The notes under the pieces were generated by a model. It was not told the DNA's origin and did not search any database. It saw only the letters and a list, made by a program, of their open reading frames with translations. Shown here in pieces: positions 1 through 64,000 of a stretch of 64,000 nt of DNA. The position numbers and the translations under genes were made by a program. Source of the stretch: Micromonospora sp. WMMD1155 (GTDB lineage: Bacteria; Actinomycetota; Actinomycetes; Mycobacteriales; Micromonosporaceae); the NCBI RefSeq assembly GCF_029581275.1, contig NZ_CP120742.1:780501-844500 (forward strand), in the 5' to 3' direction. Each line of letters begins with the position of its first letter. Position 1 is the stretch's first letter.

Positions 1-2693
1 CACCGGACGGCCGGGTCTTCTACGTCCAGCGCGGCGGCCAGGTGAAGATCTTCAAGCCCTCCACCAACAGCACCGTGACGGCCGGCACGCTCAGCGTCTA
101 CACCGGCGGTGAGGACGGCCTCACCGGCATGGCGCTGGACCCCAACTTCGCCACCAACGGCTACATCTACCTGTACCACTCACCGGCCAACAGCAGCACC
201 GACGTCAACCGGGTCTCCCGCTACACGGTCAGCGGTGACACGCTGAACACGTCGAGCGGCGTGACGATCATCGACATCCCCGCGTACCGGGACCGGACGT
301 TCCCGGAGCCCGGCCACACCGGCGGCTACATCAAGTTCGGTCCGGACGGCAACCTCTTCATCGGCACCGGCGACGACACGCCACCGAACCTGGACCCGAA
401 CTGGCAGGGCTACGCCCCGCTGGACTGGCGCTCGGGCAAGTCGAACCTGGACGCCGCCCGCAGCGCCGGCAACACCAACGACCTGCGGGGCAAGCTGCTG
501 CGCATCCGGCCCTCGGCCAACGGTGGCTACACCATCCCGTCGGGCAACCTCTACCCCCAGGGCACCGCGCAGACCAAGCCCGAGGTCTACGCGATGGGCT
601 TCCGCAACCCGTTCCGCTTCTCCATCGACCCGGCCAACGGCTGGGTCTACCTGGCCGACTACGGCCCGGACCGGAACCCGCCCACCACCAACCGCGGCCC
701 GGAGGGCCTGGTCGAGCTCAACGTGATCAAGCAGGCCGGCAACTACGGCTGGCCGTTCTGCCACGGCAACAACCAGCCGTACGCCCCGTTCAACCCGGAC
801 ACCGGCGTCGTCGGCGCGAAGTTCAACTGCTCCGCGCCGGTCAACAACTCGCCGAACAACACCGGTCTGACCAGCCTGAAGCCGGTCGTCATGCCGAACA
901 TCTGGTATGGCTACCCCGCCTCGACGACCTTCCCCGAGCTCGGCTCCGGCGGCTCCGCTCCGATGGGCGGGCCGATCTACCGGTACGACGCGGCGAACCC
1001 CTCCGAGACGAAGTTCCCGCCCTACTACGACGGCGTGCACTTCTTCTACGAGTGGGCGCGCAACTACGTCAAGGAGGTGCACTTCGACTCCTCCTCGGCG
1101 GTGACCCGCACCAACCCGTTCCTGCCCAACGTGCGGTTCAACAAGCCGATGGACATGGAGTTCGGCAAGGACGGCTCGCTCTACCTGCTGGAGTGGGGCA
1201 CCAACTTCGGCGGCGGCAACAGCGACTCCGGGCTCTACCGGATCGACTACAACCAGGGCGGCCGGTCACCGATCGTCAAGGCCACCGGCACGCCCACCAG
1301 CGGCAGCGCACCGCTGACCGTCCAGTTCAGCAGCGCCGGCACGTCCGACCCGGACGGCAACACGCTGAGCTACCTGTGGACGTTCGGCGACGGCACCACC
1401 TCCACGGCGGCCAACCCGTCGAAGGTGTACACCTCCAACGGCAACTACACCGCCCAGTTGAAGGTCACCGACAGCACCGGCAAGACCGGCTTCGCCAACG
1501 TCCCGATCACCGTCGGCAACAGCGCGCCGGTGCTCACCATCACCACACCGGGCAACGGCGGCATGCTCACCTTCGGTGACAAGGTGTCGTACCAGATCAC
1601 CGTGACCGACCCGGACGGCGGCACCGTCGACTGCTCGAAGGTGTTCCTCAACCCGGCGCTGGGTCACGACGACCACGCGCACGAGACCACCGAGTACCCG
1701 GGCTGCTCGGGGACCATCTCCACCGACCTACTCGGCGGGCATCCCGACGGCGCCAACCTGTTCTACGTGCTGAACGCCCGGTACACCGACAACGGTGGCC
1801 CCAGCGGTGGGGCGCCGCTCACCGGCACCGCACAGGCGATCCTGCAACCGAAGCACAAGCAGTCCGAGTACTTCAGCAGCCAGTCCGGCATCCGGGTGGT
1901 CGACCAGGCGGCCGCGGAGAGCACCAAGCGCATCGGGGACATCTCCTCGAACGACTGGATCGCGTTCACCCCGATGAACCTGTCGGGGATCTCGACGGTC
2001 AGCTACCGGCTGTCGTCGCCGTCGGGTGGCGGTTCGATCGAGCTGCGGGCCGACTCTCCGACCGGCACCCTGTTGGCCACCACCACGGTGCCCAGCACGG
2101 GCGGCTGGGACAACTACCAGTCCACGACACCGGTGAACGTCGCCGCCCTCGGCGGCACGCACACGCTCTACATGGTGTTCAAGAACGCCAACAACTCGTT
2201 CGACGTGGACTCGCACACCTTCGGCGGAAACGGCGTCGGGACGCCCGGCACCGGCACCGGTCTGGCGGGTAAGACCTACACGGTCACCGCGCTGCACAGC
2301 AACAAGCTGTTGGACGTCAGCGGTGTCTCCACCGCCGACGGCGCCCAGATCACCCAGTGGGCGTCCACCGGTGGCAACAACCAGAGGTGGCAGGCGGTCG
2401 ACGCCGGTAACGGCGCGCTCTACCTGAAGGCGGTGCACAGCAACAAGTGCGTCGAGGTGATCGGTAGCTCGACCGCGGCGGGTGCCTTCCTCCAGCAGGC
2501 CACCTGCAACAACGGCAACCAGCAGAAGTTCACCGCAACCGCGACGGGAACCTCCGGCGTGTACACGGTGAAGAGTGCGCTGAGCGGGCTCTGCATGGAC
2601 GTCAACGGCGCTTCCACGGCCGACGGCGCCCGAGTGTTGCAGTGGAACTGCACCAACGCGACGAACCAGCAGTGGCGGTTCACCGCGCTGTGA
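1..2693 (+). CDS. Secreted glucose/sorbosone dehydrogenase-like protein with PKD, CBM6-like and CBM13 modules (5' end outside window)
   Basis: The frame is open from base 3, so the true start and any signal peptide lie upstream; GTG at 42 is internal. About 896 residues are visible. Residues 1-410 resemble the PQQ-dependent sugar (glucose/sorbosone) dehydrogenase beta-propeller, including an LRGKLLRI stretch and a GFRNPFR motif typical of the family. A PKD domain follows (about 415-505, with a DGTTST..NPSKVYTSNGNY pattern), then an Ig/His-rich linker, a CBM6-like beta-sandwich (about 615-745), and a C-terminal CBM13 trefoil (about 755-895) with QxW-type repeats. The likely role is extracellular oxidation of sugars while bound to polysaccharide; the substrate cannot be told. 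It converges on the fucose-type operon and shares a terminator with it. Confidence 0.85.
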   Translation, partial: PDGRVFYVQRGGQVKIFKPSTNSTVTAGTLSVYTGGEDGLTGMALDPNFATNGYIYLYHSPANSSTDVNRVSRYTVSGDTLNTSSGVTIIDIPAYRDRTFPEPGHTGGYIKFGPDGNLFIGTGDDTPPNLDPNWQGYAPLDWRSGKSNLDAARSAGNTNDLRGKLLRIRPSANGGYTIPSGNLYPQGTAQTKPEVYAMGFRNPFRFSIDPANGWVYLADYGPDRNPPTTNRGPEGLVELNVIKQAGNYGWPFCHGNNQPYAPFNPDTGVVGAKFNCSAPVNNSPNNTGLTSLKPVVMPNIWYGYPASTTFPELGSGGSAPMGGPIYRYDAANPSETKFPPYYDGVHFFYEWARNYVKEVHFDSSSAVTRTNPFLPNVRFNKPMDMEFGKDGSLYLLEWGTNFGGGNSDSGLYRIDYNQGGRSPIVKATGTPTSGSAPLTVQFSSAGTSDPDGNTLSYLWTFGDGTTSTAANPSKVYTSNGNYTAQLKVTDSTGKTGFANVPITVGNSAPVLTITTPGNGGMLTFGDKVSYQITVTDPDGGTVDCSKVFLNPALGHDDHAHETTEYPGCSGTISTDLLGGHPDGANLFYVLNARYTDNGGPSGGAPLTGTAQAILQPKHKQSEYFSSQSGIRVVDQAAAESTKRIGDISSNDWIAFTPMNLSGISTVSYRLSSPSGGGSIELRADSPTGTLLATTTVPSTGGWDNYQSTTPVNVAALGGTHTLYMVFKNANNSFDVDSHTFGGNGVGTPGTGTGLAGKTYTVTALHSNKLLDVSGVSTADGAQITQWASTGGNNQRWQAVDAGNGALYLKAVHSNKCVEVIGSSTAAGAFLQQATCNNGNQQKFTATATGTSGVYTVKSALSGLCMDVNGASTADGARVLQWNCTNATNQQWRFTAL

Positions 2694-2719
2694 TCCGCGG
2701 CTTGTCGCGGTAACGAACG

Positions 2720-2773
2720 ACGTCCCGGTCGGGGCCGGTTTCCGATGATCGGAGCCGGCCCCGGCCGGGACGT
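2720..2773. terminator. Bidirectional terminator between convergent genes
   Basis: A 19-base arm (2720-2738) pairs with 2755-2773 with a single G-T mismatch. The inner loop TCCGATGATCGGA can itself fold. It lies between the stop at 2693 (+) and the stop at 2781 (-), so it can serve both genes. Confidence 0.85.
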
Positions 2774-2780
2774 CTCCTTC

Positions 2781-3782
2781 TCAGCGGCGTCCGGCGTCCG
2801 CGCCGGGCGACACGGCGAGCAGACCCGCCTGCGCCAACGCGTCCCAGAGCTCCTCGGGCACGGCGGTCCCGAACCGTCGCATCGTCTCGGTGACCTGCGC
2901 GCCGTCGCGCACGCCGACGACCGTCGACACGACCGCCGGATGCCGACGGACGAACGCGAGCGCCGCCTGGGGCAGAGTCACCCCGTACGTCTCGCAGACC
3001 GCCGCGATCCGTCGTGCCCGCTCGATCAGCTCCGTCGGCGCCTGCTGGTAGTTGTAGACGGCATCGGCCGGTGGCCGCTCCCGCGACAGCAGCCCCGAGT
3101 TGTAGACGCCCGCGACGACCACGCCCACGCCCCGGTTGGTGGCGGCCGGCAACAGGTCGTCCGCCGCCCCCTGCTCCAGCAGGGTGTACCGCCCCGCGCA
3201 CATCAGCACGTCGACGTCGGTCTCCCGCACGAACCGCGCCAGCATCGCCGACTGGTTCATGCCGGCGCCGATCGCGCCCACGACGCCCTGGTCACGCAGC
3301 TCGACCAGGGCGGGTACGGCCTCGCGTGCCGCCTGCTCCCAGTGGTCGTCCGGGTCGTGCAGGTAAACGACGTCCACCCGGTCCAGCCCGGTACGGTCCA
3401 GGCTGGCCTCGATCGACCGCAGGACGCCGTCGCGGCTGAAGTCCCAGACCCGCCGGTGGCTGGCCGGGACGTCGAAACCTTCGGAGTCCCGCAGCTGCGC
3501 GTCCTGCGGCGAGGGCACCAGGAGTCGCCCCACCTTCGTCGACACCACGTACTCGTCCCGTGGCCGCTCCCGCAGGGCGGCGCCGAGCCGACGCTCGGAC
3601 AGCCCCAGCCCGTAGTGCGGCGCGGTGTCGTAGTACCGGACACCCGCCTCCCAGGCCCGGTCGACAGCAGACGCGAACTCCTCGTCCGTCGTCGTCCGGT
3701 ACAGGTTGCCGCCCTGGGCCGCACCGAAGCCCAGCTCGGTGAGGCGCACCTGCGGGCGGAGCGGCAGCGTCCGTACCCTCAC
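2781..3782 (-). CDS. Aldo/keto reductase, probable L-fucose (D-threo-aldose) 1-dehydrogenase
   Basis: The 333-residue AKR has the catalytic tetrad visible: Asp and Tyr in YYDTAPHYG, Lys in VSTKVG, His in YLHDPDD. The overall pattern fits D-threo-aldose 1-dehydrogenases, which oxidise L-fucose and related sugars to the aldonolactone with NAD(P). The start is GTG at 3782 because it overlaps the upstream lactonase stop by four bases (GTGA), a coupled arrangement. The frame is open much further upstream, but that is antisense-type read-through across other genes. It is the last gene of a minus-strand operon that also encodes a lactonase, a dehydratase-like enolase-superfamily member, two dehydrogenases and an importer. 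Assignment to fucose rather than another 6-deoxy sugar or aldopentose is inferred. Confidence 0.85.
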   Translation of the reverse strand: MRVRTLPLRPQVRLTELGFGAAQGGNLYRTTTDEEFASAVDRAWEAGVRYYDTAPHYGLGLSERRLGAALRERPRDEYVVSTKVGRLLVPSPQDAQLRDSEGFDVPASHRRVWDFSRDGVLRSIEASLDRTGLDRVDVVYLHDPDDHWEQAAREAVPALVELRDQGVVGAIGAGMNQSAMLARFVRETDVDVLMCAGRYTLLEQGAADDLLPAATNRGVGVVVAGVYNSGLLSRERPPADAVYNYQQAPTELIERARRIAAVCETYGVTLPQAALAFVRRHPAVVSTVVGVRDGAQVTETMRRFGTAVPEELWDALAQAGLLAVSPGADAGRR

Positions 3783-4657
3783 GACGCCTCCAGCCCGTAG
3801 ACGCGGCGTGCCGTGTCGCCCCAGATCGACGCCTGGTCGGCCTCGTCGTGGTCGCCCAGCAACGCCGCCAGCACCTCGACCCACCGCGCGTACGAACTGG
3901 CGAGCAGACAGACCGGCCAGTCCGAGCCGTACATCAGTCGGTCCGGTCCGAACGCGTCGAGCGCGGCCTCGACGGCCGGTCGGAGGTCTTCCGGCGTCCA
4001 GGGCGACCGATCGACCTCGGTCACCAGACCGGAGATCTTCGCCGTGGTGTTGGGGGCGTCCGCCAGCGCCCGCAGGCCGCGGGTCCACTCCGTCATCTCC
4101 GGGCGGCCCAGCGCGGGCTTGCCCAGGTGATCGAGGACGAAGCTCACCTCCGGCAGGTCGTGCGCCAGGCGCGCGGCCATGGGTAGCTGGTGCTGGCGGA
4201 CCAGCAGGTCGTACACCAGGCCCGCCGCGCCCACCGCGGCGATCCCCCGCCGGACCTCCGGACGATCCAGGTACTCCGGGTCGGTCTCGCTCTGCACGAG
4301 GTGACGGATACCGACGAGGCGGTCCCCACCCGGTGCCGCCCGCAGGCGGTCGATGCGGGCGACGACGTCGGGGGCGGTCAGGTCCACCCAGCCGACGACC
4401 CCGCGGACGAGGGTGTCCTCGGCCGCGATGCCCAGCAGATCCGCCGTCTCCGCCTCGGAGGCGATGGACTGCACCACCACGGTCGCGGTGACCCCGGCCG
4501 CCTGGGCGAGCGGCGCGAGGTCGGCGGGCTCGAAGTCGGCGTCGATGGCCGCCATCGTCACCGGGTCGATCCACGTCTGCGGGTGCCGTGCGCGGACCCA
4601 GAGGTGGTGGTGTGCGTCGACGATCCCGGCTCGCCGCGGCCCCTGCCCGCCGGTCAT
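3779..4657 (-). CDS. Amidohydrolase-2 family lactonase (L-fuconolactonase-like)
   Basis: This 292-residue TIM-barrel hydrolase has the N-terminal metal motif DAHHHLW and the C-terminal GSDWP aspartate, both hallmarks of the COG3618 lactonase group that opens L-fucono- and L-rhamnono-lactones. It would act on the lactone made by the neighbouring AKR. The ATG at 4657 overlaps the SDR stop (ATGA), and the downstream AKR start overlaps its own stop, so the three genes are translationally coupled. In-frame sequence upstream of 4657 (to 4765) lacks protein character and lies within the SDR. Confidence 0.85.
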   Translation of the reverse strand: MTGGQGPRRAGIVDAHHHLWVRARHPQTWIDPVTMAAIDADFEPADLAPLAQAAGVTATVVVQSIASEAETADLLGIAAEDTLVRGVVGWVDLTAPDVVARIDRLRAAPGGDRLVGIRHLVQSETDPEYLDRPEVRRGIAAVGAAGLVYDLLVRQHQLPMAARLAHDLPEVSFVLDHLGKPALGRPEMTEWTRGLRALADAPNTTAKISGLVTEVDRSPWTPEDLRPAVEAALDAFGPDRLMYGSDWPVCLLASSYARWVEVLAALLGDHDEADQASIWGDTARRVYGLEAS

Positions 4658-5415
4658 CGGCCCAGCCAACCGCCGTCGACGGGCAGCACGATCCCGTTGA
4701 CGTAGTCGGACGCGGCCGACGCCAGGAACACCGTCGCACCGCCGAGGTCGTCGGCCCGGCCCCATCGGGCGGCCGGGATCCGGCCGAGGATCGCCTGGTT
4801 ACGGTCGGGGTCGTCGCGCAGCGCCTGGGTGTTGTCGGTGGCGATGTAGCCGGGGGCGATCGCGTTGACGTTCACCCCGTGGGCCGCCCACTCGTTGGCC
4901 AACGCCTTGGTCAGGCCGGCGACGCCCGACTTCGACGCGGCGTAGCCGGGGACGGTGATGCCGCCCTGGAAGCTCAGCAGCGACGCCGTGAAGATGATTT
5001 TTCCCCGGCCGCGCTCGACCATCGTCCGGCCGACCTCCCGGCTCAGGACGAACTGGCTGCTGAGGTTCACCTCGATCACCTGGTCCCACATCTCGTCCGG
5101 GTGGTCCGCGGCCGGCGTACGGGCGATCGTGCCACCGTTGTTCACCAGGATGTCGACCGACCCGAGAGCGGTGAGGTCCCGGGCCAACCGGTGCACGGCG
5201 GCCCGGTCGCCGAGGTCGACCCGCAGCCCGGTGAACCGGCGGCCGGCGGCCTGCACGCGGGCTTCGACCTCGCTGCCGCTCGCTTCGAGCTGAGCGGAGA
5301 CGCCGACGATGTCGGCGCCGGCCAGGGCCAGGGCCTCGGCCATGGCGAGACCGATGCCGCGCCGGGCCCCGGTCACGACCGCGGTCTTCCCGGACAGGTC
5401 GAACAGCGTGGTCAC
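4654..5415 (-). CDS. SDR oxidoreductase, probable 2-keto-3-deoxy-aldonate dehydrogenase (KduD-like)
   Basis: This 253-residue classical short-chain dehydrogenase shows TGARRGIG (cofactor loop), NNGG, the Ser in FTASLLS and the catalytic YAASK. The closest recognisable relatives are 2-dehydro-3-deoxy-gluconate 5-dehydrogenase (KduD) and 2-keto-3-deoxy-L-fuconate dehydrogenase. In a non-phosphorylative fucose route it would oxidise the dehydratase product. The GTG start at 5415 overlaps the preceding ADH stop (GTGA). Which keto-acid it uses is inferred from context. Confidence 0.85.
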   Translation of the reverse strand: MTTLFDLSGKTAVVTGARRGIGLAMAEALALAGADIVGVSAQLEASGSEVEARVQAAGRRFTGLRVDLGDRAAVHRLARDLTALGSVDILVNNGGTIARTPAADHPDEMWDQVIEVNLSSQFVLSREVGRTMVERGRGKIIFTASLLSFQGGITVPGYAASKSGVAGLTKALANEWAAHGVNVNAIAPGYIATDNTQALRDDPDRNQAILGRIPAARWGRADDLGGATVFLASAASDYVNGIVLPVDGGWLGR

Positions 5416-6437
5416 TCGTCGCCTCCCTGCAGGTCGAGCAGCACCTTCATGACGCCGCCACCTTCGAGCGCCGTGAAAGCGGCGGCGGCCGCGTCGATCG
5501 GCTCGATCCGGGAGATGAGCTGTCGTGCCGGGATCGCGCCCGACGCGACCAGTCGGATCGCCTCCTCCACGTCGTCGCGCTGGTAGAGCCGGGCGCCCAG
5601 AAGTTCCAGTTCGCGCCAGAAGAACCGGTGCAGGTTCACCTCGCGGGGCCTGGGGTGGATCGCCACCATCACCAACCTGCCCCGGGTGGTGAGCACGTCG
5701 ACAGCCGTGGTGACACCGGCGGCGGCGCCGGACACCTCGAAGGCGATGTCGGCGCCCGCGCCGTCGGTACGGTCGTCGACGAGCGCCACCACATCGGTCG
5801 ACCCCGGGTCGACGGCCTCGATCCCGACGCCGCCCGCCACCTCACGCCGGTACGGGTCCGGCTCGACCAGGAGCACCCGCGCGCCTCGGCTCTGCGCGAC
5901 GGTCGCGATGAGCACACCCACCGGCCCACCGCCGACGACCACCACCTGGTCGTCGGCGGACACCCGTCCCCGCCGCACGTCGTGCACGGCGACCGCGACC
6001 GGCTCCACGAGCGCCGCGTGGTCCAGCGGTAGTTCCTCGGGCAGTGGCAGGACCAGCGTGGCCGGGACGTTCCAGGAGGACTGCATGGCGCCCGGTGAGT
6101 CGATGCCGAGGAAGTTCATGGCGTGGCAGATGTGCGAGGTGCCGCGCCGGCAGGCCGCGCACCTTCCACACGGGCGGGTCGGCATCACGGTGACCGGCTG
6201 GCCGACGCTGAAGCCCTCGACGTCCGCGCCGACCGCCGCGATCCGCCCGGACATCTCGTGCCCGATGATCGCGGAGTCACCGACCCGGGCGTCCATGTCG
6301 CCGTGGTAGATGTGCAGGTCGGTGCCACAGATCCCGGTGTAGGCCACGTCGATCCGCACCTCTCCCGGACCGGGTGGGGCCGGTTCGCGGTCTTCGATTC
6401 CGAGGTCACGCGCCCCCCGGTAGACGACTGCCTTCAT
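5412..6437 (-). CDS. Zinc-dependent alcohol dehydrogenase (medium-chain, sorbitol/threonine dehydrogenase-like)
   Basis: This 341-residue MDR protein has the catalytic zinc ligands (GICGTD and GHEMSG), the structural four-cysteine lobe (PCGRCAACRRGTSHIC) and a Rossmann motif VVVGGGPVGVL. The start is ATG 6437, preceded by GGAGGAG seven bases away. Further in-frame ATG/GTG codons up to 6515 fall in the intergenic palindrome region and lack an RBS. It probably oxidises a sugar alcohol or hydroxy-acid intermediate. Its exact step is unclear because the AKR already supplies the aldose dehydrogenase activity. Confidence 0.85.
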   Translation of the reverse strand: MKAVVYRGARDLGIEDREPAPPGPGEVRIDVAYTGICGTDLHIYHGDMDARVGDSAIIGHEMSGRIAAVGADVEGFSVGQPVTVMPTRPCGRCAACRRGTSHICHAMNFLGIDSPGAMQSSWNVPATLVLPLPEELPLDHAALVEPVAVAVHDVRRGRVSADDQVVVVGGGPVGVLIATVAQSRGARVLLVEPDPYRREVAGGVGIEAVDPGSTDVVALVDDRTDGAGADIAFEVSGAAAGVTTAVDVLTTRGRLVMVAIHPRPREVNLHRFFWRELELLGARLYQRDDVEEAIRLVASGAIPARQLISRIEPIDAAAAAFTALEGGGVMKVLLDLQGGDE

Positions 6438-6488
6438 CGCTCCTCCGTCTCGACGGTCGGTACGGCGGTCGTGCCGACCGAGCATGGT

Positions 6489-6520
6489 CGTGGGTGCACC
6501 GCCGCGGCGGTGCACCCACG
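6489..6520. terminator. Perfect 32-base palindrome inside the operon (attenuator, processing hairpin or operator)
   Basis: CGTGGGTGCACCGCCG is followed directly by its exact reverse complement. It lies in the 109-base gap between the dehydratase-like gene and the zinc ADH, the only large gap in an otherwise overlapping operon. No T-run follows in either direction. It may reduce read-through so that catabolic genes are expressed less than the importer, or protect an mRNA end. Confidence 0.6.
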
Positions 6521-6546
6521 CTCCTCCTGGTGTGGTGCTCAGCTCA

Positions 6547-7767
6547 CTACCGCCCGGTGGGCGCCACCTCGTTGTGCGAGTTCAGCGAGACGACGGGCAC
6601 CGGATGGCCGGCGACGATACCGTCCACACCGGCCAGCAACCAGCGGCCGGCCCGCTCCGGCCGGACGTTGGGGGTGTCGGCGGTCTGCGCCTGCGGGCGG
6701 CGGTTGGCGGCTCGGATCACCTCCTCGTCGACACGGACACCCAGCCCGGGTGAGTCGCCGAGGATGAAGGCGCCGTCCTCGATGTGCAGGTCGATGGAGA
6801 CACCGACCGGACGGTGAAGGTCCTGCAACTCGCTGGTCAGGTGGTTCGGCACCGAGGTCGCGGCGTGCAACAGCCCGACCGGGCTGTTGCCGATCGGGCT
6901 GACCGGCAGGTCGTGCGCGTGGGCCAGGGCGGACACCCGCAGGAAGTGGGTGACCCCCCAGACCGCGGCCATCTGGACGACGTCGACCGCACCGGCGGCG
7001 ATCAGTGGGCGGTACTGTTCGAGCCCGGTCAGGTTCTCCCCCGTCGCGACCGACGCGCACACTCCCCGGCTGACGGCGGCGTGACCCTCCGCGTCCCACC
7101 GCCGGACGGGCTCCTCGATCCAGATGAGGTCGAGCGAGCGTTCGAGTTCGCAGACGTGCCGCACCGCCTGCTTGCGGGTCCATGCCTCGTTGACGTCGAG
7201 CATCAGACCCGCCCGCCGGCCGTGCCCGGCGTCGGTCAGGACGTCTCTGACCAGGCCGAGCCGGTGCCGGTCCCGCTCGATGTCGAGGCCACCCTTGAGC
7301 TTGGCCGCCCGCAGACCGTGGCCGGCGTAGACCTCGTACGCGGCGACGAGTTCGTCGTCGGTCAACCCGATGTCCAGGCCGGAGGCGTAGGCGTTGACCC
7401 GCCGGTCCCGTCCCCCCAGCAGCCGCCACAGTGGCTCGCCGGCAGCCTGCGCCTTGATGTCCCACAGCGCGGTGTCGAGAGCGCCGATGGTGCCGAACAC
7501 CGGCCCGGCGTGGCCGGCCTTGAAGGTGTGCCGCAGCATGCGGTCGTACAGGGTCGTCACCGCTCGGGGGTCTTCGCCCTCGATCGCGGCGAAGATCCGC
7601 TCGATCTCGACGTGCGGCCCGAGGCCGACGCCGGTGATGCCCTCGTCGGTGTCGACGAGGACGATCGAGATCGGGACCACCCCGTCGGCGAACACGCCGT
7701 TGGCGTCGCCGACGGGGCGCCCCCACTCCTGGACCGTGGTGAGCGTCCGAAATCCCGTGATCCGCAT
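6547..7767 (-). CDS. Enolase-superfamily (mandelate racemase/muconate lactonizing) sugar-acid dehydratase-like protein
   Basis: Of 406 residues, the capping domain is about 1-125 and the barrel about 130-380. The KxK motif is K156/K158 in AAKLKGG. Metal ligands are D191 (DVNEAW), E218/E219 (IEEP) and E244 (TGEN). The position that normally carries the catalytic His (SPH..G) reads SPIGNSPVG, that is Ile292. L-fuconate, talarate and gluconate dehydratases belong here, so dehydration of the aldonate from the lactonase is the natural role, but the missing His makes the chemistry uncertain. It starts one base after the permease stop. Confidence 0.8.
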   Translation of the reverse strand: MRITGFRTLTTVQEWGRPVGDANGVFADGVVPISIVLVDTDEGITGVGLGPHVEIERIFAAIEGEDPRAVTTLYDRMLRHTFKAGHAGPVFGTIGALDTALWDIKAQAAGEPLWRLLGGRDRRVNAYASGLDIGLTDDELVAAYEVYAGHGLRAAKLKGGLDIERDRHRLGLVRDVLTDAGHGRRAGLMLDVNEAWTRKQAVRHVCELERSLDLIWIEEPVRRWDAEGHAAVSRGVCASVATGENLTGLEQYRPLIAAGAVDVVQMAAVWGVTHFLRVSALAHAHDLPVSPIGNSPVGLLHAATSVPNHLTSELQDLHRPVGVSIDLHIEDGAFILGDSPGLGVRVDEEVIRAANRRPQAQTADTPNVRPERAGRWLLAGVDGIVAGHPVPVVSLNSHNEVAPTGR

Positions 7768-7768
7768 G

Positions 7769-8596
7769 TCAACCCTTCGTGGAACCGGCGGCGACGCCGT
7801 CGGCGATTTGGCGCTGGAGGAACAGGTAGACCAACAGGACGGGTATCGCGGCGATCAGCACCCCGGACGCGAAGGTCGGGATGTTGTCGGAGTACTGCCC
7901 TCGCAACGAGGTCACCCCGATCATGAGCGTCCGGTTCTCGGCCGAGGGCATCATCACCAGCGCCATGAGGACGTCGTTCCAGCAGAACAGCGTGTTGAGG
8001 ATGCCCACCGACAACAGCGCCGGGGTGCCCAGGGGCAGCATGATCCGGCGGTACACGCCGTAGACGGTGTTGCCGTCGATCCGGGCGGCGTCGATGATCT
8101 CCGGTGGGATGCCCTTGTAGTAGCTCGTCATCAGGAAGACGGTGAAGGGCAGGAACTGGGCCACGTAGACGAGGATCAGACCCGGGTACGTGTCGATCAG
8201 CGCGGTGTCGGCCATGATCCGCGCGAGCGGCACCATGATCACCTGGAACGGGATGAAGAGCCCCGCGAGGCAGCCCAGGAACAACGCCGAGGAGCCACGA
8301 AACCGCAACTGGCTCAGCGCGAAGCCGGCCATCGACCCGATCAGGAGCAGCAGCAGCACCGACGACGCCACCACGACCAGCGAGTTGACGAAGTAGCGGC
8401 CCATGCCGACGCTGGTCCACGCCGTGCTGATGTTCTCCCAGTGCAGGGTGCTGGTGAGGGAGAACCGGTCCAGGATGTAGTCCCGGCGGGTCTTCAACGC
8501 GACGTTGGCGGTGAAGAGCAGGGGGTAGATCGTCGCCACCGCGAGCAGTGACATCGGGATGGCGACCACCCACCGTCCCAGACGGACGCGGGACAT
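7769..8596 (-). CDS. Carbohydrate ABC transporter permease, MalG type
   Basis: This 275-residue membrane protein has six predicted hydrophobic segments and the EAA loop EIIDAARIDG..YRRIMLP, which docks the ATPase. It overlaps the MalF-type partner by one base (TGATG). No ATPase gene is present in the operon; actinomycetes commonly use a shared MsiK-type ATPase encoded elsewhere. The substrate is inferred to be L-fucose or an oligosaccharide containing it. Confidence 0.9.
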   Translation of the reverse strand: MSRVRLGRWVVAIPMSLLAVATIYPLLFTANVALKTRRDYILDRFSLTSTLHWENISTAWTSVGMGRYFVNSLVVVASSVLLLLLIGSMAGFALSQLRFRGSSALFLGCLAGLFIPFQVIMVPLARIMADTALIDTYPGLILVYVAQFLPFTVFLMTSYYKGIPPEIIDAARIDGNTVYGVYRRIMLPLGTPALLSVGILNTLFCWNDVLMALVMMPSAENRTLMIGVTSLRGQYSDNIPTFASGVLIAAIPVLLVYLFLQRQIADGVAAGSTKG

Positions 8597-9576
8597 CAGT
8601 CCACCTTTCCCGATCGTTCGAGCAGCTTGATCTGCAACAGACCCACCACGAGCATGATCGCGAAGAGGATCGTGGACGCGGCGGACGCGAGCGCCGGGCG
8701 GTTCATCTGGCCCTGCTGGATCCAGATGTAGTACTCCGGCAGGTACGTCGAGCCCTCCGGGCCACCGCTGGTCATGACGAACAGCAGCCCGAACATGGAG
8801 GTCAGCATCCCGATCATCGTGGTCACGAAGACGAACTGGATGGTCCGCGAGAGGGCCGGGACGATCACGTGCCAGACGACCTGGCGCAGTGACGCCCCGT
8901 CCACCCGGGCGGCGTCCAGCAGCGCGGAGTCGAGCGTGGCGAAGCCGGCGAGGAACACCACCAGGGCCATCCCGAAGGTGGCCCAGACGTGTACGCCCGC
9001 CACCACGAACATCGCGATGTCCGGGTCACCGAGCCAGTCCACCGGGCCGGCCCCGACCGAGCCGAGGACGGCGTTGACGGGGCCGTCGAAGGCGAGCAGC
9101 AGGTTGAAGATCGCTCCGACGATGACCGGTGAGAGCACCGCCGGGAAGAAGTAGACGCTGCGGTAGAGGCGGTGACCCGGCACCCGGAGGTAGATGAACG
9201 TGGCGAGCAGACCGGGGATCGCCACCGCCACCGGAAGCAGCAGCACCAGCAGACCGACGTTGCTCAGCGCGGTGCGGAACAGCGGATCACCGAACAACTC
9301 CCGGTAGTTGCCGAGACCGACCGCTTCCCCGTTCTGGTCACCGTCGCCGGTGAAGGAGAAGTTGACTCCGAGGATCAGCGGGTAGAGCCGCAGCGCCACG
9401 ATGATCAGGACGGCCGGCGCGACCAGGATGTAGGGGGCGAAGCGCTCGGCCCCCAGGCCGCCCCGGGTGCGACGGGGACGGGTGCCACCGCTGCGTGCGG
9501 AGGAGGTGACAGCCGGGCCGCCGGCCCGCCCGGCCGAAGCCAGGCGGACCGACGGTTGCGTGTTTCCGATCGACAC
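8596..9576 (-). CDS. Carbohydrate ABC transporter permease, MalF type
   Basis: This 326-residue inner-membrane protein has a long Arg/Gly-rich cytoplasmic N-terminus (about 1-45) before the first membrane segment, and the EAA motif ALLDAARVDG..VWHVIVPAL. The start is taken as GTG 9576, four bases after the lipoprotein stop; a clear Shine-Dalgarno is lacking, consistent with coupling. It forms the membrane channel with the MalG-type neighbour. Confidence 0.88.
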   Translation of the reverse strand: MSIGNTQPSVRLASAGRAGGPAVTSSARSGGTRPRRTRGGLGAERFAPYILVAPAVLIIVALRLYPLILGVNFSFTGDGDQNGEAVGLGNYRELFGDPLFRTALSNVGLLVLLLPVAVAIPGLLATFIYLRVPGHRLYRSVYFFPAVLSPVIVGAIFNLLLAFDGPVNAVLGSVGAGPVDWLGDPDIAMFVVAGVHVWATFGMALVVFLAGFATLDSALLDAARVDGASLRQVVWHVIVPALSRTIQFVFVTTMIGMLTSMFGLLFVMTSGGPEGSTYLPEYYIWIQQGQMNRPALASAASTILFAIMLVVGLLQIKLLERSGKVD

Positions 9577-9580
9577 GAGG

Positions 9581-10843
9581 TCAGCCCGCCTGGTCGGAAG
9601 CGGCCAACTGCTTCACCACCTCGTCGACGGTGATCGAACCGCTGAGCAGCTGCTGGGAGAGGCGCCCCATGAGGTCGATCGTCTTCGAGGAGAGCGCGAC
9701 GTGCAGAGCCGGCTTACCGGTCTTCAGTTCGCTCACGATCGTGGAGGCGGCCGGGCCGGCCTGCGACACGTCGATCGTGATGTCGGCGGCGATCGCGCCG
9801 GCGTCGGCGTAGAACGCCTTCAGCGCCTCGGCCGAGGTCAGCGAGCGCACCAGGTCGGCGGCCACCTTCGGGTCCTTCGTCCACTTGGCGACGGCGTAGC
9901 CGATGCCACCGTCGTACGGCAGGCTCGGGGTGGTGCCGGCGGTGACGACCGGGGGCTTCATGACGCCGAGCTTCTCCGGGGTGAGGAACTCGTTGAAGGA
10001 CTTCCAGTGCCCGACGTCCGACATGAGGCCCATGACGTGGGCGGCCTTGCCGGACTGGAAGGCCGCGAAGGAGTCGTTGAACATCGCGGTCGAGTTGGCC
10101 CCGTCGGTGTTCATCTTCTTGTCTCCGGTCTCCTTCCAGAGCTCGAAGACCCGCTTCACGTTCGGCGAGGTCCAGTCGCGCTTGCCGGTGATCCAGGCGT
10201 CGTACTCCGCGGCGGTCAGGGTGACCGACCCCATGCTGGAGAGCCAGAACTGGATGCCGACGCCCTCCTTGTTACCGAGGGCGAAGCACTTGGAGCCGGC
10301 CTTGGTGACGGCGGCGCAGTCCGCGACGAACTTGTCCCAGGTGGTGGCCGGGCTGGCCGGGTCGAGGCCGGCCTTCCGGTAGATCTCCTTGTTGTAGTAG
10401 ATCGGGTAACCCTGCAGCGTCACCGGACCGCCGTAGACCTTGCCGTCCTTGGTGAACGCGTCCCAGCCGGCCAGCCGCTGCTTGTCCTCGGCCACGTAGT
10501 CGGTGATCGGCACCAGCGCGTCCACCCGGTCGCGGATCTGGCCCCCGCCGTTGAACATCATGACGTCCGGGCCCTTACCGGACTGGATCGCCGCACCGAG
10601 CAATGTGTAGTACTGGTCGAAGGGCTGTGCGACGAACTCGACCTCGACGTCCGCGTGCTTCTTCTTGAAGTCGGCCTTCGCCTTGTCCAGATACGATTTG
10701 GCGAACGGCTCGCCGGACTTCCAGTCCCACACCACCAACTTGCCGTCGGAACTCTTGGACGAGCCCGAGTCGCTTGCACTTCCACAGCCGGTCAAGGCCA
10801 GTCCAACAACGAAGACGGCCGACCATATTGCGCGCTGTCTCAT
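9581..10843 (-). CDS. Sugar-binding lipoprotein of ABC importer (family 1 solute-binding protein)
   Basis: A 420-residue protein with a signal peptide and lipobox LTGC (Cys20), then a Ser/Gly/Lys linker and the bilobal binding fold with the GPDVMMFNGG and YYNKEIYRKAGLD motifs usual in oligosaccharide-binding proteins. It starts at ATG 10843 with AAAGGTGA upstream. It is the first gene of the operon and carries the operon promoter and GntR operator. It would capture the sugar outside the membrane and deliver it to the two permeases. Confidence 0.92.
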   Translation of the reverse strand: MRQRAIWSAVFVVGLALTGCGSASDSGSSKSSDGKLVVWDWKSGEPFAKSYLDKAKADFKKKHADVEVEFVAQPFDQYYTLLGAAIQSGKGPDVMMFNGGGQIRDRVDALVPITDYVAEDKQRLAGWDAFTKDGKVYGGPVTLQGYPIYYNKEIYRKAGLDPASPATTWDKFVADCAAVTKAGSKCFALGNKEGVGIQFWLSSMGSVTLTAAEYDAWITGKRDWTSPNVKRVFELWKETGDKKMNTDGANSTAMFNDSFAAFQSGKAAHVMGLMSDVGHWKSFNEFLTPEKLGVMKPPVVTAGTTPSLPYDGGIGYAVAKWTKDPKVAADLVRSLTSAEALKAFYADAGAIAADITIDVSQAGPAASTIVSELKTGKPALHVALSSKTIDLMGRLSQQLLSGSITVDEVVKQLAASDQAG

Positions 10844-10903
10844 GAGTTGTCACCTTTGAAAGTGGGGTGGCCGACGGCGCTACCGCCTGCCATCGTTGAT
10901 CGG

Positions 10904-10932
10904 AAAGTAACTCGTATGACGTGTGACGTCAA
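10904..10932 (-). promoter_or_regulatory. Promoter of the fucose-type operon with GntR operator
   Basis: On the minus strand, TTGACG (10932-10927), a 17-base spacer and TACTTT (10909-10904) form a good sigma-70-type promoter. The inverted repeat TGACGT-GTG-ACGTCAA (10917-10932) covers the -35 and the adjacent spacer, so a bound repressor would block RNA polymerase. The outer bases GTAT..ATAC extend the symmetry. The same site in the same register lies in front of the esterase gene at 13,461. Confidence 0.7.
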
Positions 10933-10989
10933 TACTCGGGCCGTAGACTGACGGGGACGTCGTGCCACGGCGGGTCATTCGGAGGGGAC

Positions 10990-11760
10990 ATGACGCCAGC
11001 TCAGGAGACAGCCCTGAACAGTCCGGTAACCCCGGCATGGGTCCGCCGACCGACAAACCTCGCCCGGGCGGTCACCGCCGAACTCGTGCAACGCATCGTC
11101 CGTGGCGTACACCCGTCGGGGACGTCCCTGCCTCCCGAGCCGGTCCTCTGCGAGACCTTCTCGGTGAGCCGGACGGTCGTCCGGGAAGCCGTCAAGATCC
11201 TTCAGGAGAAAGGGCTGGTGCAGGTCCGCCAGGGTGCCGGCACCATGGTCACCCCGCCGTCACAGTGGGACATGCTCGATGAGCTCGTCCTCGCGGCCAC
11301 CATCGCCGAGGACGACAGCCTCGCGATCCTGGACGATCTCGTCGTCACCCGACGCGTGCTCGAGTCCGACATGGCGAACGTCGCCGCCCGGCTCGCCGAC
11401 GCGGAGACCATCGACCGCCTTCGCGAGATGGTGGACGGGATGGACGAGCTGGTCGACGACCACGTGACGTACCACGAGCACGACCGGGCCTTCCACGACA
11501 CGATCATGCAGGCGTCCGGCAACCGCATCGCCCGCGGTGTCGTACGCGCGCTGGAGAGCCAGGTCATCAACACCGCCAGCTACATGGGCCGCACCGAGCG
11601 CTCCCTGTGCGTGGCGTCCAACAGGGGCCACCGGCGGATCTACGAGCGCATCGCCGCCCACGACTCCGAGGGCGCCGCCGAGGCGATGTTCACCCACATC
11701 ACCGAAGCCTGGTTGGTCCGCCGCAGCGGTTCGGGCAAGCCGGTTCGTCTGCAACGCTGA
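10990..11760 (+). CDS. GntR-family transcriptional regulator, FadR subfamily
   Basis: This 256-residue regulator has an N-terminal winged HTH (about 25-90, with FSVSRTVVREAVKILQEKGLVQVRQGAGTMV) and a C-terminal all-helical FCD ligand domain with HDRAFHDTIMQASGN, which contributes metal-binding residues in the family. An ATG preceded by GGAGGGG sets the start. It is divergent from the importer/catabolic operon and most likely represses it, with an acidic sugar or aldonate as inducer (inference). The inverted repeat at 10,917 is the likely operator. Confidence 0.92.
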   Translation: MTPAQETALNSPVTPAWVRRPTNLARAVTAELVQRIVRGVHPSGTSLPPEPVLCETFSVSRTVVREAVKILQEKGLVQVRQGAGTMVTPPSQWDMLDELVLAATIAEDDSLAILDDLVVTRRVLESDMANVAARLADAETIDRLREMVDGMDELVDDHVTYHEHDRAFHDTIMQASGNRIARGVVRALESQVINTASYMGRTERSLCVASNRGHRRIYERIAAHDSEGAAEAMFTHITEAWLVRRSGSGKPVRLQR

Positions 11761-11802
11761 GCGGCAGCGCCACACCCCCGGCACGGGAGCGGACGCTGCC
11801 GC
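11761..11802. terminator. Hairpin between convergent gntR and esterase genes
   Basis: GCGGCAGCG (11761-11769) pairs perfectly with CGCTGCCGC (11794-11802). It begins directly after the GntR stop and precedes the converging esterase stop at 11836. Confidence 0.55.
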
Positions 11803-11835
11803 CGACGTCAGCGCCGGACTCGCCGGCGACCGGGG

Positions 11836-13224
11836 TCAGGAGAACTGCGAGAAGAACCTCCAGATCTCACCCTTGGTCCAGGTCGTGATCCCACTCTCGG
11901 CGTAGGTGCCGTCCACCGGGCCGGGCATGTGGCCGTTGTCGTACGCGGCCCACTGCACCGGGTACCCGGAGCGGCAGCCCGAGTAGGCGGTGGTGATGTG
12001 AGTGCGGCTGCCCGCCCCCGGCTCGGGCGGGTTCTGGGCGGTGCACCCGTTGTTGCGCACGAACGTGTCGCGCAGCGCCCTGCCCTGGGAGATGCTCAGG
12101 ACGTTGTCCGAGATGCCGTGCAGGCCGAAGTACGCGATGGGCTGCGTCCCGCCACTGCACCCGCTGATCTGCCCGCCGGAGATGACCGCGACGGCCCGGA
12201 AGACGGTGGCCCGGGCACAGGCGATGGCGTAGCTCATGCCCCCACCCCAGCTGAAGCCGAGCGCGAACCGCTGCCGCGGGTTGACACAGAGGCTGCTCTC
12301 GATCCGGCTGATCATGTCGTCGACGAAGACGATGTCCTCACCGCCGGAGTTGGCCCAGCCGTTGCCCAAGCCCTGGGGCGCGACCAGGATCGCGCTGTTG
12401 TTCGACTGCTCCTGCTGCCCGTAGTAGGACCACGGCGTTCCACTGGTGCCGCCGGAGGAGACGTCCTGCATGGTGCCGCCCCGCCAGTGGAACGCGAAGA
12501 TCAGCCGGTAGGGGTTGCTGTTGTCGTAGTTGGCCGGCACCCGCAGGGTGAACGTCCGACTCTTGCCGTTGCTCTGGATCGTGTGCGTACCACTGGACAG
12601 GGTCGGCGCCTTGCCGCAGCCGCTGCCACCGGTCGGTGGCGGGGTGGTGCCGCCGTCGGTGCGGACGAGCTGCCACTGCTGGTTGGCACCGCCGTGGTCG
12701 GCGTACTGCACGATGTTGCCGCCGTCGGCCGTGGAGGCACCCTGCACCTCCACCGCCTTGCTGCTGTGCCGGCTGATCAGTCGCACATGGCCGCCGTCCG
12801 AGTCGGCCAGCCGGAACTGCTGGTTGGTCCCGTTGAGGTCGGACCACTGCACGATCGCACCGCCGTCGGCGGTCGAGAAACCACTGACGTCGAGGACCTT
12901 GCCGGAGTGCCGGGACTTCACCCGGTAGAAGCCGCCTCCCGAGTCGACGAACTGCCACTGCTGGTTGGCACCGTTGTTGCGGGTCCACTGGCTGATCCGC
13001 GCGCCGTCGTTGGTGGCCGAGGCGTACAGGTCGAGCGCCTTGCCGCTGTTGCGGTTGACCAGGACGTACCAGGCGTTGGTGTCCACGGTGGCCGCCGCCG
13101 CGGGGGCCTGGTTGACCGCGACCAGCGCGCCGGCCGCCATGACCGCGGCCGCCGCGGTGGCCAACCCTGACCGCCAGCGATGCCGTGCTGGGGAGGCGGG
13201 ACGAGCCTCACCGATGACCTTCAT
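11836..13224 (-). CDS. Secreted CBM13 + CE1-type esterase (feruloyl/acetyl-xylan esterase-like)
   Basis: The 462-residue protein has a signal peptide (about 1-46), a CBM13 trefoil (47-190) with three QQW/QQF repeats, a Pro/Thr/Gly linker, then an alpha/beta hydrolase resembling the CE1/PHB-depolymerase-like esterases. Ser325 in GFSWGG is the nucleophile; Asp in HGISDN and His in DNGHMPG complete the triad. Start ATG 13224 has GAAGGAG upstream; the open frame to 13,476 runs through the promoter. It should remove ferulate or acetate from xylan side chains alongside the adjacent GH10 xylanase. Its CBM13 is nearly the same as that of the xylanase. Confidence 0.88.
   Translation of the reverse strand: MKVIGEARPASPARHRWRSGLATAAAAVMAAGALVAVNQAPAAAATVDTNAWYVLVNRNSGKALDLYASATNDGARISQWTRNNGANQQWQFVDSGGGFYRVKSRHSGKVLDVSGFSTADGGAIVQWSDLNGTNQQFRLADSDGGHVRLISRHSSKAVEVQGASTADGGNIVQYADHGGANQQWQLVRTDGGTTPPPTGGSGCGKAPTLSSGTHTIQSNGKSRTFTLRVPANYDNSNPYRLIFAFHWRGGTMQDVSSGGTSGTPWSYYGQQEQSNNSAILVAPQGLGNGWANSGGEDIVFVDDMISRIESSLCVNPRQRFALGFSWGGGMSYAIACARATVFRAVAVISGGQISGCSGGTQPIAYFGLHGISDNVLSISQGRALRDTFVRNNGCTAQNPPEPGAGSRTHITTAYSGCRSGYPVQWAAYDNGHMPGPVDGTYAESGITTWTKGEIWRFFSQFS
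12657..13086 (-). repeat. CBM13-coding segment duplicated in the xylanase gene (copy 1)
   Basis: This segment encodes the N-terminal CBM13 of the esterase. It aligns over its whole length with the C-terminal CBM13 of the xylanase (13718-14149), with long identical runs such as [21 protein letters not shown] and [13 protein letters not shown]. Confidence 0.75.
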
Positions 13225-13447
13225 GGTCCACTCCTTCGATCGGGGCCGCCCACGAGCAGAACGCATGGGAGTGCCCTGGGGTGCGTGCCGGCGACTGGTG
13301 GTGGCGTCAGCACGTCTGAGGGGTATGCGGACGAGACGCGGCCGCCGCCGAGCGGCCGTGGCCCAGGCCACGGACCGAATGTGGAGCAGGCCCGCGCCGG
13401 GTGCGCGGCACCCTCCGGCTCCGGGCTGCCAGGTGGTCCGCGGGTGA

Positions 13448-13476
13448 AAATTAGCGTTAACGACGTCATACGTCAA
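13448..13476 (-). promoter_or_regulatory. Promoter of the CBM13-esterase gene with GntR-type operator
   Basis: On the minus strand, TTGACG (13476-13471), a 17-base spacer and TAATTT (13453-13448) form a promoter. The inverted repeat GACGT-CAT-ACGTCAA (13462-13476) overlaps the -35 in exactly the register seen at the fucose-type operon (10917-10932), which suggests control by the same GntR protein. Confidence 0.65.
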
Positions 13477-13582
13477 ACGATTGGCATCGATTTCGCGAGG
13501 TTCTCCACGGCCGGCAGCATGGGCGCTGGTAGCAGCTCTGCGAGCTTCGCGCCGCGACGGAGCAGTGACTTGACGTAGCTCT

Positions 13583-13597
13583 TGTTATCGCTCACAG
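13583..13597. promoter_or_regulatory. LacI/cre-like operator copy 1 (TGTTATCGCTCACAG)
   Basis: It matches the LacI-family consensus TGWNANCGNTNWCA. TTGACG lies seven bases before it (13570-13575), the same spacing as at the xylanase promoter. The region 13225-13714 holds no gene: it contains the esterase promoter, this operator and the xylanase terminator. Confidence 0.55.
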
Positions 13598-13657
13598 TCG
13601 ATGGACGGTGGGGCGACGCCGATCGGGCGAGCGGCACCTCCCCAGCGGGCACAAAGA

Positions 13658-13686
13658 GCGGCCCGCCCCGGGTGGGGGCGGGCCGC
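13658..13686 (-). terminator. Terminator of the GH10 xylanase gene
   Basis: A perfect 12-base stem (GCGGCCCGCCCC with its complement) encloses a five-base loop. In the direction of xylanase transcription it is followed by TCTTTGT. It lies 29 bases beyond the stop codon. Confidence 0.8.
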
Positions 13687-13714
13687 CGTCCTTGTCACCT
13701 GACTCGTCCGATCG

Positions 13715-15439
<1,725 letters not shown>

Positions 15440-15568
15440 TCACGCCGACGCGCCGGAACTCCTCGCCTCGCCCACCACCGACCGCCTGCGAGGATCGGCG
15501 TCATCCGCCGCGCGACCTGCCGGAACGGCCACGCTGCGACACCACCGGAAGACGCCTGAGGGTGGCCC

Positions 15569-15583
15569 TGTTATCGCTCACAG
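15569..15583. promoter_or_regulatory. LacI/cre-like operator copy 3 (TGTTATCGCTCACAG)
   Basis: Identical over 15 bases to copy 1 and 13 bases to the complement of copy 2. It is about 170 bases upstream of copy 2, a distance that would permit DNA looping. No other gene content is seen in 15182-15663. Confidence 0.5.
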
Positions 15584-15663
15584 CTAGCAAGCGAGACCGA
15601 GCGCGGTCGGCAGCGACGTCGAGTGTCAGGCACGATGCGGCGGCAAGCTCCACGACGCTCTCG

Positions 15664-16662
15664 TCAGCCGGCGGCGCCGCCGTGCCCCCGCTCCGCCAGG
15701 CTCGCCTCGACGCGTACCCCGGCGAGCATGTCGGCCGTGGTGTGCGCCCGAATGCCGGGTTGCGTACCGTCGGCGAACCGGGCGACCACCGCACGGACGT
15801 GTCGCTCGGCGGGTGCGGCGAGGCCGTCGTAGACGGCCGCGAACAACTCCTGCGCCGGCCGCCGGAGCCACCCCTCGGGAAGGAGTTCCACCGGCAACTG
15901 CGGATCCAGTACGGGGAACCGCCGGAAGGTGTCCATGATCTCGGTGCGGGCCCGCACCGCGGCGGCACCGTCGACCTCCCCGGACACCACGCCGGGCAGC
16001 AGCGGCGTCCAGCGTCGGAGGAACGCGTCGTAGCTCCGGCTGATCGCCTCGACGTCCCAGGCCTCGATCGGGGCACGGTGAATGGCCGAGCCGAGCGGAA
16101 CCTGCCGTCCGCGAAACACCGTCACGGCACCGAGAGTGAGCTGGTCGAGTCGCGCCCGAGCCGGACCGTTCAGCTCGCGTGGTGAGATCCACAGCCCGTC
16201 GTACAACGGCGCGTAGCCGAGCCATCGCAGTTGCGCCCGCAGGGCCCGCCGTCGTGCGCTCAACTCCTGCGGCAGCGAGAAGGCGACGACGGTCCAGCAC
16301 CCGTCCCATCGCACCGTCGAGGTGGTGGAGGTGAGGATCCAGTGCGCCCCCGCGGAGAGGCTGGCAGCCGCGCCGCGGCTCAGCCGGTACGAGCTGCGGC
16401 GTCCCAGTCGACTGCCCTCCAGGACACCGCGGCGGGCCAGCCGGCTGATCGCTGTGCGCGCACCGGCCGTCGTCACGCCGGTCTCCCCGAGCAGCGCCAC
16501 GATGGCGGCGGACGGGAGCGGGACACGGGTCCGCAGGGTGTAGTCCGCCAGCAGGGTCACGGCGACCCCCTGGGGTGAGTTGCCGGCCTGCCGCCGAGGC
16601 AGCCGGAGCTCGTGATCTCCGTCGTCCGGATAGATCTCGTCGATGTCGAACGGGCTTGCCAC
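15664..16662 (-). CDS. PaaX-family transcriptional regulator
   Basis: The 332-residue protein has an N-terminal winged-helix (about 20-95; LLGETGVTTAGARTAISRLARRGVLEG) followed by the PaaX middle domain (SARRRALRAQLRWLGYAPLYDGLWISPRE) and C-terminal helical domain. PaaX regulators respond to CoA thioesters such as phenylacetyl-CoA in the family. Here the ligand is unknown; an aromatic released by the feruloyl-type esterase is an attractive but untested idea. Start chosen as GTG 16662 because GGAG lies six bases before it; the frame extends to 16785 without a better site. Confidence 0.82.
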   Translation of the reverse strand: MASPFDIDEIYPDDGDHELRLPRRQAGNSPQGVAVTLLADYTLRTRVPLPSAAIVALLGETGVTTAGARTAISRLARRGVLEGSRLGRRSSYRLSRGAAASLSAGAHWILTSTTSTVRWDGCWTVVAFSLPQELSARRRALRAQLRWLGYAPLYDGLWISPRELNGPARARLDQLTLGAVTVFRGRQVPLGSAIHRAPIEAWDVEAISRSYDAFLRRWTPLLPGVVSGEVDGAAAVRARTEIMDTFRRFPVLDPQLPVELLPEGWLRRPAQELFAAVYDGLAAPAERHVRAVVARFADGTQPGIRAHTTADMLAGVRVEASLAERGHGGAAG

Positions 16663-16757
16663 AGGCGCTCCGTGCTCTTCAGGGACGGTGTGACGACTGT
16701 AGACGGAGCACCGCCGGGCCGACTCCCGGGACCGGCCCCGCGATAGAGAGACTTCGA

Positions 16758-16786
16758 TTGACACTTGTCGGTCCGAGGGGAACACT
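16758..16786 (+). promoter_or_regulatory. Candidate promoter of the CBM2 esterase gene
   Basis: TTGACA (16758-16763), a 17-base spacer and AACACT (16781-16786) precede a leader of about 140 bases. The -10 is a weak match. TTGACA also forms part of GACA-CT-TGTC, a small dyad. Confidence 0.4.
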
Positions 16787-16932
16787 AATTGCCATGCAAT
16801 GCCGTCCGGAGCCGGGCAGAGGCAGGGCAGACCACAGGTAGCGGGCAGGCGCGATCAGGCGGGCACCGGGCGCACCCGCCGGCGGATCGCGCGACCAATC
16901 CCAGCCGCACCGGCAATCGAAGGAGTCGTCCG

Positions 16933-18252
16933 TTGACAATCAAGAGAAAACTGCTGCTCGCGCTCGCCGTGCCACTGGTGACGGCCGGCCTGGTGGTCCC
17001 CGCGTTCCGACCCGCGTACGCGGCGTCGCTGACCGAGGTGACCAGCTTCGGGGACAACCCGGGACGGATGCGCATGCACGTCTACGTGCCGGACAACCGC
17101 CCGGCCAGGCCGGCGACAGTGGTCGCCATGCACGGCTGCGGCGGCTCCGGCCCCGGCTTCTACTCCGGGAGCGAGTTCGCCGGCCTCGCCGACCGCTACG
17201 GGTACATCGTGATCTACCCGTCCGCCACCCAGCAGGCCGGCTTCGGCAACTGCTTCGACACCTGGTCGGACGCCGCCAAGCGGCGTGGTGGGGGCAGTGA
17301 CCCGGTGTCGATCATCTCCATGATCCGGTACGTGCAGCAGCAGTACGCGGCCGACCCGGACCGCGTCTACGCCACCGGCAGTTCGTCCGGCGGCATGATG
17401 ACCAACCACATGCTGGCGCTCTACCCCGACGTGTTCAAGGCCGGCGCCGCGTTCATGGGCGTGCCGTTCAACTGCTTCGCCAACGCGGCGGACTACCCGC
17501 CCGGCAGCAGCCAGTGCACCGGCGGGAACATGAACCGTACGCCGCAGCAGTGGGGCGACGCCGTGCGCCAGGCGTACCCCGGCTACTCCGGACCTCGCCC
17601 ACGCGTCCAGCTCTGGCACGGCACCAACGACACGCTCGTGCCGTACTCGCTGCTGCAGGAGACGATCGAGCAGTGGACGAACGTGTTCGGCCTGAGCCAG
17701 ACACCCACCTCCACTGACACTCCCCAGGCCAACTGGAACCGGCGTCGGTACGCCGACACCAGCGGCACCGTGCAGGTCGAGGCGTACAGCATCCAGGGTG
17801 CCGGGCACAGCCTGCCGTCCGGCGGGATGGCAGCCGCCGCCCTGCAGTTCTTCGGCCTGACCAACCCCACGACGCCGCCGCCGACCACCCCGACCCCGAC
17901 CACCCCTCCCCCGACCACGCCGCCGCCGACCAACGGCGCGTGCCGGGTGACCGTCGCCATCAACGCCTGGAACAACGGCCTGACCGAGAACATCACCATC
18001 ACCAACACCGGCACCAGTGCCGTCAACGGCTGGTCCCTGGTCTTCACCCTGCCGAGCGGGCAGACGATCACCTCGGGCTGGAACGCCACCTACTCGCCCA
18101 ACTCCGGGCAGGTGACGGCCCGCAACGTCGCCTACAACGGCGGTATCCCCGTCAACGGTTCGGTGACGATCGGTTTCCAGGCCGTCCACAGCGGCAACAA
18201 CGGCCGGCCGTCCTCGTTCGCCCTCAACGGTGCGTCCTGCGCCATCGCCTGA
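16933..18252 (+). CDS. Secreted CE1 acetyl-xylan/feruloyl esterase with C-terminal CBM2
   Basis: The 439-residue protein starts at TTG 16933, chosen because AGGAG is seven bases upstream and the signal peptide (to about residue 30, ending AYA) then begins correctly; the upstream open frame is untranslated leader. The alpha/beta hydrolase domain (about 32-290) has Ser151 in GSSSGG, Asp in WHGTNDTLVP and His in GAGHSLP. A Pro/Thr linker (PTTPPP repeats) leads to a CBM2 cellulose/xylan-binding module (about 335-439) with WNNG and GWNATYS motifs and terminal Cys residues. Confidence 0.9.
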   Translation: MTIKRKLLLALAVPLVTAGLVVPAFRPAYAASLTEVTSFGDNPGRMRMHVYVPDNRPARPATVVAMHGCGGSGPGFYSGSEFAGLADRYGYIVIYPSATQQAGFGNCFDTWSDAAKRRGGGSDPVSIISMIRYVQQQYAADPDRVYATGSSSGGMMTNHMLALYPDVFKAGAAFMGVPFNCFANAADYPPGSSQCTGGNMNRTPQQWGDAVRQAYPGYSGPRPRVQLWHGTNDTLVPYSLLQETIEQWTNVFGLSQTPTSTDTPQANWNRRRYADTSGTVQVEAYSIQGAGHSLPSGGMAAAALQFFGLTNPTTPPPTTPTPTTPPPTTPPPTNGACRVTVAINAWNNGLTENITITNTGTSAVNGWSLVFTLPSGQTITSGWNATYSPNSGQVTARNVAYNGGIPVNGSVTIGFQAVHSGNNGRPSSFALNGASCAIA

Positions 18253-18295
18253 AACCAAGCCGGATCGCCTGAGACCGGGCCGGCGTCGACGAGAC

Positions 18296-18333
18296 CGTGC
18301 GCCGGTCACCACCTGCGTGGTGACCGGCGCACG
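18296..18333. terminator. Bidirectional terminator
   Basis: A perfect 17-base stem with loop CTGC lies between the convergent stops at 18252 (+) and 18355 (-). Confidence 0.88.
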
Positions 18334-18354
18334 ACTCGTTCCGGCGTCGCCGGG

Positions 18355-19938
18355 TCAACGGTAACCGGCGCCCACCACGTTGGCCTGCACCGCGTTCTCG
18401 GTCGCGTCGGACGGATAACCGGCGACCATCGCGCCCTCGTAGAAGGTGCCGGCGCTCAGGTTCGCGCCGCCGTCGGGCTTGCAGCAGTCACCACCACTGC
18501 CCAGGATGATCGCGCCCTGCTTCTTCATCGGGCTGTACCCGGCCGGGAGCGAGCCGTCGTACAGCGTGTAGAGGCTGCCGGACTGCGCGTCGCTGCCCTT
18601 GATGGCGAAGCGGGTGGTGCCGTTGTTCTTCAGCGTCGCGGTGACGAACTTGCTGGTGAACGCGCGCTGATTCGGGTTCCAGGTCTGGCTGCCACCCGGG
18701 AAGAGGCCCCACTCCAGGTCCGCCTGCACCCATGGGCCGCTGCCGGAGCAGCCGCCGAACCAGCACTGCTTGCTGAAGTTGATGGCGTCCATCGCCCCGG
18801 CGGCGTCGGCTTTGCGCGTCGTCTCGCTGTTGCCGTAGTCGAAGCAGCACCCGCTGTTGACGTGGGTGCCGCTGGTGACCATGTACATGCCCTCGGGAGC
18901 GGCGCCGGTCGGCACTCCGGTGAGGTGCCCGTCGCGCCAGTAACTGTTGCCCGGGTTGATGTAGAGCGAGTACGCCTTGGCCCCGCCCACCGTCAGCGAC
19001 TCCGACGTGGCGATCGCCGGCTTGCTCTGCGGTGAGCCCGGCACCACGCTGGATCCCTGGTACCAGAGGTCGTTCCCGCGACCGGACTGGTCGAAGACGA
19101 CGGTGATCACGCAGGTGGTACCGGCGCAGAAGGAGTCCTGCGTGGCCGCGACGGCGGTGCCGCCCGCGGCGGACACCGCGATGTTGCGGGTCGTGTTGTC
19201 CGACGAGCGCCGCACCTGGTAGAGGTTCCCGGAGTACGCCGCGAAGAGGGCCCGCGTCGTGCTGTGCGCCGCGATGCACGGGGTGCCGCCGGAGGCGTAG
19301 ATGTCGCACGGGCGCGCGCCGCTCGGCGGTGGGGTGGTCGGCGGTGGCGTCGTCGGCGGGGTGCTCGGCGAGCTCCACTGCTGGTTCGCGCCGCCGTTGC
19401 AGGCCCAGAGGATGATCTTGGTGCCGTTCGCGGTGGCGGCGGCGTTGGCGTCGAGGCAGAGCCCGGACTGCACGCCGGTGATGGTGCCGTTGCTGTTGAC
19501 GTTCCACTGCTGGTTGTTCTGACCGTTGCAGTCCCAGATGATCACCTGCGTGCCGTTGGTGGTGCCCCGGCCGTTGGCATCCAGGCACTTGTTGCCGTAC
19601 ACCGTGAGCTGCCTGCTCGACGTCCAGGTCCAGGTCTGTCCGGCGCTGCCGTTGCAGTCCCACAGCTGGGTCTGGGTGCCGTTGGTGGTGCTGGAGTTCG
19701 GCACCTCCAGGCAGCGACCGGACTGCGTACCGACGATGGTGCTGCTCTGCCCCGGCTCGATCGCCGCGGCCACGGCCGCGGCGGCCTCAGTGGTGAAGGG
19801 TGCGGTGGCGGGCATGCTGCCGTAGCTGACGAGGACGCCGACCAGGGCAGCGGCCAGAAAGGTCAGACGTCGGACGCGGCGGCGTCTCGGGACGGGATCG
19901 GGGCCCGTTGCGGGCCCATCGGGGGACGGGGTTCGCAC
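18355..19938 (-). CDS. Secreted GH54 alpha-L-arabinofuranosidase with N-terminal CBM13
   Basis: The 527-residue protein has a positively charged N-region, a membrane-spanning signal (about 25-55), a CBM13 (about 63-192) with repeated LWDCNG/QQW motifs, a Thr/Pro linker and a GH54 catalytic domain (about 205-527), recognised by PCDIYASGGTPCIAAHSTTR, the paired Cys of SGCCFDYGN and the C-terminal GGDCCKPDGG. Fungal and bacterial AbfB enzymes of this family usually carry CBM42; the ricin-type module in front is a different design. The start is GTG 19938 with GAGGAG six bases upstream. The promoter bears the GCGAATCGATTCGC operator. Confidence 0.88.
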   Translation of the reverse strand: MRTPSPDGPATGPDPVPRRRRVRRLTFLAAALVGVLVSYGSMPATAPFTTEAAAAVAAAIEPGQSSTIVGTQSGRCLEVPNSSTTNGTQTQLWDCNGSAGQTWTWTSSRQLTVYGNKCLDANGRGTTNGTQVIIWDCNGQNNQQWNVNSNGTITGVQSGLCLDANAAATANGTKIILWACNGGANQQWSSPSTPPTTPPPTTPPPSGARPCDIYASGGTPCIAAHSTTRALFAAYSGNLYQVRRSSDNTTRNIAVSAAGGTAVAATQDSFCAGTTCVITVVFDQSGRGNDLWYQGSSVVPGSPQSKPAIATSESLTVGGAKAYSLYINPGNSYWRDGHLTGVPTGAAPEGMYMVTSGTHVNSGCCFDYGNSETTRKADAAGAMDAINFSKQCWFGGCSGSGPWVQADLEWGLFPGGSQTWNPNQRAFTSKFVTATLKNNGTTRFAIKGSDAQSGSLYTLYDGSLPAGYSPMKKQGAIILGSGGDCCKPDGGANLSAGTFYEGAMVAGYPSDATENAVQANVVGAGYR

Positions 19939-20001
19939 GAGGTGCTCCTCGGAGTCGCGGAGGTGGGGGGTTGTCGACGCGCCAGGGCGAGGGTGGTGTC
20001 G

Positions 20002-20050
20002 GCGAATCGATTCGCAAGAAATCGTAGGATCTTTATTTCATTCATGTCAA
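20002..20050 (-). promoter_or_regulatory. GH54 promoter with LacI-type operator GCGAATCGATTCGC
   Basis: On the minus strand TTGACA (20050-20045), an 18-base spacer and TACGAT (20026-20021) are followed five bases later by the perfect 14-base palindrome (20015-20002), placing it over the start site. Layout and many bases match the promoter at 22,005-22,052. Confidence 0.8.
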
Positions 20051-20119
20051 TGAATGCTGTTGGCGGGAGATGCGCCGGCCGCCCGACGAGCGGCCGACGC
20101 ATCACCTCCCCCGAGGCAT

Positions 20120-21955
20120 CTACCGCCCCAGCAGCCGCCACGTCTGGTTCAACGGGCTGCCCTGGTTGACCGCTCGGCAGGGCCACTGGTGGACCAGCGC
20201 GCCGGCCGCCGTGGAGACCGCGTTGACATCGACGCACTTGCCACTGTGTCGGGCGACGAGTTGGTAGTCGTGCGAGTCGTTGCCCGAGTACGTCACCTTG
20301 CGCAGCGTGAACTGCTGGTTGGAGCTGTTCAGGCAGGTCCACTGGTGCACGGCCGCGCCGTCGGCGGTGGACACGCCGCTGACGTCGAGGCACTTGCCGC
20401 TCTGCTGGTTGACCACGGTGTACGTGTTGGCCACTCCGGCGACCGGCCGGAAGTTCCAGAGCTGCTGGTCACCGCCGTCGCAGATGTTCTGCTGCTGGAC
20501 GTTGCCGTCGGCCGCGCTCAGACCGGGGTTGTTCAGGCACTGCTGGGAGTGCTGCGCCACGGCCACCGACTGGAAGCCACCCTCAGAGGGTGGCAGCAGT
20601 GTGAGCGTGTAGGTGTCGGTCTGGTTGGAGTACGGCAGGGTGACGGTGGCGTTGTTGTTGGACACGTTCACCACGCTGCTGGAGACCGTGACCGGCCCCT
20701 GGACGGCACCGCCGTTGTTGTGCGGAATGCGCTGGGTGAGCACCCGGACCTGGTTGTTCTGCACGATGCCGCTGGTCGTGTCCAGGCGTTGCAGGTTGAC
20801 GGTCAGGTTCCCGGTGGTACGACCACCACCGACCAGGACCTTCGCCGAGCCGGTCGTCTTCGTGGCGTACGCGTCGAACGACTGACTCGGGGTCACACCG
20901 ACGATCTGCCCGGTCTGCGAGGCGTAGAAGCGGTAGTTCCACCACTCGCCCTTGGGCTGGTGCTGTCCGGCCGAATTACGGATCAACAGGTTGCCGAGGT
21001 CGTTGTGCAGGCTGCCCCCGCTGGCCCAGTTCGCTCGCAGGCCGTCCGCCCGGGCCCGCTCCAGGCGCGCGATGTACCACGCGCCGTCGGCCGGGTTCTG
21101 CTCGTCGGGGGCGCCGTACTCGTTGATCTGGTACGGACGCGGGTGGGCGATGCCGCGCGGGTCGAGGGTGGCGTTGGCCGCGGCGACGTTCGCGACCGGG
21201 TCGCCCGGCAGCGAGTGCCAGCTGATGATGTCCGGCACCGTGTTGGTCGAGCGAACGAAGTCCAGGTACTGGTTCCAGAAGGTGTGCGTGGTCGACGGCA
21301 CGCAGGCGCAGCTCGGTCCGACGATGAGCTGGCTGGGGAACTCCGCCCGGATGCGCTGGTAGGTCCGGCGCCACAGTTCGAGGTACTGCGAGATCGGGCG
21401 GTTCCAGAAGATGGTGATGTTGGGTTCGTTCCAGATGTCCCACTGCACCGACAGCCCGGACGCCCGGACGTCGCCGATCAGGCGGGTCAGGAAGTTGTCG
21501 TAGTCGGTCCAGTTGCCGTTGTCGCCGGGGAAGCGGGAGATCCCCGCGCCGTCGGCACCCCACAGGTCGTGCGGCAGGATGATGAACTGCCCGCCGAGGG
21601 CGTTGGTCCGACGCGCCTGGGCGAGGGTGGAGTTCCAGCGGCGGTCGTAGGTCCCGCCGACCCAGCCGCTGCCCGGGAGCTGTGCGCCGCCGGCACGCAT
21701 GTACTGGAACTCGACGTCCCGGTAGAAGTGGTCGGCCGGACCGCCGGCGTTCTCGGTCATGCCGTAGATCCAGCCGGAGGCGCGGTAGGTCGGCGCACCG
21801 CTGGTCGAGGAGAAGTTGACGCTGATCGACTCGTCGGCGGCCTGGGCGGGGGACGGGGCGACGGCGACGGCGGTCGTGGCGGCGAGCAGACCGACCACGA
21901 GTCGGGCGACGATCGCACCGGCTCGTCCTGACCTGCCGCGGGACGGGGTTTTCAC
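20120..21955 (-). CDS. Secreted clan GH-A glycosidase (GH39-like) with C-terminal CBM13
   Basis: The 611-residue protein has a signal peptide (to about residue 39), a TIM-barrel glycosidase (about 45-340), a beta-sandwich (about 345-450) and a CBM13 (about 465-611). Clan GH-A catalytic glutamates are Glu177 in WDIWNEPN (acid/base) and Glu279 in YQINEYG (nucleophile). The family is most like GH39, which includes beta-xylosidases and arabinose-releasing enzymes; GH79 or GH5 cannot be excluded by eye. Start GTG 21955 follows AAGGAG. It shares its operator with the GH54 and ABC genes, which suggests arabinose-bearing substrates. Confidence 0.8.
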   Translation of the reverse strand: MKTPSRGRSGRAGAIVARLVVGLLAATTAVAVAPSPAQAADESISVNFSSTSGAPTYRASGWIYGMTENAGGPADHFYRDVEFQYMRAGGAQLPGSGWVGGTYDRRWNSTLAQARRTNALGGQFIILPHDLWGADGAGISRFPGDNGNWTDYDNFLTRLIGDVRASGLSVQWDIWNEPNITIFWNRPISQYLELWRRTYQRIRAEFPSQLIVGPSCACVPSTTHTFWNQYLDFVRSTNTVPDIISWHSLPGDPVANVAAANATLDPRGIAHPRPYQINEYGAPDEQNPADGAWYIARLERARADGLRANWASGGSLHNDLGNLLIRNSAGQHQPKGEWWNYRFYASQTGQIVGVTPSQSFDAYATKTTGSAKVLVGGGRTTGNLTVNLQRLDTTSGIVQNNQVRVLTQRIPHNNGGAVQGPVTVSSSVVNVSNNNATVTLPYSNQTDTYTLTLLPPSEGGFQSVAVAQHSQQCLNNPGLSAADGNVQQQNICDGGDQQLWNFRPVAGVANTYTVVNQQSGKCLDVSGVSTADGAAVHQWTCLNSSNQQFTLRKVTYSGNDSHDYQLVARHSGKCVDVNAVSTAAGALVHQWPCRAVNQGSPLNQTWRLLGR

Positions 21956-22004
21956 GGGCGGCTCCTTGGTGGGGCGTGGGGGACGCTCTCCGGAGGCAGC
22001 ACTT

Positions 22005-22052
22005 GCGAATCGATTCGCAGGGATCGTAGGACCGGGCACTGAACCGTGTCAA
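22005..22052 (-). promoter_or_regulatory. GH39-like gene promoter with LacI-type operator
   Basis: On the minus strand TTGACA (22052-22047), an 18-base spacer and TACGAT (22028-22023) are followed four bases later by GCGAATCGATTCGC (22018-22005); the symmetry extends to 16 bases (22004-22019). Confidence 0.8.
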
Positions 22053-22103
22053 TGAATTGACAACCGGATGACGGCTGTGTTTCCGCGTCCACCCGCATAG
22101 CTC

Positions 22104-22163
22104 TTGACCACTGGTTGCGGACCGCCTTATCTTCGTGCGAACCGATTCGTCGAATCGATTCGC
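22104..22163 (+). promoter_or_regulatory. ABC-operon promoter with two tandem LacI-type operators
   Basis: TTGACC (22104-22109), a 17-base spacer and TTATCT (22127-22132) form a strong promoter. Two operator copies overlap by one base just downstream: GCGAACCGATTCGT (22137-22150, two mismatches) and TCGAATCGATTCGC (22150-22163, one mismatch). Confidence 0.82.
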
Positions 22164-22241
22164 CTCCTGGTCGGGCCCCGCCCGGCCCGCGACTGTCACA
22201 CCACCCCGCCCCCTGACGATCGACTCGAAGTGAGGCACCAC

Positions 22242-23480
22242 ATGACCGGACTCAGTCGTCGGCGGCGCCTGGCCGCCGTCGCCGTGATAGCCCTCGCCGC
22301 AGCGACCGGCAGCGCCTGCTCGTCATCCTCGGATCAGCCCGCCGACGGCGGGGCCTACCTCGTCTGGGACCCGTACCCCCAGTTCGCCGACGACTCCGAG
22401 TGGGTCGCGCTGCTCAAGAAGTGCGGCACCTCGGCCGGTGTGACGGTCGAGCGGACCGGCTACGACACCACCGACCTGACCAACAAGGCGCTGCTCGCCG
22501 CCCAGCAGGGAAACTCGCCGGACGTGCTGATCGTCGACAACCCGGTCATCTCGACACTGGCCGAGGCCGGCGCGCTCACCACCACCGACGACAACAAGCT
22601 CGACGTGTCGTCGATGGAGAAGAACCTGCTCGGCGCGGGCCAGAGCGAGGGCAAGACGTACGGGGTGCCGATCGGCGCGAACACCCTCGCCCTCTACTAC
22701 AACAAGGACGTCCTCACCGCCGCCGGTGTCGACCCCGCCGCCGTCACGGACTGGGCCTCGCTGAACGAGGCGCTGGGCAAGGTCAAGGCCAAGGGGAAGA
22801 AGGGCATCACCTTCTCCGCGATCGGCACCGAGGAGGGCAGCTTCCAGTTCCTGCCCTGGTTCTGGGGATCCGGCGCCCAACTGACCAGTCTGGACTCACC
22901 GCAGGCGGTGGCCGCGCTGACCCTCTGGACGGACTGGCTCAAGCAGGGCCACGCACCGAACTCGGTCATCAACAACACCCAGACCACGAGTTGGCAGGAG
23001 TTCGCCACCGGCGACTACGCCTTCGCCGAGAACGGCACCTGGCAGCTGGCCAACGCGGAGAAGCTCGGCTTCGCGTACGGCACGATCGCGATCCCGGCCA
23101 GCACGGGCGGGCCCGCCCCGGCACCCACCGGCGGTGAGTTCGTCTCCATCCCGGTGCAGGAGAACACCGGACGGTACGACACCTCGCAGAAGCTCGTCGC
23201 CTGCCTGACCAGCGCCGACAACCTCCTCACCACCGATACCACCCTCTCCTACGTCGCACCCGTCGCCGCCGTCCAGGATCGGCAGGCGACGGCGGACCCC
23301 AAGCTCAAGGTCTGGGTCGAGGCGGTTCGGGCGGCCAAGGGCCGCACCGGCGACAACCTCGGCACGAAGTACCCGAAGATCTCCGAATCGCTGTGGACCG
23401 CCGTGCAGGCGGCCCTCAGCGGCGGGAAGTCACCGGGAGAGGCGCTGGCCGCCGCGCAGGCCGCAGCCACGAACAAGTAG
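22242..23480 (+). CDS. Sugar-binding lipoprotein of ABC importer
   Basis: The 412-residue solute-binding protein starts at ATG 22242 (GAAGTGAGG upstream); the open frame back to 22104 is the promoter and operators. The signal peptide ends in TGSAC, a slightly atypical lipobox, followed by a Ser-rich linker. NSPDVLIVDNPV and ALYYNKDVLTAAGVDP are typical of family-1 sugar-binding proteins. First gene of a four-gene operon with two permeases and a glycosidase; the imported sugar is presumably an arabinose-containing di- or oligosaccharide (inference from co-regulation with GH54). Confidence 0.9.
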   Translation: MTGLSRRRRLAAVAVIALAAATGSACSSSSDQPADGGAYLVWDPYPQFADDSEWVALLKKCGTSAGVTVERTGYDTTDLTNKALLAAQQGNSPDVLIVDNPVISTLAEAGALTTTDDNKLDVSSMEKNLLGAGQSEGKTYGVPIGANTLALYYNKDVLTAAGVDPAAVTDWASLNEALGKVKAKGKKGITFSAIGTEEGSFQFLPWFWGSGAQLTSLDSPQAVAALTLWTDWLKQGHAPNSVINNTQTTSWQEFATGDYAFAENGTWQLANAEKLGFAYGTIAIPASTGGPAPAPTGGEFVSIPVQENTGRYDTSQKLVACLTSADNLLTTDTTLSYVAPVAAVQDRQATADPKLKVWVEAVRAAKGRTGDNLGTKYPKISESLWTAVQAALSGGKSPGEALAAAQAAATNK

Positions 23481-23498
23481 GCGAGCCGAAGCGACCCC

Positions 23499-24470
23499 AT
23501 GGCCCCCACGACAGAGACCCCCACCGCCGTACGAGGCCAGGGTGAGGCGGCGACCGCCGCCCCACCCGGGTCTCCCCCGTCCCGAGTCCGCCGGCGAAAC
23601 CGGTGGCCGGCATGGGGCTTCCTGGCACCCGTGACCGTCTACCTGGCGGCCTTCTACGCCTACCCGCTCTACCGCAATGTCGAGTTGAGTCTGCGGGAGT
23701 ACACCGTCCGCTCGTTCGTGCAGGGCGGCGCGCCCTTCGCCGGCCTGGACAACTACCGGACCGTGCTGACCGATCCGGCCTTCGTGCCGACGCTGACGCA
23801 CACAGTGGTCTTCACCGGCGCGTCACTCGCCTTCCAGTTCACCATCGGCATGGCCCTCGCGCTCTTCTTCCACCAGCACTTCCCGCTGTCGCGCACCCTG
23901 CGGGCGCTGTTCCTCGTACCGTGGCTGCTGCCGTTGATCGTGTCGGCGTCGACCTGGTCGTGGCTGCTCAACAGCGACTCGGGGTTGGTCAACTCCGCGC
24001 TCGGCGTGGTGGGCGTCGACCCGGTCAACTGGCTCACCTCGCCGGGTTGGTCGCTCACCTCGGTGATCATCGCGAACATCTGGATCGGCATCCCGTTCAA
24101 CCTGGTGGTGCTCTACAGCGGGCTGCAGGCGATCCCGGCCGAGGTGTACGAGGCATCCGCCCTCGACGGCGCGACCGGGTGGCAACGGTTCTGGGCGATC
24201 ACCTTTCCGTTGCTGCGCCCCGTCTCCGCGATCACGCTGCTGCTGGGGTTGATCTACACGCTGAAGGTCTTCGACATCATCTGGATCATGACCAAGGGTG
24301 GACCGACCGGCTCGTCCGCGACGCTCGCCACCTGGTCGTACCGGCTCGGCTTCGGCAACCTGCTGCCCGAGTTCGGACCGGGAGCGGCCGTCGGCAACCT
24401 GCTCATCGTGATGGCCCTGATCGCCGGGCTCGTCTACATCCGGATCGAGCGAAGGCAGCACCTGCGATGA
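23499..24470 (+). CDS. Carbohydrate ABC transporter permease, MalF type
   Basis: This 323-residue membrane protein has a Pro/Arg-rich cytoplasmic N-terminus of about 40 residues, six membrane segments and the EAA loop EVYEASALDGATGWQ..ITFPLL. It starts 18 bases after the lipoprotein stop and overlaps the next permease by four bases (ATGA). No ATPase gene accompanies it. Confidence 0.92.
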   Translation: MAPTTETPTAVRGQGEAATAAPPGSPPSRVRRRNRWPAWGFLAPVTVYLAAFYAYPLYRNVELSLREYTVRSFVQGGAPFAGLDNYRTVLTDPAFVPTLTHTVVFTGASLAFQFTIGMALALFFHQHFPLSRTLRALFLVPWLLPLIVSASTWSWLLNSDSGLVNSALGVVGVDPVNWLTSPGWSLTSVIIANIWIGIPFNLVVLYSGLQAIPAEVYEASALDGATGWQRFWAITFPLLRPVSAITLLLGLIYTLKVFDIIWIMTKGGPTGSSATLATWSYRLGFGNLLPEFGPGAAVGNLLIVMALIAGLVYIRIERRQHLR

Positions 24471-25291
24471 CCCAACCAACGCCACGGGCCTGGTGGAAGA
24501 CCGGCGTCGGCCTGGTCCTGACCGGGCTGATGCTCTTCCCCGTCTACTGGATGATCAACGTGTCGTTCACCAGGGACCAGGACATGCGGGCCACTCCCCC
24601 GCACCTGATCCCCACCAACGGCACCCTGGACGGCTACCGGGCGGTGCTCGACCAACAGTTGCCCTACCTCGGCACCAGCTTCCTGGTCGGCCTCGGCACC
24701 GTCGCGCTGACCCTGGCGCTGGCCGCCCCGGCCGGGTACGCGCTGGCGAAGCTCCGGCCTCCCGGCGGCCCGGCGTTGAGCTTCGTGCTGCTGATCGCCC
24801 AGATGATCCCGGGAATCATCATGGCGATGGGCTTCTACGCCATCTACCTCAGCCTCGGCGTCCTGAACACGCTGCCCGGCCTGATCCTGGCCGACACGAC
24901 ACTCGCGGTGCCGTTCGCTGTCCTGATCTTCACGGCCTTCATGTCCGGCATCCCCGACGAACTGCTCCAGGCCGCCGTGGTCGACGGCGCCGGCCGGCTA
25001 CGGACCTTCTGGTCCGTCGTACTGCCGGTCAGCCGCAACTCGATCGTCACGGTGTCACTGTTCGCGTTCCTGTGGTCCTGGTCGGACTTCATCTTCGCCT
25101 CGACCCTCACCGGTGGCGGCGACCACCAGCCGATCACCCTCGGCATCTACCACTACATCGGCAACAACAACCAGCAGTGGAACGCCATCATGGCGACCGC
25201 TGTCGTCGCCTCCATCCCCGCCGCCGCGCTGCTGGTCCTGGCCCAGCGCTACGTCTCGATGGGCGTGACCGCCGGCGCCGTCAAGGACTGA
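24467..25291 (+). CDS. Carbohydrate ABC transporter permease, MalG type
   Basis: The 274-residue membrane protein starts at ATG 24467, overlapping the upstream stop; the same frame is open from 23,603 but only as a shadow of the first permease. The EAA motif is ELLQAAVVDGAGRLRTFWSVVLPV. It forms the second half of the channel for the importer. Confidence 0.92.
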   Translation: MTQPTPRAWWKTGVGLVLTGLMLFPVYWMINVSFTRDQDMRATPPHLIPTNGTLDGYRAVLDQQLPYLGTSFLVGLGTVALTLALAAPAGYALAKLRPPGGPALSFVLLIAQMIPGIIMAMGFYAIYLSLGVLNTLPGLILADTTLAVPFAVLIFTAFMSGIPDELLQAAVVDGAGRLRTFWSVVLPVSRNSIVTVSLFAFLWSWSDFIFASTLTGGGDHQPITLGIYHYIGNNNQQWNAIMATAVVASIPAAALLVLAQRYVSMGVTAGAVKD

Positions 25292-25323
25292 CCACCCGCA
25301 CCACAGAAAGGCACCCGCCACCC

Positions 25324-27036
25324 ATGACCGTCGCCCCGTCCGGTCCGGAGTTCGGAATCCAGGACATCCCCTTCAGCTACCGAGGATCCTGGTTCAACCT
25401 CTCCCCGGTGGTAGCCGAGAAGACGTACGCCGACGATCTGCACCTGGTCTCCCACCAGACCGGTCTGCACCCCGTACTGCGCCTCGCCCCCACGGTCCCC
25501 GACACCACTGTCGTCGCCACCCCGGCGCTGCTGACCTGGCGCAGCGGCGGCGACCGGATCGAGGCCGTCTACGACGGGCCGGACACCCTGCGGATCCGGG
25601 GACGGCGGCTCGGTCTGCGGGTGGCCGCGGCGGCCGGCACCCTGACCCCGTTCAGCGGCACCTACCTGTATCTCGACCCGGTCGACGGGTCACACGTGTT
25701 CACCTCGTACGAGACCGGTCGCCGCTACCGGGTCACCGTGCTCTCCGGCACCCTCGCGCGGACCGACGGCGTGGAGGCGCTCGGCACCGCCGACCGGTCC
25801 CTGGACCTCCCCGCCGACCAGCCCTGGGAGATCGCGATCGAGGAGTACGCGACCGCCCGCCGCCGGTACGACGGGTCCGTCCCGTTCGAGCGGTTGTGCC
25901 GTGACCGGCTGACGGAGTTCACCACGTTCGTCGACGCGATCGCCCCGTGGCGGAGCCCGGACACACCGGCAGCGGAACTGGCCGCGTACGTCCTGTGGTC
26001 GGCGACCGTCGCCCCGGCGGGCTTCGTCGGCCGCCCGGCCGTCCTGATGTCCAAGCACTGGATGGACAAGGTGTGGAGCTGGGACCACTGCTTCAACGCC
26101 ATCGCCCTGGCCGCCGGAGAGCCCGAGCTGGCCTGGCACCAGTTCCACCTGCCCTTCGACCACCAGGACGAGGCCGGCGCCCTACCCGACTCGATCACCC
26201 ACTCCGAGGTCCTGCACAACTACGTCAAGCCCCCCATCCACGGCTGGGCGCTGCGCCACCTGCGTCGACTCCTCCCGCAGCAACCGGACCGGGCGGCGCT
26301 GGCCCAGACGTACGACCGGCTGGCCCGCTGGACCCGGTTCTGGCTCGACGCACGGCGGGCACCCGGTCAGGACCTACCCCACTACCAGCACGGCAACGAC
26401 AGCGGCTGGGACAACGCGACCACCTTCGACGACGGCCGGGTCCTCCAGACAGCCGACCTGGCCGCATTCCTGGTCGCGCAGCTCCGCTGCCTGGCCGACC
26501 TCGCCGGCGAGCTGGGTGAGCCCGCCGACGAGTGGTCCCGGGAGGCCGACCGGATCTGCGCGGCGATGCTGCACGACCTGTGGGACGGCGAACGGTTCCT
26601 GGCCCGCAGCCCGCACACCGGTCAGCGGCGGGCGAGCCGCAGCCTGCTCGACCTGATGCCCATCGCACTCGGCGCGGACCTGCCCGCGCCGGTCGCCGCG
26701 ACCCTGGCGCGCGGCGTCGAAGCGCACCTGACCACGCACGGGCCGGCCACCGAGCCGACCGACTCGGCCCACTACCTCGCCGACGGCTACTGGCGTGGCC
26801 CGATCTGGGCGCCCTCCACCGTCCTGGTCGAGGACGGTCTGCGGCGGGCCGGGCAGACCGGGATCGCCGACGAGATCAGTCGACGGTTCCTCGCGCTGTG
26901 CGAGAAGTCCGGTTTCGCGGAGAACTTCGACGCCGAGACCGGTGCCGGCCTCCGGGACCGCGCGTACACCTGGACGGCCAGCAGCTACCTCATCCTGGCG
27001 GCCGCCCAGGAACAACGGCGTGGCACCGGCGGGTAG
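25324..27036 (+). CDS. Cytoplasmic (alpha/alpha)6-barrel glycoside hydrolase (MGH1/GH63-like)
   Basis: The 570-residue protein has no signal peptide, so it acts inside the cell. An N-terminal beta-domain (about 1-190) precedes the (alpha/alpha)6 barrel (about 215-565) with KVWSWDHCFNAIALA, HGNDSGWDNAT and GYWRGPIWAPS, motifs shared by GH63 glucosidases, mannosylglycerate-hydrolase-like and glycogen-debranching relatives. It starts at ATG 25324, 32 bases after the permease stop, so it is the last gene of the importer operon and should cleave the imported oligosaccharide. The bond it cuts is not predictable from sequence by eye. Confidence 0.8.
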   Translation: MTVAPSGPEFGIQDIPFSYRGSWFNLSPVVAEKTYADDLHLVSHQTGLHPVLRLAPTVPDTTVVATPALLTWRSGGDRIEAVYDGPDTLRIRGRRLGLRVAAAAGTLTPFSGTYLYLDPVDGSHVFTSYETGRRYRVTVLSGTLARTDGVEALGTADRSLDLPADQPWEIAIEEYATARRRYDGSVPFERLCRDRLTEFTTFVDAIAPWRSPDTPAAELAAYVLWSATVAPAGFVGRPAVLMSKHWMDKVWSWDHCFNAIALAAGEPELAWHQFHLPFDHQDEAGALPDSITHSEVLHNYVKPPIHGWALRHLRRLLPQQPDRAALAQTYDRLARWTRFWLDARRAPGQDLPHYQHGNDSGWDNATTFDDGRVLQTADLAAFLVAQLRCLADLAGELGEPADEWSREADRICAAMLHDLWDGERFLARSPHTGQRRASRSLLDLMPIALGADLPAPVAATLARGVEAHLTTHGPATEPTDSAHYLADGYWRGPIWAPSTVLVEDGLRRAGQTGIADEISRRFLALCEKSGFAENFDAETGAGLRDRAYTWTASSYLILAAAQEQRRGTGG

Positions 27037-27043
27037 GCCGGAG

Positions 27044-28057
27044 TCAGCGCGTCGGCACCGGGCCGGTGCTGGACCGCAACGAGATGGGCGGCGTGTAGAG
27101 GCGGTGTCGTGGCACGGCGCCACGCTCGGCGATGGTCTCCAGCAGCAACGACACGGCCTCGGCACCCATCTCGACCATCGGCACGTCGGCCGCCGTCAAC
27201 GGGGGGCGGAAGTCCTCCGCCCAGTGCTGGGCGGCGACCCCGGTGACCGAGAAGTCGCCCGGCACGGCCATCCCGGCACCGGTCAACGCCCGCTGCATCC
27301 CGGGCAGGGCGGCCTCGTTGATCGTCGCCACCGCGGTGACGTCCGGGTGCGTTGCGAGCAACTGCTCCACACACGCCTCGCCGGAGGCGGTGTCGTCGCC
27401 GCAGCAGACCTCCACCCCGGTCAGGCCCCGCTCCGCCGCGGCCGCCCGGAAACCGGCCAGCGCCCGGTGGCTGGGGCCGTACCCCGCGGCCACCAACTCG
27501 GCCGAGCGGTTCACGAGCGCCACCTGCCGGTGACCCAGATCGGCCAGGTGGTGCACGCACCTGGCGATCAGGCCGGCGTAGTCGATGTCGATCCAGCTCA
27601 TGCCGTGCGGCTCCGCCGTCCGACCGATCGTGACGAAGGGCAGACCGGCCTTGGCCAACCGGGTCACCCGGTCGTCCTCCAGGCGGATCTCCATCAGGAT
27701 CACGCCGTCGACCCGACGCCCGGTGACGATCCGCTCGAACGACCGGTCGTGGTCACCGCCGGACGGGGACAGCAGCACATCAAGGTCGTGACGGGCGGCC
27801 GCCTCGACGACACTGGCGACGAAACCCAACTGCATGTCGGTCAGCCGCTGACTCGCCGGGGGGATCACCAGGCCGAGGGTGCGGGTCCGCCCCTCCTTCA
27901 ACGCTCGGGCGCTCGCGTTCGGCCGGTAGTCCAGCTCGTCGATGACGGCCTGGATCCGCTGCCGGGTCGCCTCCGACACCGCCCGTTTCCCGCTCAACAC
28001 GTACGACACGGTGCTGCGGGACACCCCCGCCCGGCGGGCGATCTCGCCGATGTTCAT
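27044..28057 (-). CDS. LacI-family transcriptional repressor
   Basis: The 337-residue regulator has the classical HTH and hinge (IGEIARRAGVSRSTVSYVLSGKRAVS, then YRPNASARALKEGRT) and a periplasmic-binding-protein-like ligand domain. Start ATG 28057 gives a textbook N-terminus (MNIGEIARRAGVS); the 14 codons upstream are discarded. It converges on the glycosidase gene with only seven bases between stops. It is the only LacI protein in the window and the best candidate to bind GCGAATCGATTCGC at 20,002, 22,005 and 22,137-22,163. Confidence 0.9.
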   Translation of the reverse strand: MNIGEIARRAGVSRSTVSYVLSGKRAVSEATRQRIQAVIDELDYRPNASARALKEGRTRTLGLVIPPASQRLTDMQLGFVASVVEAAARHDLDVLLSPSGGDHDRSFERIVTGRRVDGVILMEIRLEDDRVTRLAKAGLPFVTIGRTAEPHGMSWIDIDYAGLIARCVHHLADLGHRQVALVNRSAELVAAGYGPSHRALAGFRAAAAERGLTGVEVCCGDDTASGEACVEQLLATHPDVTAVATINEAALPGMQRALTGAGMAVPGDFSVTGVAAQHWAEDFRPPLTAADVPMVEMGAEAVSLLLETIAERGAVPRHRLYTPPISLRSSTGPVPTR

Positions 28058-28178
28058 GGACCGCCCTCGAATCACATCCTGCCCGGAACGGGGACGCACC
28101 AGGCTTCGCGGACGAGCATATCCACAGCCAGCTCACCGATCGTCGGCCCGGGCGGGCCGGGGTGAAGGTCGGCCGCCG

Positions 28179-28763
28179 TCAGCGACCAGCCTGGTCAGCC
28201 GACCCTCGGGCGTCGCCCTCGACGACTCTCGCCACCTCGCCCAGGTCGTTGTTCAGCTGGTGATCGCGGCCGGGCAGCCGATGCAGCCGCGCCTGCGGGA
28301 TGACGCCGGCGTACAGGTCGGCGTGCGACGGTGGGGCGGTCTCGTCCCGGAGGCCGTGGAACACGTGCACCGGCACGTCGCGCGGCAGCCTCGCGCCGAG
28401 GTCGTACGGCACCTCGAACCCACCGGCCTCCCAGCCGCCCGCACCGACGAAGGGGGCGGAGACCAGCACGATGGCGCCGAGCTGCCGCTCCGGTGGCCGC
28501 TCGGCGAGCGTGTTGACGAGGATCGTCCCGCCCACCGAGTGGCCCACGACGACCGCCCCGTCCTCCAGGGAAGCGATCTCCCGCCGGATGGCCACGCTCC
28601 AGGTGGCGTAATCGGGGTCGGCTTCCTTCGGCATCCGCGGGTAGCGGACCTCGTAGGCGTCGCCGAGCTCCCGACTCAAGCTGTCGAACAGCTTGTCGTC
28701 CCACTCGTCGTGCACGCCGGCGCCGCCGCCCTGGATCAACAGGACCTGGGTACGTCCCGGCAT
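28179..28763 (-). CDS. Alpha/beta hydrolase (serine hydrolase, RBBP9/YdeN-like)
   Basis: A 194-residue cytoplasmic hydrolase with the nucleophile elbow GHSVGG, Asp in HGLRDETAPP and His in PGRDHQLNN. ATG 28763 is preferred over the adjacent GTG 28766 because AGGA is five bases before it. Substrate unknown. It lies upstream of lacI in the same direction, but 121 bases separate them. Confidence 0.75.
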   Translation of the reverse strand: MPGRTQVLLIQGGGAGVHDEWDDKLFDSLSRELGDAYEVRYPRMPKEADPDYATWSVAIRREIASLEDGAVVVGHSVGGTILVNTLAERPPERQLGAIVLVSAPFVGAGGWEAGGFEVPYDLGARLPRDVPVHVFHGLRDETAPPSHADLYAGVIPQARLHRLPGRDHQLNNDLGEVARVVEGDARGSADQAGR

Positions 28764-28785
28764 CACGATCCTCCCCGCGTCGGTG

Positions 28786-29013
28786 TCAGCGGGTACCCGG
28801 TGGCGTGGAGGCCACGCCTCCCCGTCGGCCGGCCCCGCCGGAGCGCTTGAGCATGACCGCTCCGCCGGCGACGAAGATGACGGCGAGGATCAACCCGACC
28901 GGGTTGCCCTGCGTCAGACTGCTGAAGAACCCCAGGATGCCGAGGATGACCAGCACTCCACCGAGGAGTCGCAGGAAGTAACCGCCGACTGCTCTGCCCC
29001 GTCCATTCGTCAT
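28786..29013 (-). CDS. Small membrane protein
   Basis: 75 residues with two hydrophobic segments (FLRLLGGVLVILGILGFF and VGLILAVIFVAGGAVML) joined by a short loop and a basic tail. Start ATG 29013 has AGAAAGG upstream; the longer frame to 29070 overlaps the intergenic region. It probably forms a transcript with the hydrolase downstream. Function unknown. Confidence 0.65.
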   Translation of the reverse strand: MTNGRGRAVGGYFLRLLGGVLVILGILGFFSSLTQGNPVGLILAVIFVAGGAVMLKRSGGAGRRGGVASTPPGTR

Positions 29014-29120
29014 GGCCTTTCTCTGCCCGACGCGCGGGTTCCGCAAACGGATCACGGGCGTGCTGCCCAAATCCCGATCCAGGCCCGGTAGCTTTCACCC
29101 GGCGGGGAAGGGGATGCCTC

Positions 29121-29699
29121 ATGGTCAAGGGGTGGCACGGCTGGTTCGGCACGTTCAACGGCGTCGTCCTCATCACGATCGCCGTGCTGCCGCTTGCCGC
29201 ACTGGTGGTGTGGGCGCTGGCCCGTCGCCGGGCCGACAGAAGCACGGCGTTGCGGATGTCGCTGGCCGAGGTCGGCATCGTCTACGGCACGGTGCCGTGG
29301 GTCTGGATGATCATGTTGCCGGGTGACCAGGCCGGTGTCGCCCCCGGTCGGGTGAGCCTGGTGCCCCTGCGGGACCTGCTCACGATCGTCTCCGACGGAG
29401 GGCCGGTGACCGCGACGGTCCAGGTCGTCGGCAACCTGCTGGTGTTCGCGGCGCTGGGGTTCCTCGCCCCGCTACGGTTCGCGGCGCTGGCGTCGGTGCC
29501 GCGCATTCTCGCGCTCGCGGCGGCCTGCTCCGTCCTGGTCGAGGCCGCCCAGTACCTCCTGCGGCTGGACCGGGTGTCGTCGGTGGACGACGTGCTGCTC
29601 AACGCGGCCGGGGCAGGGCTGGCCGCGCTGGCGTCGCGCCGCTGGTGGGCCACCACGCGAGTACCCGTCGAACCACGTCGGCCGGCCCCGGCACACTGA
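29121..29699 (+). CDS. VanZ-like membrane protein
   Basis: 192 residues with four to five membrane segments and the VanZ signature region EAAQYLLRLDRVSSVDDVLLNAAGAGL. VanZ-like proteins are widespread in actinomycetes and only some affect glycopeptide tolerance; no van cluster is near. The C-terminus is Pro/Arg-rich and cytoplasmic. Confidence 0.82.
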   Translation: MVKGWHGWFGTFNGVVLITIAVLPLAALVVWALARRRADRSTALRMSLAEVGIVYGTVPWVWMIMLPGDQAGVAPGRVSLVPLRDLLTIVSDGGPVTATVQVVGNLLVFAALGFLAPLRFAALASVPRILALAAACSVLVEAAQYLLRLDRVSSVDDVLLNAAGAGLAALASRRWWATTRVPVEPRRPAPAH

Positions 29700-29724
29700 G
29701 CGGACGGTGCGTCACTCGTATAGT
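29696..29724 (+). promoter_or_regulatory. Promoter for a leaderless methyltransferase mRNA
   Basis: CTGAGC (29696-29701), 17 bases, then TATAGT (29719-29724), which is six bases before GTG 29731. Transcription should begin at or next to the start codon. Confidence 0.6.
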
Positions 29725-29730
29725 GCCGCC

Positions 29731-30339
29731 GTGGACAGGGACAAGGTTCGGCAGGCGTACGCGTCGGTAGCGGATCTGTACATCGAGCTGTTCGGCACCC
29801 GCGAGCGGGTGGACCCCGACGACCTCGCCCTCATCGGGCGACACCTGGCCACCCGGACAGGTCCGGTGCTCGACCTGGGCTGCGGCCCCGGCCACCTCAC
29901 CGGTCACCTACGGTCGCTGGGCGTCGACGCGACGGGGATCGACCTCGTCCCCGAGTTCATCGCCCACGCCCGGGCGACCCACCCCGACGTCGCGTTCCAC
30001 ATCGGCTCGCTGGAGAGCCTCGACGTCGTCGGCGGCTCGGTCGCGGGCATCCTGGCCTGGTACTCGTTGATCCACCTGCCACCGGAGGAGCTCGACGGGG
30101 TGCTCGGCGAGTTCCGGCGAGTGATGGCCCCCGGTGGCGCGTTGGTGCTGGGCATGTTCGACCACGACGAGGTCGGCCCCTTCGACCACAAGGTCGTGAC
30201 CGCCTACCGATGGCCGGTCGACGAGATCTCGGAACGACTCAGCCGGGCCGGTTTCGTGGAGGTCGAACGCCTCCGACGGGCCGGAGAGGGCGACCAGCGC
30301 CCGCACGTCGCCATCGCGGCGGTCGCGAAGGACCGGTGA
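29731..30339 (+). CDS. Class I SAM-dependent methyltransferase
   Basis: A 202-residue methyltransferase with motif I VLDLGCGPGHLTGHL, motif II-like GIDLVPEFI and post-I LAWYSLIHLPPEEL. It resembles small-molecule methyltransferases of the UbiE/Methyltransf_25 type. GTG 29731 is chosen over GTG 29707 because the -10 element TATAGT lies between them, leaving 29707 outside the transcript. Confidence 0.8.
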   Translation: MDRDKVRQAYASVADLYIELFGTRERVDPDDLALIGRHLATRTGPVLDLGCGPGHLTGHLRSLGVDATGIDLVPEFIAHARATHPDVAFHIGSLESLDVVGGSVAGILAWYSLIHLPPEELDGVLGEFRRVMAPGGALVLGMFDHDEVGPFDHKVVTAYRWPVDEISERLSRAGFVEVERLRRAGEGDQRPHVAIAAVAKDR

Positions 30340-30352
30340 GCCCAGGCCGCTG

Positions 30353-31072
30353 CTACGCGGAGCGGTGACCGGCACCCCGGACACGGAACTCGTTGCCGTC
30401 CGGATCGGCCAGCACGACCGCGCCGTCCTCGTCGACATCGAGTCGAACGGCACCGAGGGAGACCAACTCGTCGACCGCCGCCTGCTGGTCGTCGGCGGCC
30501 GGGACGAGCTCGAAGCGTTGCCGGTTCGGCTCCTCCTTCGGCGCCACCGGCGGGCCACCCCAGGCGACCTTGGTGCCGCCGCGCGGTGACTGGATCGCCG
30601 TCTCCTCGTTCTGGTCCCACTTCAGCGGCCAACCCAGCGCCCTGCTCCAGAACAGGCCCACCTCCCGGGTGCCCTCGCAGGTCAGCTCACCGAGGAAGCC
30701 GGTGCCGGCGAGGTACGCGTTGCCGGGCTCGATCACGCAGAACGCGTAACCCGCCGGGTCGGCCAGGACGGTGTGCCCCTCCTCGGGCCGCTGCCCGACG
30801 TCGAGGTGGTCGCCACCCAGCTTCAGCGCCGTCGCGATCGTGTGCTGCTGCTCGTCGACATCGGCGCTGGTCAGGTGCAGGTGCATCCGGTTCGCGCCGA
30901 GTCGGCCCGCGCGGCCCGGAACGAACCGGAGACCGAGTTGGGCGTCGTCGCCGGGAAGAAACACGGCACCGGCGTCGTCGACGACGTCACGATTCAGCAG
31001 CGCTGCCCAGAACCGCGCCGCAGCAACCGGATCGGCGGACTCGACGGTGACTGCCAGCAGGTGCGAACGCAT
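30353..31072 (-). CDS. VOC (glyoxalase/bleomycin-resistance) family protein, two-domain
   Basis: 239 residues forming two VOC modules, about 1-115 and 125-239, each ending in a DPAGYAFCVIEP or DPDGNEFRV strand. Such proteins bind metal and act as isomerases, dioxygenases or drug-binding proteins; no specific role can be given. It starts at ATG 31072, six bases after a TACCAT -10 element, so it is probably leaderless; the frame back to 31099 contains that promoter. Confidence 0.75.
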   Translation of the reverse strand: MRSHLLAVTVESADPVAAARFWAALLNRDVVDDAGAVFLPGDDAQLGLRFVPGRAGRLGANRMHLHLTSADVDEQQHTIATALKLGGDHLDVGQRPEEGHTVLADPAGYAFCVIEPGNAYLAGTGFLGELTCEGTREVGLFWSRALGWPLKWDQNEETAIQSPRGGTKVAWGGPPVAPKEEPNRQRFELVPAADDQQAAVDELVSLGAVRLDVDEDGAVVLADPDGNEFRVRGAGHRSA

Positions 31073-31078
31073 GACCTG

Positions 31079-31107
31079 ATGGTAGGTATCGCCCGGCACG
31101 CCACCAA
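31079..31107 (-). promoter_or_regulatory. Promoter for a leaderless VOC-protein mRNA
   Basis: On the minus strand TTGGTG (31107-31102), 17 bases, then TACCAT (31084-31079), six bases before ATG 31072. Confidence 0.5.
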
Positions 31108-31167
31108 CGCATTTACGAGTCGGTCACGGGTCAGCGGCCTGGCCTTCGATCCGGGAGACTGGCCGAC

Positions 31168-31758
31168 ATGTCTGACCCGGACGATGTGAAGGCTGCGCTG
31201 CACCACTACCTCAAGGAGACACGCGGGGCCCTGATCTGGAAGTTGGAGGGGCTGAGCGAACGCGATGCCCGGCTCCCGCGTACCGCGACCGGCAACAACC
31301 TGCTCGGTGCCCTCAAGCACTGTCTCAACGTCGAAGCGAGCTACTTCGGGCTCACCTTCGGGCGCGAGTTCCCGACGCCCGAGGACCTCGTGCCGATACA
31401 CGCGTTCGACGAGGACCCGCAGGCGGACTGGTACGCCCGCGAGGACGAGACGAAGGACGGGCTCATCGAGCTGTATCGCCGGGTCGGGGTGTTCGCCGAC
31501 CAGACGATCGACCGACTTCCACTCGACGCGCCGGGGCAGGTGCCCTGGTGGCAGCCCGGCAGGCAGGCCACCACACTGCACCAGATCATCATCCACGTGA
31601 CGTGCGACCTCGCCCGGCACGCCGGTCACATGGACGTGATGCGCGAGCAGCACGACGCGGTGATCGGGCGGCGGCCGGACAGCGCCGGTGTCCCCGACGG
31701 CTACGACTGGCCGGCGTACGTCAGCAAGCTGACGAAGCTGGCGGACCGTTTCCGCTAG
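31168..31758 (+). CDS. DinB-family (DUF664) protein
   Basis: 196 residues; the four-helix DinB fold is indicated by LKHCLNVEASYFGLTFGRE and HQIIIHVTCDLARHAGHMDVMRE, whose His residues form the metal site of the family. Some relatives are mycothiol- or bacillithiol-dependent transferases, others are of unknown role. The gene stands alone between a VOC gene and a damaged regulator. Confidence 0.82.
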   Translation: MSDPDDVKAALHHYLKETRGALIWKLEGLSERDARLPRTATGNNLLGALKHCLNVEASYFGLTFGREFPTPEDLVPIHAFDEDPQADWYAREDETKDGLIELYRRVGVFADQTIDRLPLDAPGQVPWWQPGRQATTLHQIIIHVTCDLARHAGHMDVMREQHDAVIGRRPDSAGVPDGYDWPAYVSKLTKLADRFR

Positions 31759-31788
31759 CCCGCCCGGCGAGGCGGCGGCGGCGCCGAC

Positions 31789-32375
31789 CTACCCGTCGCT
31801 GGCGCGGCCGCTGCGGGCGCGGGCGCGGTAGGCGGCGACGTTCGTGCGGTTGCCGCACACCTCGTAGGAGTGCCAGCGCTGGGTGCGGCTGCGGGTCGTG
31901 TCGTAGAAGACGTGGGCACACCTCTCGTTACCGCAGATGCGCAGCCGCGACCAGGTGCCCGCCGTGACGAGGTCGGCGACGGCGAGCACGATCCGGCCGA
32001 CGACGGGATCGCCGGTCACCTGCTGAAGCTGTGGTCGCCCGGCAGCCGTGAAGGTCTGCCGGAAGGTGAGTTCGCTCCCGTCCTCGGTCAACAGCGTCCA
32101 CGCCTGGGCGGTTTGTGCCGGTGTGCCAGCCGCCAGCACGGCCACGAGATGATCACGGATGGCGCGGACCCGCTCGATCCGCTCGGGGGTCGGGACGCGG
32201 CGCCCGGCGGGGTCGAACGGGCTGAGGATCTCGCCCGCCCGCCCGGGGTCGTCAAAGGTGTCCGGCAGGGCCGGCGTGGCGTGTGGCCGGGAGTTGAGCA
32301 GGTCGACGACCGCGGCGGCCGACGCGGGGAACAGGGTCGCGTCTCGGGCGATAGAACGTAATGGTCATTCGTCAT
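31789..32375 (-). pseudogene. CGNR zinc-finger (DUF1470) regulator with N-terminal frameshift
   Basis: The C-terminal part carries the zinc-finger signature: RICGNERCAHVFYDTTRS followed by CGNRTNVAAYRAR. In this frame there is no usable start codon: it reads back through TLFPASAAAVVDLLNSRPH to a stop. A typical N-terminus (MTNDHYVLSPET) lies just upstream in another frame, starting at ATG 32375. Joining the two needs one missing base near 32,337. Either the gene is inactivated or the sequence has an error there; a shorter protein from GTG 32145 would lack the regulatory domain. Confidence 0.65.
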
Positions 32376-32410
32376 TAGATAATTACCGGACTCGCCGAGA
32401 GGATCTGGTC

Positions 32411-32599
32411 ATGCGTCAGCTCCTCTCCCGGCACGCCGGCGCGTCGGCCCGGATTCGCAACACCCCGCGCGGTCGGCTGACTCGGATCTACGCTGAACTC
32501 GCCGAGGTGGTCGAGAAGGCGGCCGACACGGGCAGCCCGCTGACCGCTGGAGAACCACGATGCAGTACGCCGTTCATCACATACGCCGGCCGGGTCTGA
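32411..32599 (+). CDS. Small hypothetical protein overlapping the metallo-hydrolase start
   Basis: A 62-codon ORF with GAGAGGA seven bases before ATG 32411. It is rich in Arg and helical in its middle (LTRIYAELAEVVEKAADTG), somewhat like a piece of a regulator. It runs 40 bases into the downstream hydrolase gene in another frame, a layout that could couple translation. Nothing recognisable otherwise. Confidence 0.35.
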   Translation: MRQLLSRHAGASARIRNTPRGRLTRIYAELAEVVEKAADTGSPLTAGEPRCSTPFITYAGRV

Positions 32600-33402
32600 C
32601 CCGGGACCTGCCGTACGGCCCGGAGGACCTCTTCTGGGTCACCAACACCGCGACCCTCGTGATGGGTGAGCAGGACGCGGTACTGATCGACACCTTCGTC
32701 ACCGCCGAGCAGAACCAGCAGTTGATCGACTGGGTGCGGTCGTTCGGGCGCAGGCTGACCCACGTCTACGTCACCCACGGCCACGGTGACCACTTCTTCG
32801 GCCTGGGTCAGATCGCGCAGGCGTTTCCCGGCGTACGCGCGGTGGCCACCGACGCGACGGCGGCGGGGGCCGAGGCTCAGGTGACGCCGGACATGCTGAC
32901 CTCGTTCTGGCAGCGCCTGTTCCCGGGGCAGATCCCCGACCGGCTGACCGTCCCGGAGCCGCTCGGTGACGACCACCTCGAACTCGAAGGACAGCGGTTG
33001 GACATGGTCGAAACGGGCTTCACCGACACGGCAGGAAGCACAGTCGTCTGGGTGCCGGCCCTCCGGTTGATCGCGGCCGGCGACGTCGCCTACAACGACA
33101 CCCACCCGTACCTGGCCGAGAGCACCACCGCGACGCGTCGGGAGTGGGCCGCGACGCTCGACCGGCTCGGCGAGCTCGACCCGGCCGCGGTGGTGGCCGC
33201 CCACAAGAATCCGGACCGGCCCGACGATCCCCGGATCCTCGCCGAGACGGCGGCCTACCTTCGCGAGTTCAACCAACTCGACGCCGACACCACGACCGCC
33301 GAGGAGTTGTACCGCGCGATGCTCGACAGGCATCCGCGTCGGATCAACCCGGGTTCGCTGTGGAGTGCCGCGCAGCGGGCGAAGCAGCCCGCCCTGCGGT
33401 GA
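32560..33402 (+). CDS. MBL-fold metallo-hydrolase
   Basis: A 280-residue metallo-beta-lactamase-fold protein with the zinc motif THGHGDHFF (about residues 72-80), the Asp of AAGDVAYN and the His of VAAHKNP. The C-terminal helices (FNQLDADTTTAEELYRAMLDRHPRR) match a group of uncharacterised hydrolases often found beside TetR or MarR regulators. Start ATG 32560 has GGAG seven bases upstream. Confidence 0.85.
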   Translation: MQYAVHHIRRPGLTRDLPYGPEDLFWVTNTATLVMGEQDAVLIDTFVTAEQNQQLIDWVRSFGRRLTHVYVTHGHGDHFFGLGQIAQAFPGVRAVATDATAAGAEAQVTPDMLTSFWQRLFPGQIPDRLTVPEPLGDDHLELEGQRLDMVETGFTDTAGSTVVWVPALRLIAAGDVAYNDTHPYLAESTTATRREWAATLDRLGELDPAAVVAAHKNPDRPDDPRILAETAAYLREFNQLDADTTTAEELYRAMLDRHPRRINPGSLWSAAQRAKQPALR

Positions 33403-33436
33403 CCGTCGGTCACCTCCGTCGGGGCGGATGCGGTGA

Positions 33437-33486
33437 TGAGCGGTATACCTCAGAGGTATGAATATGACTCTGAGGTATACCGCTCA
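33437..33486. terminator. Perfect 19-base inverted repeat (12-base loop)
   Basis: TGAGCGGTATACCTCAGAG (33437-33455) and its exact complement (33468-33486). The arms contain GAGGTAT modules, which also form the smaller dyad ATACCTC-A-GAGGTAT. It lies between the hydrolase stop (+) and a relic reading towards it (-), so a bidirectional terminator is the simplest reading, though its lower GC and internal dyads also suit an operator. Confidence 0.6.
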
Positions 33487-33516
33487 AGAGCACAGCGGTG
33501 CGGGCAGCAGTGACGA

Positions 33517-33665
33517 TCAGCAGCCGATGCGGCTGGACCCGAGCGCGACGTCGTCGTACCAGAGGGTGTCGGCCCCGTCGCCGTAACTCTCCCAGCCCAG
33601 CTTCAGGTCGGTGAGCTGCGGACGCCAGGTGCGGTTGTACCACTGGCCGTCGATGTCGTGCGGTT
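33517..33665 (-). pseudogene. Relic of the C-terminus of a secreted beta-sandwich protein
   Basis: About 49 codons are open between a TAG and a TGA. They read HDIDGQWYNRTW, then KLGWESYGDGADTLWYDDVALGSSRIGC at the very end (residues not contiguous here), a pattern seen at the C-termini of secreted carbohydrate-active or laminin-G-like proteins. No start or upstream body remains. The family name is not certain. Confidence 0.5.
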
Positions 33666-33743
33666 TCTATCCAATCAAGCGCCCGCGGCGACGATCGTCA
33701 CCTTGGCGCAGCCCACCGGCTCCGGCTGTGATCGACTGGCAGG

Positions 33744-34151
33744 GTGACCGAACCCCTCCCCGCCCCACCGACGGACGTCCAGGCACGCCTGGCCCGGGAA
33801 TCGAACGTCTGGCTGTGCACATTGCGGCGGGACGGCTCCCCGCACCTGACGCCGGTCTGGTTCGTCTACGTCGCCGGTACCTGGTGGATCGGCAGCGACG
33901 GCCGCAGCGTCAAGGTCCGCAACGTCACGGCCGACCCACGGGTGTCCCTGGCCCTGGAAGGCGGCGACGCCCCCGTGGTGGCAGAGGGCACCGCCCGGGT
34001 GCACCGAGACGACTTCCCGGACACGGTCGTCGAGGCGTTCGCCGCCAAGTACGACGGGTGGGACATCGGCAGGCAGGGCACCCCGGACGGCGATCGAGTG
34101 CTGCTGGAGATCCCCGTCCGGCGGTGGCTGCTCGCCGGCACGGCGCAGTAG
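33744..34151 (+). CDS. Pyridoxamine 5'-phosphate oxidase-fold protein (PPOX class, probably F420-binding)
   Basis: 135 residues with the split beta-barrel: VWLCTLRRDGSPHLTPVWFVYVAGTWWIGSD is the flavin/F420-binding strand region and KVRNVTADPRVSLALEGGDAP is typical of F420-dependent class members of actinomycetes. GTG 33744 begins the conserved N-terminus. Likely a reductase of an unknown small molecule. Confidence 0.8.
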   Translation: MTEPLPAPPTDVQARLARESNVWLCTLRRDGSPHLTPVWFVYVAGTWWIGSDGRSVKVRNVTADPRVSLALEGGDAPVVAEGTARVHRDDFPDTVVEAFAAKYDGWDIGRQGTPDGDRVLLEIPVRRWLLAGTAQ

Positions 34152-34271
34152 GCCGCGGAGCGACGGTTCGTCGCGGCGGCCCGAAGGGAACTGGCCGTCC
34201 GCGACCTGGCGGACGAGCAACAGGCCGACGCCCACAACTCCGACCTTCCCCGGTGACCCCGGGGCCCCGGC

Positions 34272-35189
34272 TCACTCGTCGAGGTCGACGCCCGTGAGGT
34301 CGGCCGACAGCGCCCAGAGTCGGGCTGCCGCAGTGTTGTCGGCGGGATCGCCGTCGACGACCCGGCAGTCCACGCAGTAGTCGCCGCCGCGCCCGTCGAG
34401 CTGCGGTGACGTGGCGGCCCAGACCTGGGTCGCCGCACCCTGGTCGGCGGTCTTGAACAGACCCGGCGTCGGGGTCCCGTCCGCGTCGATCCAGCCGGCG
34501 GCGACCATCTCCTCGACCGGAAGGTGTCGTTGCAGGGGGGTGAGGATCCAGCCGGGGTTGACGGAGAAGGCGTGGACGCCGTGCGGTCGGCCGAGCAGGT
34601 CGAGGTGGCGGGCGAACAGGATGTTCGCGAGCTTGGACTGGGTGTACGCCTCCCACTTGTCGTAGCCCTGCTCGAACTGCACGTCGTCCCACCGGATGTG
34701 CCACGCGGCGTCGCGCCCGGAGGCGACCGAGACGACGCGAGCCGAGCCGGACGCGGTGAGCGCGGGCCACAGCAGGTTCACCAGCGCGTAGTGGCCGAGG
34801 TGGTTGGTCGCGAACTGCGCCTCCCAGCCGGGTCCCACCCGCGTCTCGGGGCAGGCCATGATCCCGGCACTGGCGATCAGGGTGTCGAGGGCGGAATGGC
34901 TGTGCAGGAAGCGTTCGGAGAACGCGCGGACCGAGGCGAGGTCGGCGAGGTCGAGCGGGCCGACCTCGACCCCGGCGACGTCGGCGAGCGCCTGCCGCGC
35001 CACCTCCGGCCTGCGGGCCGGCACGACGACCCGGGCCCCGGCCCGGGTGAGCGCGAGGGTCGTGGCGAGACCGACGCCGGAGTAGCCGCCCGTGACGACA
35101 GCGGTCTTCCCGGTGAGGTCGATTCCGGCGAGGACGTCTCCGGTCGTGCGGTGAGCGCCGAACATGGTGTGGGTCGTGTCGCTGGTCAT
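34272..35189 (-). CDS. SDR-family oxidoreductase (protochlorophyllide reductase/WW-oxidoreductase-like)
   Basis: A 305-residue SDR with TGGYSGVG, NHLGHYALVN and catalytic YTQSK. Ser sits in VVSVASG. The insert between the catalytic region and C-terminus is typical of the retinol dehydrogenase-like group. ATG 35189 is seven bases after a -10 element, so the mRNA is probably leaderless; the frame back to 35,441 runs antisense to merR. It is divergent from the MerR regulator, its likely activator. Confidence 0.85.
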   Translation of the reverse strand: MTSDTTHTMFGAHRTTGDVLAGIDLTGKTAVVTGGYSGVGLATTLALTRAGARVVVPARRPEVARQALADVAGVEVGPLDLADLASVRAFSERFLHSHSALDTLIASAGIMACPETRVGPGWEAQFATNHLGHYALVNLLWPALTASGSARVVSVASGRDAAWHIRWDDVQFEQGYDKWEAYTQSKLANILFARHLDLLGRPHGVHAFSVNPGWILTPLQRHLPVEEMVAAGWIDADGTPTPGLFKTADQGAATQVWAATSPQLDGRGGDYCVDCRVVDGDPADNTAAARLWALSADLTGVDLDE

Positions 35190-35196
35190 GCCGCGG

Positions 35197-35238
35197 ACGC
35201 TAGGTGCTGGACCGAGGTCTAGGTCAAGCGGATACGGT
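35197..35238. promoter_or_regulatory. Divergent overlapping MerR-type promoters with 19-base spacers
   Basis: Leftward (SDR): TTGACC (35227-35222), 19 bases, TAGCGT (35202-35197), seven bases, ATG. Rightward (merR): TGGACC (35208-35213), 19 bases, TACGGT (35233-35238), seven bases, ATG. The shared dyad CTGGACC-GA-GGTCTAG (35207-35222, one mismatch) lies in both spacers. A 19-base spacer straightened by DNA distortion is the hallmark of MerR activation. Confidence 0.75.
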
Positions 35239-35245
35239 CGATGCC

Positions 35246-35704
35246 ATGGCGGGCGACGGGTTGAGCATCGGGCAGGTCGCGCAGCGCACCGGGTTGAGCG
35301 TGCACACCCTTCGGCTCTACGAGCGTGCGGGCCTGCTGGCCGGCGAGGTGCGGCGTGACGCGTCCGGCAGGCGCGTCTACAGCGAGTGGGACGTCGAGTG
35401 GCTGACCAACTGCGTGAAGTTCCGGACCTCCGGGATGCCACACGCGACGATCAGCCGCCTGGCCCAACTGGTCCGCGAGGGCACCGGCAACGAGGCCGAG
35501 CGACTCGATCTGCTGCGCGAGCACCAGCGCCACGTCACCGAGCAGCTCGCACGGCTGCGCGACTGCCTCGACCTCATCGACCGCAAGGTGGACAGCTACG
35601 AGCGACACCTGACGGCCGGGGCCTCCGGTGACCCCTGGCAGCGGCTCCGGCCCGCACCGGCCTCACCCGATGCCGAGCCGGCCCAGCGGGTCGGCGGCGC
35701 CTAG
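35246..35704 (+). CDS. MerR-family transcriptional regulator
   Basis: 152 residues. The N-terminal winged HTH begins LSIGQVAQRTGLSVHTLRLYERAGLL and is followed by the WLTNCVKFRTSGMPHATI segment and a dimerising coiled coil (about 85-130). There is no cysteine cluster for metal sensing; the effector may be a small organic molecule or the protein may act on stress. ATG 35246 follows TACGGT by seven bases (leaderless). Confidence 0.88.
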   Translation: MAGDGLSIGQVAQRTGLSVHTLRLYERAGLLAGEVRRDASGRRVYSEWDVEWLTNCVKFRTSGMPHATISRLAQLVREGTGNEAERLDLLREHQRHVTEQLARLRDCLDLIDRKVDSYERHLTAGASGDPWQRLRPAPASPDAEPAQRVGGA

Positions 35705-35844
35705 CACCCGCTCACGGGTCCGACAGAGTGCTCCGGACGATCGTGGCGTACAACCGACACGAACTCATGCGGTAGCCGACTGTGACCGTGCTGTAACCGG
35801 CCGCACACTCCTCCCCGACACGTTCCCGTCTGATGGAGGAACAC

Positions 35845-36930
35845 ATGCGTTTCCGATCGTTCGTCACCGCAACACTGGCGGCCGTCCTGGCCGCCGGTGC
35901 GCTTGCGCCGACGGCACCGGCCACCGCGGCCACCGCCGATCGCTGGGGATTCGCGTACGTCAAGGACCCGACCGTCGCGGTCTGGACGGTGCTGGACACC
36001 AGCCGGCAGTGGGGTAGCTGGAAGACGGCGTTCCCAGCCGCCTGGGCCGACGGCATCAAGCTCGCGCCCGGCCGGTTCCAGGTTCGCTTCCCGCAGGTGG
36101 GTGCCGGCTCGCGCGGGGTGCCGCACGTGACCCCGGTCAACCGGACCGGGCACTACTGCGAGGTGGTCCGCTGGTTCCAGTCCGGCGCCGACGAGATCGT
36201 CGACGTGCAGTGCCACAAGCCCGGCGGCACGCGCGACGACACCCCGTTCACGGTGCTCTGGACGACCAGTTCGGGCGTGCTGCCGGCCGGCACCTCCCAC
36301 GCGTACACGCAGTGGAGCGGCGGGGCGCTGGTGCAGTCGTACAACTCCACGGGTGTGGTGAACGCGGTCGGGCCGGTGGGCGTCGGGCAGTACCTGGTGC
36401 GGCTGCCCGGGGTGGGGCTGGCCGGTGTGCTCGCCGGGAATGTGCAGGTGACCGCCGTACAGCCGAACGCCGGCCCCCGCCGGTGCAAGGTCTACTCGTG
36501 GAGCCCGGTCGGCAGCGATGTGCAGGTGTACGTCTTCTGCTTCGACCAGGCCGGCGCGTTCGTCAACACCGACTTCGTCCTCTCGTACCACCGTCGGCGG
36601 CCGGTGATCGGCTCCCTGGGCCCGCCGTCGTACTTCGGTTACCTGGGCACCGCCGTCGGCGGTCCGACCAACGACAACTCGGTGCTCGGCGTCGGCGCGA
36701 ACACGGTGGCGCCGCTGGTGCCCTCCGGCCGTTACCTGGCGACCTTCCCGCAGATCGGTCTCAAGGAGACCCACGCCCAGGTCGTGGCGCAGGGCGCCGG
36801 CAGCAACTACTGCCACCTGACCCAGCCGTGGACGTACACCACGAACGCCGACGTCGACGTCATCTGCTTCGACAACGCCGGCACGGTCACCCCGCACCGT
36901 TTCCTGGCCACCTTCACCTCCCGGCTCTGA
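35845..36930 (+). CDS. Secreted protein with three internal repeats, function unknown
   Basis: 361 residues with a signal peptide (to about residue 30, ATAATA). The mature part has three tandem copies of a roughly 100-residue unit, each with FPQVG or LPGVG, then a YC or RC Cys, a W, and a second Cys in a VxVxCFD-like strand followed by a DTPF/DF/HRF end, so each unit may hold one disulfide. Start ATG 35845 has GGAGGA; an in-frame ATG at 35833 lies before the RBS. No known enzyme motif. Followed by a strong terminator, so it is monocistronic. Confidence 0.8.
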   Translation: MRFRSFVTATLAAVLAAGALAPTAPATAATADRWGFAYVKDPTVAVWTVLDTSRQWGSWKTAFPAAWADGIKLAPGRFQVRFPQVGAGSRGVPHVTPVNRTGHYCEVVRWFQSGADEIVDVQCHKPGGTRDDTPFTVLWTTSSGVLPAGTSHAYTQWSGGALVQSYNSTGVVNAVGPVGVGQYLVRLPGVGLAGVLAGNVQVTAVQPNAGPRRCKVYSWSPVGSDVQVYVFCFDQAGAFVNTDFVLSYHRRRPVIGSLGPPSYFGYLGTAVGGPTNDNSVLGVGANTVAPLVPSGRYLATFPQIGLKETHAQVVAQGAGSNYCHLTQPWTYTTNADVDVICFDNAGTVTPHRFLATFTSRL

Positions 36931-36937
36931 CGTTGGG

Positions 36938-36977
36938 CCGCGTCGGCGGCGACCGCACCAGGTCGCCGTCGACGCGG
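36938..36977. terminator. Bidirectional terminator
   Basis: A 17-base stem (36938-36954 with 36961-36977) has one G-T pair and loop GCACCA. It lies between the stops at 36930 (+) and 37008 (-). Confidence 0.8.
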
Positions 36978-37007
36978 CGGCCCGCCACCGGACGAAGCCG
37001 GCCGCCC

Positions 37008-37943
37008 TCAGCTCCTGTCGACGAACTCCACAGTGGGTGCGAAGTGCCGGACCGCGGCCTCGAAGCTCGGGCGGTGCAGCCGCCAGAAGGTCGCCGGTCG
37101 GCTGTCGGCCAGGACGGCGGGCGGCACGTGCGGAACGGCTGCCTGGTTCAACAGCCGCAGGCCGGGCGAGCGCGCCGAGCCAGGAAGCGGCGGCAGGTCG
37201 CGACGCCGTTGCAGGCCGACGTAAGAAACGGTGGTCCAGGCGACCTGCTGCGTCCACAGCATCACCATCTCGATGTCGGACCAGGGCACCATCGCGGTCG
37301 ACGACGACGGCCAGGGCGGCGTGTGGCTGAGAGTGACACCTGCCGCGTCGACGCGCAGCGCGACGCGACGGCTCAGCACCGAGACGAGTCGCAGCAGCAG
37401 AAACCCGCCACCGAACGCGACAGCGGCGACGCCGGGAAGCTTCTCATCGGGGAAGAGCAGGACGCCGACAGCGACGAAAAACGCGCTGACGGGCATCAGC
37501 ACGAGATCGCGGCGGACGAGGCCGAAGCGCACCTCGTACGCCTCCCCGGGGGTGATCCTGCTGCCCTCGGCGGCCCCGCCGGGCGAGAACGGCGCGGCGG
37601 GTCGCCGAGTGACGGCCACGTAGGCGAAGACGCCCAGCCAACCGGCGGCCGCGAAGCTGACCACGCCGTTCCAAGGGAACGGCAGCCCGACCAGGACCAG
37701 CCGGTGCAGCACCTGGTACACGACGACGATCACCAGGAGGGCAGCGCCGAGCGCCCACCAGCGGTGCCGAGGGCGGACCACTACCTGCCACCAGAGCAGG
37801 GCCAACGGGCCGCCCGCAGTCAGCACGGCCGGCCGCAACCACACCGCCGGGTCGACCCCGCGCACTACGCCGATCGCTGCGAGTACGCCGAGCGTGAGGC
37901 CCACCGCGAGAGGCGGCCCTAGAATCGCCCAGCGAAGGCGCAT
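37008..37943 (-). CDS. Membrane protein with PH-like domain, function unknown
   Basis: 311 residues. Four membrane segments in the N-terminal 130 residues and two more near 170-210 flank a soluble part (VSVLSRRVALRVDAAGVTLSHTPPWP...WSDIEMVML), which resembles the bacterial PH-like domain found in many actinobacterial membrane proteins. Start ATG 37943 has GATCAGG nearby; the open frame to 38009 is not protein-like. Confidence 0.7.
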   Translation of the reverse strand: MRLRWAILGPPLAVGLTLGVLAAIGVVRGVDPAVWLRPAVLTAGGPLALLWWQVVVRPRHRWWALGAALLVIVVVYQVLHRLVLVGLPFPWNGVVSFAAAGWLGVFAYVAVTRRPAAPFSPGGAAEGSRITPGEAYEVRFGLVRRDLVLMPVSAFFVAVGVLLFPDEKLPGVAAVAFGGGFLLLRLVSVLSRRVALRVDAAGVTLSHTPPWPSSSTAMVPWSDIEMVMLWTQQVAWTTVSYVGLQRRRDLPPLPGSARSPGLRLLNQAAVPHVPPAVLADSRPATFWRLHRPSFEAAVRHFAPTVEFVDRS

Positions 37944-38055
37944 TGGCCCTGATCGCTCTTGCACGGCGGGAACAGTACGCCGGGCTGTCCAGGCCGCTGA
38001 CGTGTGCACTGCCCAGCTCGCCCACCGACGTTAGAAGCGACCGGCAGCTGCCGGA

Positions 38056-38487
38056 TCACGCGTCGCCGGCCGCCCCGTCGATGAGGGACTGGTACCGGTC
38101 GAGGTAGAGAGGCCAGCCGGAGTCGGTGTCGACCCCGTCCCGGACCGATTCCCACCCCGGACCGTGCCGGTCGATGTGCCGATGCTCCAGTTGGACCCTG
38201 GTCTGGTCCGGCGTCTCGGCGACGAAGGTGACCTCCACCTCGCTGGTGAGGTCCAGATCGGTCTCGATCTGCCAGGTCGGCCCGATGCTTTCTCCGGTCT
38301 CTTCGACGACATCCTGATAACCGTCCAGAGCCCGACGCCAGAACGTGTCGAGTTGGTCCCGCAGCGCGGCCAACCCCACCGGACTGAGCCGGTAGACGCG
38401 CCGCGTTCCCACCGCTTGGTCGACGACCAGCCCGGCGCACTTGAGCACCTTGAGGTGCTGCGACACGGCTGGCCGGCTGATTACGAC
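38056..38487 (-). pseudogene. Truncated ArsR-HTH / SRPBCC (AHSA1-like) fusion
   Basis: The frame enters directly at the recognition helix (ISRPAVSQHLKVLKCAGLVV), continues through the wing (RRVYRLSPVGLAALRDQLD) and an SRPBCC/AHSA1 domain (EVEVTFVAETPDQTRVQLEH...). An in-frame TAA at 38488-38490 precedes it, so the first 30-40 residues of the HTH are missing and no good start exists. In intact loci an ArsR regulator and an SRPBCC protein are commonly adjacent or fused. The break point is near 38,480. The next 214 bases (38488-38701) hold no recognisable gene. Confidence 0.7.
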
Positions 38488-38701
38488 TTACCGTTGTCGT
38501 CGTCAAGGCGAATCGCTCGACAGCCTGCCTGGGCGAGCACGGTTCGGGTCCCGACAACGGGCGACGCCCCCGCGATGATCCGCCAGCGGGATCTCCGTCG
38601 AACGGGCATCCGCCCGGACGGCTCCGGACTGTTCGGCATCCGGTCGGCCGGGTGGGTGACGGCATCGGCAGGCCCAGCACCGGACGTGAGATCCGCCGTG
38701 C

Positions 38702-39322
38702 TCAACCCGTCGCGCGGGTGCGCCGCGCGGCGACGTACCGGCGGATCTTCTCGGACGTCCCGCAGTCGTCCATGCTGCACCAGCGGCGACTGCGGTTCTT
38801 GCTCTCGTCGACGAAGAGGAAGCGGCAGCCGGCGCATCCCTTGATCCGGCCCAATGTGCCGGTGGTGAGGAGCTGGACCGCGGAGTGCACCACCGGCCAC
38901 AGTGGACGGGCGAGCGTCTGGTCGTCCCGCCAGGACCAACTGAACGTGCGCCCTCGCTCGAGCCGTGCGTGACCGAGCGCCTCTGCTTCGTCGTCTCGCA
39001 GCCGGGCCAGCACGGACACGCTCGGACTGCGGTCGGCGGCGACCGCCCGGAACACCTCGTCGAGATCGTCGCGGATGCGCAGCGATCGAGTGAAGGCGGC
39101 CTCGGAAGCGCCCGGGTCGTCGTGGGCGAGCCGGCGCAACGCCGTCACCTCCGGTGCGCTGAGCGCACTCGCGTACGCGCCCCAGGCGATCAGGTCGTGG
39201 TAGCCGGTCAGCACGTCGTCGTCCGGGGACCCGTCGGGCGGACCGGTGCGGGTGTTGACGAACTCCAGGGCGAGACTGCCGCCCACCAGGCGCATCCGCG
39301 TCACGCCTCCGAGTGTTTCCAT
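38702..39322 (-). CDS. CGNR zinc-finger (DUF1470) transcriptional regulator
   Basis: 206 residues. The N-terminal region GGSLALEFVNTRTG and helical middle match DUF1470. The C-terminal zinc finger reads KGCAGCRFLFVDESKNRSRRWCSMDDCG, with CGTSEKIRRY in place of the usual CGNR. Start is uncertain: ATG 39322, or ATG 39295 nearer the conserved start. It is divergent from an MFS exporter and probably controls it through TGTTTCCATCG repeats. Confidence 0.8.
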   Translation of the reverse strand: METLGGVTRMRLVGGSLALEFVNTRTGPPDGSPDDDVLTGYHDLIAWGAYASALSAPEVTALRRLAHDDPGASEAAFTRSLRIRDDLDEVFRAVAADRSPSVSVLARLRDDEAEALGHARLERGRTFSWSWRDDQTLARPLWPVVHSAVQLLTTGTLGRIKGCAGCRFLFVDESKNRSRRWCSMDDCGTSEKIRRYVAARRTRATG

Positions 39323-39380
39323 CGAAACCCACTTTACCAGTTGACCACCATCGAAGAGCACCACTAGCCTGTTTCCATCG
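39314..39380. promoter_or_regulatory. mfs promoter and TGTTTCCATCG direct repeats
   Basis: Rightward TTGACC (39341-39346), 18 bases, TAGCCT (39365-39370). The 11-base repeat TGTTTCCATCG occurs at 39314-39324 (in GTTTC-CATC-GAAAC, a dyad, at the regulator's start) and at 39370-39380 over the likely mfs start point. Confidence 0.6.
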
Positions 39381-39414
39381 TAGACGGTTTAACCGGTAAC
39401 ATCGGGAGGGTCTG

Positions 39415-40614
39415 ATGGGTCGCGGGAGGGCAGTGGGGGCGCTGATCGGCTTGTCCGGCGGGACGTTCCTCTACACCACCGCCGAGGCACTGCCGATCGG
39501 GCTGCTGCTCCCGATGGCCGTCGACCTGGCGGTGTCACCGCCGCAGGTGGGCATGCTCGTCACCGTGTACGGCGCGGTGGTGATGGTCGCCTCGGTTCCG
39601 TTGACGGCGCTGGTCCGCCGGGTTCCGCGCCGATGGCTGCTGTCGGCGCTCCTGGTCGGCTTCGTCCTCAGCACCGCCGTCACGGCGCTGACGAGCACCT
39701 TCACGCTGCTCCTGACGGCCAGGATGGTCACCGCGGTGACCCACGCGTTGTTCTGGGCCGTGGTGGTGCCGGCCGCGGCCGAGCTGTTCCGGCCTGCACT
39801 ACGCGGGCGGGTGGTCGCTGTCGTGTTCGCCGGTGGGACCGTCGCGTTGGCCCTGGGAGTGCCCGCAGGCACCTGGCTGGGCGAGCGGGCCGGGTGGCGG
39901 ACCTCGTTCCTGGCGGTGGCCGCCCTCGGCGCGGTCGTGCTCGTCGTGGTCGCCGCGCTGCTGCCCTCGGCGCGGCCGGAAGAGGGACACGCCGCCCGAG
40001 GTGCGACACCCGACGCCCGACGGTTCTGGCTACTGGTGGCGGTGGCCGTCCTGGCGACCGCGGGCGCCATCGCCGCGTACACCTATGTCGCCCTGTTCGT
40101 CACCGAGGTCAGCGGATTCGCCGCCTCGTCGGTCGGGGCCATCCTGTTGGCCCGGGGCATCGCCAGCGTGCTCGGCATCCTCGCCATCGGCCCGCTGCTG
40201 GACCGCAGCCCGTGGAACGCCCTGCTCATCACCGTCGCGGTGCAGTCGGCGGCACTGCTCGGGTTGTACACGTTCGGCGAACGGCCGTCGGTCTCCGTCG
40301 GCCTGATCGCGGTGGCCGGCCTGGCGTTCACCGCCTTCACCGCGGCGCTCGGCGGCCTGGTGTTGCAGGTTGCGCCCGGCCGCTCCGACCTCGCCGCCGC
40401 CACCGTCTCCGCCGCGGTCAACGTCGGCATCACCGCCGGCGCGTTCGTCGGCGGCCTCGTCCTACCGAGCCACGGCGTACACGCCACGGTCCTGATCGGA
40501 GCCCTGCTCGGCCTCGTCGCCCTGCTGCTGACTCTCGGCGAACGCCTCGTCCGGCCGACGCCTCACCCGACGGAGGGACGACGCCAGGCAGAGCCGATCC
40601 GGTCGGCGCGGTGA
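39415..40614 (+). CDS. MFS transporter, DHA1 drug-exporter type
   Basis: 399 residues with twelve predicted membrane segments and the motif ALVRRVPRRWLL between segments 2 and 3 (motif A-like), plus PAGTWLGERAGWR after segment 5, as in the AraJ/Cml-type exporters. GGGAGG five bases before ATG 39415. Divergent from the CGNR regulator, which suggests inducible efflux. Confidence 0.88.
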   Translation: MGRGRAVGALIGLSGGTFLYTTAEALPIGLLLPMAVDLAVSPPQVGMLVTVYGAVVMVASVPLTALVRRVPRRWLLSALLVGFVLSTAVTALTSTFTLLLTARMVTAVTHALFWAVVVPAAAELFRPALRGRVVAVVFAGGTVALALGVPAGTWLGERAGWRTSFLAVAALGAVVLVVVAALLPSARPEEGHAARGATPDARRFWLLVAVAVLATAGAIAAYTYVALFVTEVSGFAASSVGAILLARGIASVLGILAIGPLLDRSPWNALLITVAVQSAALLGLYTFGERPSVSVGLIAVAGLAFTAFTAALGGLVLQVAPGRSDLAAATVSAAVNVGITAGAFVGGLVLPSHGVHATVLIGALLGLVALLLTLGERLVRPTPHPTEGRRQAEPIRSAR

Positions 40615-40663
40615 CCACCATTGCCGGCATGCCGATCACGGCCCGCACGACGCGGCTGCTGAC

Positions 40664-40846
40664 GTGGCAGCCGCGAACCTGCTGATCCGGCACCGCCGAC
40701 GGTGCCCGCGCCGTACGGGCCGCTTCCCGGCGCTGGCCAAGGCGGTGTACGACGGCACGGACGTGGACCCCGAGACGTCCTTCGCGACCGGCCTGGACTG
40801 GGTGCTCGACGCCGTGGCCGCCAGACTCACCCGATCGCAACCGTGA
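40664..40846 (+). pseudogene. Remnant of a TetR regulator C-terminus
   Basis: The short frame ends with RFPALAKAVYDGTDVDPE then FATGLDWVLDAVAARL, the pattern of the last two helices of the TetR ligand domain. No HTH or start region precedes it; the MFS gene ends 50 bases upstream. Confidence 0.55.
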
Positions 40847-40880
40847 CGCCTGTCCATGCGGTGGGCTTCGACCGACCAGA

Positions 40881-40912
40881 ATGGACGCCGAACCGCCGCC
40901 GTCGGCGTCCAT
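40881..40912. terminator. Hairpin downstream of the TetR remnant
   Basis: A perfect 11-base stem (ATGGACGCCGA with its complement) has a ten-base loop. Confidence 0.55.
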
Positions 40913-41075
40913 CTCGATGTTTGGGTGTCGGGTGCCCTGGTGAGGAGGCGATTCGCTGGGAGCGGTACCACTCGGGGCGCGAATTCAGCCCGCCCGATCG
41001 CTACACTCGCCGCAGCGCCAGCAGTGCCGCCCACAGACCTCAGCCCGCGCTGGTCCGAATCGAATGGAGACGCCC

Positions 41076-41903
41076 GTGACCCGCGACAACGCGGTCCCCC
41101 CCGGCATCGACCCCCGCATTCCCAGCGTGGCACGGGTCTATGACTTCTTCCTGGGCGGCAAGGACAATTTCGAAGTCGATCGACAGGTCGCCGAGCACGC
41201 GCTGCGGATCACGCCGGACGGGCCGGCAGCCGGCCAGGCCAACCGGGCCTTTCTGCGTCGAGTGATCCGCTTCCTGGTCAGTGAGGCGGGCATCGACCAG
41301 TTCCTCGACATCGGATCGGGGCTCCCCACCCAGGGCAACGTGCACGAGGTCGCCACCGAGCAGAACCCCAAGGCTCAGGTGGTGTACGTGGACAACGACC
41401 CGATCGTCCTGACGCACGGCCGGGCCCTGCTCGCCGCCGACGGCACCGCGACGGTGATCCAGGCGGACATCCGGACGCCGCAGGAGATCCTCGATCATCC
41501 GGACGTACGCCGCTTCCTCGATTTCAACCGGCCGATCGGGTTGCTGCTCTTCGCGATCCTGCACCACCTGGGCGACGACGAGGACCCGCGAGCGGTGGCG
41601 GCCGAGTTGATCGACGCGCTGCCCTCCGGCAGCTACATCGCGATCTCACACTTCCGCGACCCGGGCGAGCGGGACCCGGAGGGCTCCCGCAAGGCCCGCG
41701 AGGTCGAGCGGGTCTTCAACGAGTCGTTGGGCACCGGCCGCTGGCGCACCGACGAGGAGATCCTCTCGTTCGTCGATGGGCTGACGCTGCTGGAGCCGGG
41801 GCTGGTGCCGCTGGCCGAGTGGCGTCCCGAGCCGGACGCACCCGCTCCGGCGCAGACCGACACCTATCACACCTTCGTCGGGCTCCTCGCCCGCAAACCG
41901 TAG
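41076..41903 (+). CDS. SAM-dependent methyltransferase of the DUF574 (Methyltransf_19) family
   Basis: 275 residues. IPSVARVYDFFLGGKDNFEVDR at the N-terminus and FLDIGSGLPTQGNVHEVA (SAM loop) identify this actinobacteria-specific family, which is found in large numbers in these genomes; substrates are unknown. GTG 41076 is preferred because GGAG lies six bases upstream; ATG 41064 would add four residues. Confidence 0.88.
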   Translation: MTRDNAVPPGIDPRIPSVARVYDFFLGGKDNFEVDRQVAEHALRITPDGPAAGQANRAFLRRVIRFLVSEAGIDQFLDIGSGLPTQGNVHEVATEQNPKAQVVYVDNDPIVLTHGRALLAADGTATVIQADIRTPQEILDHPDVRRFLDFNRPIGLLLFAILHHLGDDEDPRAVAAELIDALPSGSYIAISHFRDPGERDPEGSRKAREVERVFNESLGTGRWRTDEEILSFVDGLTLLEPGLVPLAEWRPEPDAPAPAQTDTYHTFVGLLARKP

Positions 41904-42041
41904 GCGTTCCGCCGTCCGGCGGCGGTTACGGCCCCAGATCCGCGTGACTTCCCGGTTGTTGCCGCCTCCGACGTGCCGGAGACGGCGACAACCCTGATGC
42001 CGCGCGGATGGTGACGACTTCCCGGGATCTGTAAACAACCC

Positions 42042-42076
42042 TTGATATTAATCTCCACGGACGTCAATATGTGGAG
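42042..42076 (+). promoter_or_regulatory. Chitinase promoter with inverted repeat
   Basis: TTGATA (42042-42047), 17 bases, CAATAT (42065-42070). CTCCAC (42053-42058) and GTGGAG (42071-42076) form a 6-base inverted repeat around the -10. The direct repeats known from Streptomyces chitinase promoters are not seen. Confidence 0.5.
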
Positions 42077-42108
42077 GTCACGGGTCGTCGAAGCCTGGGG
42101 AGTGAACC

Positions 42109-43434
42109 ATGAGAAGCCGCCGGATCTTCGCAGTGCTGGCCGGGGCGGCGATGACCGTCACGGCCACCGTCGCCTTCGTCCCCAGCAGCACGGCAGCGGT
42201 GCCATCGGCGACCGCCGTGCCGATGGTCGCCTGCACCGCACCGACCTGGGCCGAGGGCAGCACTTACCAGGCGGGCGCCCAGGTGACCTACAACGGCCGC
42301 CTCTACCAGGCGCTGGTCACCCACACCGCGCACCCCGGCGCCGGCTGGAACCCCGCCGCCACCCCGTCGCTGTGGCGGGACCTGGGTGCGTGTTCGGGAA
42401 CCACCCCGCCGCCCACCACCCCACCGCCGACGACCCCGCCGCCGACCACGCCTCCCCCCACCACGCCGCCGCCGACCGGCGGGACCTGCGCGGTGAAGTC
42501 GCGGCCCGCCGGCAAGGTGCTGCAGGGTTACTGGGAGAACTGGGACGGTGCCTCCAACGGCGTACACCCTGGACTCGGCTGGATCCCGATCACCGACGGC
42601 CGGCTCACCCAGCACGGCTACAACGTGATCAACGCGGCGTTCCCGGTGATCCGCGCGGACGGCACGGTCCTCTGGGAGAACGGCATGGACGCCGGCGTGA
42701 AGGTCGCCACCCCGGCCGAGATGTGCCAGGCCAAGGCCGCCGGGGCCACCATTCTCATGTCGATCGGCGGAGCCGCCGCAGGCATCGACCTGAGCTCCGC
42801 CGCGGTCGCCGACCGGTTCATCGCGACGATCGTGCCGATCCTGACGAACTACCACTTCGACGGCATCGACATCGACATCGAGACCGGCCTGACCGGCAGC
42901 GGCAGCATCAACACCCTGTCCACGTCGCAGGCCAACCTGATCCGGATCATCGACGGTGTGCTGGCCCGGATGCCCTCGAACTTCGGCCTGACCATGGCAC
43001 CGGAGACGGCCTACGTCACCGGCGGCAGCGTGGTCTACGGCTCGATCTGGGGCTCCTACCTGCCGATCATCAAGAAGTACGTGGACAACGGCCGGCTCTG
43101 GTGGCTGAACATGCAGTACTACAACGGCAGCATGTACGGCTGCTCCGGTGACTCGTACCCGGCGGGCACCGTGCAGGGCTTCACGGTGCAGACGCAGTGC
43201 CTGAACAACGGCCTCACCATCCAGGGCACCACCATCCGGGTGCCGTACGACAAGCAGGTCCCGGGTCTGCCCGCGCAGATCGGGGCCGGCGGTGGTCACA
43301 TGTCGACGTCGTTGGTCACGCAGGCCTGGAACTCCGTGCCCGGCCTCAAGGGCCTGATGACCTGGTCGGCCAACTGGGACGGGTCGAAGGGCTGGACCTT
43401 CGGAGACAACGTCAAGCGCCTACAGGGCCGCTGA
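42109..43434 (+). CDS. Secreted GH18 chitinase with N-terminal CBM5/12-like module
   Basis: 441 residues: signal peptide (to about 36), chitin-binding CBM5/12 (about 41-95; PTWAEGSTYQAGAQVTYNGRLYQA), a Thr/Pro linker (PPTTP repeats, 98-123) and a GH18 barrel (about 132-441). The catalytic signature DGIDIDIETG gives Glu258 as acid with Asp251/254/256; MQYYN and the WSANWD near the end are further family residues. ATG 42109 follows GGGAGTGAACC. It degrades chitin outside the cell. Confidence 0.95.
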   Translation: MRSRRIFAVLAGAAMTVTATVAFVPSSTAAVPSATAVPMVACTAPTWAEGSTYQAGAQVTYNGRLYQALVTHTAHPGAGWNPAATPSLWRDLGACSGTTPPPTTPPPTTPPPTTPPPTTPPPTGGTCAVKSRPAGKVLQGYWENWDGASNGVHPGLGWIPITDGRLTQHGYNVINAAFPVIRADGTVLWENGMDAGVKVATPAEMCQAKAAGATILMSIGGAAAGIDLSSAAVADRFIATIVPILTNYHFDGIDIDIETGLTGSGSINTLSTSQANLIRIIDGVLARMPSNFGLTMAPETAYVTGGSVVYGSIWGSYLPIIKKYVDNGRLWWLNMQYYNGSMYGCSGDSYPAGTVQGFTVQTQCLNNGLTIQGTTIRVPYDKQVPGLPAQIGAGGGHMSTSLVTQAWNSVPGLKGLMTWSANWDGSKGWTFGDNVKRLQGR

Positions 43435-43482
43435 GGCGCGCTGGTCGCAGGAAAGGATGCCGCTGGTACCGCAGGGCCGGGT

Positions 43483-44194
43483 TCACGCCGGGCCGTCGTG
43501 CACGGCCTGTGCCCGGGTACGTCTGATGCTGTCGACCTCACCCTTGATCGGTAGCCAGTAGAAGGGGATGAAGGCAGCCACCACGATCAGGCCGGCGATC
43601 GGGTGAACGACGCAGAGCGCGGTTCCGACGGCGATCCAGGCGGGGGCGGGTCGAAACCGCCTGCTGATCGCCCTGGCGGTGGCGTCGTCGGTGGTGGACG
43701 TCAGTAGGCGGTGACCGCCTACTGACGTACTCCCAGATGACGTTGAAGAGGATGGCTGCGGTTCCGTAGACGATGCCGTAGAAGACGAGCGCGGTCCGCT
43801 TGCCGGGACCCTCTTCGAAGGCGCGGGCCAGCACCGACGAGACGAACGGCAGGAACGCGATCACCATCAGGAGCAGCGTGTTCAGCAGCAGCAGCAGGCG
43901 GTCGGCGGAGCGGATGTGGTCGAACATGACGTGGTGGTTCACCCACATCTGGCCGATCAGCAGGAAGGTGACGCCGTAGGCCAGGTAGGACGGCCACAGG
44001 TCGAGCAACCCGCGCATGAGGTGTTCGGTGTCCCGCGGTGGCCGGATCTCCAGGACGAGCAGGGTGATGGCGATCGCGGTGACGGCGTCGCTGAAGGCGA
44101 CCACCCGGCGGGGGTCACGTTCCGCGCCGATCGGCGAGCGGGTCCTGGTCGTTCCGTTCGTGGTGGCGCCGCGGGACGCCCGGTTCCAGCGCAT
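43483..44194 (-). pseudogene. TMEM175-like potassium channel gene (DUF1211) with frameshift at a palindrome
   Basis: The N-terminal frame gives the family hallmark RVVAFSDAVTAIAITLLVLEI and following membrane segments up to FNVIWEYVSRR. There the frame changes: the continuation LLTSTTDDATARAISRRF...GLIVVAAFIPFYWLPIKGEVDS lies in another frame ending at 43483. The shift coincides with a perfect 15-base inverted repeat (43698-43728). As written, the product is a truncated protein with a scrambled Arg-rich tail. Confidence 0.8.
43698..43728. repeat. Perfect inverted repeat at the frameshift of the channel gene
   Basis: ACGTCAGTAGGCGGT, one base, then the exact complement. It lies within coding sequence where relatives have none of the extra bases, so it looks like the cause of the frameshift. 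Confidence 0.75.
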
Positions 44195-44446
44195 GAGCTC
44201 CCCCCACCGGTTACCCGACTACCGCAGAGCGCTGCTGGAGATTCCCGCCGTCTATCGAGCTAAACCGGCAGCCGGGGCCGGGCGGCAGGGTGGCGAGCTG
44301 AGCGGGCGCACCGGGCTGTCATCCGGTCGGCGCGGATGCTCACCGTGGCTGCAGTTCGGCGCGGCCACCGACCCGGGGCGCCCTGAGCGCGGGGCGGGCA
44401 TCGGTTGCCAGCTGATTTCCGCGCCGTTACGGTGAGATCCCATCGA

Positions 44447-44462
44447 CGTTTGTCTACAAACG
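44447..44462. promoter_or_regulatory. 16-base palindrome before the Tat-esterase gene
   Basis: CGTTTGT-CT-ACAAACG lies ten bases before ATG 44472 and is markedly AT-richer than its surroundings; an operator is likely. Confidence 0.45.
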
Positions 44463-44471
44463 GGGGGCCGT

Positions 44472-45737
44472 ATGTCCACGCCTGTCACTCGCCGTACCGT
44501 CCTGGCCGGTGGCGCCGGCGCCGCCCTCGGCCTGGCGCTGCCCGGCTCCACCGCCCTCGCCGGTGGCCACCACGAGAGCGGCGTGAGCTTCACCCTCGAC
44601 GCGAGGACGCTCGACGGCGGTGAACAGGTCACCTCGGTCACCCTCGACACCAGCCGACTCGGGCCGATCGACCCGGCCGCGCTCACCCCCGGCACGTTCA
44701 GCGTGCACGCCAAGGCGACCAGCCCGATCCCGATCGCTCCCGGTGACCTGATCTTCAGCGAGTACGACCTGGACCGCACGGTGACCGCGGCCCGGCTCGA
44801 CCGGCACGGAAAGATCGTGCTCGAGCTGAGCCACGCCGAGGGCCAACCCGGCGGCGGCACCCTCGGCTACATCCTGAGCAGGGGCCGCAACGTCCGACTG
44901 GACCTCGTCTACACCATCACGCAGAACACCCCGCTGGTCCGACGCCACGGCTCACCGGTCACCATCACGCGCTTCGTGCAGGGGCGGCTGTCGAACCCCG
45001 AGGTGGACGCCTTCACCCACCACGTCTCGGGCTCGGGCCTGAAGTACCGGTTGTACTCCCCCGAGCGTTCGCCCCGCCAGGGTCGCCGACCGCTGATCGT
45101 CTGGCTGCACGGCGGCGGTGAGGGCGCCTCACTGCCGGACGACTACTACGACAACGAGACGACGCTGCGCGCCAACCGCGGCGCGCTGGGCTTCGCCACC
45201 CCGGAGGCTCAACGGATCTTCTCCGGCGCGTACGTGGTCGCTCCGCAGAGCACCTCCTACTGGATGGAGGACGGCCCCCGCTTCGCCCCGCTGATCCGCG
45301 AGATCGTCAAGGACCTCGTACGCCGCAGGCATGTCGACCCCGATCGGATCTACGTGGTCGGTTGCAGCAACGGCGGCTACATGTCGCTGGAGATGACAGT
45401 CGCCTATCCCGACCTGTTCGCCGCGTCGGTGCCGATCTGCGGCGTCGTCGAGCCGCTCGGCGGGGACGGCCCACCACTGATCACCGACGCGGAACTGACG
45501 GCCATCGCCACCCCGACCTGGCTGGTCACCTCGCTCGACGACGACACCGTGCCACCCGAGACCAACACGATCCACGCCCACGACCTCATCCCGGGATCAC
45601 TGATGAGCCTGTACGACAACGTGGTGTGGGACGGGTACCAGTTCCCCGGCCACTGGTCCTGGATCTACGTGGCCCGCAACGACCCGAGTCTCAACGGCAC
45701 CCACATCTGGCAGTGGATGGCCCGCCGCCGTCGGTGA
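44472..45737 (+). CDS. Tat-exported alpha/beta-hydrolase (esterase with N-terminal Ig-like domain)
   Basis: 421 residues. The N-terminus TRRTVLAGGAGAALGLALPGS is a twin-arginine-type signal. An Ig-like beta domain (about 35-180) precedes a hydrolase (about 185-420) with WLHGGGEGA (oxyanion), VVGCSNGGYM (nucleophile Ser), DDDTVPPE (Asp) and a C-terminal His in PGHWSW. It resembles Ig-containing EstA-type esterases and prolyl-oligopeptidase-like enzymes. GGGGGGCC precedes ATG 44472. Confidence 0.82.
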   Translation: MSTPVTRRTVLAGGAGAALGLALPGSTALAGGHHESGVSFTLDARTLDGGEQVTSVTLDTSRLGPIDPAALTPGTFSVHAKATSPIPIAPGDLIFSEYDLDRTVTAARLDRHGKIVLELSHAEGQPGGGTLGYILSRGRNVRLDLVYTITQNTPLVRRHGSPVTITRFVQGRLSNPEVDAFTHHVSGSGLKYRLYSPERSPRQGRRPLIVWLHGGGEGASLPDDYYDNETTLRANRGALGFATPEAQRIFSGAYVVAPQSTSYWMEDGPRFAPLIREIVKDLVRRRHVDPDRIYVVGCSNGGYMSLEMTVAYPDLFAASVPICGVVEPLGGDGPPLITDAELTAIATPTWLVTSLDDDTVPPETNTIHAHDLIPGSLMSLYDNVVWDGYQFPGHWSWIYVARNDPSLNGTHIWQWMARRRR

Positions 45738-45752
45738 TCTGCCATGCCCGCC

Positions 45753-46940
45753 TCAGCTCACCAGGTCACCGGCGCGGTACACGGCGAGGGGGCGGCGCAG
45801 CGCGGTGATGTCGCGGGTCGGATCGCCGTCCACGATCAGCAGGTCGGCCTCGACTCCGGGGCGGATGCGACCCTTGCGTCGCCCCAGGCCACACACCTCG
45901 GCACCGACCGAGGTGGCCGCGGCGAGGGCGGTGGTGGCGGGGATGCCGCAGGCCACGTACTCGACAAGGGTCTCCGGCAGGATCCCGTGTGGCTTCGCGG
46001 GGCCGAGGCCCGCGTCGGAACCGGCTACCAGACGGACCCCGGCGCGGTGCAGGGTGGAGGCTCCGGCAGCCAGCGCGGCCGCGCTGAGCCCGGCGCGCGC
46101 CGCCATCGCCACCACCTCCGGCGGCGTGACCACGGCCGGATCGGTGCCGAGCGTGGCGCAGACCGCGATTCCGGACGCGGCCAGCCGGTCCGCGAGGTCG
46201 TCGGGTACGCGAGCCCCGGCCGCTGTCACGCAGGTGCAGTGCTCGATGCCGTCCACCCCGACGCGCAGCGCCTGCTCGACCGCGCTGAGCGCGTGCGCGT
46301 GCGCGGTCACCGGCAGGCCCAGGTCGTGCGCCTGATTCACGGCGGCGGCCGACTCCAGGTCGGTGAACTGTGGCCGGGTGGTGTCCGTGCCAGGGGTGAA
46401 CACCCCGCCGCTGGCCATGATCTTCACCAGGTCGGCGCCCGCCGACGCCCGCAGCCGCACGGCCTCCCGCACACCGTCGACACCGCTCGCCTCGCCCCCC
46501 AACGACCAGCAGTGCCCGCCGATGCTGGTGACCGGCGCACCCGACGCCACCACCGTCGGCAGGTCGTCACGTACCCCCCGAGCCCGCCAGCGGAGCACCG
46601 CGCCGCGTCGGTCGCCCAGATCCCGTACCGTCGTGATCCCGGCCGTCAGATGCGCGCGCAGTGACGCCTCGACGACCGCGTCGAGGTCCGCCCCGGCGCG
46701 GTCCGCGAGTCGGCCGAGCGCGTCGGGCCCGGCATCGAAGCACAGGTGTACGTGTGCGTCGACCAGCCCGGGCAGCAGCGTGCCGTGCGGCTCCTCGCGC
46801 ACCGGCCAGCCCTCCGGTGCCTCGGCCCGACCCCGGCGCACCTCGGCGATGCGCCCGCCGTCGAGCAGGACCAGCACCCCGCCGTCCACCAGCCGCTCGC
46901 CGTCGAACATCCGTCCCGCCCGGACCGCATGTTCCGTCAT
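45753..46940 (-). CDS. Metal-dependent amidohydrolase (imidazolonepropionase/prolidase-like)
   Basis: 395 residues with metal ligands HVHL, Lys in ADLVKIMASGG, His in VTAHAHA and HCT, and Asp in VAGSDAG: the binuclear amidohydrolase pattern. GMs such as GRIRPGVEADLLIVDGDP are usual at the C-terminus. Relatives include dipeptidases and organophosphate/ochratoxin hydrolases, so the substrate is open. ATG 46940 chosen; GTG 46967 is an alternative. Converges with the esterase gene with 15 bases between stops. Confidence 0.82.
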   Translation of the reverse strand: MTEHAVRAGRMFDGERLVDGGVLVLLDGGRIAEVRRGRAEAPEGWPVREEPHGTLLPGLVDAHVHLCFDAGPDALGRLADRAGADLDAVVEASLRAHLTAGITTVRDLGDRRGAVLRWRARGVRDDLPTVVASGAPVTSIGGHCWSLGGEASGVDGVREAVRLRASAGADLVKIMASGGVFTPGTDTTRPQFTDLESAAAVNQAHDLGLPVTAHAHALSAVEQALRVGVDGIEHCTCVTAAGARVPDDLADRLAASGIAVCATLGTDPAVVTPPEVVAMAARAGLSAAALAAGASTLHRAGVRLVAGSDAGLGPAKPHGILPETLVEYVACGIPATTALAAATSVGAEVCGLGRRKGRIRPGVEADLLIVDGDPTRDITALRRPLAVYRAGDLVS

Positions 46941-47157
46941 CGTCACCCCCGCCCCCTGCACGGCCACCGCCCGGCGTCGTCCTCACCCCGCGGCGGCCAC
47001 CGGTCGTGACCCGACGATCGCACCACCACCGGGTGCGCGGCCTCCCTCGCCAGGGTGAACCCTCCTCCCTCCGGCGGGTCACCGGCACCCGCCCAGGTGC
47101 CTCTCAAGAACGACGAGCGGCGTGCCCGACGGACCCACCAGCCGACCGAGACTGGGA

Positions 47158-47988
47158 TCAGGCCGGCGACGAGTCCCCGGCACTGCCCGCAAAGCGTTCC
47201 ACGAACGCGCGATAGACCGGTGTGCCCGGCAGACCGTCATGAATGGCGAACACCACGTGGTCGAACCGATCGACCACCCGTAACGCCTCGGCGAACGCCC
47301 CCGCCACGGTGGCGGGATCGTTGCGGAACACCCCGCACCCCCACGCGCCCAAGACGATCGTCCGGTGCCCGTGCGCGGCCGCGACCTCCAGCACCCGCCG
47401 GGCACGTCGGGCCAGCACAGCCGGCACGTCCGTGGCGTGCGTGGGCTGGTTGCGGACGATCGCGCCGAGGTTCGGTGCCGCGGCGGTCAGAAGCGACGTC
47501 GCGTACGGCTGATCGAGCAGGTCGCCCCTGTCGTTGCGGAACACCGGCACGAGCGGGGAGTAGATGACCCGGTCGCTGTAGCGCAGGTCCCCCTGCTCCC
47601 GGTGGAATGCGTAGAACTCCGGCGCGGCGAGGAGACACGGGTAGAGCGCCGATGCGCGAGCGATGCTCTCCTCCTGCGCCTTCGCCCCGCCCAGGAACCC
47701 GCCGCCGGGGTTCTTCGCCGACGCGAACACCAGACACGCGGCACCGGGCCCCAGTCGGCGGGCCGCCTGCAACGTCGACTCGTGTGTCACCTCCACCGTG
47801 CCGACGCCGGGCTCCGCGTCCGGTACCGCGAGCACCTCGTCGGGCAGGTGATGACGAGTGCCGGTGACCGCGGCGCGCACCGCCTCGTCGATGACGACCT
47901 CGGCACCGCTGCCGTTGCGGTAACGCCCCGACTCGGCGATCGCCACCGTCTGCCGGGCGATCTCACGAAGACGACCGCTCACCGGCAC
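47158..47988 (-). CDS. Bacterial-type poly(ADP-ribose) glycohydrolase (TIGR02452/DUF2263 macrodomain)
   Basis: 276 residues with the PARG signature GGG (95-97, in NPGGGFLGG) followed by QEE (105-107), whose second Glu is catalytic in the family, and the phosphate loop LGAWGCGVFRNDP. The Herpetosiphon/Thermomonospora-type enzymes of this group release ADP-ribose from poly(ADP-ribose). It is cytoplasmic. No PARP gene is visible nearby. The start is GTG 47988, or GTG 47982. Confidence 0.88.
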   Translation of the reverse strand: MPVSGRLREIARQTVAIAESGRYRNGSGAEVVIDEAVRAAVTGTRHHLPDEVLAVPDAEPGVGTVEVTHESTLQAARRLGPGAACLVFASAKNPGGGFLGGAKAQEESIARASALYPCLLAAPEFYAFHREQGDLRYSDRVIYSPLVPVFRNDRGDLLDQPYATSLLTAAAPNLGAIVRNQPTHATDVPAVLARRARRVLEVAAAHGHRTIVLGAWGCGVFRNDPATVAGAFAEALRVVDRFDHVVFAIHDGLPGTPVYRAFVERFAGSAGDSSPA

Positions 47989-48107
47989 ACCCGGCGCATG
48001 GGAGAGTCCACAGCCAGCAGGCTAGGCAGGCCGAGCCATTACCGACAAGCACTTTCCGCACGCCACGGAGGGCCGACGAGCGTTGCCCGCCGACCCTCCG
48101 GGTGCGC

Positions 48108-51100
48108 TCACCGCCCGTACAGCTCGAACTCGTACAGCGAGAACCCGTACGAGGTGGCCCGCTTGACTCCGTACACCCGCACGTAGCGGGCGGTGACCGG
48201 CGCGAAGGTGGCGTTGTCGACGCCGCCGTTGCCGGTCGTGGTGCTGAACACCGGGGTCCAGGAGCTGCCGTCGCCGGAGACCTCGATGCGGTACGAGGTG
48301 CCGTAGGCCGCCTCCCAGCGCAACACCGCCCGACTGACGGTGCGGGCCGCGCCGAGGTCGACCCGGAGCCACTGGTTGTCGTTGTAGCTGCTGGCCCACC
48401 GGCTGCTCAAGCTGCCGTCGACGGCCTTGTCCGGGGTGTGCCCGGTCAGGAACTGGGTGCTCGACGCGGTGGCCGGGCGGCCCCGGGCCAGGTTGGTGAC
48501 GTCGTCGCCCCGGCGCGCCGGGAACGAGACGACCTGCTGGTAGGTGGGGCGGTTCTGCCAGGCGATCACCGGGTGGGTGATGCCGCCGAGCCCGGAGTGG
48601 GCGATCGAGTCGGCGCACCACTGGTCACCGGCGGAGCAGGACTTGTCGCCCGGGTAGACGGTGGTGCGGGGCACCGCGGCGGCCTGTCCGAGCGTGTCGA
48701 GCAGGGCCTGTCGGCACGCGCCGAGGTTGCCGTTGCCGCAGTACGAGCGGCCCAGGCCGCCGGCCACCGGGTCGCCGAGCACGGTGCGCAGGTCCTTGTC
48801 GACGTAGCCCCACCAGCCGTGCTGGAACGACGAGCCCTTGTGCGCCTGACCCTGCAACGCCCAGTTCGCGGTGCCGTCGCGCCCGCCGTTCTGGCCGCCC
48901 GACGGCGCCTCGTTCACCTGCATGGCGTCGACCAGCGCGGCGTAGAGGTCCGGCCCGAGGCCGGGGCGGAACTGCGCGGAGGCCAGCAGCGGCCACCAGG
49001 CGTCGAAGATCCGGATGGCGTCGGCGTGCTGGTAGACCTTGGAACCGGGGGACGTCTCCACGCGGCGGGCGCCGGCCTGCTGCCAGGCCCGCAGCTTGCC
49101 CACCGCGTCGGCCAGCGCCGGGTCGGTGACCGACGTGCTGTCCAGCACCCGCAGCAGGTCGCCGAGGACCTGCTGGCCACGCAGGTCGGTCACCGCCGCA
49201 TCCGCCACGATCTTGACGACGTCGGCGCGGCCGAGCTTACGCTGGGCGATCGCGGCGCGCACCGGCCCGTCGAGAAGCTGACCCCGGTGTACGGAGCCGA
49301 AGCTGAAGTTGCCGTCGGCCGCCCCGAAGTCCCGCGCCTGCTTGTTGTTCCAGCTGACGTAGTAGTCCTGGTCGACCGACTGCGGATGCGCCGACGACGG
49401 CGTGTACGTGGCGTCGTTGGTGTCCGGGTTCCAGCCGACCCACTCGTACGCGGGTTCGGCCTTCGTGGGCAGGTTCGGGTCGGCGGTGGCGGGGCGGACC
49501 GGGTTCGAGCCGGAGTTGTAGTACGCCGCCTCGGTCGAGTTGACGTAGAACCAGTTGAACGCGTACCCGACGTCGGCCGCGGACGCCTGGAAGGCCGCCG
49601 CGCTGCCCATCGCCGACGGGTCGTTGTACGCCTGGAAGCCGATCGCCGAGTCGGCCTCGTGCCGGTAGGTGGAGCGCAGCTTGGTGAACGCGGTCGGCTG
49701 CCCGTTCACCAGGCCCCGATAGGCGACCAGCCCGTACTTGGTGCGCAGCGCGCGCAGCGTGTACGACCCGGCCGGGGTGGAGTCGGCGAGCGTCGGCGAC
49801 CAGGAGTTGCGCTGCTCCAGCGCCTCCATGGCGAGGCACTGCCCGTGGTAGCGGTAGCTGTTGGTGCGCAACGTCGGGGCGCTGCCGTCGGTGGTGCACA
49901 GCGGCACCGCGTACGTGTCGGTGAGGTCCTGCGAGGCGGAGGTGGCGCTCCACGCGTAGTCCTGGCCGCGCCCGAGCAGCACGTAGAGGTTCAGCCCGGC
50001 GAAGGCGGCGCCACGCGCGCTGATGCCCGGGCCCTGCAACTCCTGGAGCATGAGCAGTTGCGGCGCGAAGTAGCCGGTCTGCGGCCCGAACACGGCGACC
50101 GGGTTGCCGGTGGTGGTGTGTCGCCCGGAGACCACCACCGCGTTGGACATGCCGTGCGCGCGCAGGTTGGACAGGCCGCCGAGCAGTTCCTTGGTGGCGG
50201 TGCTGGCGCCGGTGCGGGCGGCGGCTCCGCCGGTCTGGTCGTAGGCGAGGGGTTCGGCGACCACCGTTCCGGCGTCGGGGAGCACCGCGCTGGTCGCGCC
50301 CGGCGGCGTCGCCCCGTACGGGAAGCTCTGCCCGTCGTGCAGGGTGAGCACGGTCTCCGGGTCGTTCTGCGACCGGAACGCCGCCCACACCCGGTCGCCC
50401 TCGGTGGCGCCGTACTTGGCTCGGGCGGCGACCCGGACCAGCGCGGACTGCATCTCGCTGCCGCCGCCCCCGCCGAAGAGGCCGCCGATCACACCGGCGG
50501 TGGCGATGAGGTCGGTCATGGTGAAGTGCTTCGGCTTGCCCGCCCCGGCGAGCACGTACTCACCCGGGTAGTTGTCCTCGGCGATCGACTTGTCGATGTA
50601 GGCGTTGATGCCGGCGATGTAGTCGACCACGTCGGTGTAGAGCTGCTGGCCCCGGGCGCCCTTGGTGCGCAGCGCGTCCACCTGGGCCTGCAGGTCCGCC
50701 TCGGTGTACGGCGAGTTGGCCCAGACGCTCTGCTCCAGCTCCCGGTTGCCGGGCGCTCCACCGGCGAACGAGCTGACGTTGCCGCGACCGACGTGCCGCA
50801 GCAGGTCCATCACCCAGAGCCGGTCCTGGGCTCCGGCGTAGCCGGCGCCGAACATGGTGCCGGCGCGGGTGGTGCCGGTGATGTGCGGGACGCCGGTGGC
50901 CTTGTCCCGCACGATGGTGACGTCCGCGCGTGGCGAGACGGTGCTCTCGACCTGCGCGGCCGGTACCCCGAACGAGGCGTCGTTGTAGAAGTGGGCGATC
51001 TGCTCGTCGGTCAGCCCGGCGTAGTTGTAGACCAGGTTCGCGTACTCGTCGAGTTGGTCGCTGGAGTGCGCCGGGCGGGTGCCGAGGGCCTGGTGCGCCA

Positions 51101-51293
51101 GGATGGCGACGAGCGTGGCGTTGCCGTTCTGCCCGGGGGGCAGGATGTCGGCGCACTGACCGACGCAGTAGTCGTCGGCGGCGAACGTGGTGGCGGCCGG
51201 CGCGGGTGACGGCGCGATGACCGTCAGGACGCTCGCGGTCAGGGTGGCGGCGGTGAACGCCGCGAGCCGGTTACGGAGAGCGGTACGGGGCAT
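48108..51293 (-). CDS. Secreted penicillin-acylase-family Ntn hydrolase with C-terminal F5/8 (discoidin-like) module
   Basis: 1061 residues. Signal peptide (about 1-33), alpha chain (about 35-380), then the autoprocessing/nucleophile Ser383 in AHG/MSNAVVVSG (cleavage probably before the Ser), and a long beta chain. The last ~140 residues (LARGRPATASSTQFLTGHTPDKAVDGS..RWAS) form an F5/8 type C carbohydrate-binding module. Actinobacterial relatives include aculeacin A acylase and AHL/lipopeptide acylases, usually near 800 residues, so the module is an addition. ATG 51293 has GGAGGA five bases upstream. Confidence 0.9.
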   Translation of the reverse strand: MPRTALRNRLAAFTAATLTASVLTVIAPSPAPAATTFAADDYCVGQCADILPPGQNGNATLVAILAHQALGTRPAHSSDQLDEYANLVYNYAGLTDEQIAHFYNDASFGVPAAQVESTVSPRADVTIVRDKATGVPHITGTTRAGTMFGAGYAGAQDRLWVMDLLRHVGRGNVSSFAGGAPGNRELEQSVWANSPYTEADLQAQVDALRTKGARGQQLYTDVVDYIAGINAYIDKSIAEDNYPGEYVLAGAGKPKHFTMTDLIATAGVIGGLFGGGGGSEMQSALVRVAARAKYGATEGDRVWAAFRSQNDPETVLTLHDGQSFPYGATPPGATSAVLPDAGTVVAEPLAYDQTGGAAARTGASTATKELLGGLSNLRAHGMSNAVVVSGRHTTTGNPVAVFGPQTGYFAPQLLMLQELQGPGISARGAAFAGLNLYVLLGRGQDYAWSATSASQDLTDTYAVPLCTTDGSAPTLRTNSYRYHGQCLAMEALEQRNSWSPTLADSTPAGSYTLRALRTKYGLVAYRGLVNGQPTAFTKLRSTYRHEADSAIGFQAYNDPSAMGSAAAFQASAADVGYAFNWFYVNSTEAAYYNSGSNPVRPATADPNLPTKAEPAYEWVGWNPDTNDATYTPSSAHPQSVDQDYYVSWNNKQARDFGAADGNFSFGSVHRGQLLDGPVRAAIAQRKLGRADVVKIVADAAVTDLRGQQVLGDLLRVLDSTSVTDPALADAVGKLRAWQQAGARRVETSPGSKVYQHADAIRIFDAWWPLLASAQFRPGLGPDLYAALVDAMQVNEAPSGGQNGGRDGTANWALQGQAHKGSSFQHGWWGYVDKDLRTVLGDPVAGGLGRSYCGNGNLGACRQALLDTLGQAAAVPRTTVYPGDKSCSAGDQWCADSIAHSGLGGITHPVIAWQNRPTYQQVVSFPARRGDDVTNLARGRPATASSTQFLTGHTPDKAVDGSLSSRWASSYNDNQWLRVDLGAARTVSRAVLRWEAAYGTSYRIEVSGDGSSWTPVFSTTTGNGGVDNATFAPVTARYVRVYGVKRATSYGFSLYEFELYGR

Positions 51294-51694
51294 GGCGATC
51301 CTCCGGGGACGCGGAGTCGGGCCGTTCGGTCTCGCCCGGCTGCGGTGCCGACGTCTCGCCCTCCGCGCCCGGGCGTTCCACCCGGAGGTGAGAATGACTC
51401 ATATCGATCTCGGGCAATGATCGGCGCAGAACCGCCGCCCGGGATACCCGTCGTTCACCACGCGCCAATGCCGACGTTTCGCCGCCTTTCGCTCACGACC
51501 GCCTCGGTGCCGCGCCGAAACGGATGGCCTCGCCGACCCGTTCCGGCCTACCGTGCAAGAGGTTCGCCGCACCCACGAGAGGACTCATCCCGCGTGCCGC
51601 CCGCTCTCTAGACCTGACACGTCCCCCGCGCACGGGTCGCCGACGTCGCCGTCGGCCCCTTTGCCGTGCCTTCCGTCAGGTTCTTGGAGAGATC
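51294..51694. other. 401-base non-coding stretch upstream of the acylase gene
   Basis: It contains the acylase leader (RBS GGAGGA at 51299-51304 on the minus strand) and an AT-richer spot around 51,390-51,420, which may hold its promoter. No gene or repeat is seen. Confidence 0.4.
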
Positions 51695-52009
51695 ATGTCT
51701 ACGCGTCCTCATGTCGCACTGCCCTGGCCCGTCGCGCGTACGCGGCCTCCCCTGCTCGCCCTCGGCTGCGTCCACTGCGCCGGCGGCATCGGTGGCCGCA
51801 CGTTCCGCGTCATCGCCGTCGGCGAACCCGTCCACGTCCGCCTCCCGGCACCGCACGTCCGCCCGACCCACTGCGGCGGTTACTCGGGCCGTTGGCCTTC
51901 GCTCCGGCGAGGGGCACGCTGGCCCCATCCTGGGCTGCATCAGGCGGCGGTCCGGACGCGGTCGCTGATGACGCGGGAAGGACCGTTCCGCTACCGGCGA
52001 CGGAGGTGA
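51695..52009 (+). CDS. Small hypothetical protein
   Basis: 104 codons with GGAGAG three bases before ATG 51695. The first 65 codons have the GC-rich third positions of real genes and four cysteines (LGCVHCAGG and HCGG), which could bind a metal; the last 35 codons lose this bias and are Arg-rich, so a frameshift or fortuitous extension is possible. No family recognised. Confidence 0.4.
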   Translation: MSTRPHVALPWPVARTRPPLLALGCVHCAGGIGGRTFRVIAVGEPVHVRLPAPHVRPTHCGGYSGRWPSLRRGARWPHPGLHQAAVRTRSLMTREGPFRYRRRR

Positions 52010-52186
52010 TCGCCCGGGTGCGTACCCGGAATCGATGCCGACGCTGGTGATGACCGCGACGTGCTCGCGGGCAGCGCGGCGGGCCCGCTCGACGGCGGCC
52101 GGTCGAACCCGGTGACCGTGCCGCCTCGGCGGGCCCGGGTTCGCTGCCGGCTGCGGACCGGTGTGGTCGACGCCGCGGGAAACGCC

Positions 52187-53302
52187 TCAGCGGGGCGGAG
52201 ACGCCTGCTCCAGGGGGCGTCCGTGAACTCGGATCGTGTCCGAGACGGCGACGCCGAGCAGGACGGTGACAGCCGCGGCGGCGACCCACACCGGCGGCAG
52301 GCCCACCATCACCGGCGCCATGGCCGCGAGGACCAGGATCCCGACCGGCCGTGGCCAGGACACCCGGGCGAAGGCCACGTACTCGAAGACGGAGCGCCCG
52401 GCGAGGTAGAGCGCGGGCCCGCCGAGGATCGCCCCGACCCAGGCGCGTTTGGCGTCACCGAGTGGATCTATGAGGACGAGTTCGGAGCCGGCCGAGGTGG
52501 CGAGGATGCCGGCCACCATGAGCAGATGCGAGGACTCGGCCAACCGGCCGAGCCGGCCTGGGTCGGCGGACGCCGCGACGGCCTCCCCCAGGATCTGGCC
52601 GGCTCGGTAGAAGTAGATTCGCCACAGCATCACCGTGGTGAGGAACGACAGGGTGAGAGCCACTATTCGTTCGGTCACGATCGGACCGCGGAGAAGACTC
52701 GACCCGGACGTCAGGATCGTCTCGCCGAGCGCGACGAGCCAGCGTCCAGAGCGAATTACGCGTCAGCTCGGGCGCGAAGGCGCCGGCGAGCCACGGCACG
52801 GCAGACGCGCCGAACCACACGAGCGCCAGCAGGTAGACGCCGCGAAGCTCGTGACCCCGCACGATGGCCACGAGGAAGAGGCTGCGGCCCACCTGTATCG
52901 CGACGTACGTGCTCGCGAAGAGCAGGCCGGTCTCGGCGAGAGCCCCCGAAATCGCGACCGCCAGGAGCAGGCTCCCGAACATCGTCGACAGGACGACGAA
53001 CTGGACCGGGGGCCGGAACGGATCGAATCTGCTGGTCATCCATGCCGTCTGGGTCCAGATCCACCAGACGGCCAGCAACAGCAGCAGGGTCTCGCCGTTC
53101 TCCGCGAGCGAGGTGGTCTGGTGTAGTCCAACACCAACTCGTGCACGACCCGGGTGAGCGCGAAGACGAACACGAGATCGAAGAACAGTTCCAGAAAAGT
53201 CGGCTGCTGCGGACTCTCGCGCCTGCGCAGCGGATTGACCACTCTGTTCGTCGCCACTGCTTCGCCCGCTTCGTCGCCTTGTCGCTGAAGCAGTCGTACC
53301 AC
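52187..53302 (-). pseudogene. Low-temperature-requirement A (LtrA)-like membrane protein gene with two frameshifts
   Basis: Three consecutive frames together give a full LtrA protein. The first has FLELFFDLVFVFALTRVVHEL. A base is missing near 53,120 (ACCAG where ACCCAG would keep the frame). The second continues from TTSLAENGETLLLLLAVWWIW to TRNSLWTLA. A second shift near 52,735 leads into ALGETILTSGSSLLRGP and the remaining membrane segments to PLEQASPPR. ALGETI and FFDLVFV are family hallmarks. The start is not resolved (53302 or a later GTG). Confidence 0.8.
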
Positions 53303-53525
53303 CTCGCCGCGCCGCGCACGGACAAGACGGACACTTGAGGACGCAGGCTCTCGACTCCCCGAGTGTGGAACGGGTGCGGGGCGGACTCCGTCCGGTCGTC
53401 GTCGGGGTTGACCACGACGCCGCCACCGGTTGCCTGCGCACGGGCCGTGATCGACGAACTGACACGACGACCGGCCGTGGCATCGCTCACCGCGACGCCG
53501 CGGCCGGCCTGGCCGGGGCCGCCTG

Positions 53526-54413
53526 TCAGGCGTCGGCAGCGGGCTTCAGCACGTCGAGGCACCACTGGCGGAAGGTGGTCGGCGTGCTCCACTCGGAGGT
53601 GCGGGTCACTCCGTTGTCCAGGCCCTCGTTCTTGGCCACGGCCATGTCGAGCAGGCCCTGCGCGATGGCCTCGGAGCGGCCGGCCCGCAGCATGTCCTCC
53701 CGGTATGCCTCACCGGGGACCTGCTGGTAGCGGACGGGACGGCCGAGCACGTCGGCGATGACGGCGGCCATCTCGTTCTGGGTGAGATCCTCCGGGCCGA
53801 GGACAGGTACCTCCTCGAAGCCGGTCCACGTGTCGTCGCGTAGCAGGCGGGCGGCCACCGCGGCGATGTCAGTGGTGGCGACGGTGGGCGCGGACAGCTC
53901 CGGCGCCGTGGTGCCGTACAGGACGCCCTGTCGGGTGATCGGGGCGAGCTGCCACAGCACGTTGTCCATGAAGGACGGCATGGTCAGAGCCCGGTACGGC
54001 ACGCCGGTCGCGGCGATCAGGTCGTCCATCGCGAGCGTCGCGGTGACATGCCCGGCCCGGCCGGCCATCGGCGTGCCACGGCCCAGCGCCGAGATGCCGA
54101 CCACCCGCGGGACGGCGGCCAGCGCGTCGAGCACCGGTCGGGTGAAGCCGGAGTACGCCTCGTCCAGGCTCGTCGACCGCGGGTCGGCCAACACCAGCCA
54201 GAAGACGGCGGAGGCACCGGCGAACGCCTCGGCCACGACGGCCGGATCACCGTGCGAACCCCGGACGACCTCGACCCGCTCGACGACGCCCGGTGCCAGC
54301 CGCGCCGGGTCACGGGCCACCACCCGCACCGGCGCGCCGGCTTCGAGCAGATCCTGGACCAGACGGCCGCCGATGTTGCCGGTCGGAGCGGTTACCACAA
54401 TCATGGCTTTCAT
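53526..54413 (-). CDS. NmrA-like NAD(P)-binding protein
   Basis: 295 residues with the atypical-SDR loop TAPTGNIGGRLVQDL, VRVVARDPARL (NADP preference) and LTMPSFMDNVLWQL. It lacks a YxxxK motif, as NmrA-like and quinone-sensing proteins do. It is divergent from a LysR regulator 91 bases away. The start may be ATG 54413 or 54404. Confidence 0.85.
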   Translation of the reverse strand: MKAMIVVTAPTGNIGGRLVQDLLEAGAPVRVVARDPARLAPGVVERVEVVRGSHGDPAVVAEAFAGASAVFWLVLADPRSTSLDEAYSGFTRPVLDALAAVPRVVGISALGRGTPMAGRAGHVTATLAMDDLIAATGVPYRALTMPSFMDNVLWQLAPITRQGVLYGTTAPELSAPTVATTDIAAVAARLLRDDTWTGFEEVPVLGPEDLTQNEMAAVIADVLGRPVRYQQVPGEAYREDMLRAGRSEAIAQGLLDMAVAKNEGLDNGVTRTSEWSTPTTFRQWCLDVLKPAADA

Positions 54414-54492
54414 CCCTGTTCATGGGGAAACTGACGTACCCAGTCAACGCGGATCCGCTGCGAAGCGGAAAGACCATCTCCCTCTGGATTGA

Positions 54493-54498
54493 TACCGT
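54493..54498 (+). promoter_or_regulatory. -10 element for a leaderless lysR mRNA
   Basis: TACCGT ends six bases before ATG 54505; AAGACC 17 bases upstream is a partial -35. The intergenic space also holds TGAC-N7-GTCA (54434-54446 region), a LysR-type T-N11-A-like dyad. Confidence 0.45.
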
Positions 54499-54504
54499 GG
54501 CGAT

Positions 54505-55362
54505 ATGAGTGATCTGGAGACGCGGCAGCTCCGCTACTTCGTGGCGGTCGCCGAGGAGCGGCACTTCGGCCGGGCCGCCGACCGGCTCGGGATGGCCCAG
54601 CCGCCGCTGTCGCGCGCCATCCGCAACCTGGAACGGCAGCTCGGGGTGCAGCTTCTGATCCGCACCACGCGGCAGGTGGCGTTGACCCCGGCCGGCGAGA
54701 CCCTGCTGGCCGACGCCAGGGTGGCGCTGGACGCGATCGGCGCCGCCCAGCGCCGGGCCCGCCGGGCCGGCCAGGAGACACCGGCCCTCCGGCTGGCACT
54801 CAAGGCCGACTACGACGGCGGGCTGCTGCCGCTGATCCTGGAGGCGTACGACGTCATGCCTGTCGAACTGCTGCTCGGTGGGCGAGGCGAGCAGGTGCCG
54901 GCGCTGCGCGACGGGCGTGCCGACGTGGCGCTCATCCCGGCGCTCGAAGACGAAGACGGGCTGGACAGCGAGCTGTTGCTGACCGGGCCGAGCGTGGTGG
55001 CGCTGCCGGCCGCCGACCCGCTGGCCGCGCGGACGACCATCCGACTTGCCGATCTGACCGGCCGACGGCTCCCGGACGGGTCACCGGCCGAGGAGGCCCG
55101 CATGGTGGGCAACCGGCGACCGCTGGACCTCGCGCAGATCTTCAACCTGGTCGAGGTGGGCACCGCCGTATGGTTCCTGCCGGATTGGGTGGCTCGGCGG
55201 TACTCACGGCCCGGCACCGCCTTCCGGCCCGTACCGGAACTCGATCCGGTGACGCTGAAGGTGGCCTGGCCGGCCGAGTCACGCTCGCCCGCGGTGGCGG
55301 CCTTCGTGCGCGTGGCCCGCCAGGTCGCCGAAGCACCCGAGAAGCAGCTGCTGCGCGGCTGA
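54505..55362 (+). CDS. LysR-family transcriptional regulator
   Basis: 285 residues. N-terminal HTH: LETRQLRYFVAVAEERHFGRAADRLGMAQPPLSRAIRNLE. The C-terminal effector domain (about 90-280) is typical in length. It is divergent from the NmrA-like gene, its likely target. Probably leaderless. Confidence 0.92.
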   Translation: MSDLETRQLRYFVAVAEERHFGRAADRLGMAQPPLSRAIRNLERQLGVQLLIRTTRQVALTPAGETLLADARVALDAIGAAQRRARRAGQETPALRLALKADYDGGLLPLILEAYDVMPVELLLGGRGEQVPALRDGRADVALIPALEDEDGLDSELLLTGPSVVALPAADPLAARTTIRLADLTGRRLPDGSPAEEARMVGNRRPLDLAQIFNLVEVGTAVWFLPDWVARRYSRPGTAFRPVPELDPVTLKVAWPAESRSPAVAAFVRVARQVAEAPEKQLLRG

Positions 55363-55383
55363 GGCGTGCGTCGAAGGACGAAG

Positions 55384-55938
55384 ATGGTCACGAGTGCGCA
55401 GGACGTCACGGGCGTAATCGAGTCCGACCCGCAAGCGATGGAAGTCCTTCGGGCTGCGGCCGACCTGGGGCTACCGGACTGGTGGATCGGCGCCGGCTTC
55501 GTCCGCAACCGCGTCTGGGACGCGATCAGCGGCCGCCCCGTCTCGCCGGAGCGCGACGTGGATGTCGCCTACTTCGACCCGGAGAGGCTGGACCCCCGCG
55601 AGGACAGCCGTGCCGAAGCCCGAGCCACAGCGGCCCTGCCCGAGGTGCCGTGGGAGATTCGCAACCAGGCGCGAATGCATCTGCGCAACGGCGACCAGCC
55701 CTACACCTCCACCCTGGACGCCATATCCCGCTGGCCGGAGACGGCGACGTGTGTCGCGGTGACCCTCCGGGGCGACTCCATCCGCCTGGTGTCCTGCCAC
55801 GGCCTGACCGACCTGGTGGGGATGGTCGTCCGTCCCTCGCCGGCCTTCGACGACGCAGCGGGGCGCGCAACGGTACGGCACCGCGTGCAGGCCAAAGGAT
55901 GGCTCGACCGGTGGGCCGGGCTGCGGCTGGAAATCTAG
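55384..55938 (+). CDS. Nucleotidyltransferase-family protein (DUF925/NTP_transf_6 type)
   Basis: 184 residues. WWIGAGFVRNRVWDAISG and ERDVDVAYFDPE carry the minimal nucleotidyltransferase Gly and Asp motifs; the rest follows the DUF925 pattern to the KGWLDRWAGL end. ATG 55384 has GAAGGA five bases upstream, so the 18 bases before it are not translated. It starts 22 bases after lysR and may be co-transcribed with it. Substrate unknown. Confidence 0.8.
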   Translation: MVTSAQDVTGVIESDPQAMEVLRAAADLGLPDWWIGAGFVRNRVWDAISGRPVSPERDVDVAYFDPERLDPREDSRAEARATAALPEVPWEIRNQARMHLRNGDQPYTSTLDAISRWPETATCVAVTLRGDSIRLVSCHGLTDLVGMVVRPSPAFDDAAGRATVRHRVQAKGWLDRWAGLRLEI

Positions 55939-56028
55939 AGCTCGTACAGCCACAGACTCTTTCGGCTCGGGGCCGCCTAGGCGGAATCCCGGTTGAGCGG
56001 TCGAGTCCCGATCGGTGACGATCAAGCT

Positions 56029-56652
56029 GTGTCCGTACCCACCCGTCAGGTCCGCGGCCGATACTCGGCCGACACCATCACCGTCTACCAGGCGTACTCC
56101 ACGCAGATCGCGCTGCCTGCGGTGGCAGCCAGCCGTTTCGTGGCCCCCTTCAAGCGCGATCGGATGACGTGGATCAAACCTTCGTTCCTGTGGATGATGT
56201 ACCGCTGCGGCTGGGCCACCAAGCCAGGACAGGAGCGTGTGCTGTCCATCGACATCACGCGGGAGGGATTCGAGTGGGCGCTGGCGCGAGCCTGCCTGAG
56301 CCACTACGACCGGGACCTGCACGGCGACAAGGCAGCCTGGTCACGGCAGTTGAAGACCAGCCCCGTACGGATTCAGTGGGATCCGGAACGATCACTGCAG
56401 CTCACCGCACTACCGTACCGGTCGCTACAGGTCGGGTTGTCCGGCGAGGCAGTCGATCGGTACGTCGACGACTGGACGGTGTCCGTCACGGACATCACCC
56501 CCATCGTGCACCGCGTCCGGGACCTTCTGCGTAGCGGCGACGAACAGCAGGCGGCGGCTCACCTGCCTGCCGAACACGCCTACCCGCTGCCAGCCCCGAT
56601 CGTCGCCAGCATCAACGCCAGCCCGGACATCACCGGGACACTGCCTCCGTGA
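56029..56652 (+). CDS. DUF4291 protein
   Basis: About 207 residues with RYSADTITVYQAYSTQIALPA, RDRMTWIKPSFLWMMYRCGWATK and VRIQWDPER, the signature blocks of DUF4291, whose function is unknown. GTG 56029 is chosen just before the conserved region; TTG 55993 is an in-frame alternative. Its 3' end overlaps the convergent hxlR gene by 23 bases. Confidence 0.78.
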   Translation: MSVPTRQVRGRYSADTITVYQAYSTQIALPAVAASRFVAPFKRDRMTWIKPSFLWMMYRCGWATKPGQERVLSIDITREGFEWALARACLSHYDRDLHGDKAAWSRQLKTSPVRIQWDPERSLQLTALPYRSLQVGLSGEAVDRYVDDWTVSVTDITPIVHRVRDLLRSGDEQQAAAHLPAEHAYPLPAPIVASINASPDITGTLPP

Positions 56653-57022
56653 TCAGGTTCCGGTGCCCGGCATCGTAGGCTCGCCGCGCTCGTTCCACCT
56701 CTCCGAGGCTGGCGTCGGCCCAGGTGGCCAGGTGCGCGAAGAGTGGGCCGAGGCTGGCACCCAACTCGGTGATCTCGTACTCCACTCGAGGGGGCACCTC
56801 GGCGTGGTAGGTGCGCGTCACAAGGCCGTCGCGCTCGAGTTGGCGGAGCCGCTGCGTGAGCACCTTGGGCGTGATGCTGGTCAGCCGGCGTTCCAGCTCC
56901 ACGAAGCGCTGCCGACCGTATTCGTGCAGAGCCCACAGGATCGGTGTGGTCCACCGGCTGAACACGATGTCGACGACCGGCGCGACCGGGCACGCCAGCT
57001 CAGGATCCGCCGATTGCTGCAC
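56630..57022 (-). CDS. HxlR-family transcriptional regulator
   Basis: 130 residues with the HxlR winged HTH: CPVAPVVDIVFSRWTTPILWALHE, then LERRLTSITPKVLTQRLRQLERDGLVTR. GTG 57022 is preceded by GGAGGG. Divergent from an NmrA-like gene; members of this family often sense quinones or aldehydes through Cys. Confidence 0.9.
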   Translation of the reverse strand: MQQSADPELACPVAPVVDIVFSRWTTPILWALHEYGRQRFVELERRLTSITPKVLTQRLRQLERDGLVTRTYHAEVPPRVEYEITELGASLGPLFAHLATWADASLGEVERARRAYDAGHRNLITEAVSR

Positions 57023-57054
57023 GTGCCCTCCGTCACATACCCACTACTATCCTC

Positions 57055-57064
57055 TAGGTACCTA
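57055..57064. promoter_or_regulatory. HxlR operator candidate TAGGTACCTA
   Basis: A perfect 10-base palindrome in the hxlR/NmrA-like intergenic space, flanked on both sides by CTACTAT. HxlR-family operators are commonly such GTAC-centred dyads. Confidence 0.6.
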
Positions 57065-57130
57065 CTATGTCGACGCTACTAGCGTTCCCGGCAGCCGCGC
57101 AAACGACGCGGCCGGACTGGAGACGCAAAC

Positions 57131-57970
57131 ATGTTTGTCGTGGTAGGAGCCACCGGAAACGTCGGCAGTACCCTCTCGTCGACTCTCGCAGCCTCGGGTT
57201 CCGCTGTGACGGCGGTATCGCGGGGACGACGCCCGATCGACCTGCCAGACGGGATTCTTCACCGCCGCGCGGACCTCGAACGGCCGGAAAGCCTGCGGCC
57301 CGCGCTCGCCGGCGCTGAGGCGCTGTACCTGCTCGTGGAGGGCGCCGGGGCCCATCTCGACATGCGCGAGATCCTGCGGGTCGCCGCAGCCGGTGGCGTG
57401 AAGCGCATCGTGCTGCAGTCCTCGCAGGCGGTCGTCACACGGCCGGACTCGCCGTCACACGCACCGCTGCGCGCCATCGAGGACCTCGTCCGCCGATCCA
57501 ACCTCGGCTGGACGATCCTGCGCCCGGGCGGTTTCGCCTCCAACGCCTTCGCCTGGGCGGAACCGGTCCGGAGAGAACGGATGGTCGCCGCACCGTTCGG
57601 GGACGTCGGTCTGCCCGTGGTCGACCCGGCCGACATCGCCGAGGTGGCGGCCGCCGCCCTGCTCGACCACTCGCACGACGGCCGCACCTACGAACTGACC
57701 GGCCCGGCCCTGAGCACGCCACGCGAACGGGTCGCCGACCTCGCCGCCGCGCTCGGTGAGCCGATCGGCTTCCTGGACCAGACGCCCGACGAAGCCCGCG
57801 AACAGATGATGCGGTTCATGCCGCCCCCGGTTGTCGAGGGCACGCTGGCGATCCTCGGTGCGCCGACCGAAGCCGAACAACGGATCAGCCCCGACGTCGC
57901 AGAGGTCCTGGGTCGGTCACCACGCCCCTTCGCCGCCTGGGCGACGCGCAACATCAACGCCTTCCGCTGA
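57131..57970 (+). CDS. NmrA-like NAD(P)H-binding oxidoreductase (quinone-reductase-like)
   Basis: 279 residues. VVVGATGNVGSTL binds the cofactor; ILRPGGFASNAFAW and ELTGPALSTPRERVADLAAALG are typical of the NmrA/QOR2 group. Divergent from hxlR, a common pairing for electrophile response. Confidence 0.86.
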   Translation: MFVVVGATGNVGSTLSSTLAASGSAVTAVSRGRRPIDLPDGILHRRADLERPESLRPALAGAEALYLLVEGAGAHLDMREILRVAAAGGVKRIVLQSSQAVVTRPDSPSHAPLRAIEDLVRRSNLGWTILRPGGFASNAFAWAEPVRRERMVAAPFGDVGLPVVDPADIAEVAAAALLDHSHDGRTYELTGPALSTPRERVADLAAALGEPIGFLDQTPDEAREQMMRFMPPPVVEGTLAILGAPTEAEQRISPDVAEVLGRSPRPFAAWATRNINAFR

Positions 57971-58295
57971 CGCGCCGCGCCGCACTGTCGGAACGGCACC
58001 TCCGCCTGATGGCCGGACGGCCACAGTAGCCAGCCCGGCTGGACCACGAGGTTGCTGCCTCATCGCTACTTGCCCTCGGCCTGGTGCGGTAGGCAGACCA
58101 GCAGCGTCTGCCGGAACGGGCAGGCCGCAGTGTGGTCCGCCCGCCACGGCGTCGACGATCCACTGCTCGGGCAGCCGTTGCGCCTGGAGGGCCACGACCA
58201 CGATCACCCGGACAGCACGGCAAGCACTAATCGGCTCTGACCAGGCATTCTTGAGATATGGACCGTTCGATGAGCCTACCCCTGGAGGTACCGAG
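57971..58295. other. 325 bases without a recognisable gene
   Basis: A short plus-strand frame (58052-58240) ends in HGVDDPLLGQPLRLEGHDHDHPD, but without RBS or family resemblance. The last 60 bases hold the holin leader, with GGAGGT six bases before its ATG. Confidence 0.35.
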
Positions 58296-58529
58296 ATGTT
58301 CACCACGAAGTTCTGGAAGGCCACCGCCGAGCGGGCGGTGAAGAGCGCCGCGCAGGGTCTGCTCCTCTACTGGGGCGCCGACGTCGTGTTCAACGCGTGG
58401 CAGGCGGACTGGGCAGCGGCCGGGGGCATCGCCTCCGGTGCGGCGGTGCTGTCGGTGCTCACCTCACTGGTGAGTGCGAAGGTGTCCGGGGAGGGCGACT
58501 CGCCCAGCCTCGTCGGTGCCGAGCAGTAG
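58296..58529 (+). CDS. r1t-type phage holin, orphan
   Basis: 77 residues. FWKATAERAVKSAAQGLLLYWGADVVFNAW and a second hydrophobic segment (GGIASGAAVLSVLTSLVSAKV) match r1t-like holins, with a short charged tail. GGAGGT precedes ATG 58296. No endolysin, tail or integrase gene is nearby, so it is an isolated, possibly domesticated gene. Confidence 0.8.
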   Translation: MFTTKFWKATAERAVKSAAQGLLLYWGADVVFNAWQADWAAAGGIASGAAVLSVLTSLVSAKVSGEGDSPSLVGAEQ

Positions 58530-58739
58530 CTTCGCGATGCTGCGAACAGATGCGCCCCCGCTGACTCCGGCCGGCGGGGGCGAGCGCGACTGGCGGACCG
58601 GGGTGACCCCGCTTGTCCCCGCGCTCGACAGTCACACCCGCCTCCACGCTCGCGACTACGCCGGCCCCGGACACTCGCATGGCGGCGGCTGACTCAGCCG
58701 GCGTCCTGTGCCGCGAGAGGCGGCCCGTCAGTCAGTGCT

Positions 58740-59237
58740 TCACTGCCGGCCGCGGGACCGGGTGCGCGGCGTACCCGTGCCCCGGCCGACCGGCAGAGGC
58801 CGGTCCTCGACGATCCGCTTCATCACGATCGTCGACGTGAGCCGCTGCACCCCTGGCAGCGCCGCGAGCTTCTCGTCACGCAGCGCCGCAAATCCGGCGA
58901 GGTCCTTCGTGGCTACGCGGAGCAGGTAGTCCGGATCCCCGAACAGCCGCTCTGCGTGCCGTACCTCCGGGACCTCCACCAGTGCGGTCTCGAACTCACG
59001 AATAGTCGTCGAATCCTCGCGCTCCATCGTCACGTTGACGAGGACCTCGAAGCCGAGGCCAACGGCGGCGGGGTCCACCACCGCGCGATACCCCGTGATC
59101 ACCTTGACCCGCTCCAGCTCGCGCAGCCGGCGGTGACACGGTCCCGCGCTGAGCCGGACGCGGTCGGCCAGTTCGGTAACTGTCAACCGGCCCGCGACCT
59201 GCAGCTCGGCAAGGATCTGTCGATCGATGTCGTCCAT
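58740..59237 (-). CDS. Lrp/AsnC-family transcriptional regulator
   Basis: 165 residues. HTH: MDDIDRQILAELQVAGRLTVTELADRVRLS..CHRRLRELE, then the RAM/AsnC effector domain with GDPDYLLRV. Start ATG 59237 gives the conserved N-terminus; 21 codons of upstream frame are dropped. Divergent from the PQ-loop transporter. Confidence 0.92.
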   Translation of the reverse strand: MDDIDRQILAELQVAGRLTVTELADRVRLSAGPCHRRLRELERVKVITGYRAVVDPAAVGLGFEVLVNVTMEREDSTTIREFETALVEVPEVRHAERLFGDPDYLLRVATKDLAGFAALRDEKLAALPGVQRLTSTIVMKRIVEDRPLPVGRGTGTPRTRSRGRQ

Positions 59238-59320
59238 GCGAACGATCCTTTCACTGGACCACCGGTGACCGCGAGAGATTGACAGAAGGTGACGACCCAA
59301 TCGGCATAATCTCGCAAGGC

Positions 59321-59929
59321 ATGGAGCTCATCGATGCCTTACCGATCGCTGCGGGGGTCTTCGGCGTACCGCAGTTCCTGCCCCAACTGCTCGGCGTGTG
59401 GCGAACCCGCAACGTGGCCGGTGTCTCGTGGTCCTGGGCAGCTATGACCAGCGTCAACAACGGCGCGTGGACCGCGTACTTCGCGCTCAACGGCATGTGG
59501 ATCGCGCTGGTACCGTCGATTTCCGCGACCGTGCTCGCCGGTGTCCTCGCCGTGCAACTGCTCCCGGGTGGCGTCGGGCGCCGCCCAGTCGCGATCGTGA
59601 CAGGCTGGACCGGCCTGCTCGCCGTGGCCTGGGCGGTGACTGGCACGGCCGGGCTCGGTACGGCGCTGACCCTGTCGTTCGTGCTTCAGGTGACGCCATC
59701 GGTATGGACCGCGTACCGAACCCATCGACCCACCGGCATCTCCCGCGGAACCTGGCTGCTCACCCTCGGCGAGCTGGGCTGCTGGGGCGGTTACGGACTG
59801 GCCGAGTCAGATCCGCGGCTGACCGTGCTCGGTTGCACCGGAGTGATCGCCAGCCTGCTTATGCTGGCCCGCACCCGCGTGCACCGCGAGTCACGCACCG
59901 TCAGGCCCGCCATCGTGGAGCAACGCTGA
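59321..59929 (+). CDS. PQ-loop repeat membrane protein (SWEET/MtN3-like)
   Basis: 202 residues with about seven membrane segments and two PQ-loop motifs: PQFLPQLLGVWRTRNVAGVSW and, degenerate, VTPSVWTAYRTHRPTGIS. Such proteins move sugars or amino acids. ATG 59321 is used; the TTG at 59279 that opens the frame is TTGACA, a -35-like element. Its position opposite an Lrp-type regulator suggests amino-acid-linked control (inference). Confidence 0.8.
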   Translation: MELIDALPIAAGVFGVPQFLPQLLGVWRTRNVAGVSWSWAAMTSVNNGAWTAYFALNGMWIALVPSISATVLAGVLAVQLLPGGVGRRPVAIVTGWTGLLAVAWAVTGTAGLGTALTLSFVLQVTPSVWTAYRTHRPTGISRGTWLLTLGELGCWGGYGLAESDPRLTVLGCTGVIASLLMLARTRVHRESRTVRPAIVEQR

Positions 59930-60289
59930 CGATGCAACGCCACGAACACGACGGCGAGCAGGTCGGCGGGTGCGCGATACGTGTCCACCAGCTGATCTAG
60001 CGCGCTTCGGCCCGTCGATCGCGGCAGGAAGCCGCCAGGTGATCCTGGTCGGCACGTTCAGGCCGAACCGTCCGGCGTACGGGGGCCGGCGCGGCTCCAG
60101 CAATTCGGTGACGCCGCCACGGTCGAGCACGTCGATGAGCGCGGCTGTGCCGCGTTCGACCTTGACCGCGATCTCCTCTGGGCGGAGAGGGATCAGCGCG
60201 AAGGCTGACGACCGCCGGGGCTCAGCCCGACGGGCACCCTCGTCCAGCCCCGCTACCCACGCGCGATATGGTCGCGGGCTTGTTGTCAC
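59891..60289 (-). CDS. Hypothetical protein (doubtful)
   Basis: 132 codons from GTG 60289. The middle (FALIPLRPEEIAVKVERGTAALIDVLDRGGVTELL) has protein-like composition, but no RBS or family is seen and the end overlaps the PQ-loop gene by 39 bases. It may be a decaying gene. The rest of 59930-60358 holds nothing else. Confidence 0.3.
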   Translation of the reverse strand: MTTSPRPYRAWVAGLDEGARRAEPRRSSAFALIPLRPEEIAVKVERGTAALIDVLDRGGVTELLEPRRPPYAGRFGLNVPTRITWRLPAAIDGPKRARSAGGHVSRTRRPARRRVRGVASSALLHDGGPDGA

Positions 60290-60358
60290 TGCCGGGAGCC
60301 CCTGAGATCCGGATGCGGGCCGCCCCGGCTGTTCCCATACTGAGAGCAGGTTTCGTCA

Positions 60359-60739
60359 ATGGCATGCCGTATCGGTGAGCTCGTGCTCAAGTGCCACGAC
60401 CCCGAGGTTCTGGCGCGATTCTGGCGCGAGGTCCTGGGCTTCGTAGAGCTTGATCGCGAAGAGGGCGTCTACATCGAGATCGGTCCGCGCGAAGGGTTCG
60501 GCGGCCCGCAGCCGACGCTCTTCCTCATCCGCGACGACGAGCCGAAGAACGGGCATGCCCGGCTGCACATCGACGTCAACCCCACCGACCGCGATCAGGA
60601 CGCCGAGCTTGAGCGCCTCCTGGCCGCCGGGGCCGAACTCGTCGACATCGGCCAGCCCGCGGATGCGTCCTGGCACGTTCTCGCCGATCCGGAAGGCAAC
60701 GAGTTCTGCCTGCTCAGGCGCCGCATCGACCCACTCTGA
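60359..60739 (+). CDS. VOC-family (glyoxalase-like) protein
   Basis: 126 residues forming one VOC domain: VLKCHDPEVLARFWREVLGF at the N-terminus and WHVLADPEGNEFCLL at the C-terminus, as in glyoxalase-like domain proteins (Glyoxalase_6). ATG 60359. Function unspecified. Confidence 0.82.
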   Translation: MACRIGELVLKCHDPEVLARFWREVLGFVELDREEGVYIEIGPREGFGGPQPTLFLIRDDEPKNGHARLHIDVNPTDRDQDAELERLLAAGAELVDIGQPADASWHVLADPEGNEFCLLRRRIDPL

Positions 60740-60813
60740 CGGCCGGGTGAAATCACCTTCAGGTACGTGAGCGGCGATCTCCGGCAGGTGGTCTCCGAGA
60801 GCGAGACGAGGGC

Positions 60814-61461
60814 CTAGCCCACCTGGCGGCGCCCGGATACCGATGCCGGGGGCGCCAACCGCACCACGGGTGGGAGCGGCGTGACATCCGGGGAGGCTTG
60901 GAATGCCGAGATGGCGAGTGCGGCGAAGCGCCGGGAGGCGGTGACCTGGGTAGTCGGCGAGGTCGCGTGGATACCGCTGTTGGCCATGAGCACGAGAAGG
61001 ACGTCGTCCAGGACGAAGTCGGGGCGCAGGCGGCCCGTTCCCTTGGCGCGGCGGGCCAGTTCGTCGATCGCTTTGAGCGCGTATTCACGGCGTGCCTCGA
61101 AATCAACCGCATTGGGAAAGGCCGAGACGAGAGCTGCGGTGAAACCTCGATCATGTGCGTGCAATTCACACATCTTCTCGATCACGAGACAGAAACCGTG
61201 CCATGGATCCAGATCGGCAAGGCCCTCGTCGACGACGGCGTGACACGCGTTCATCTGCTCCGCGAATGCCTCGGTGACCAGTATCTCCTTGGTCGGAAAT
61301 CGGCGGTACAGGGTGGCAGGCGCAACCCCGGCGCGCCGGGCGACCTCCCGCATGGGCACATCCAGACCGTCCACGGCGAAGACCGCGCGGGCGGCCTCGA
61401 GGATGCGCTCGCGGTTGTTCAGGGCGTCGGAGCGGAGAGTGTGAGGCAAACGATCGGTCAC
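60814..61461 (-). CDS. TetR-family transcriptional regulator
   Basis: 215 residues with HTH RERILEAARAVFAVDGLDVPMREVARRAGVAPATLYRRFPTKEIL. GTG 61461 is seven bases after TAAAGT, so it is probably leaderless; the longer frame to 61572 overlaps the divergent gene. It is likely to regulate the quinone oxidoreductase-like gene across a 50-base gap. Confidence 0.88.
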   Translation of the reverse strand: MTDRLPHTLRSDALNNRERILEAARAVFAVDGLDVPMREVARRAGVAPATLYRRFPTKEILVTEAFAEQMNACHAVVDEGLADLDPWHGFCLVIEKMCELHAHDRGFTAALVSAFPNAVDFEARREYALKAIDELARRAKGTGRLRPDFVLDDVLLVLMANSGIHATSPTTQVTASRRFAALAISAFQASPDVTPLPPVVRLAPPASVSGRRQVG

Positions 61462-61468
61462 GGCTCTC

Positions 61469-61503
61469 ACTTTAGCCAGGCGGACGGCGGCGTGCGTTAG
61501 CGT
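61469..61503. promoter_or_regulatory. Two divergent -10 elements for leaderless tetR and oxidoreductase mRNAs
   Basis: Leftward TAAAGT (61474-61469), seven bases before GTG 61461. Rightward TAGCGT (61498-61503), eight bases before ATG 61512. Clear -35 elements are lacking. Confidence 0.5.
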
Positions 61504-61511
61504 CCGCCTGC

Positions 61512-62441
61512 ATGAGGGCTTTGCAATTCTCCAAGTACGGTCCCGCGAGTGTTCTTGAGGTTTCGGAAGCACCGGAACCGCACGCCGGACCCGGCCGGAT
61601 ACGGGTGGTGGTTCGGGCCTCGGGTGTCAATCCGGCCGACACATACGTCCGCGCCGGCCAATTCAAGGAGTGGATTCCGCTCCGCCTGCCGCACGTGCCC
61701 GGTGTCGACGCCGCCGGCGTGGTGGACGAGGTCGGCGACGGGGTGACCACCGCTCGGGTGGGCGATGAGGTCTTCGGGATAACGGACTACGCCCAGATGG
61801 GCGGAGCGAACGCCGAATACGCCGTCTTGGCCGCCTGGGCACCGAAGCCGGCCGCCCTGACCTGGGAGCAGGCCGGCGGCGCGGCGGGCAACATCGAAAC
61901 GGCCACCCGAGTACTCGACCGGCTGGGCGTCAAGGAAGGCACTACGCTGTTGATCGAGGGCGCGGCCGGTGGAGTCGGGACGACCGCGATCCAGCTCGCG
62001 GTCGCTCGCGGCGCGGCAGTCATCGGCACGGCCAGCGAGCGCAACCATGAGTTGCTCGCCTCGATCGGGGCGATCCCGACCACCTACGGCCCCCGACTGG
62101 CCGAGCGGGTCCACACTCTGCTGCCCAGCGGGGTGGATGTCGCACTCGACTGTGCCGGCTCTGGTTCTCTGCCCGACCTGGTCGGCCTGGTCGCGAGCCC
62201 GGACAGGGTGGTGAGCATCGCCGACATCAATGCAACGGACTACGGCGTGCACCTGTCCCGCGGCTCTGGCCCCGGCGCGGACACACCGGCCCTCGAAGGA
62301 ATCGCTGCCGCCGGCGAACTCGCCCAGCGGAGTCGTTTCACAGTGCCGGTCGCCGCCGTGTTCTCTCTGAACGAGGCGAAGGCCGCCCATGAGTTGAGTG
62401 AGTCCCGCCACGCGCGGGGCAAGATCGTGCTGAAGCCGTAG
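61512..62441 (+). CDS. NADP-dependent quinone oxidoreductase-like MDR protein
   Basis: 309 residues without zinc ligands. SGVNPADTYVRAGQF and HVPGVDAAGVV are N-terminal MDR blocks; LLIEGAAGGVGTTAIQLAVARGA binds NADP. The QOR/zeta-crystallin group reduces quinones and enones. Divergent from tetR. Confidence 0.9.
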   Translation: MRALQFSKYGPASVLEVSEAPEPHAGPGRIRVVVRASGVNPADTYVRAGQFKEWIPLRLPHVPGVDAAGVVDEVGDGVTTARVGDEVFGITDYAQMGGANAEYAVLAAWAPKPAALTWEQAGGAAGNIETATRVLDRLGVKEGTTLLIEGAAGGVGTTAIQLAVARGAAVIGTASERNHELLASIGAIPTTYGPRLAERVHTLLPSGVDVALDCAGSGSLPDLVGLVASPDRVVSIADINATDYGVHLSRGSGPGADTPALEGIAAAGELAQRSRFTVPVAAVFSLNEAKAAHELSESRHARGKIVLKP

Positions 62442-62628
62442 GGCGCTCGCCCGGCCGTCTGTCCACCTGACCCGCCCCGCGCCCACCCGGACGGCATCCG
62501 CTTTGCAGGCGAGAGCGACGTGACAGTAGACCGAGTGTGCAGGTGTCTACACTGTCCGCCAGGACGATCCTCCTCGATGTGATCGCCCCCGCTCGACCGC
62601 ATCCTGGGTCTCCCGACCACGTCGGCCG

Positions 62629-62790
62629 AGTGCACCGGCCGGCAACCGCGTCCTCGCCGAACCCCAACTCTTCCTCCGGCAGGTGACCGGGGCCTGGCAG
62701 TTCGTGGGCCGCGCCCATGCGGGACTCGACTGCGGTGACACCGGCCTGCCGCCCGCAATCGCCACCGCCTGCTCCGCGCTCACCACCTGA
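62629..62790 (+). pseudogene. Relic of the C-terminus of an unknown protein
   Basis: The frame ends QLFLRQVTGAWQFVGRAHAG then CGDTGLPPAIATACSAL before TGA 62788. It looks like the tail of a secreted or lipoprotein domain; no start or body remains. The rest of 62442-62968 is non-coding apart from the terminator. Confidence 0.4.
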
Positions 62791-62864
62791 CCGCCAGCTG
62801 ACCGCTGAAGACGACGGCGATCTCGCAGCGGTGTCCAGCCCGCCGGTCGGATGAGCAGGCGTAC

Positions 62865-62896
62865 CGGAGGGCCCGGCGAATGGACCGGGCCCTCCG
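62865..62896 (-). terminator. Terminator of the cupin gene
   Basis: A perfect 12-base stem (CGGAGGGCCCGG with its complement) has loop CGAATGGA and lies 72 bases past the cupin stop. Confidence 0.75.
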
Positions 62897-62968
62897 AGCC
62901 GGAAGCTGCTGCCGAGGGCAGGGAGTCAGCCATCGACCTCCGCGCATTTCCAGGTGCCGGCCCGGAAT

Positions 62969-63469
62969 TCAGAGGAATTCGCTGCGGTACGTCGAGGCCA
63001 GTTCCGCCGCGCGGCGGCGGCGTTCCGCCAACTCGTCCGGTGTCAGCTGCGGCGGCGGCGCGTCCCCGCCCGCGACGACGTCACCGATCCTCATGAAGTA
63101 CTCGTCCTGCCCGGCCGGGGTGCACATGCAGAGCATCCGGGCCGGTGCTCCCGAGACGTTGCGGAAGTGGTGCGGCGCGTTGGCCGGGATGTTGATCGTG
63201 GAGCCAGCCCGTACGGTGTGCTGCTCACCCCGGAAGGTGAACTCGATCTCGCCCTCCAGGATCGTGAACATCTCCTCGAAGTCGTGCCGGTGCGGCGGCG
63301 GCCCGCCGCCGTCGGGGACACGCATGTCGATCAGGCAATACCTACCGTTGGTCTGCTCGCCGGTGATCAACATGCCGTAGGTATTGCCCACCAACGAGAT
63401 GTACGTCGTACCAGGGTCGTCGGGGTCGGCCACGGTCAGCGAGCGGGACGGGTCGTCGTCGGGGATCAT
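62969..63469 (-). CDS. Cupin-domain protein
   Basis: 166 residues. The cupin motif 1 is PPPHRHDFEEMFTILEGEIEF (metal His/His/Glu) and motif 2 INIPANAPHHFRN (His). The C-terminal 40 residues form a charged helix (DELAERRRRAAELAS). Metal-dependent isomerase or dioxygenase-like; the substrate is unknown. It is read from ATG 63469 and probably follows the oxidoreductase gene upstream in one transcript (57-base gap). Confidence 0.82.
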   Translation of the reverse strand: MIPDDDPSRSLTVADPDDPGTTYISLVGNTYGMLITGEQTNGRYCLIDMRVPDGGGPPPHRHDFEEMFTILEGEIEFTFRGEQHTVRAGSTINIPANAPHHFRNVSGAPARMLCMCTPAGQDEYFMRIGDVVAGGDAPPPQLTPDELAERRRRAAELASTYRSEFL

Positions 63470-63526
63470 CCTGGTTTCTCCTTCGAAGTTTCGTCGCGTA
63501 CGTGAGGTCCTCGTTCCGGAAGTGGT

Positions 63527-64000
63527 TCAGGCCGTGGGCGCGAGGACGACGGTCTTGCCCGGCAACTCACCCTCGGCGGCCCGCGCGTGCAGGGCCGGCA
63601 GATCGGCCAGCGGCACCCGCTGGCCGACCTCGACACGCAGCTCACCGGTGCCGACGCGGGCGACCAGGTCGGCGAGCTGATCGGCGTCGCTGCGCACGAA
63701 CAGGTCGATGCCGCGTACGCCGCGCCCCTCGTCGGACGGGGCGGGCATCCAGACGGTGGTGTTGACCAGGGTGCCCCCGTCCCGGATCAGGGTGACCAGC
63801 GCAGCCAACTGGTCCGGGGTGACCGGCGCGAGGTTGAGGACCAGGTCGACCGGCTCGGTCACCGCTGCGGTCACGTCGGTGGTGGTGTGGTCGATCACCT
63901 CGTCCGCGCCAGCGGTCCTGACCCGGTCGGCGCTGCGGGGGCTGGCCGTGGCGATCACTCGGGCGCCGACCTCCTTGGCCAGCTGCACGGCGTACCCGCC
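63527..64000 (-). CDS. NADP-dependent MDR oxidoreductase, C-terminal part (continues beyond window)
   Basis: The frame is open to the window edge: GGYAVQLAKEVGARVIATASPRSADRV is the cofactor-binding region of a zinc-free quinone oxidoreductase-type MDR protein, and VPLADLPALHARAAEGELPGKTVVLAP is its usual C-terminus. The N-terminal half lies beyond 64,000. Confidence 0.85.
   Translation of the reverse strand, partial: GGYAVQLAKEVGARVIATASPRSADRVRTAGADEVIDHTTTDVTAAVTEPVDLVLNLAPVTPDQLAALVTLIRDGGTLVNTTVWMPAPSDEGRGVRGIDLFVRSDADQLADLVARVGTGELRVEVGQRVPLADLPALHARAAEGELPGKTVVLAPTA

Follow-up and report, generated by a model that had tools for sequence, protein, structure and literature searches.

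Five promoters of Micromonospora sp. WMMD1155 carry the same palindromic operator a few bases downstream of a -10-like box, and the LacI-family protein encoded beside three of them is very probably the protein that binds it. Binder, targets and repression taken jointly form a prediction in which we place high confidence. An earlier, preliminary description of the window (the whole stretch of 64,000 nucleotides analysed here) had named a four-site regulon; this is an undercount, as three genomic places together contain no fewer than five promoters and six sites. The window features are as follows.

18355-19938, minus strand: GH54 alpha-L-arabinofuranosidase with ricin-B lectin domain (PF09206, E 1.5e-136; PF14200; PF00652; signal-like N-terminus by eye)
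20002-20015, no strand: operator GCGAATCGATTCGC of the GH54 gene (motif scan)
20016-20050, minus strand: GH54 gene promoter, TTGACA 20050-20045, 18-bp spacer, TACGAT 20026-20021, 5 bp to the operator (sequence)
20120-21955, minus strand: GH39-like enzyme with ricin-B lectin domain (structure relatives 8uwt and 5u22; signal-like N-terminus by eye)
22005-22018, no strand: operator GCGAATCGATTCGC of the GH39-like gene (motif scan)
22019-22052, minus strand: GH39-like gene promoter, TTGACA 22052-22047, 18-bp spacer, TACGAT 22028-22023, 4 bp to the operator (sequence)
22104-22136, plus strand: importer operon promoter, TTGACC 22104-22109, 18-bp spacer, TATCTT 22128-22133, 3 bp to the operator pair (sequence)
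22137-22163, no strand: overlapping operator pair CGAACCGATTCG-T-CGAATCGATTCG, 13 bp centre to centre (motif scan; conserved in relatives)
22242-23480, plus strand: solute-binding protein of the importer (profile search)
23499-24470, plus strand: ABC permease 1 (profile search)
24467-25291, plus strand: ABC permease 2 (profile search)
25324-27036, plus strand: predicted MGH1-like glycosidase with GH63-like fold (no signal-like N-terminus by eye)
27044-28057, minus strand: LacI-family regulator, the predicted binder, recognition-helix residues RS...Y (PF00356 and PF13377)
28068-28073, no strand: half-site CGAATC, 11 bp before lacI (near-complete site there in several relatives)

A common operator at five promoters

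The operator is an even palindrome with a central CG, located near a promoter. It had been described as perfect at 20002 and 22005, and both copies indeed have 0 mismatches; the imperfect tandem copies are likewise present, with 2 mismatches at 22137-22150 and 1 at 22150-22163. Scanning the window at up to 3 mismatches leaves three further matches to GCGAATCGATTCGC, with 3 mismatches each. At this tolerance the 7 matches compare with a shuffle mean of 4.19, and 11 of 100 shuffles reach 7. The 14-mer is thus not enriched in the window at this level, so that degenerate matches carry no weight by themselves. The improbable part is the exact copies of the motif, not the degenerate ones.

We therefore give the counts for the whole genome (7,344,427 bases, with expected counts taken from the window composition). 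The exact 14-mer occurs in 3 copies against 0.02-0.04 expected, and its exact 12-bp core CGAATCGATTCG in 5 copies against 0.15-0.35 expected, with none for the reversed control. Allowing one mismatch in the 12-mer yields 9 places (reversed control 1). On the basis of these counts and the control we rejected a chance origin of the exact sites. The scan also served as a check on whether the motif is common away from promoters: all five exact 12-mers precede an enzyme gene or the importer operon. Three lie in the cluster, one precedes a GH95 gene and one precedes two tandem feruloyl-esterase-type genes, the latter two promoters being located 4.4 and 4.6 Mb onward along the contig.

The layout TTGACA-18-TACGAT attributed to both minus-strand promoters can be read from the sequence in both. 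The operator had also been placed four or five bases after the -10, which is correct for the GH54 (5) and GH39-like (4) genes but not for the importer operon (3). Read from the sequence as well, and with the last distance given to the 14-mer position, the GH95 promoter has the form TTGACG-17-TACGAT-3-site and that of the esterase unit TTGACA-17-TAGCGT-4-site. The combined pattern TTGACN{17,20}TANNNTN{3,8}GAANCGNTTC has five matches in the genome, which are exactly the five regulon promoters, and the reversed control has none.

Three one-mismatch matches in the genome (L012, L013 and L014) look unrelated. One precedes a gene with an fn3 domain, one is apparently intragenic and one falls where a decarboxylase reading frame begins. 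They were set aside, as the promoter layout is absent in all three and one seems, by eye, to fall in coding sequence. Two copies of CGAACCGGTTCG are also present in the genome; these we counted against the model.

Genes of the predicted regulon

The importer/glycosidase operon and the LacI gene at 27044-28057 are both borne out by domain assignments. For the secreted GH54 enzyme that had been claimed, the family is confirmed by the ArabFuran-catal domain (455.1 bits, cut-off 25). Secretion of this and the other regulon enzymes was judged by eye from signal-like N-termini only and is thus a prediction. The same holds for the claimed secreted GH-A enzyme, whose assignment can be refined to GH39-like: its nearest solved relatives are 8uwt (97.2 bits) and 5u22, the enzyme N2152 (87.5 bits), and both catalytic glutamates (NEP and NEY) align with those of N2152. 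The protein stays below the Pfam GH39 model (20.6 bits, cut-off 26), and a search for papers on 8UWT found none in the open literature. A disaccharide-releasing alpha-L-arabinofuranosidase is a candidate role for this protein.

A GH63-like (alpha/alpha)6 fold is seen in the structural model of the operon glycosidase, whose mean pLDDT is 78.9 and which falls below 50 in several stretches. Its best matches are YgjK and the T. thermophilus mannosylglycerate hydrolase, at 14-22% identity. It scores 56.3 bits against the curated glucosylglycerate hydrolase equivalog, below the cut-off of 550, and the names found in databases, for example amylo-alpha-1,6-glucosidase, are annotations rather than tests. 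Profile search found no GH36 or GH127 partner in the operon.

The third exact 14-mer, at C1:5199037 (L010:6038), precedes the gene of a GH95 protein (catalytic domain PF22124, E 3.6e-62) that carries a ricin-B lectin domain. Read by eye from the motif, Asp405 stands two residues before NxN, where Thr marks a galactosidase and His a fucosidase. The fifth 12-mer, at C1:5447299 (L011:6300), precedes two tandem genes whose products have ricin-B lectin domains. The first matches the solved feruloyl esterase 8jh8 (260.7 bits, residues 44-304) and shares 66% identity with the second. Two further esterase paralogues, at C1:2055824 and C1:792252 (window 11752-12642), have no exact 12-mer within 7 kb, so the operator does not mark esterase genes in general. 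The window region 11752-15424 encodes the latter paralogue, an esterase-like protein, and a GH10 xylanase, each with ricin-B lectin domains. It also holds a different LacI-like palindrome, TTAGCGTTAAC, at about 13451; GTTAGCGCTAAC occurs in L011.

The LacI protein as predicted binder

The regulator combines a LacI helix-turn-helix (PF00356) with a periplasmic-binding-protein-like core (PF13377), both above cut-off. Its proposed role as binder is supported by co-occurrence with the sites, by sites before lacI in relatives and by its recognition residues: RS...Y is found in none of the other LacI helices of the genome (24 helices). The recognition helix is TVSY and not TVSR, for which the code of Camas et al. 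was worked out according to the available part of that paper (PMC2978694).

Co-occurrence was assessed on loci found via orthologues of the operon glycosidase (best 80 of 424). A LacI orthologue of 55% identity or more is encoded at 66 loci, all of which have CGAAYCGRTTCG; the 14 others lack both, and the reversed control is absent from all 80. Eight of the 14 loci have full 10-kb flanks; six end at less than 10 kb on a side, so in some of them the contig end may have cut off lacI. The named loci with 84-91% identical glycosidases among these best 80 of 424 come mostly from Micromonospora, plus one each from Plantactinospora and Asanoa. Using a cut-off of at least 84% identity for 37 same-genus genomes (including the present one), the LacI orthologue is found in 14. 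The exact 12-mer occurs in 11 of these 14 and in 0 of the 23 others (Fisher 4e-7, uncorrected for kinship, related species being non-independent samples). Two genomes that have the orthologue and lack the exact 12-mer, G031 and G036, show C/T variants at the same promoters (L167, L168), and G006 has exact 12-mers at other loci and one-base variants in its own cluster. G001, G031 and G036 carry GAATCGATTC behind promoter-like sequence just before lacI; CGAAYCGRTTCG was not found in the 7.7-kb piece of G001 (L169), at which the contig ends.

Several Micromonosporaceae have a complete or nearly complete site before lacI. In the Streptomyces-type loci (LacI 61-68% identical) 1-4 exact CGAAYCGRTTCG copies, mostly CGAACCGGTTCG, precede lacI in 21 of the 21 listed. 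Palindromes before the binding-protein genes of these loci were considered and dropped: no motif is common to all, the site lying before lacI instead. Two observations we counted against the model, namely that the site of lacI itself is only a half-site in this genome and that, outside the genus, 6 of 24 genomes of the same order have the exact 12-mer too.

The combined promoter pattern matches all 14 orthologue genomes at 3-5 places each, some of which are promoters of a paralogue or others. It is also found in 4 of the 23 same-genus genomes without the orthologue and in 1 of the 24 same-order genomes, and the core in those five genomes differs (TGAACCGGTTC, CGAAACGTTTC or TGAAGCGTTTC). The reversed control gives one match each in G003 and G005. 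At five loci of relatives (L237, L241, L246, L248, L253) the pattern picked up the different site TGAACCGGTTC, which reads on as TGAACCGGTTCA in L246 and L248; such sites are perhaps another LacI regulon.

The targets are also conserved. Of 61 genomes, 11 have esterase orthologues of 84% identity or more; all 11 have the LacI orthologue, and in all 11 (10 relatives and the present genome) a site lies upstream, with CGAACCGATTCG, one base changed, replacing the exact core in G006 and G018. From among the matches listed we took 29 stretches in relatives, with most CGAACCGGTTCG places not included. In these stretches the site was further seen upstream of genes for a GH2-like protein (L142), a GH54 (L158) and one more esterase-like protein (L161); at the named locus L071 it precedes a GH43-containing protein. 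Eight of the 29 (L141, L146, L149, L152, L154, L157, L165, L166) gave no match to the regulon proteins, and the sites there are probably due to chance. Beside a LacI gene of 29-31% identity, four relatives (L142, L145, L160, L164) have two copies of the operator at a distance of 247-248 bp; in L142 the GH2-like gene, which encodes ricin-B domains, begins on the opposite side. At L028, L033, L035 and L048 the locus has no match to the importer binding protein and a GH63-like gene directly follows the operators.

It might be argued that another LacI-family protein binds some or all sites, for instance the 43% identical paralogue at C1:4890450-4891433 (G000, L171). Its gene has a promoter and, behind it, a 13-bp site pair of related motif, and its helix is also TVSY (VS...Y). 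A paralogue with a related motif in the same genome makes cross-binding possible. Nonetheless, its sites differ from the window motif at the bases flanking the central CG, and genomes such as G004, G007, G016 and G027, with 41-42% LacI matches and no adjacent orthologue, lack the exact 12-mer. The exact site moreover goes together with the adjacent LacI orthologue across genomes and loci, and we consider binding by another LacI-family protein very unlikely. Activation instead of repression is still harder to credit: nothing in these data supports it, and with the five sites 3-5 bp downstream of a -10-like box, over the probable start of transcription, a dimer bound there would obstruct the polymerase.

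Our preferred reading is thus that a dimer of the LacI protein at 27044-28057 would bind CGAAYCGRTTCG at the five promoters, cover the transcription start and keep RNA polymerase off. The five units would be the GH54 gene, the GH39-like gene, the importer with the GH63-like glycosidase, the GH95 gene and the two feruloyl-esterase-type genes. Their enzymes may strip feruloylated, arabinose-bearing side chains, with a small oligosaccharide being imported and then cut inside the cell. This oligosaccharide or its product would act as the inducer that relieves repression.

The overlapping operator pair

Spacing of neighbouring strict sites in the best 80 of 424 loci is nearly uniform: 27 pairs at 13 bp, one at 14 (L069) and none at other distances below 30. 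When the partner of a strict site may have up to 2 mismatches, and offsets of 12-14 are tried, the spacing is again 13 bp, at 6 loci. Counting partners 8 to 30 bp away in 291 distinct site contexts gives 88 at 13, 2 at 14, 1 at 27 and 4 at 30, with both pair members counted, opposite-strand duplicates kept and the loci being related. The 27 pairs represent only 8 distinct sequences. Both inner half-sites are of the T type in 21 of the 27; T and C types number 48 and 6 among the inner half-sites of all pairs, and 22 and 32 among the outer ones. In the present genome the pair is found only at the importer promoter, the other four regulon promoters being single-site.

The pair of the paralogue reads CGAACCGCTTAG-T-CGAAACGCTTCG, one of its sites having one mismatch in this genome. 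A 13-bp partner precedes the paralogue gene in 8 of 9 genomes looked at (its own and eight fetched by the combined pattern, hence a biased set). This count includes G006, with two partners of two mismatches each and a further degenerate partner; G001, where the LacI is 37% identical to that of the window, has a single site.

A 13-bp spacing of LacI-family sites has been reported and left unexplained (Ravcheev et al. 2014, PMC4052901). The overlapping sites of E. coli gntKU are likewise two sites about 13 bp apart and conserved (PMC4052901), whereas the regulon here has one pair promoter and four single-site promoters. The pair might accommodate two dimers, or one protein in two registers, on adjoining half-sites. 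That this LacI subfamily uses the pair as a binding mode of its own, giving tighter or sharper control of the importer than single-site promoters, is a tentative idea that we rather doubt; occupancy of this kind, if true, is not shown by current LacI-DNA structures. The system adds a well-conserved example of the 13-bp spacing and does not solve the question behind it. It does offer a clean test bed, with one predicted regulator for four single-site promoters and one pair promoter in the same cell, and with a paralogue of the same layout and different motif.

Substrate and relation to known systems

The closest comparison concerns the Bifidobacterium clusters with GH39 AAfase/GAfase (PMC10688797, available part). 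According to that part, the GH39 enzyme releases an arabinose-ended disaccharide from arabinogalactan protein or sugar-beet arabinan and adjoins a matching GH36 enzyme, and NF2152 is called an arabinofuranobiosidase. GH39, binding protein, permeases, LacI and a partner glycosidase are common to both systems. Differences are that the partner is GH63-like here and GH36 there, and that GH54, GH95 and feruloyl-esterase-type genes have a common operator here.

Feruloyl-esterase-type proteins, GH95, GH54 and the neighbouring GH10 xylanase make feruloylated xylan side chains the first guess. More generally, we would give feruloylated, arabinose-bearing side chains of a plant polysaccharide about an even chance of being the substrate. 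The imported sugar could, as a speculation drawn from the GH63-like fold and one reference title in the available part of PMC7176698, be an alpha-D-xylosyl-(1,3)-L-arabinose unit, the subject of that title. Arabinan or arabinogalactan-protein side chains, rather than grass arabinoxylan, are a less probable but substantial alternative. They are the substrates of the Bifidobacterium GH39 next to a LacI gene, binding protein and permeases, and arabinan is equally compatible with GH54 and GH39. On the other side, the two feruloyl-esterase-type proteins, GH95 and the GH10 xylanase suit feruloylated xylan, though not decisively; GH95 includes an alpha-L-galactosidase active on corn xylan (PMC4491172, available part), and the operon is without a GH36 or GH127 partner.

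The regulon is an ordinary LacI sugar regulon, a kind of system that is well known. As in the local LacI/GalR sugar regulons of PMC4052901 (available part), the operator is an even central-CG palindrome at the promoter, the regulator lies beside importer and glycosidase genes and autoregulation is indicated in relatives. The core is shorter, 12-14 bp against 16-22. The available part of that paper does not contain the motif or the regulon, nor its main text the string 'Micromonospor', and the open literature searched, outside which most subscription papers fall, yielded no description of either. For this genome the finding would mean that scattered enzyme genes are under common control. It predicts that enzymes acting on feruloylated side chains form an inducer-controlled set, and it draws attention to a GH63-like glycosidase that is uncharacterised.
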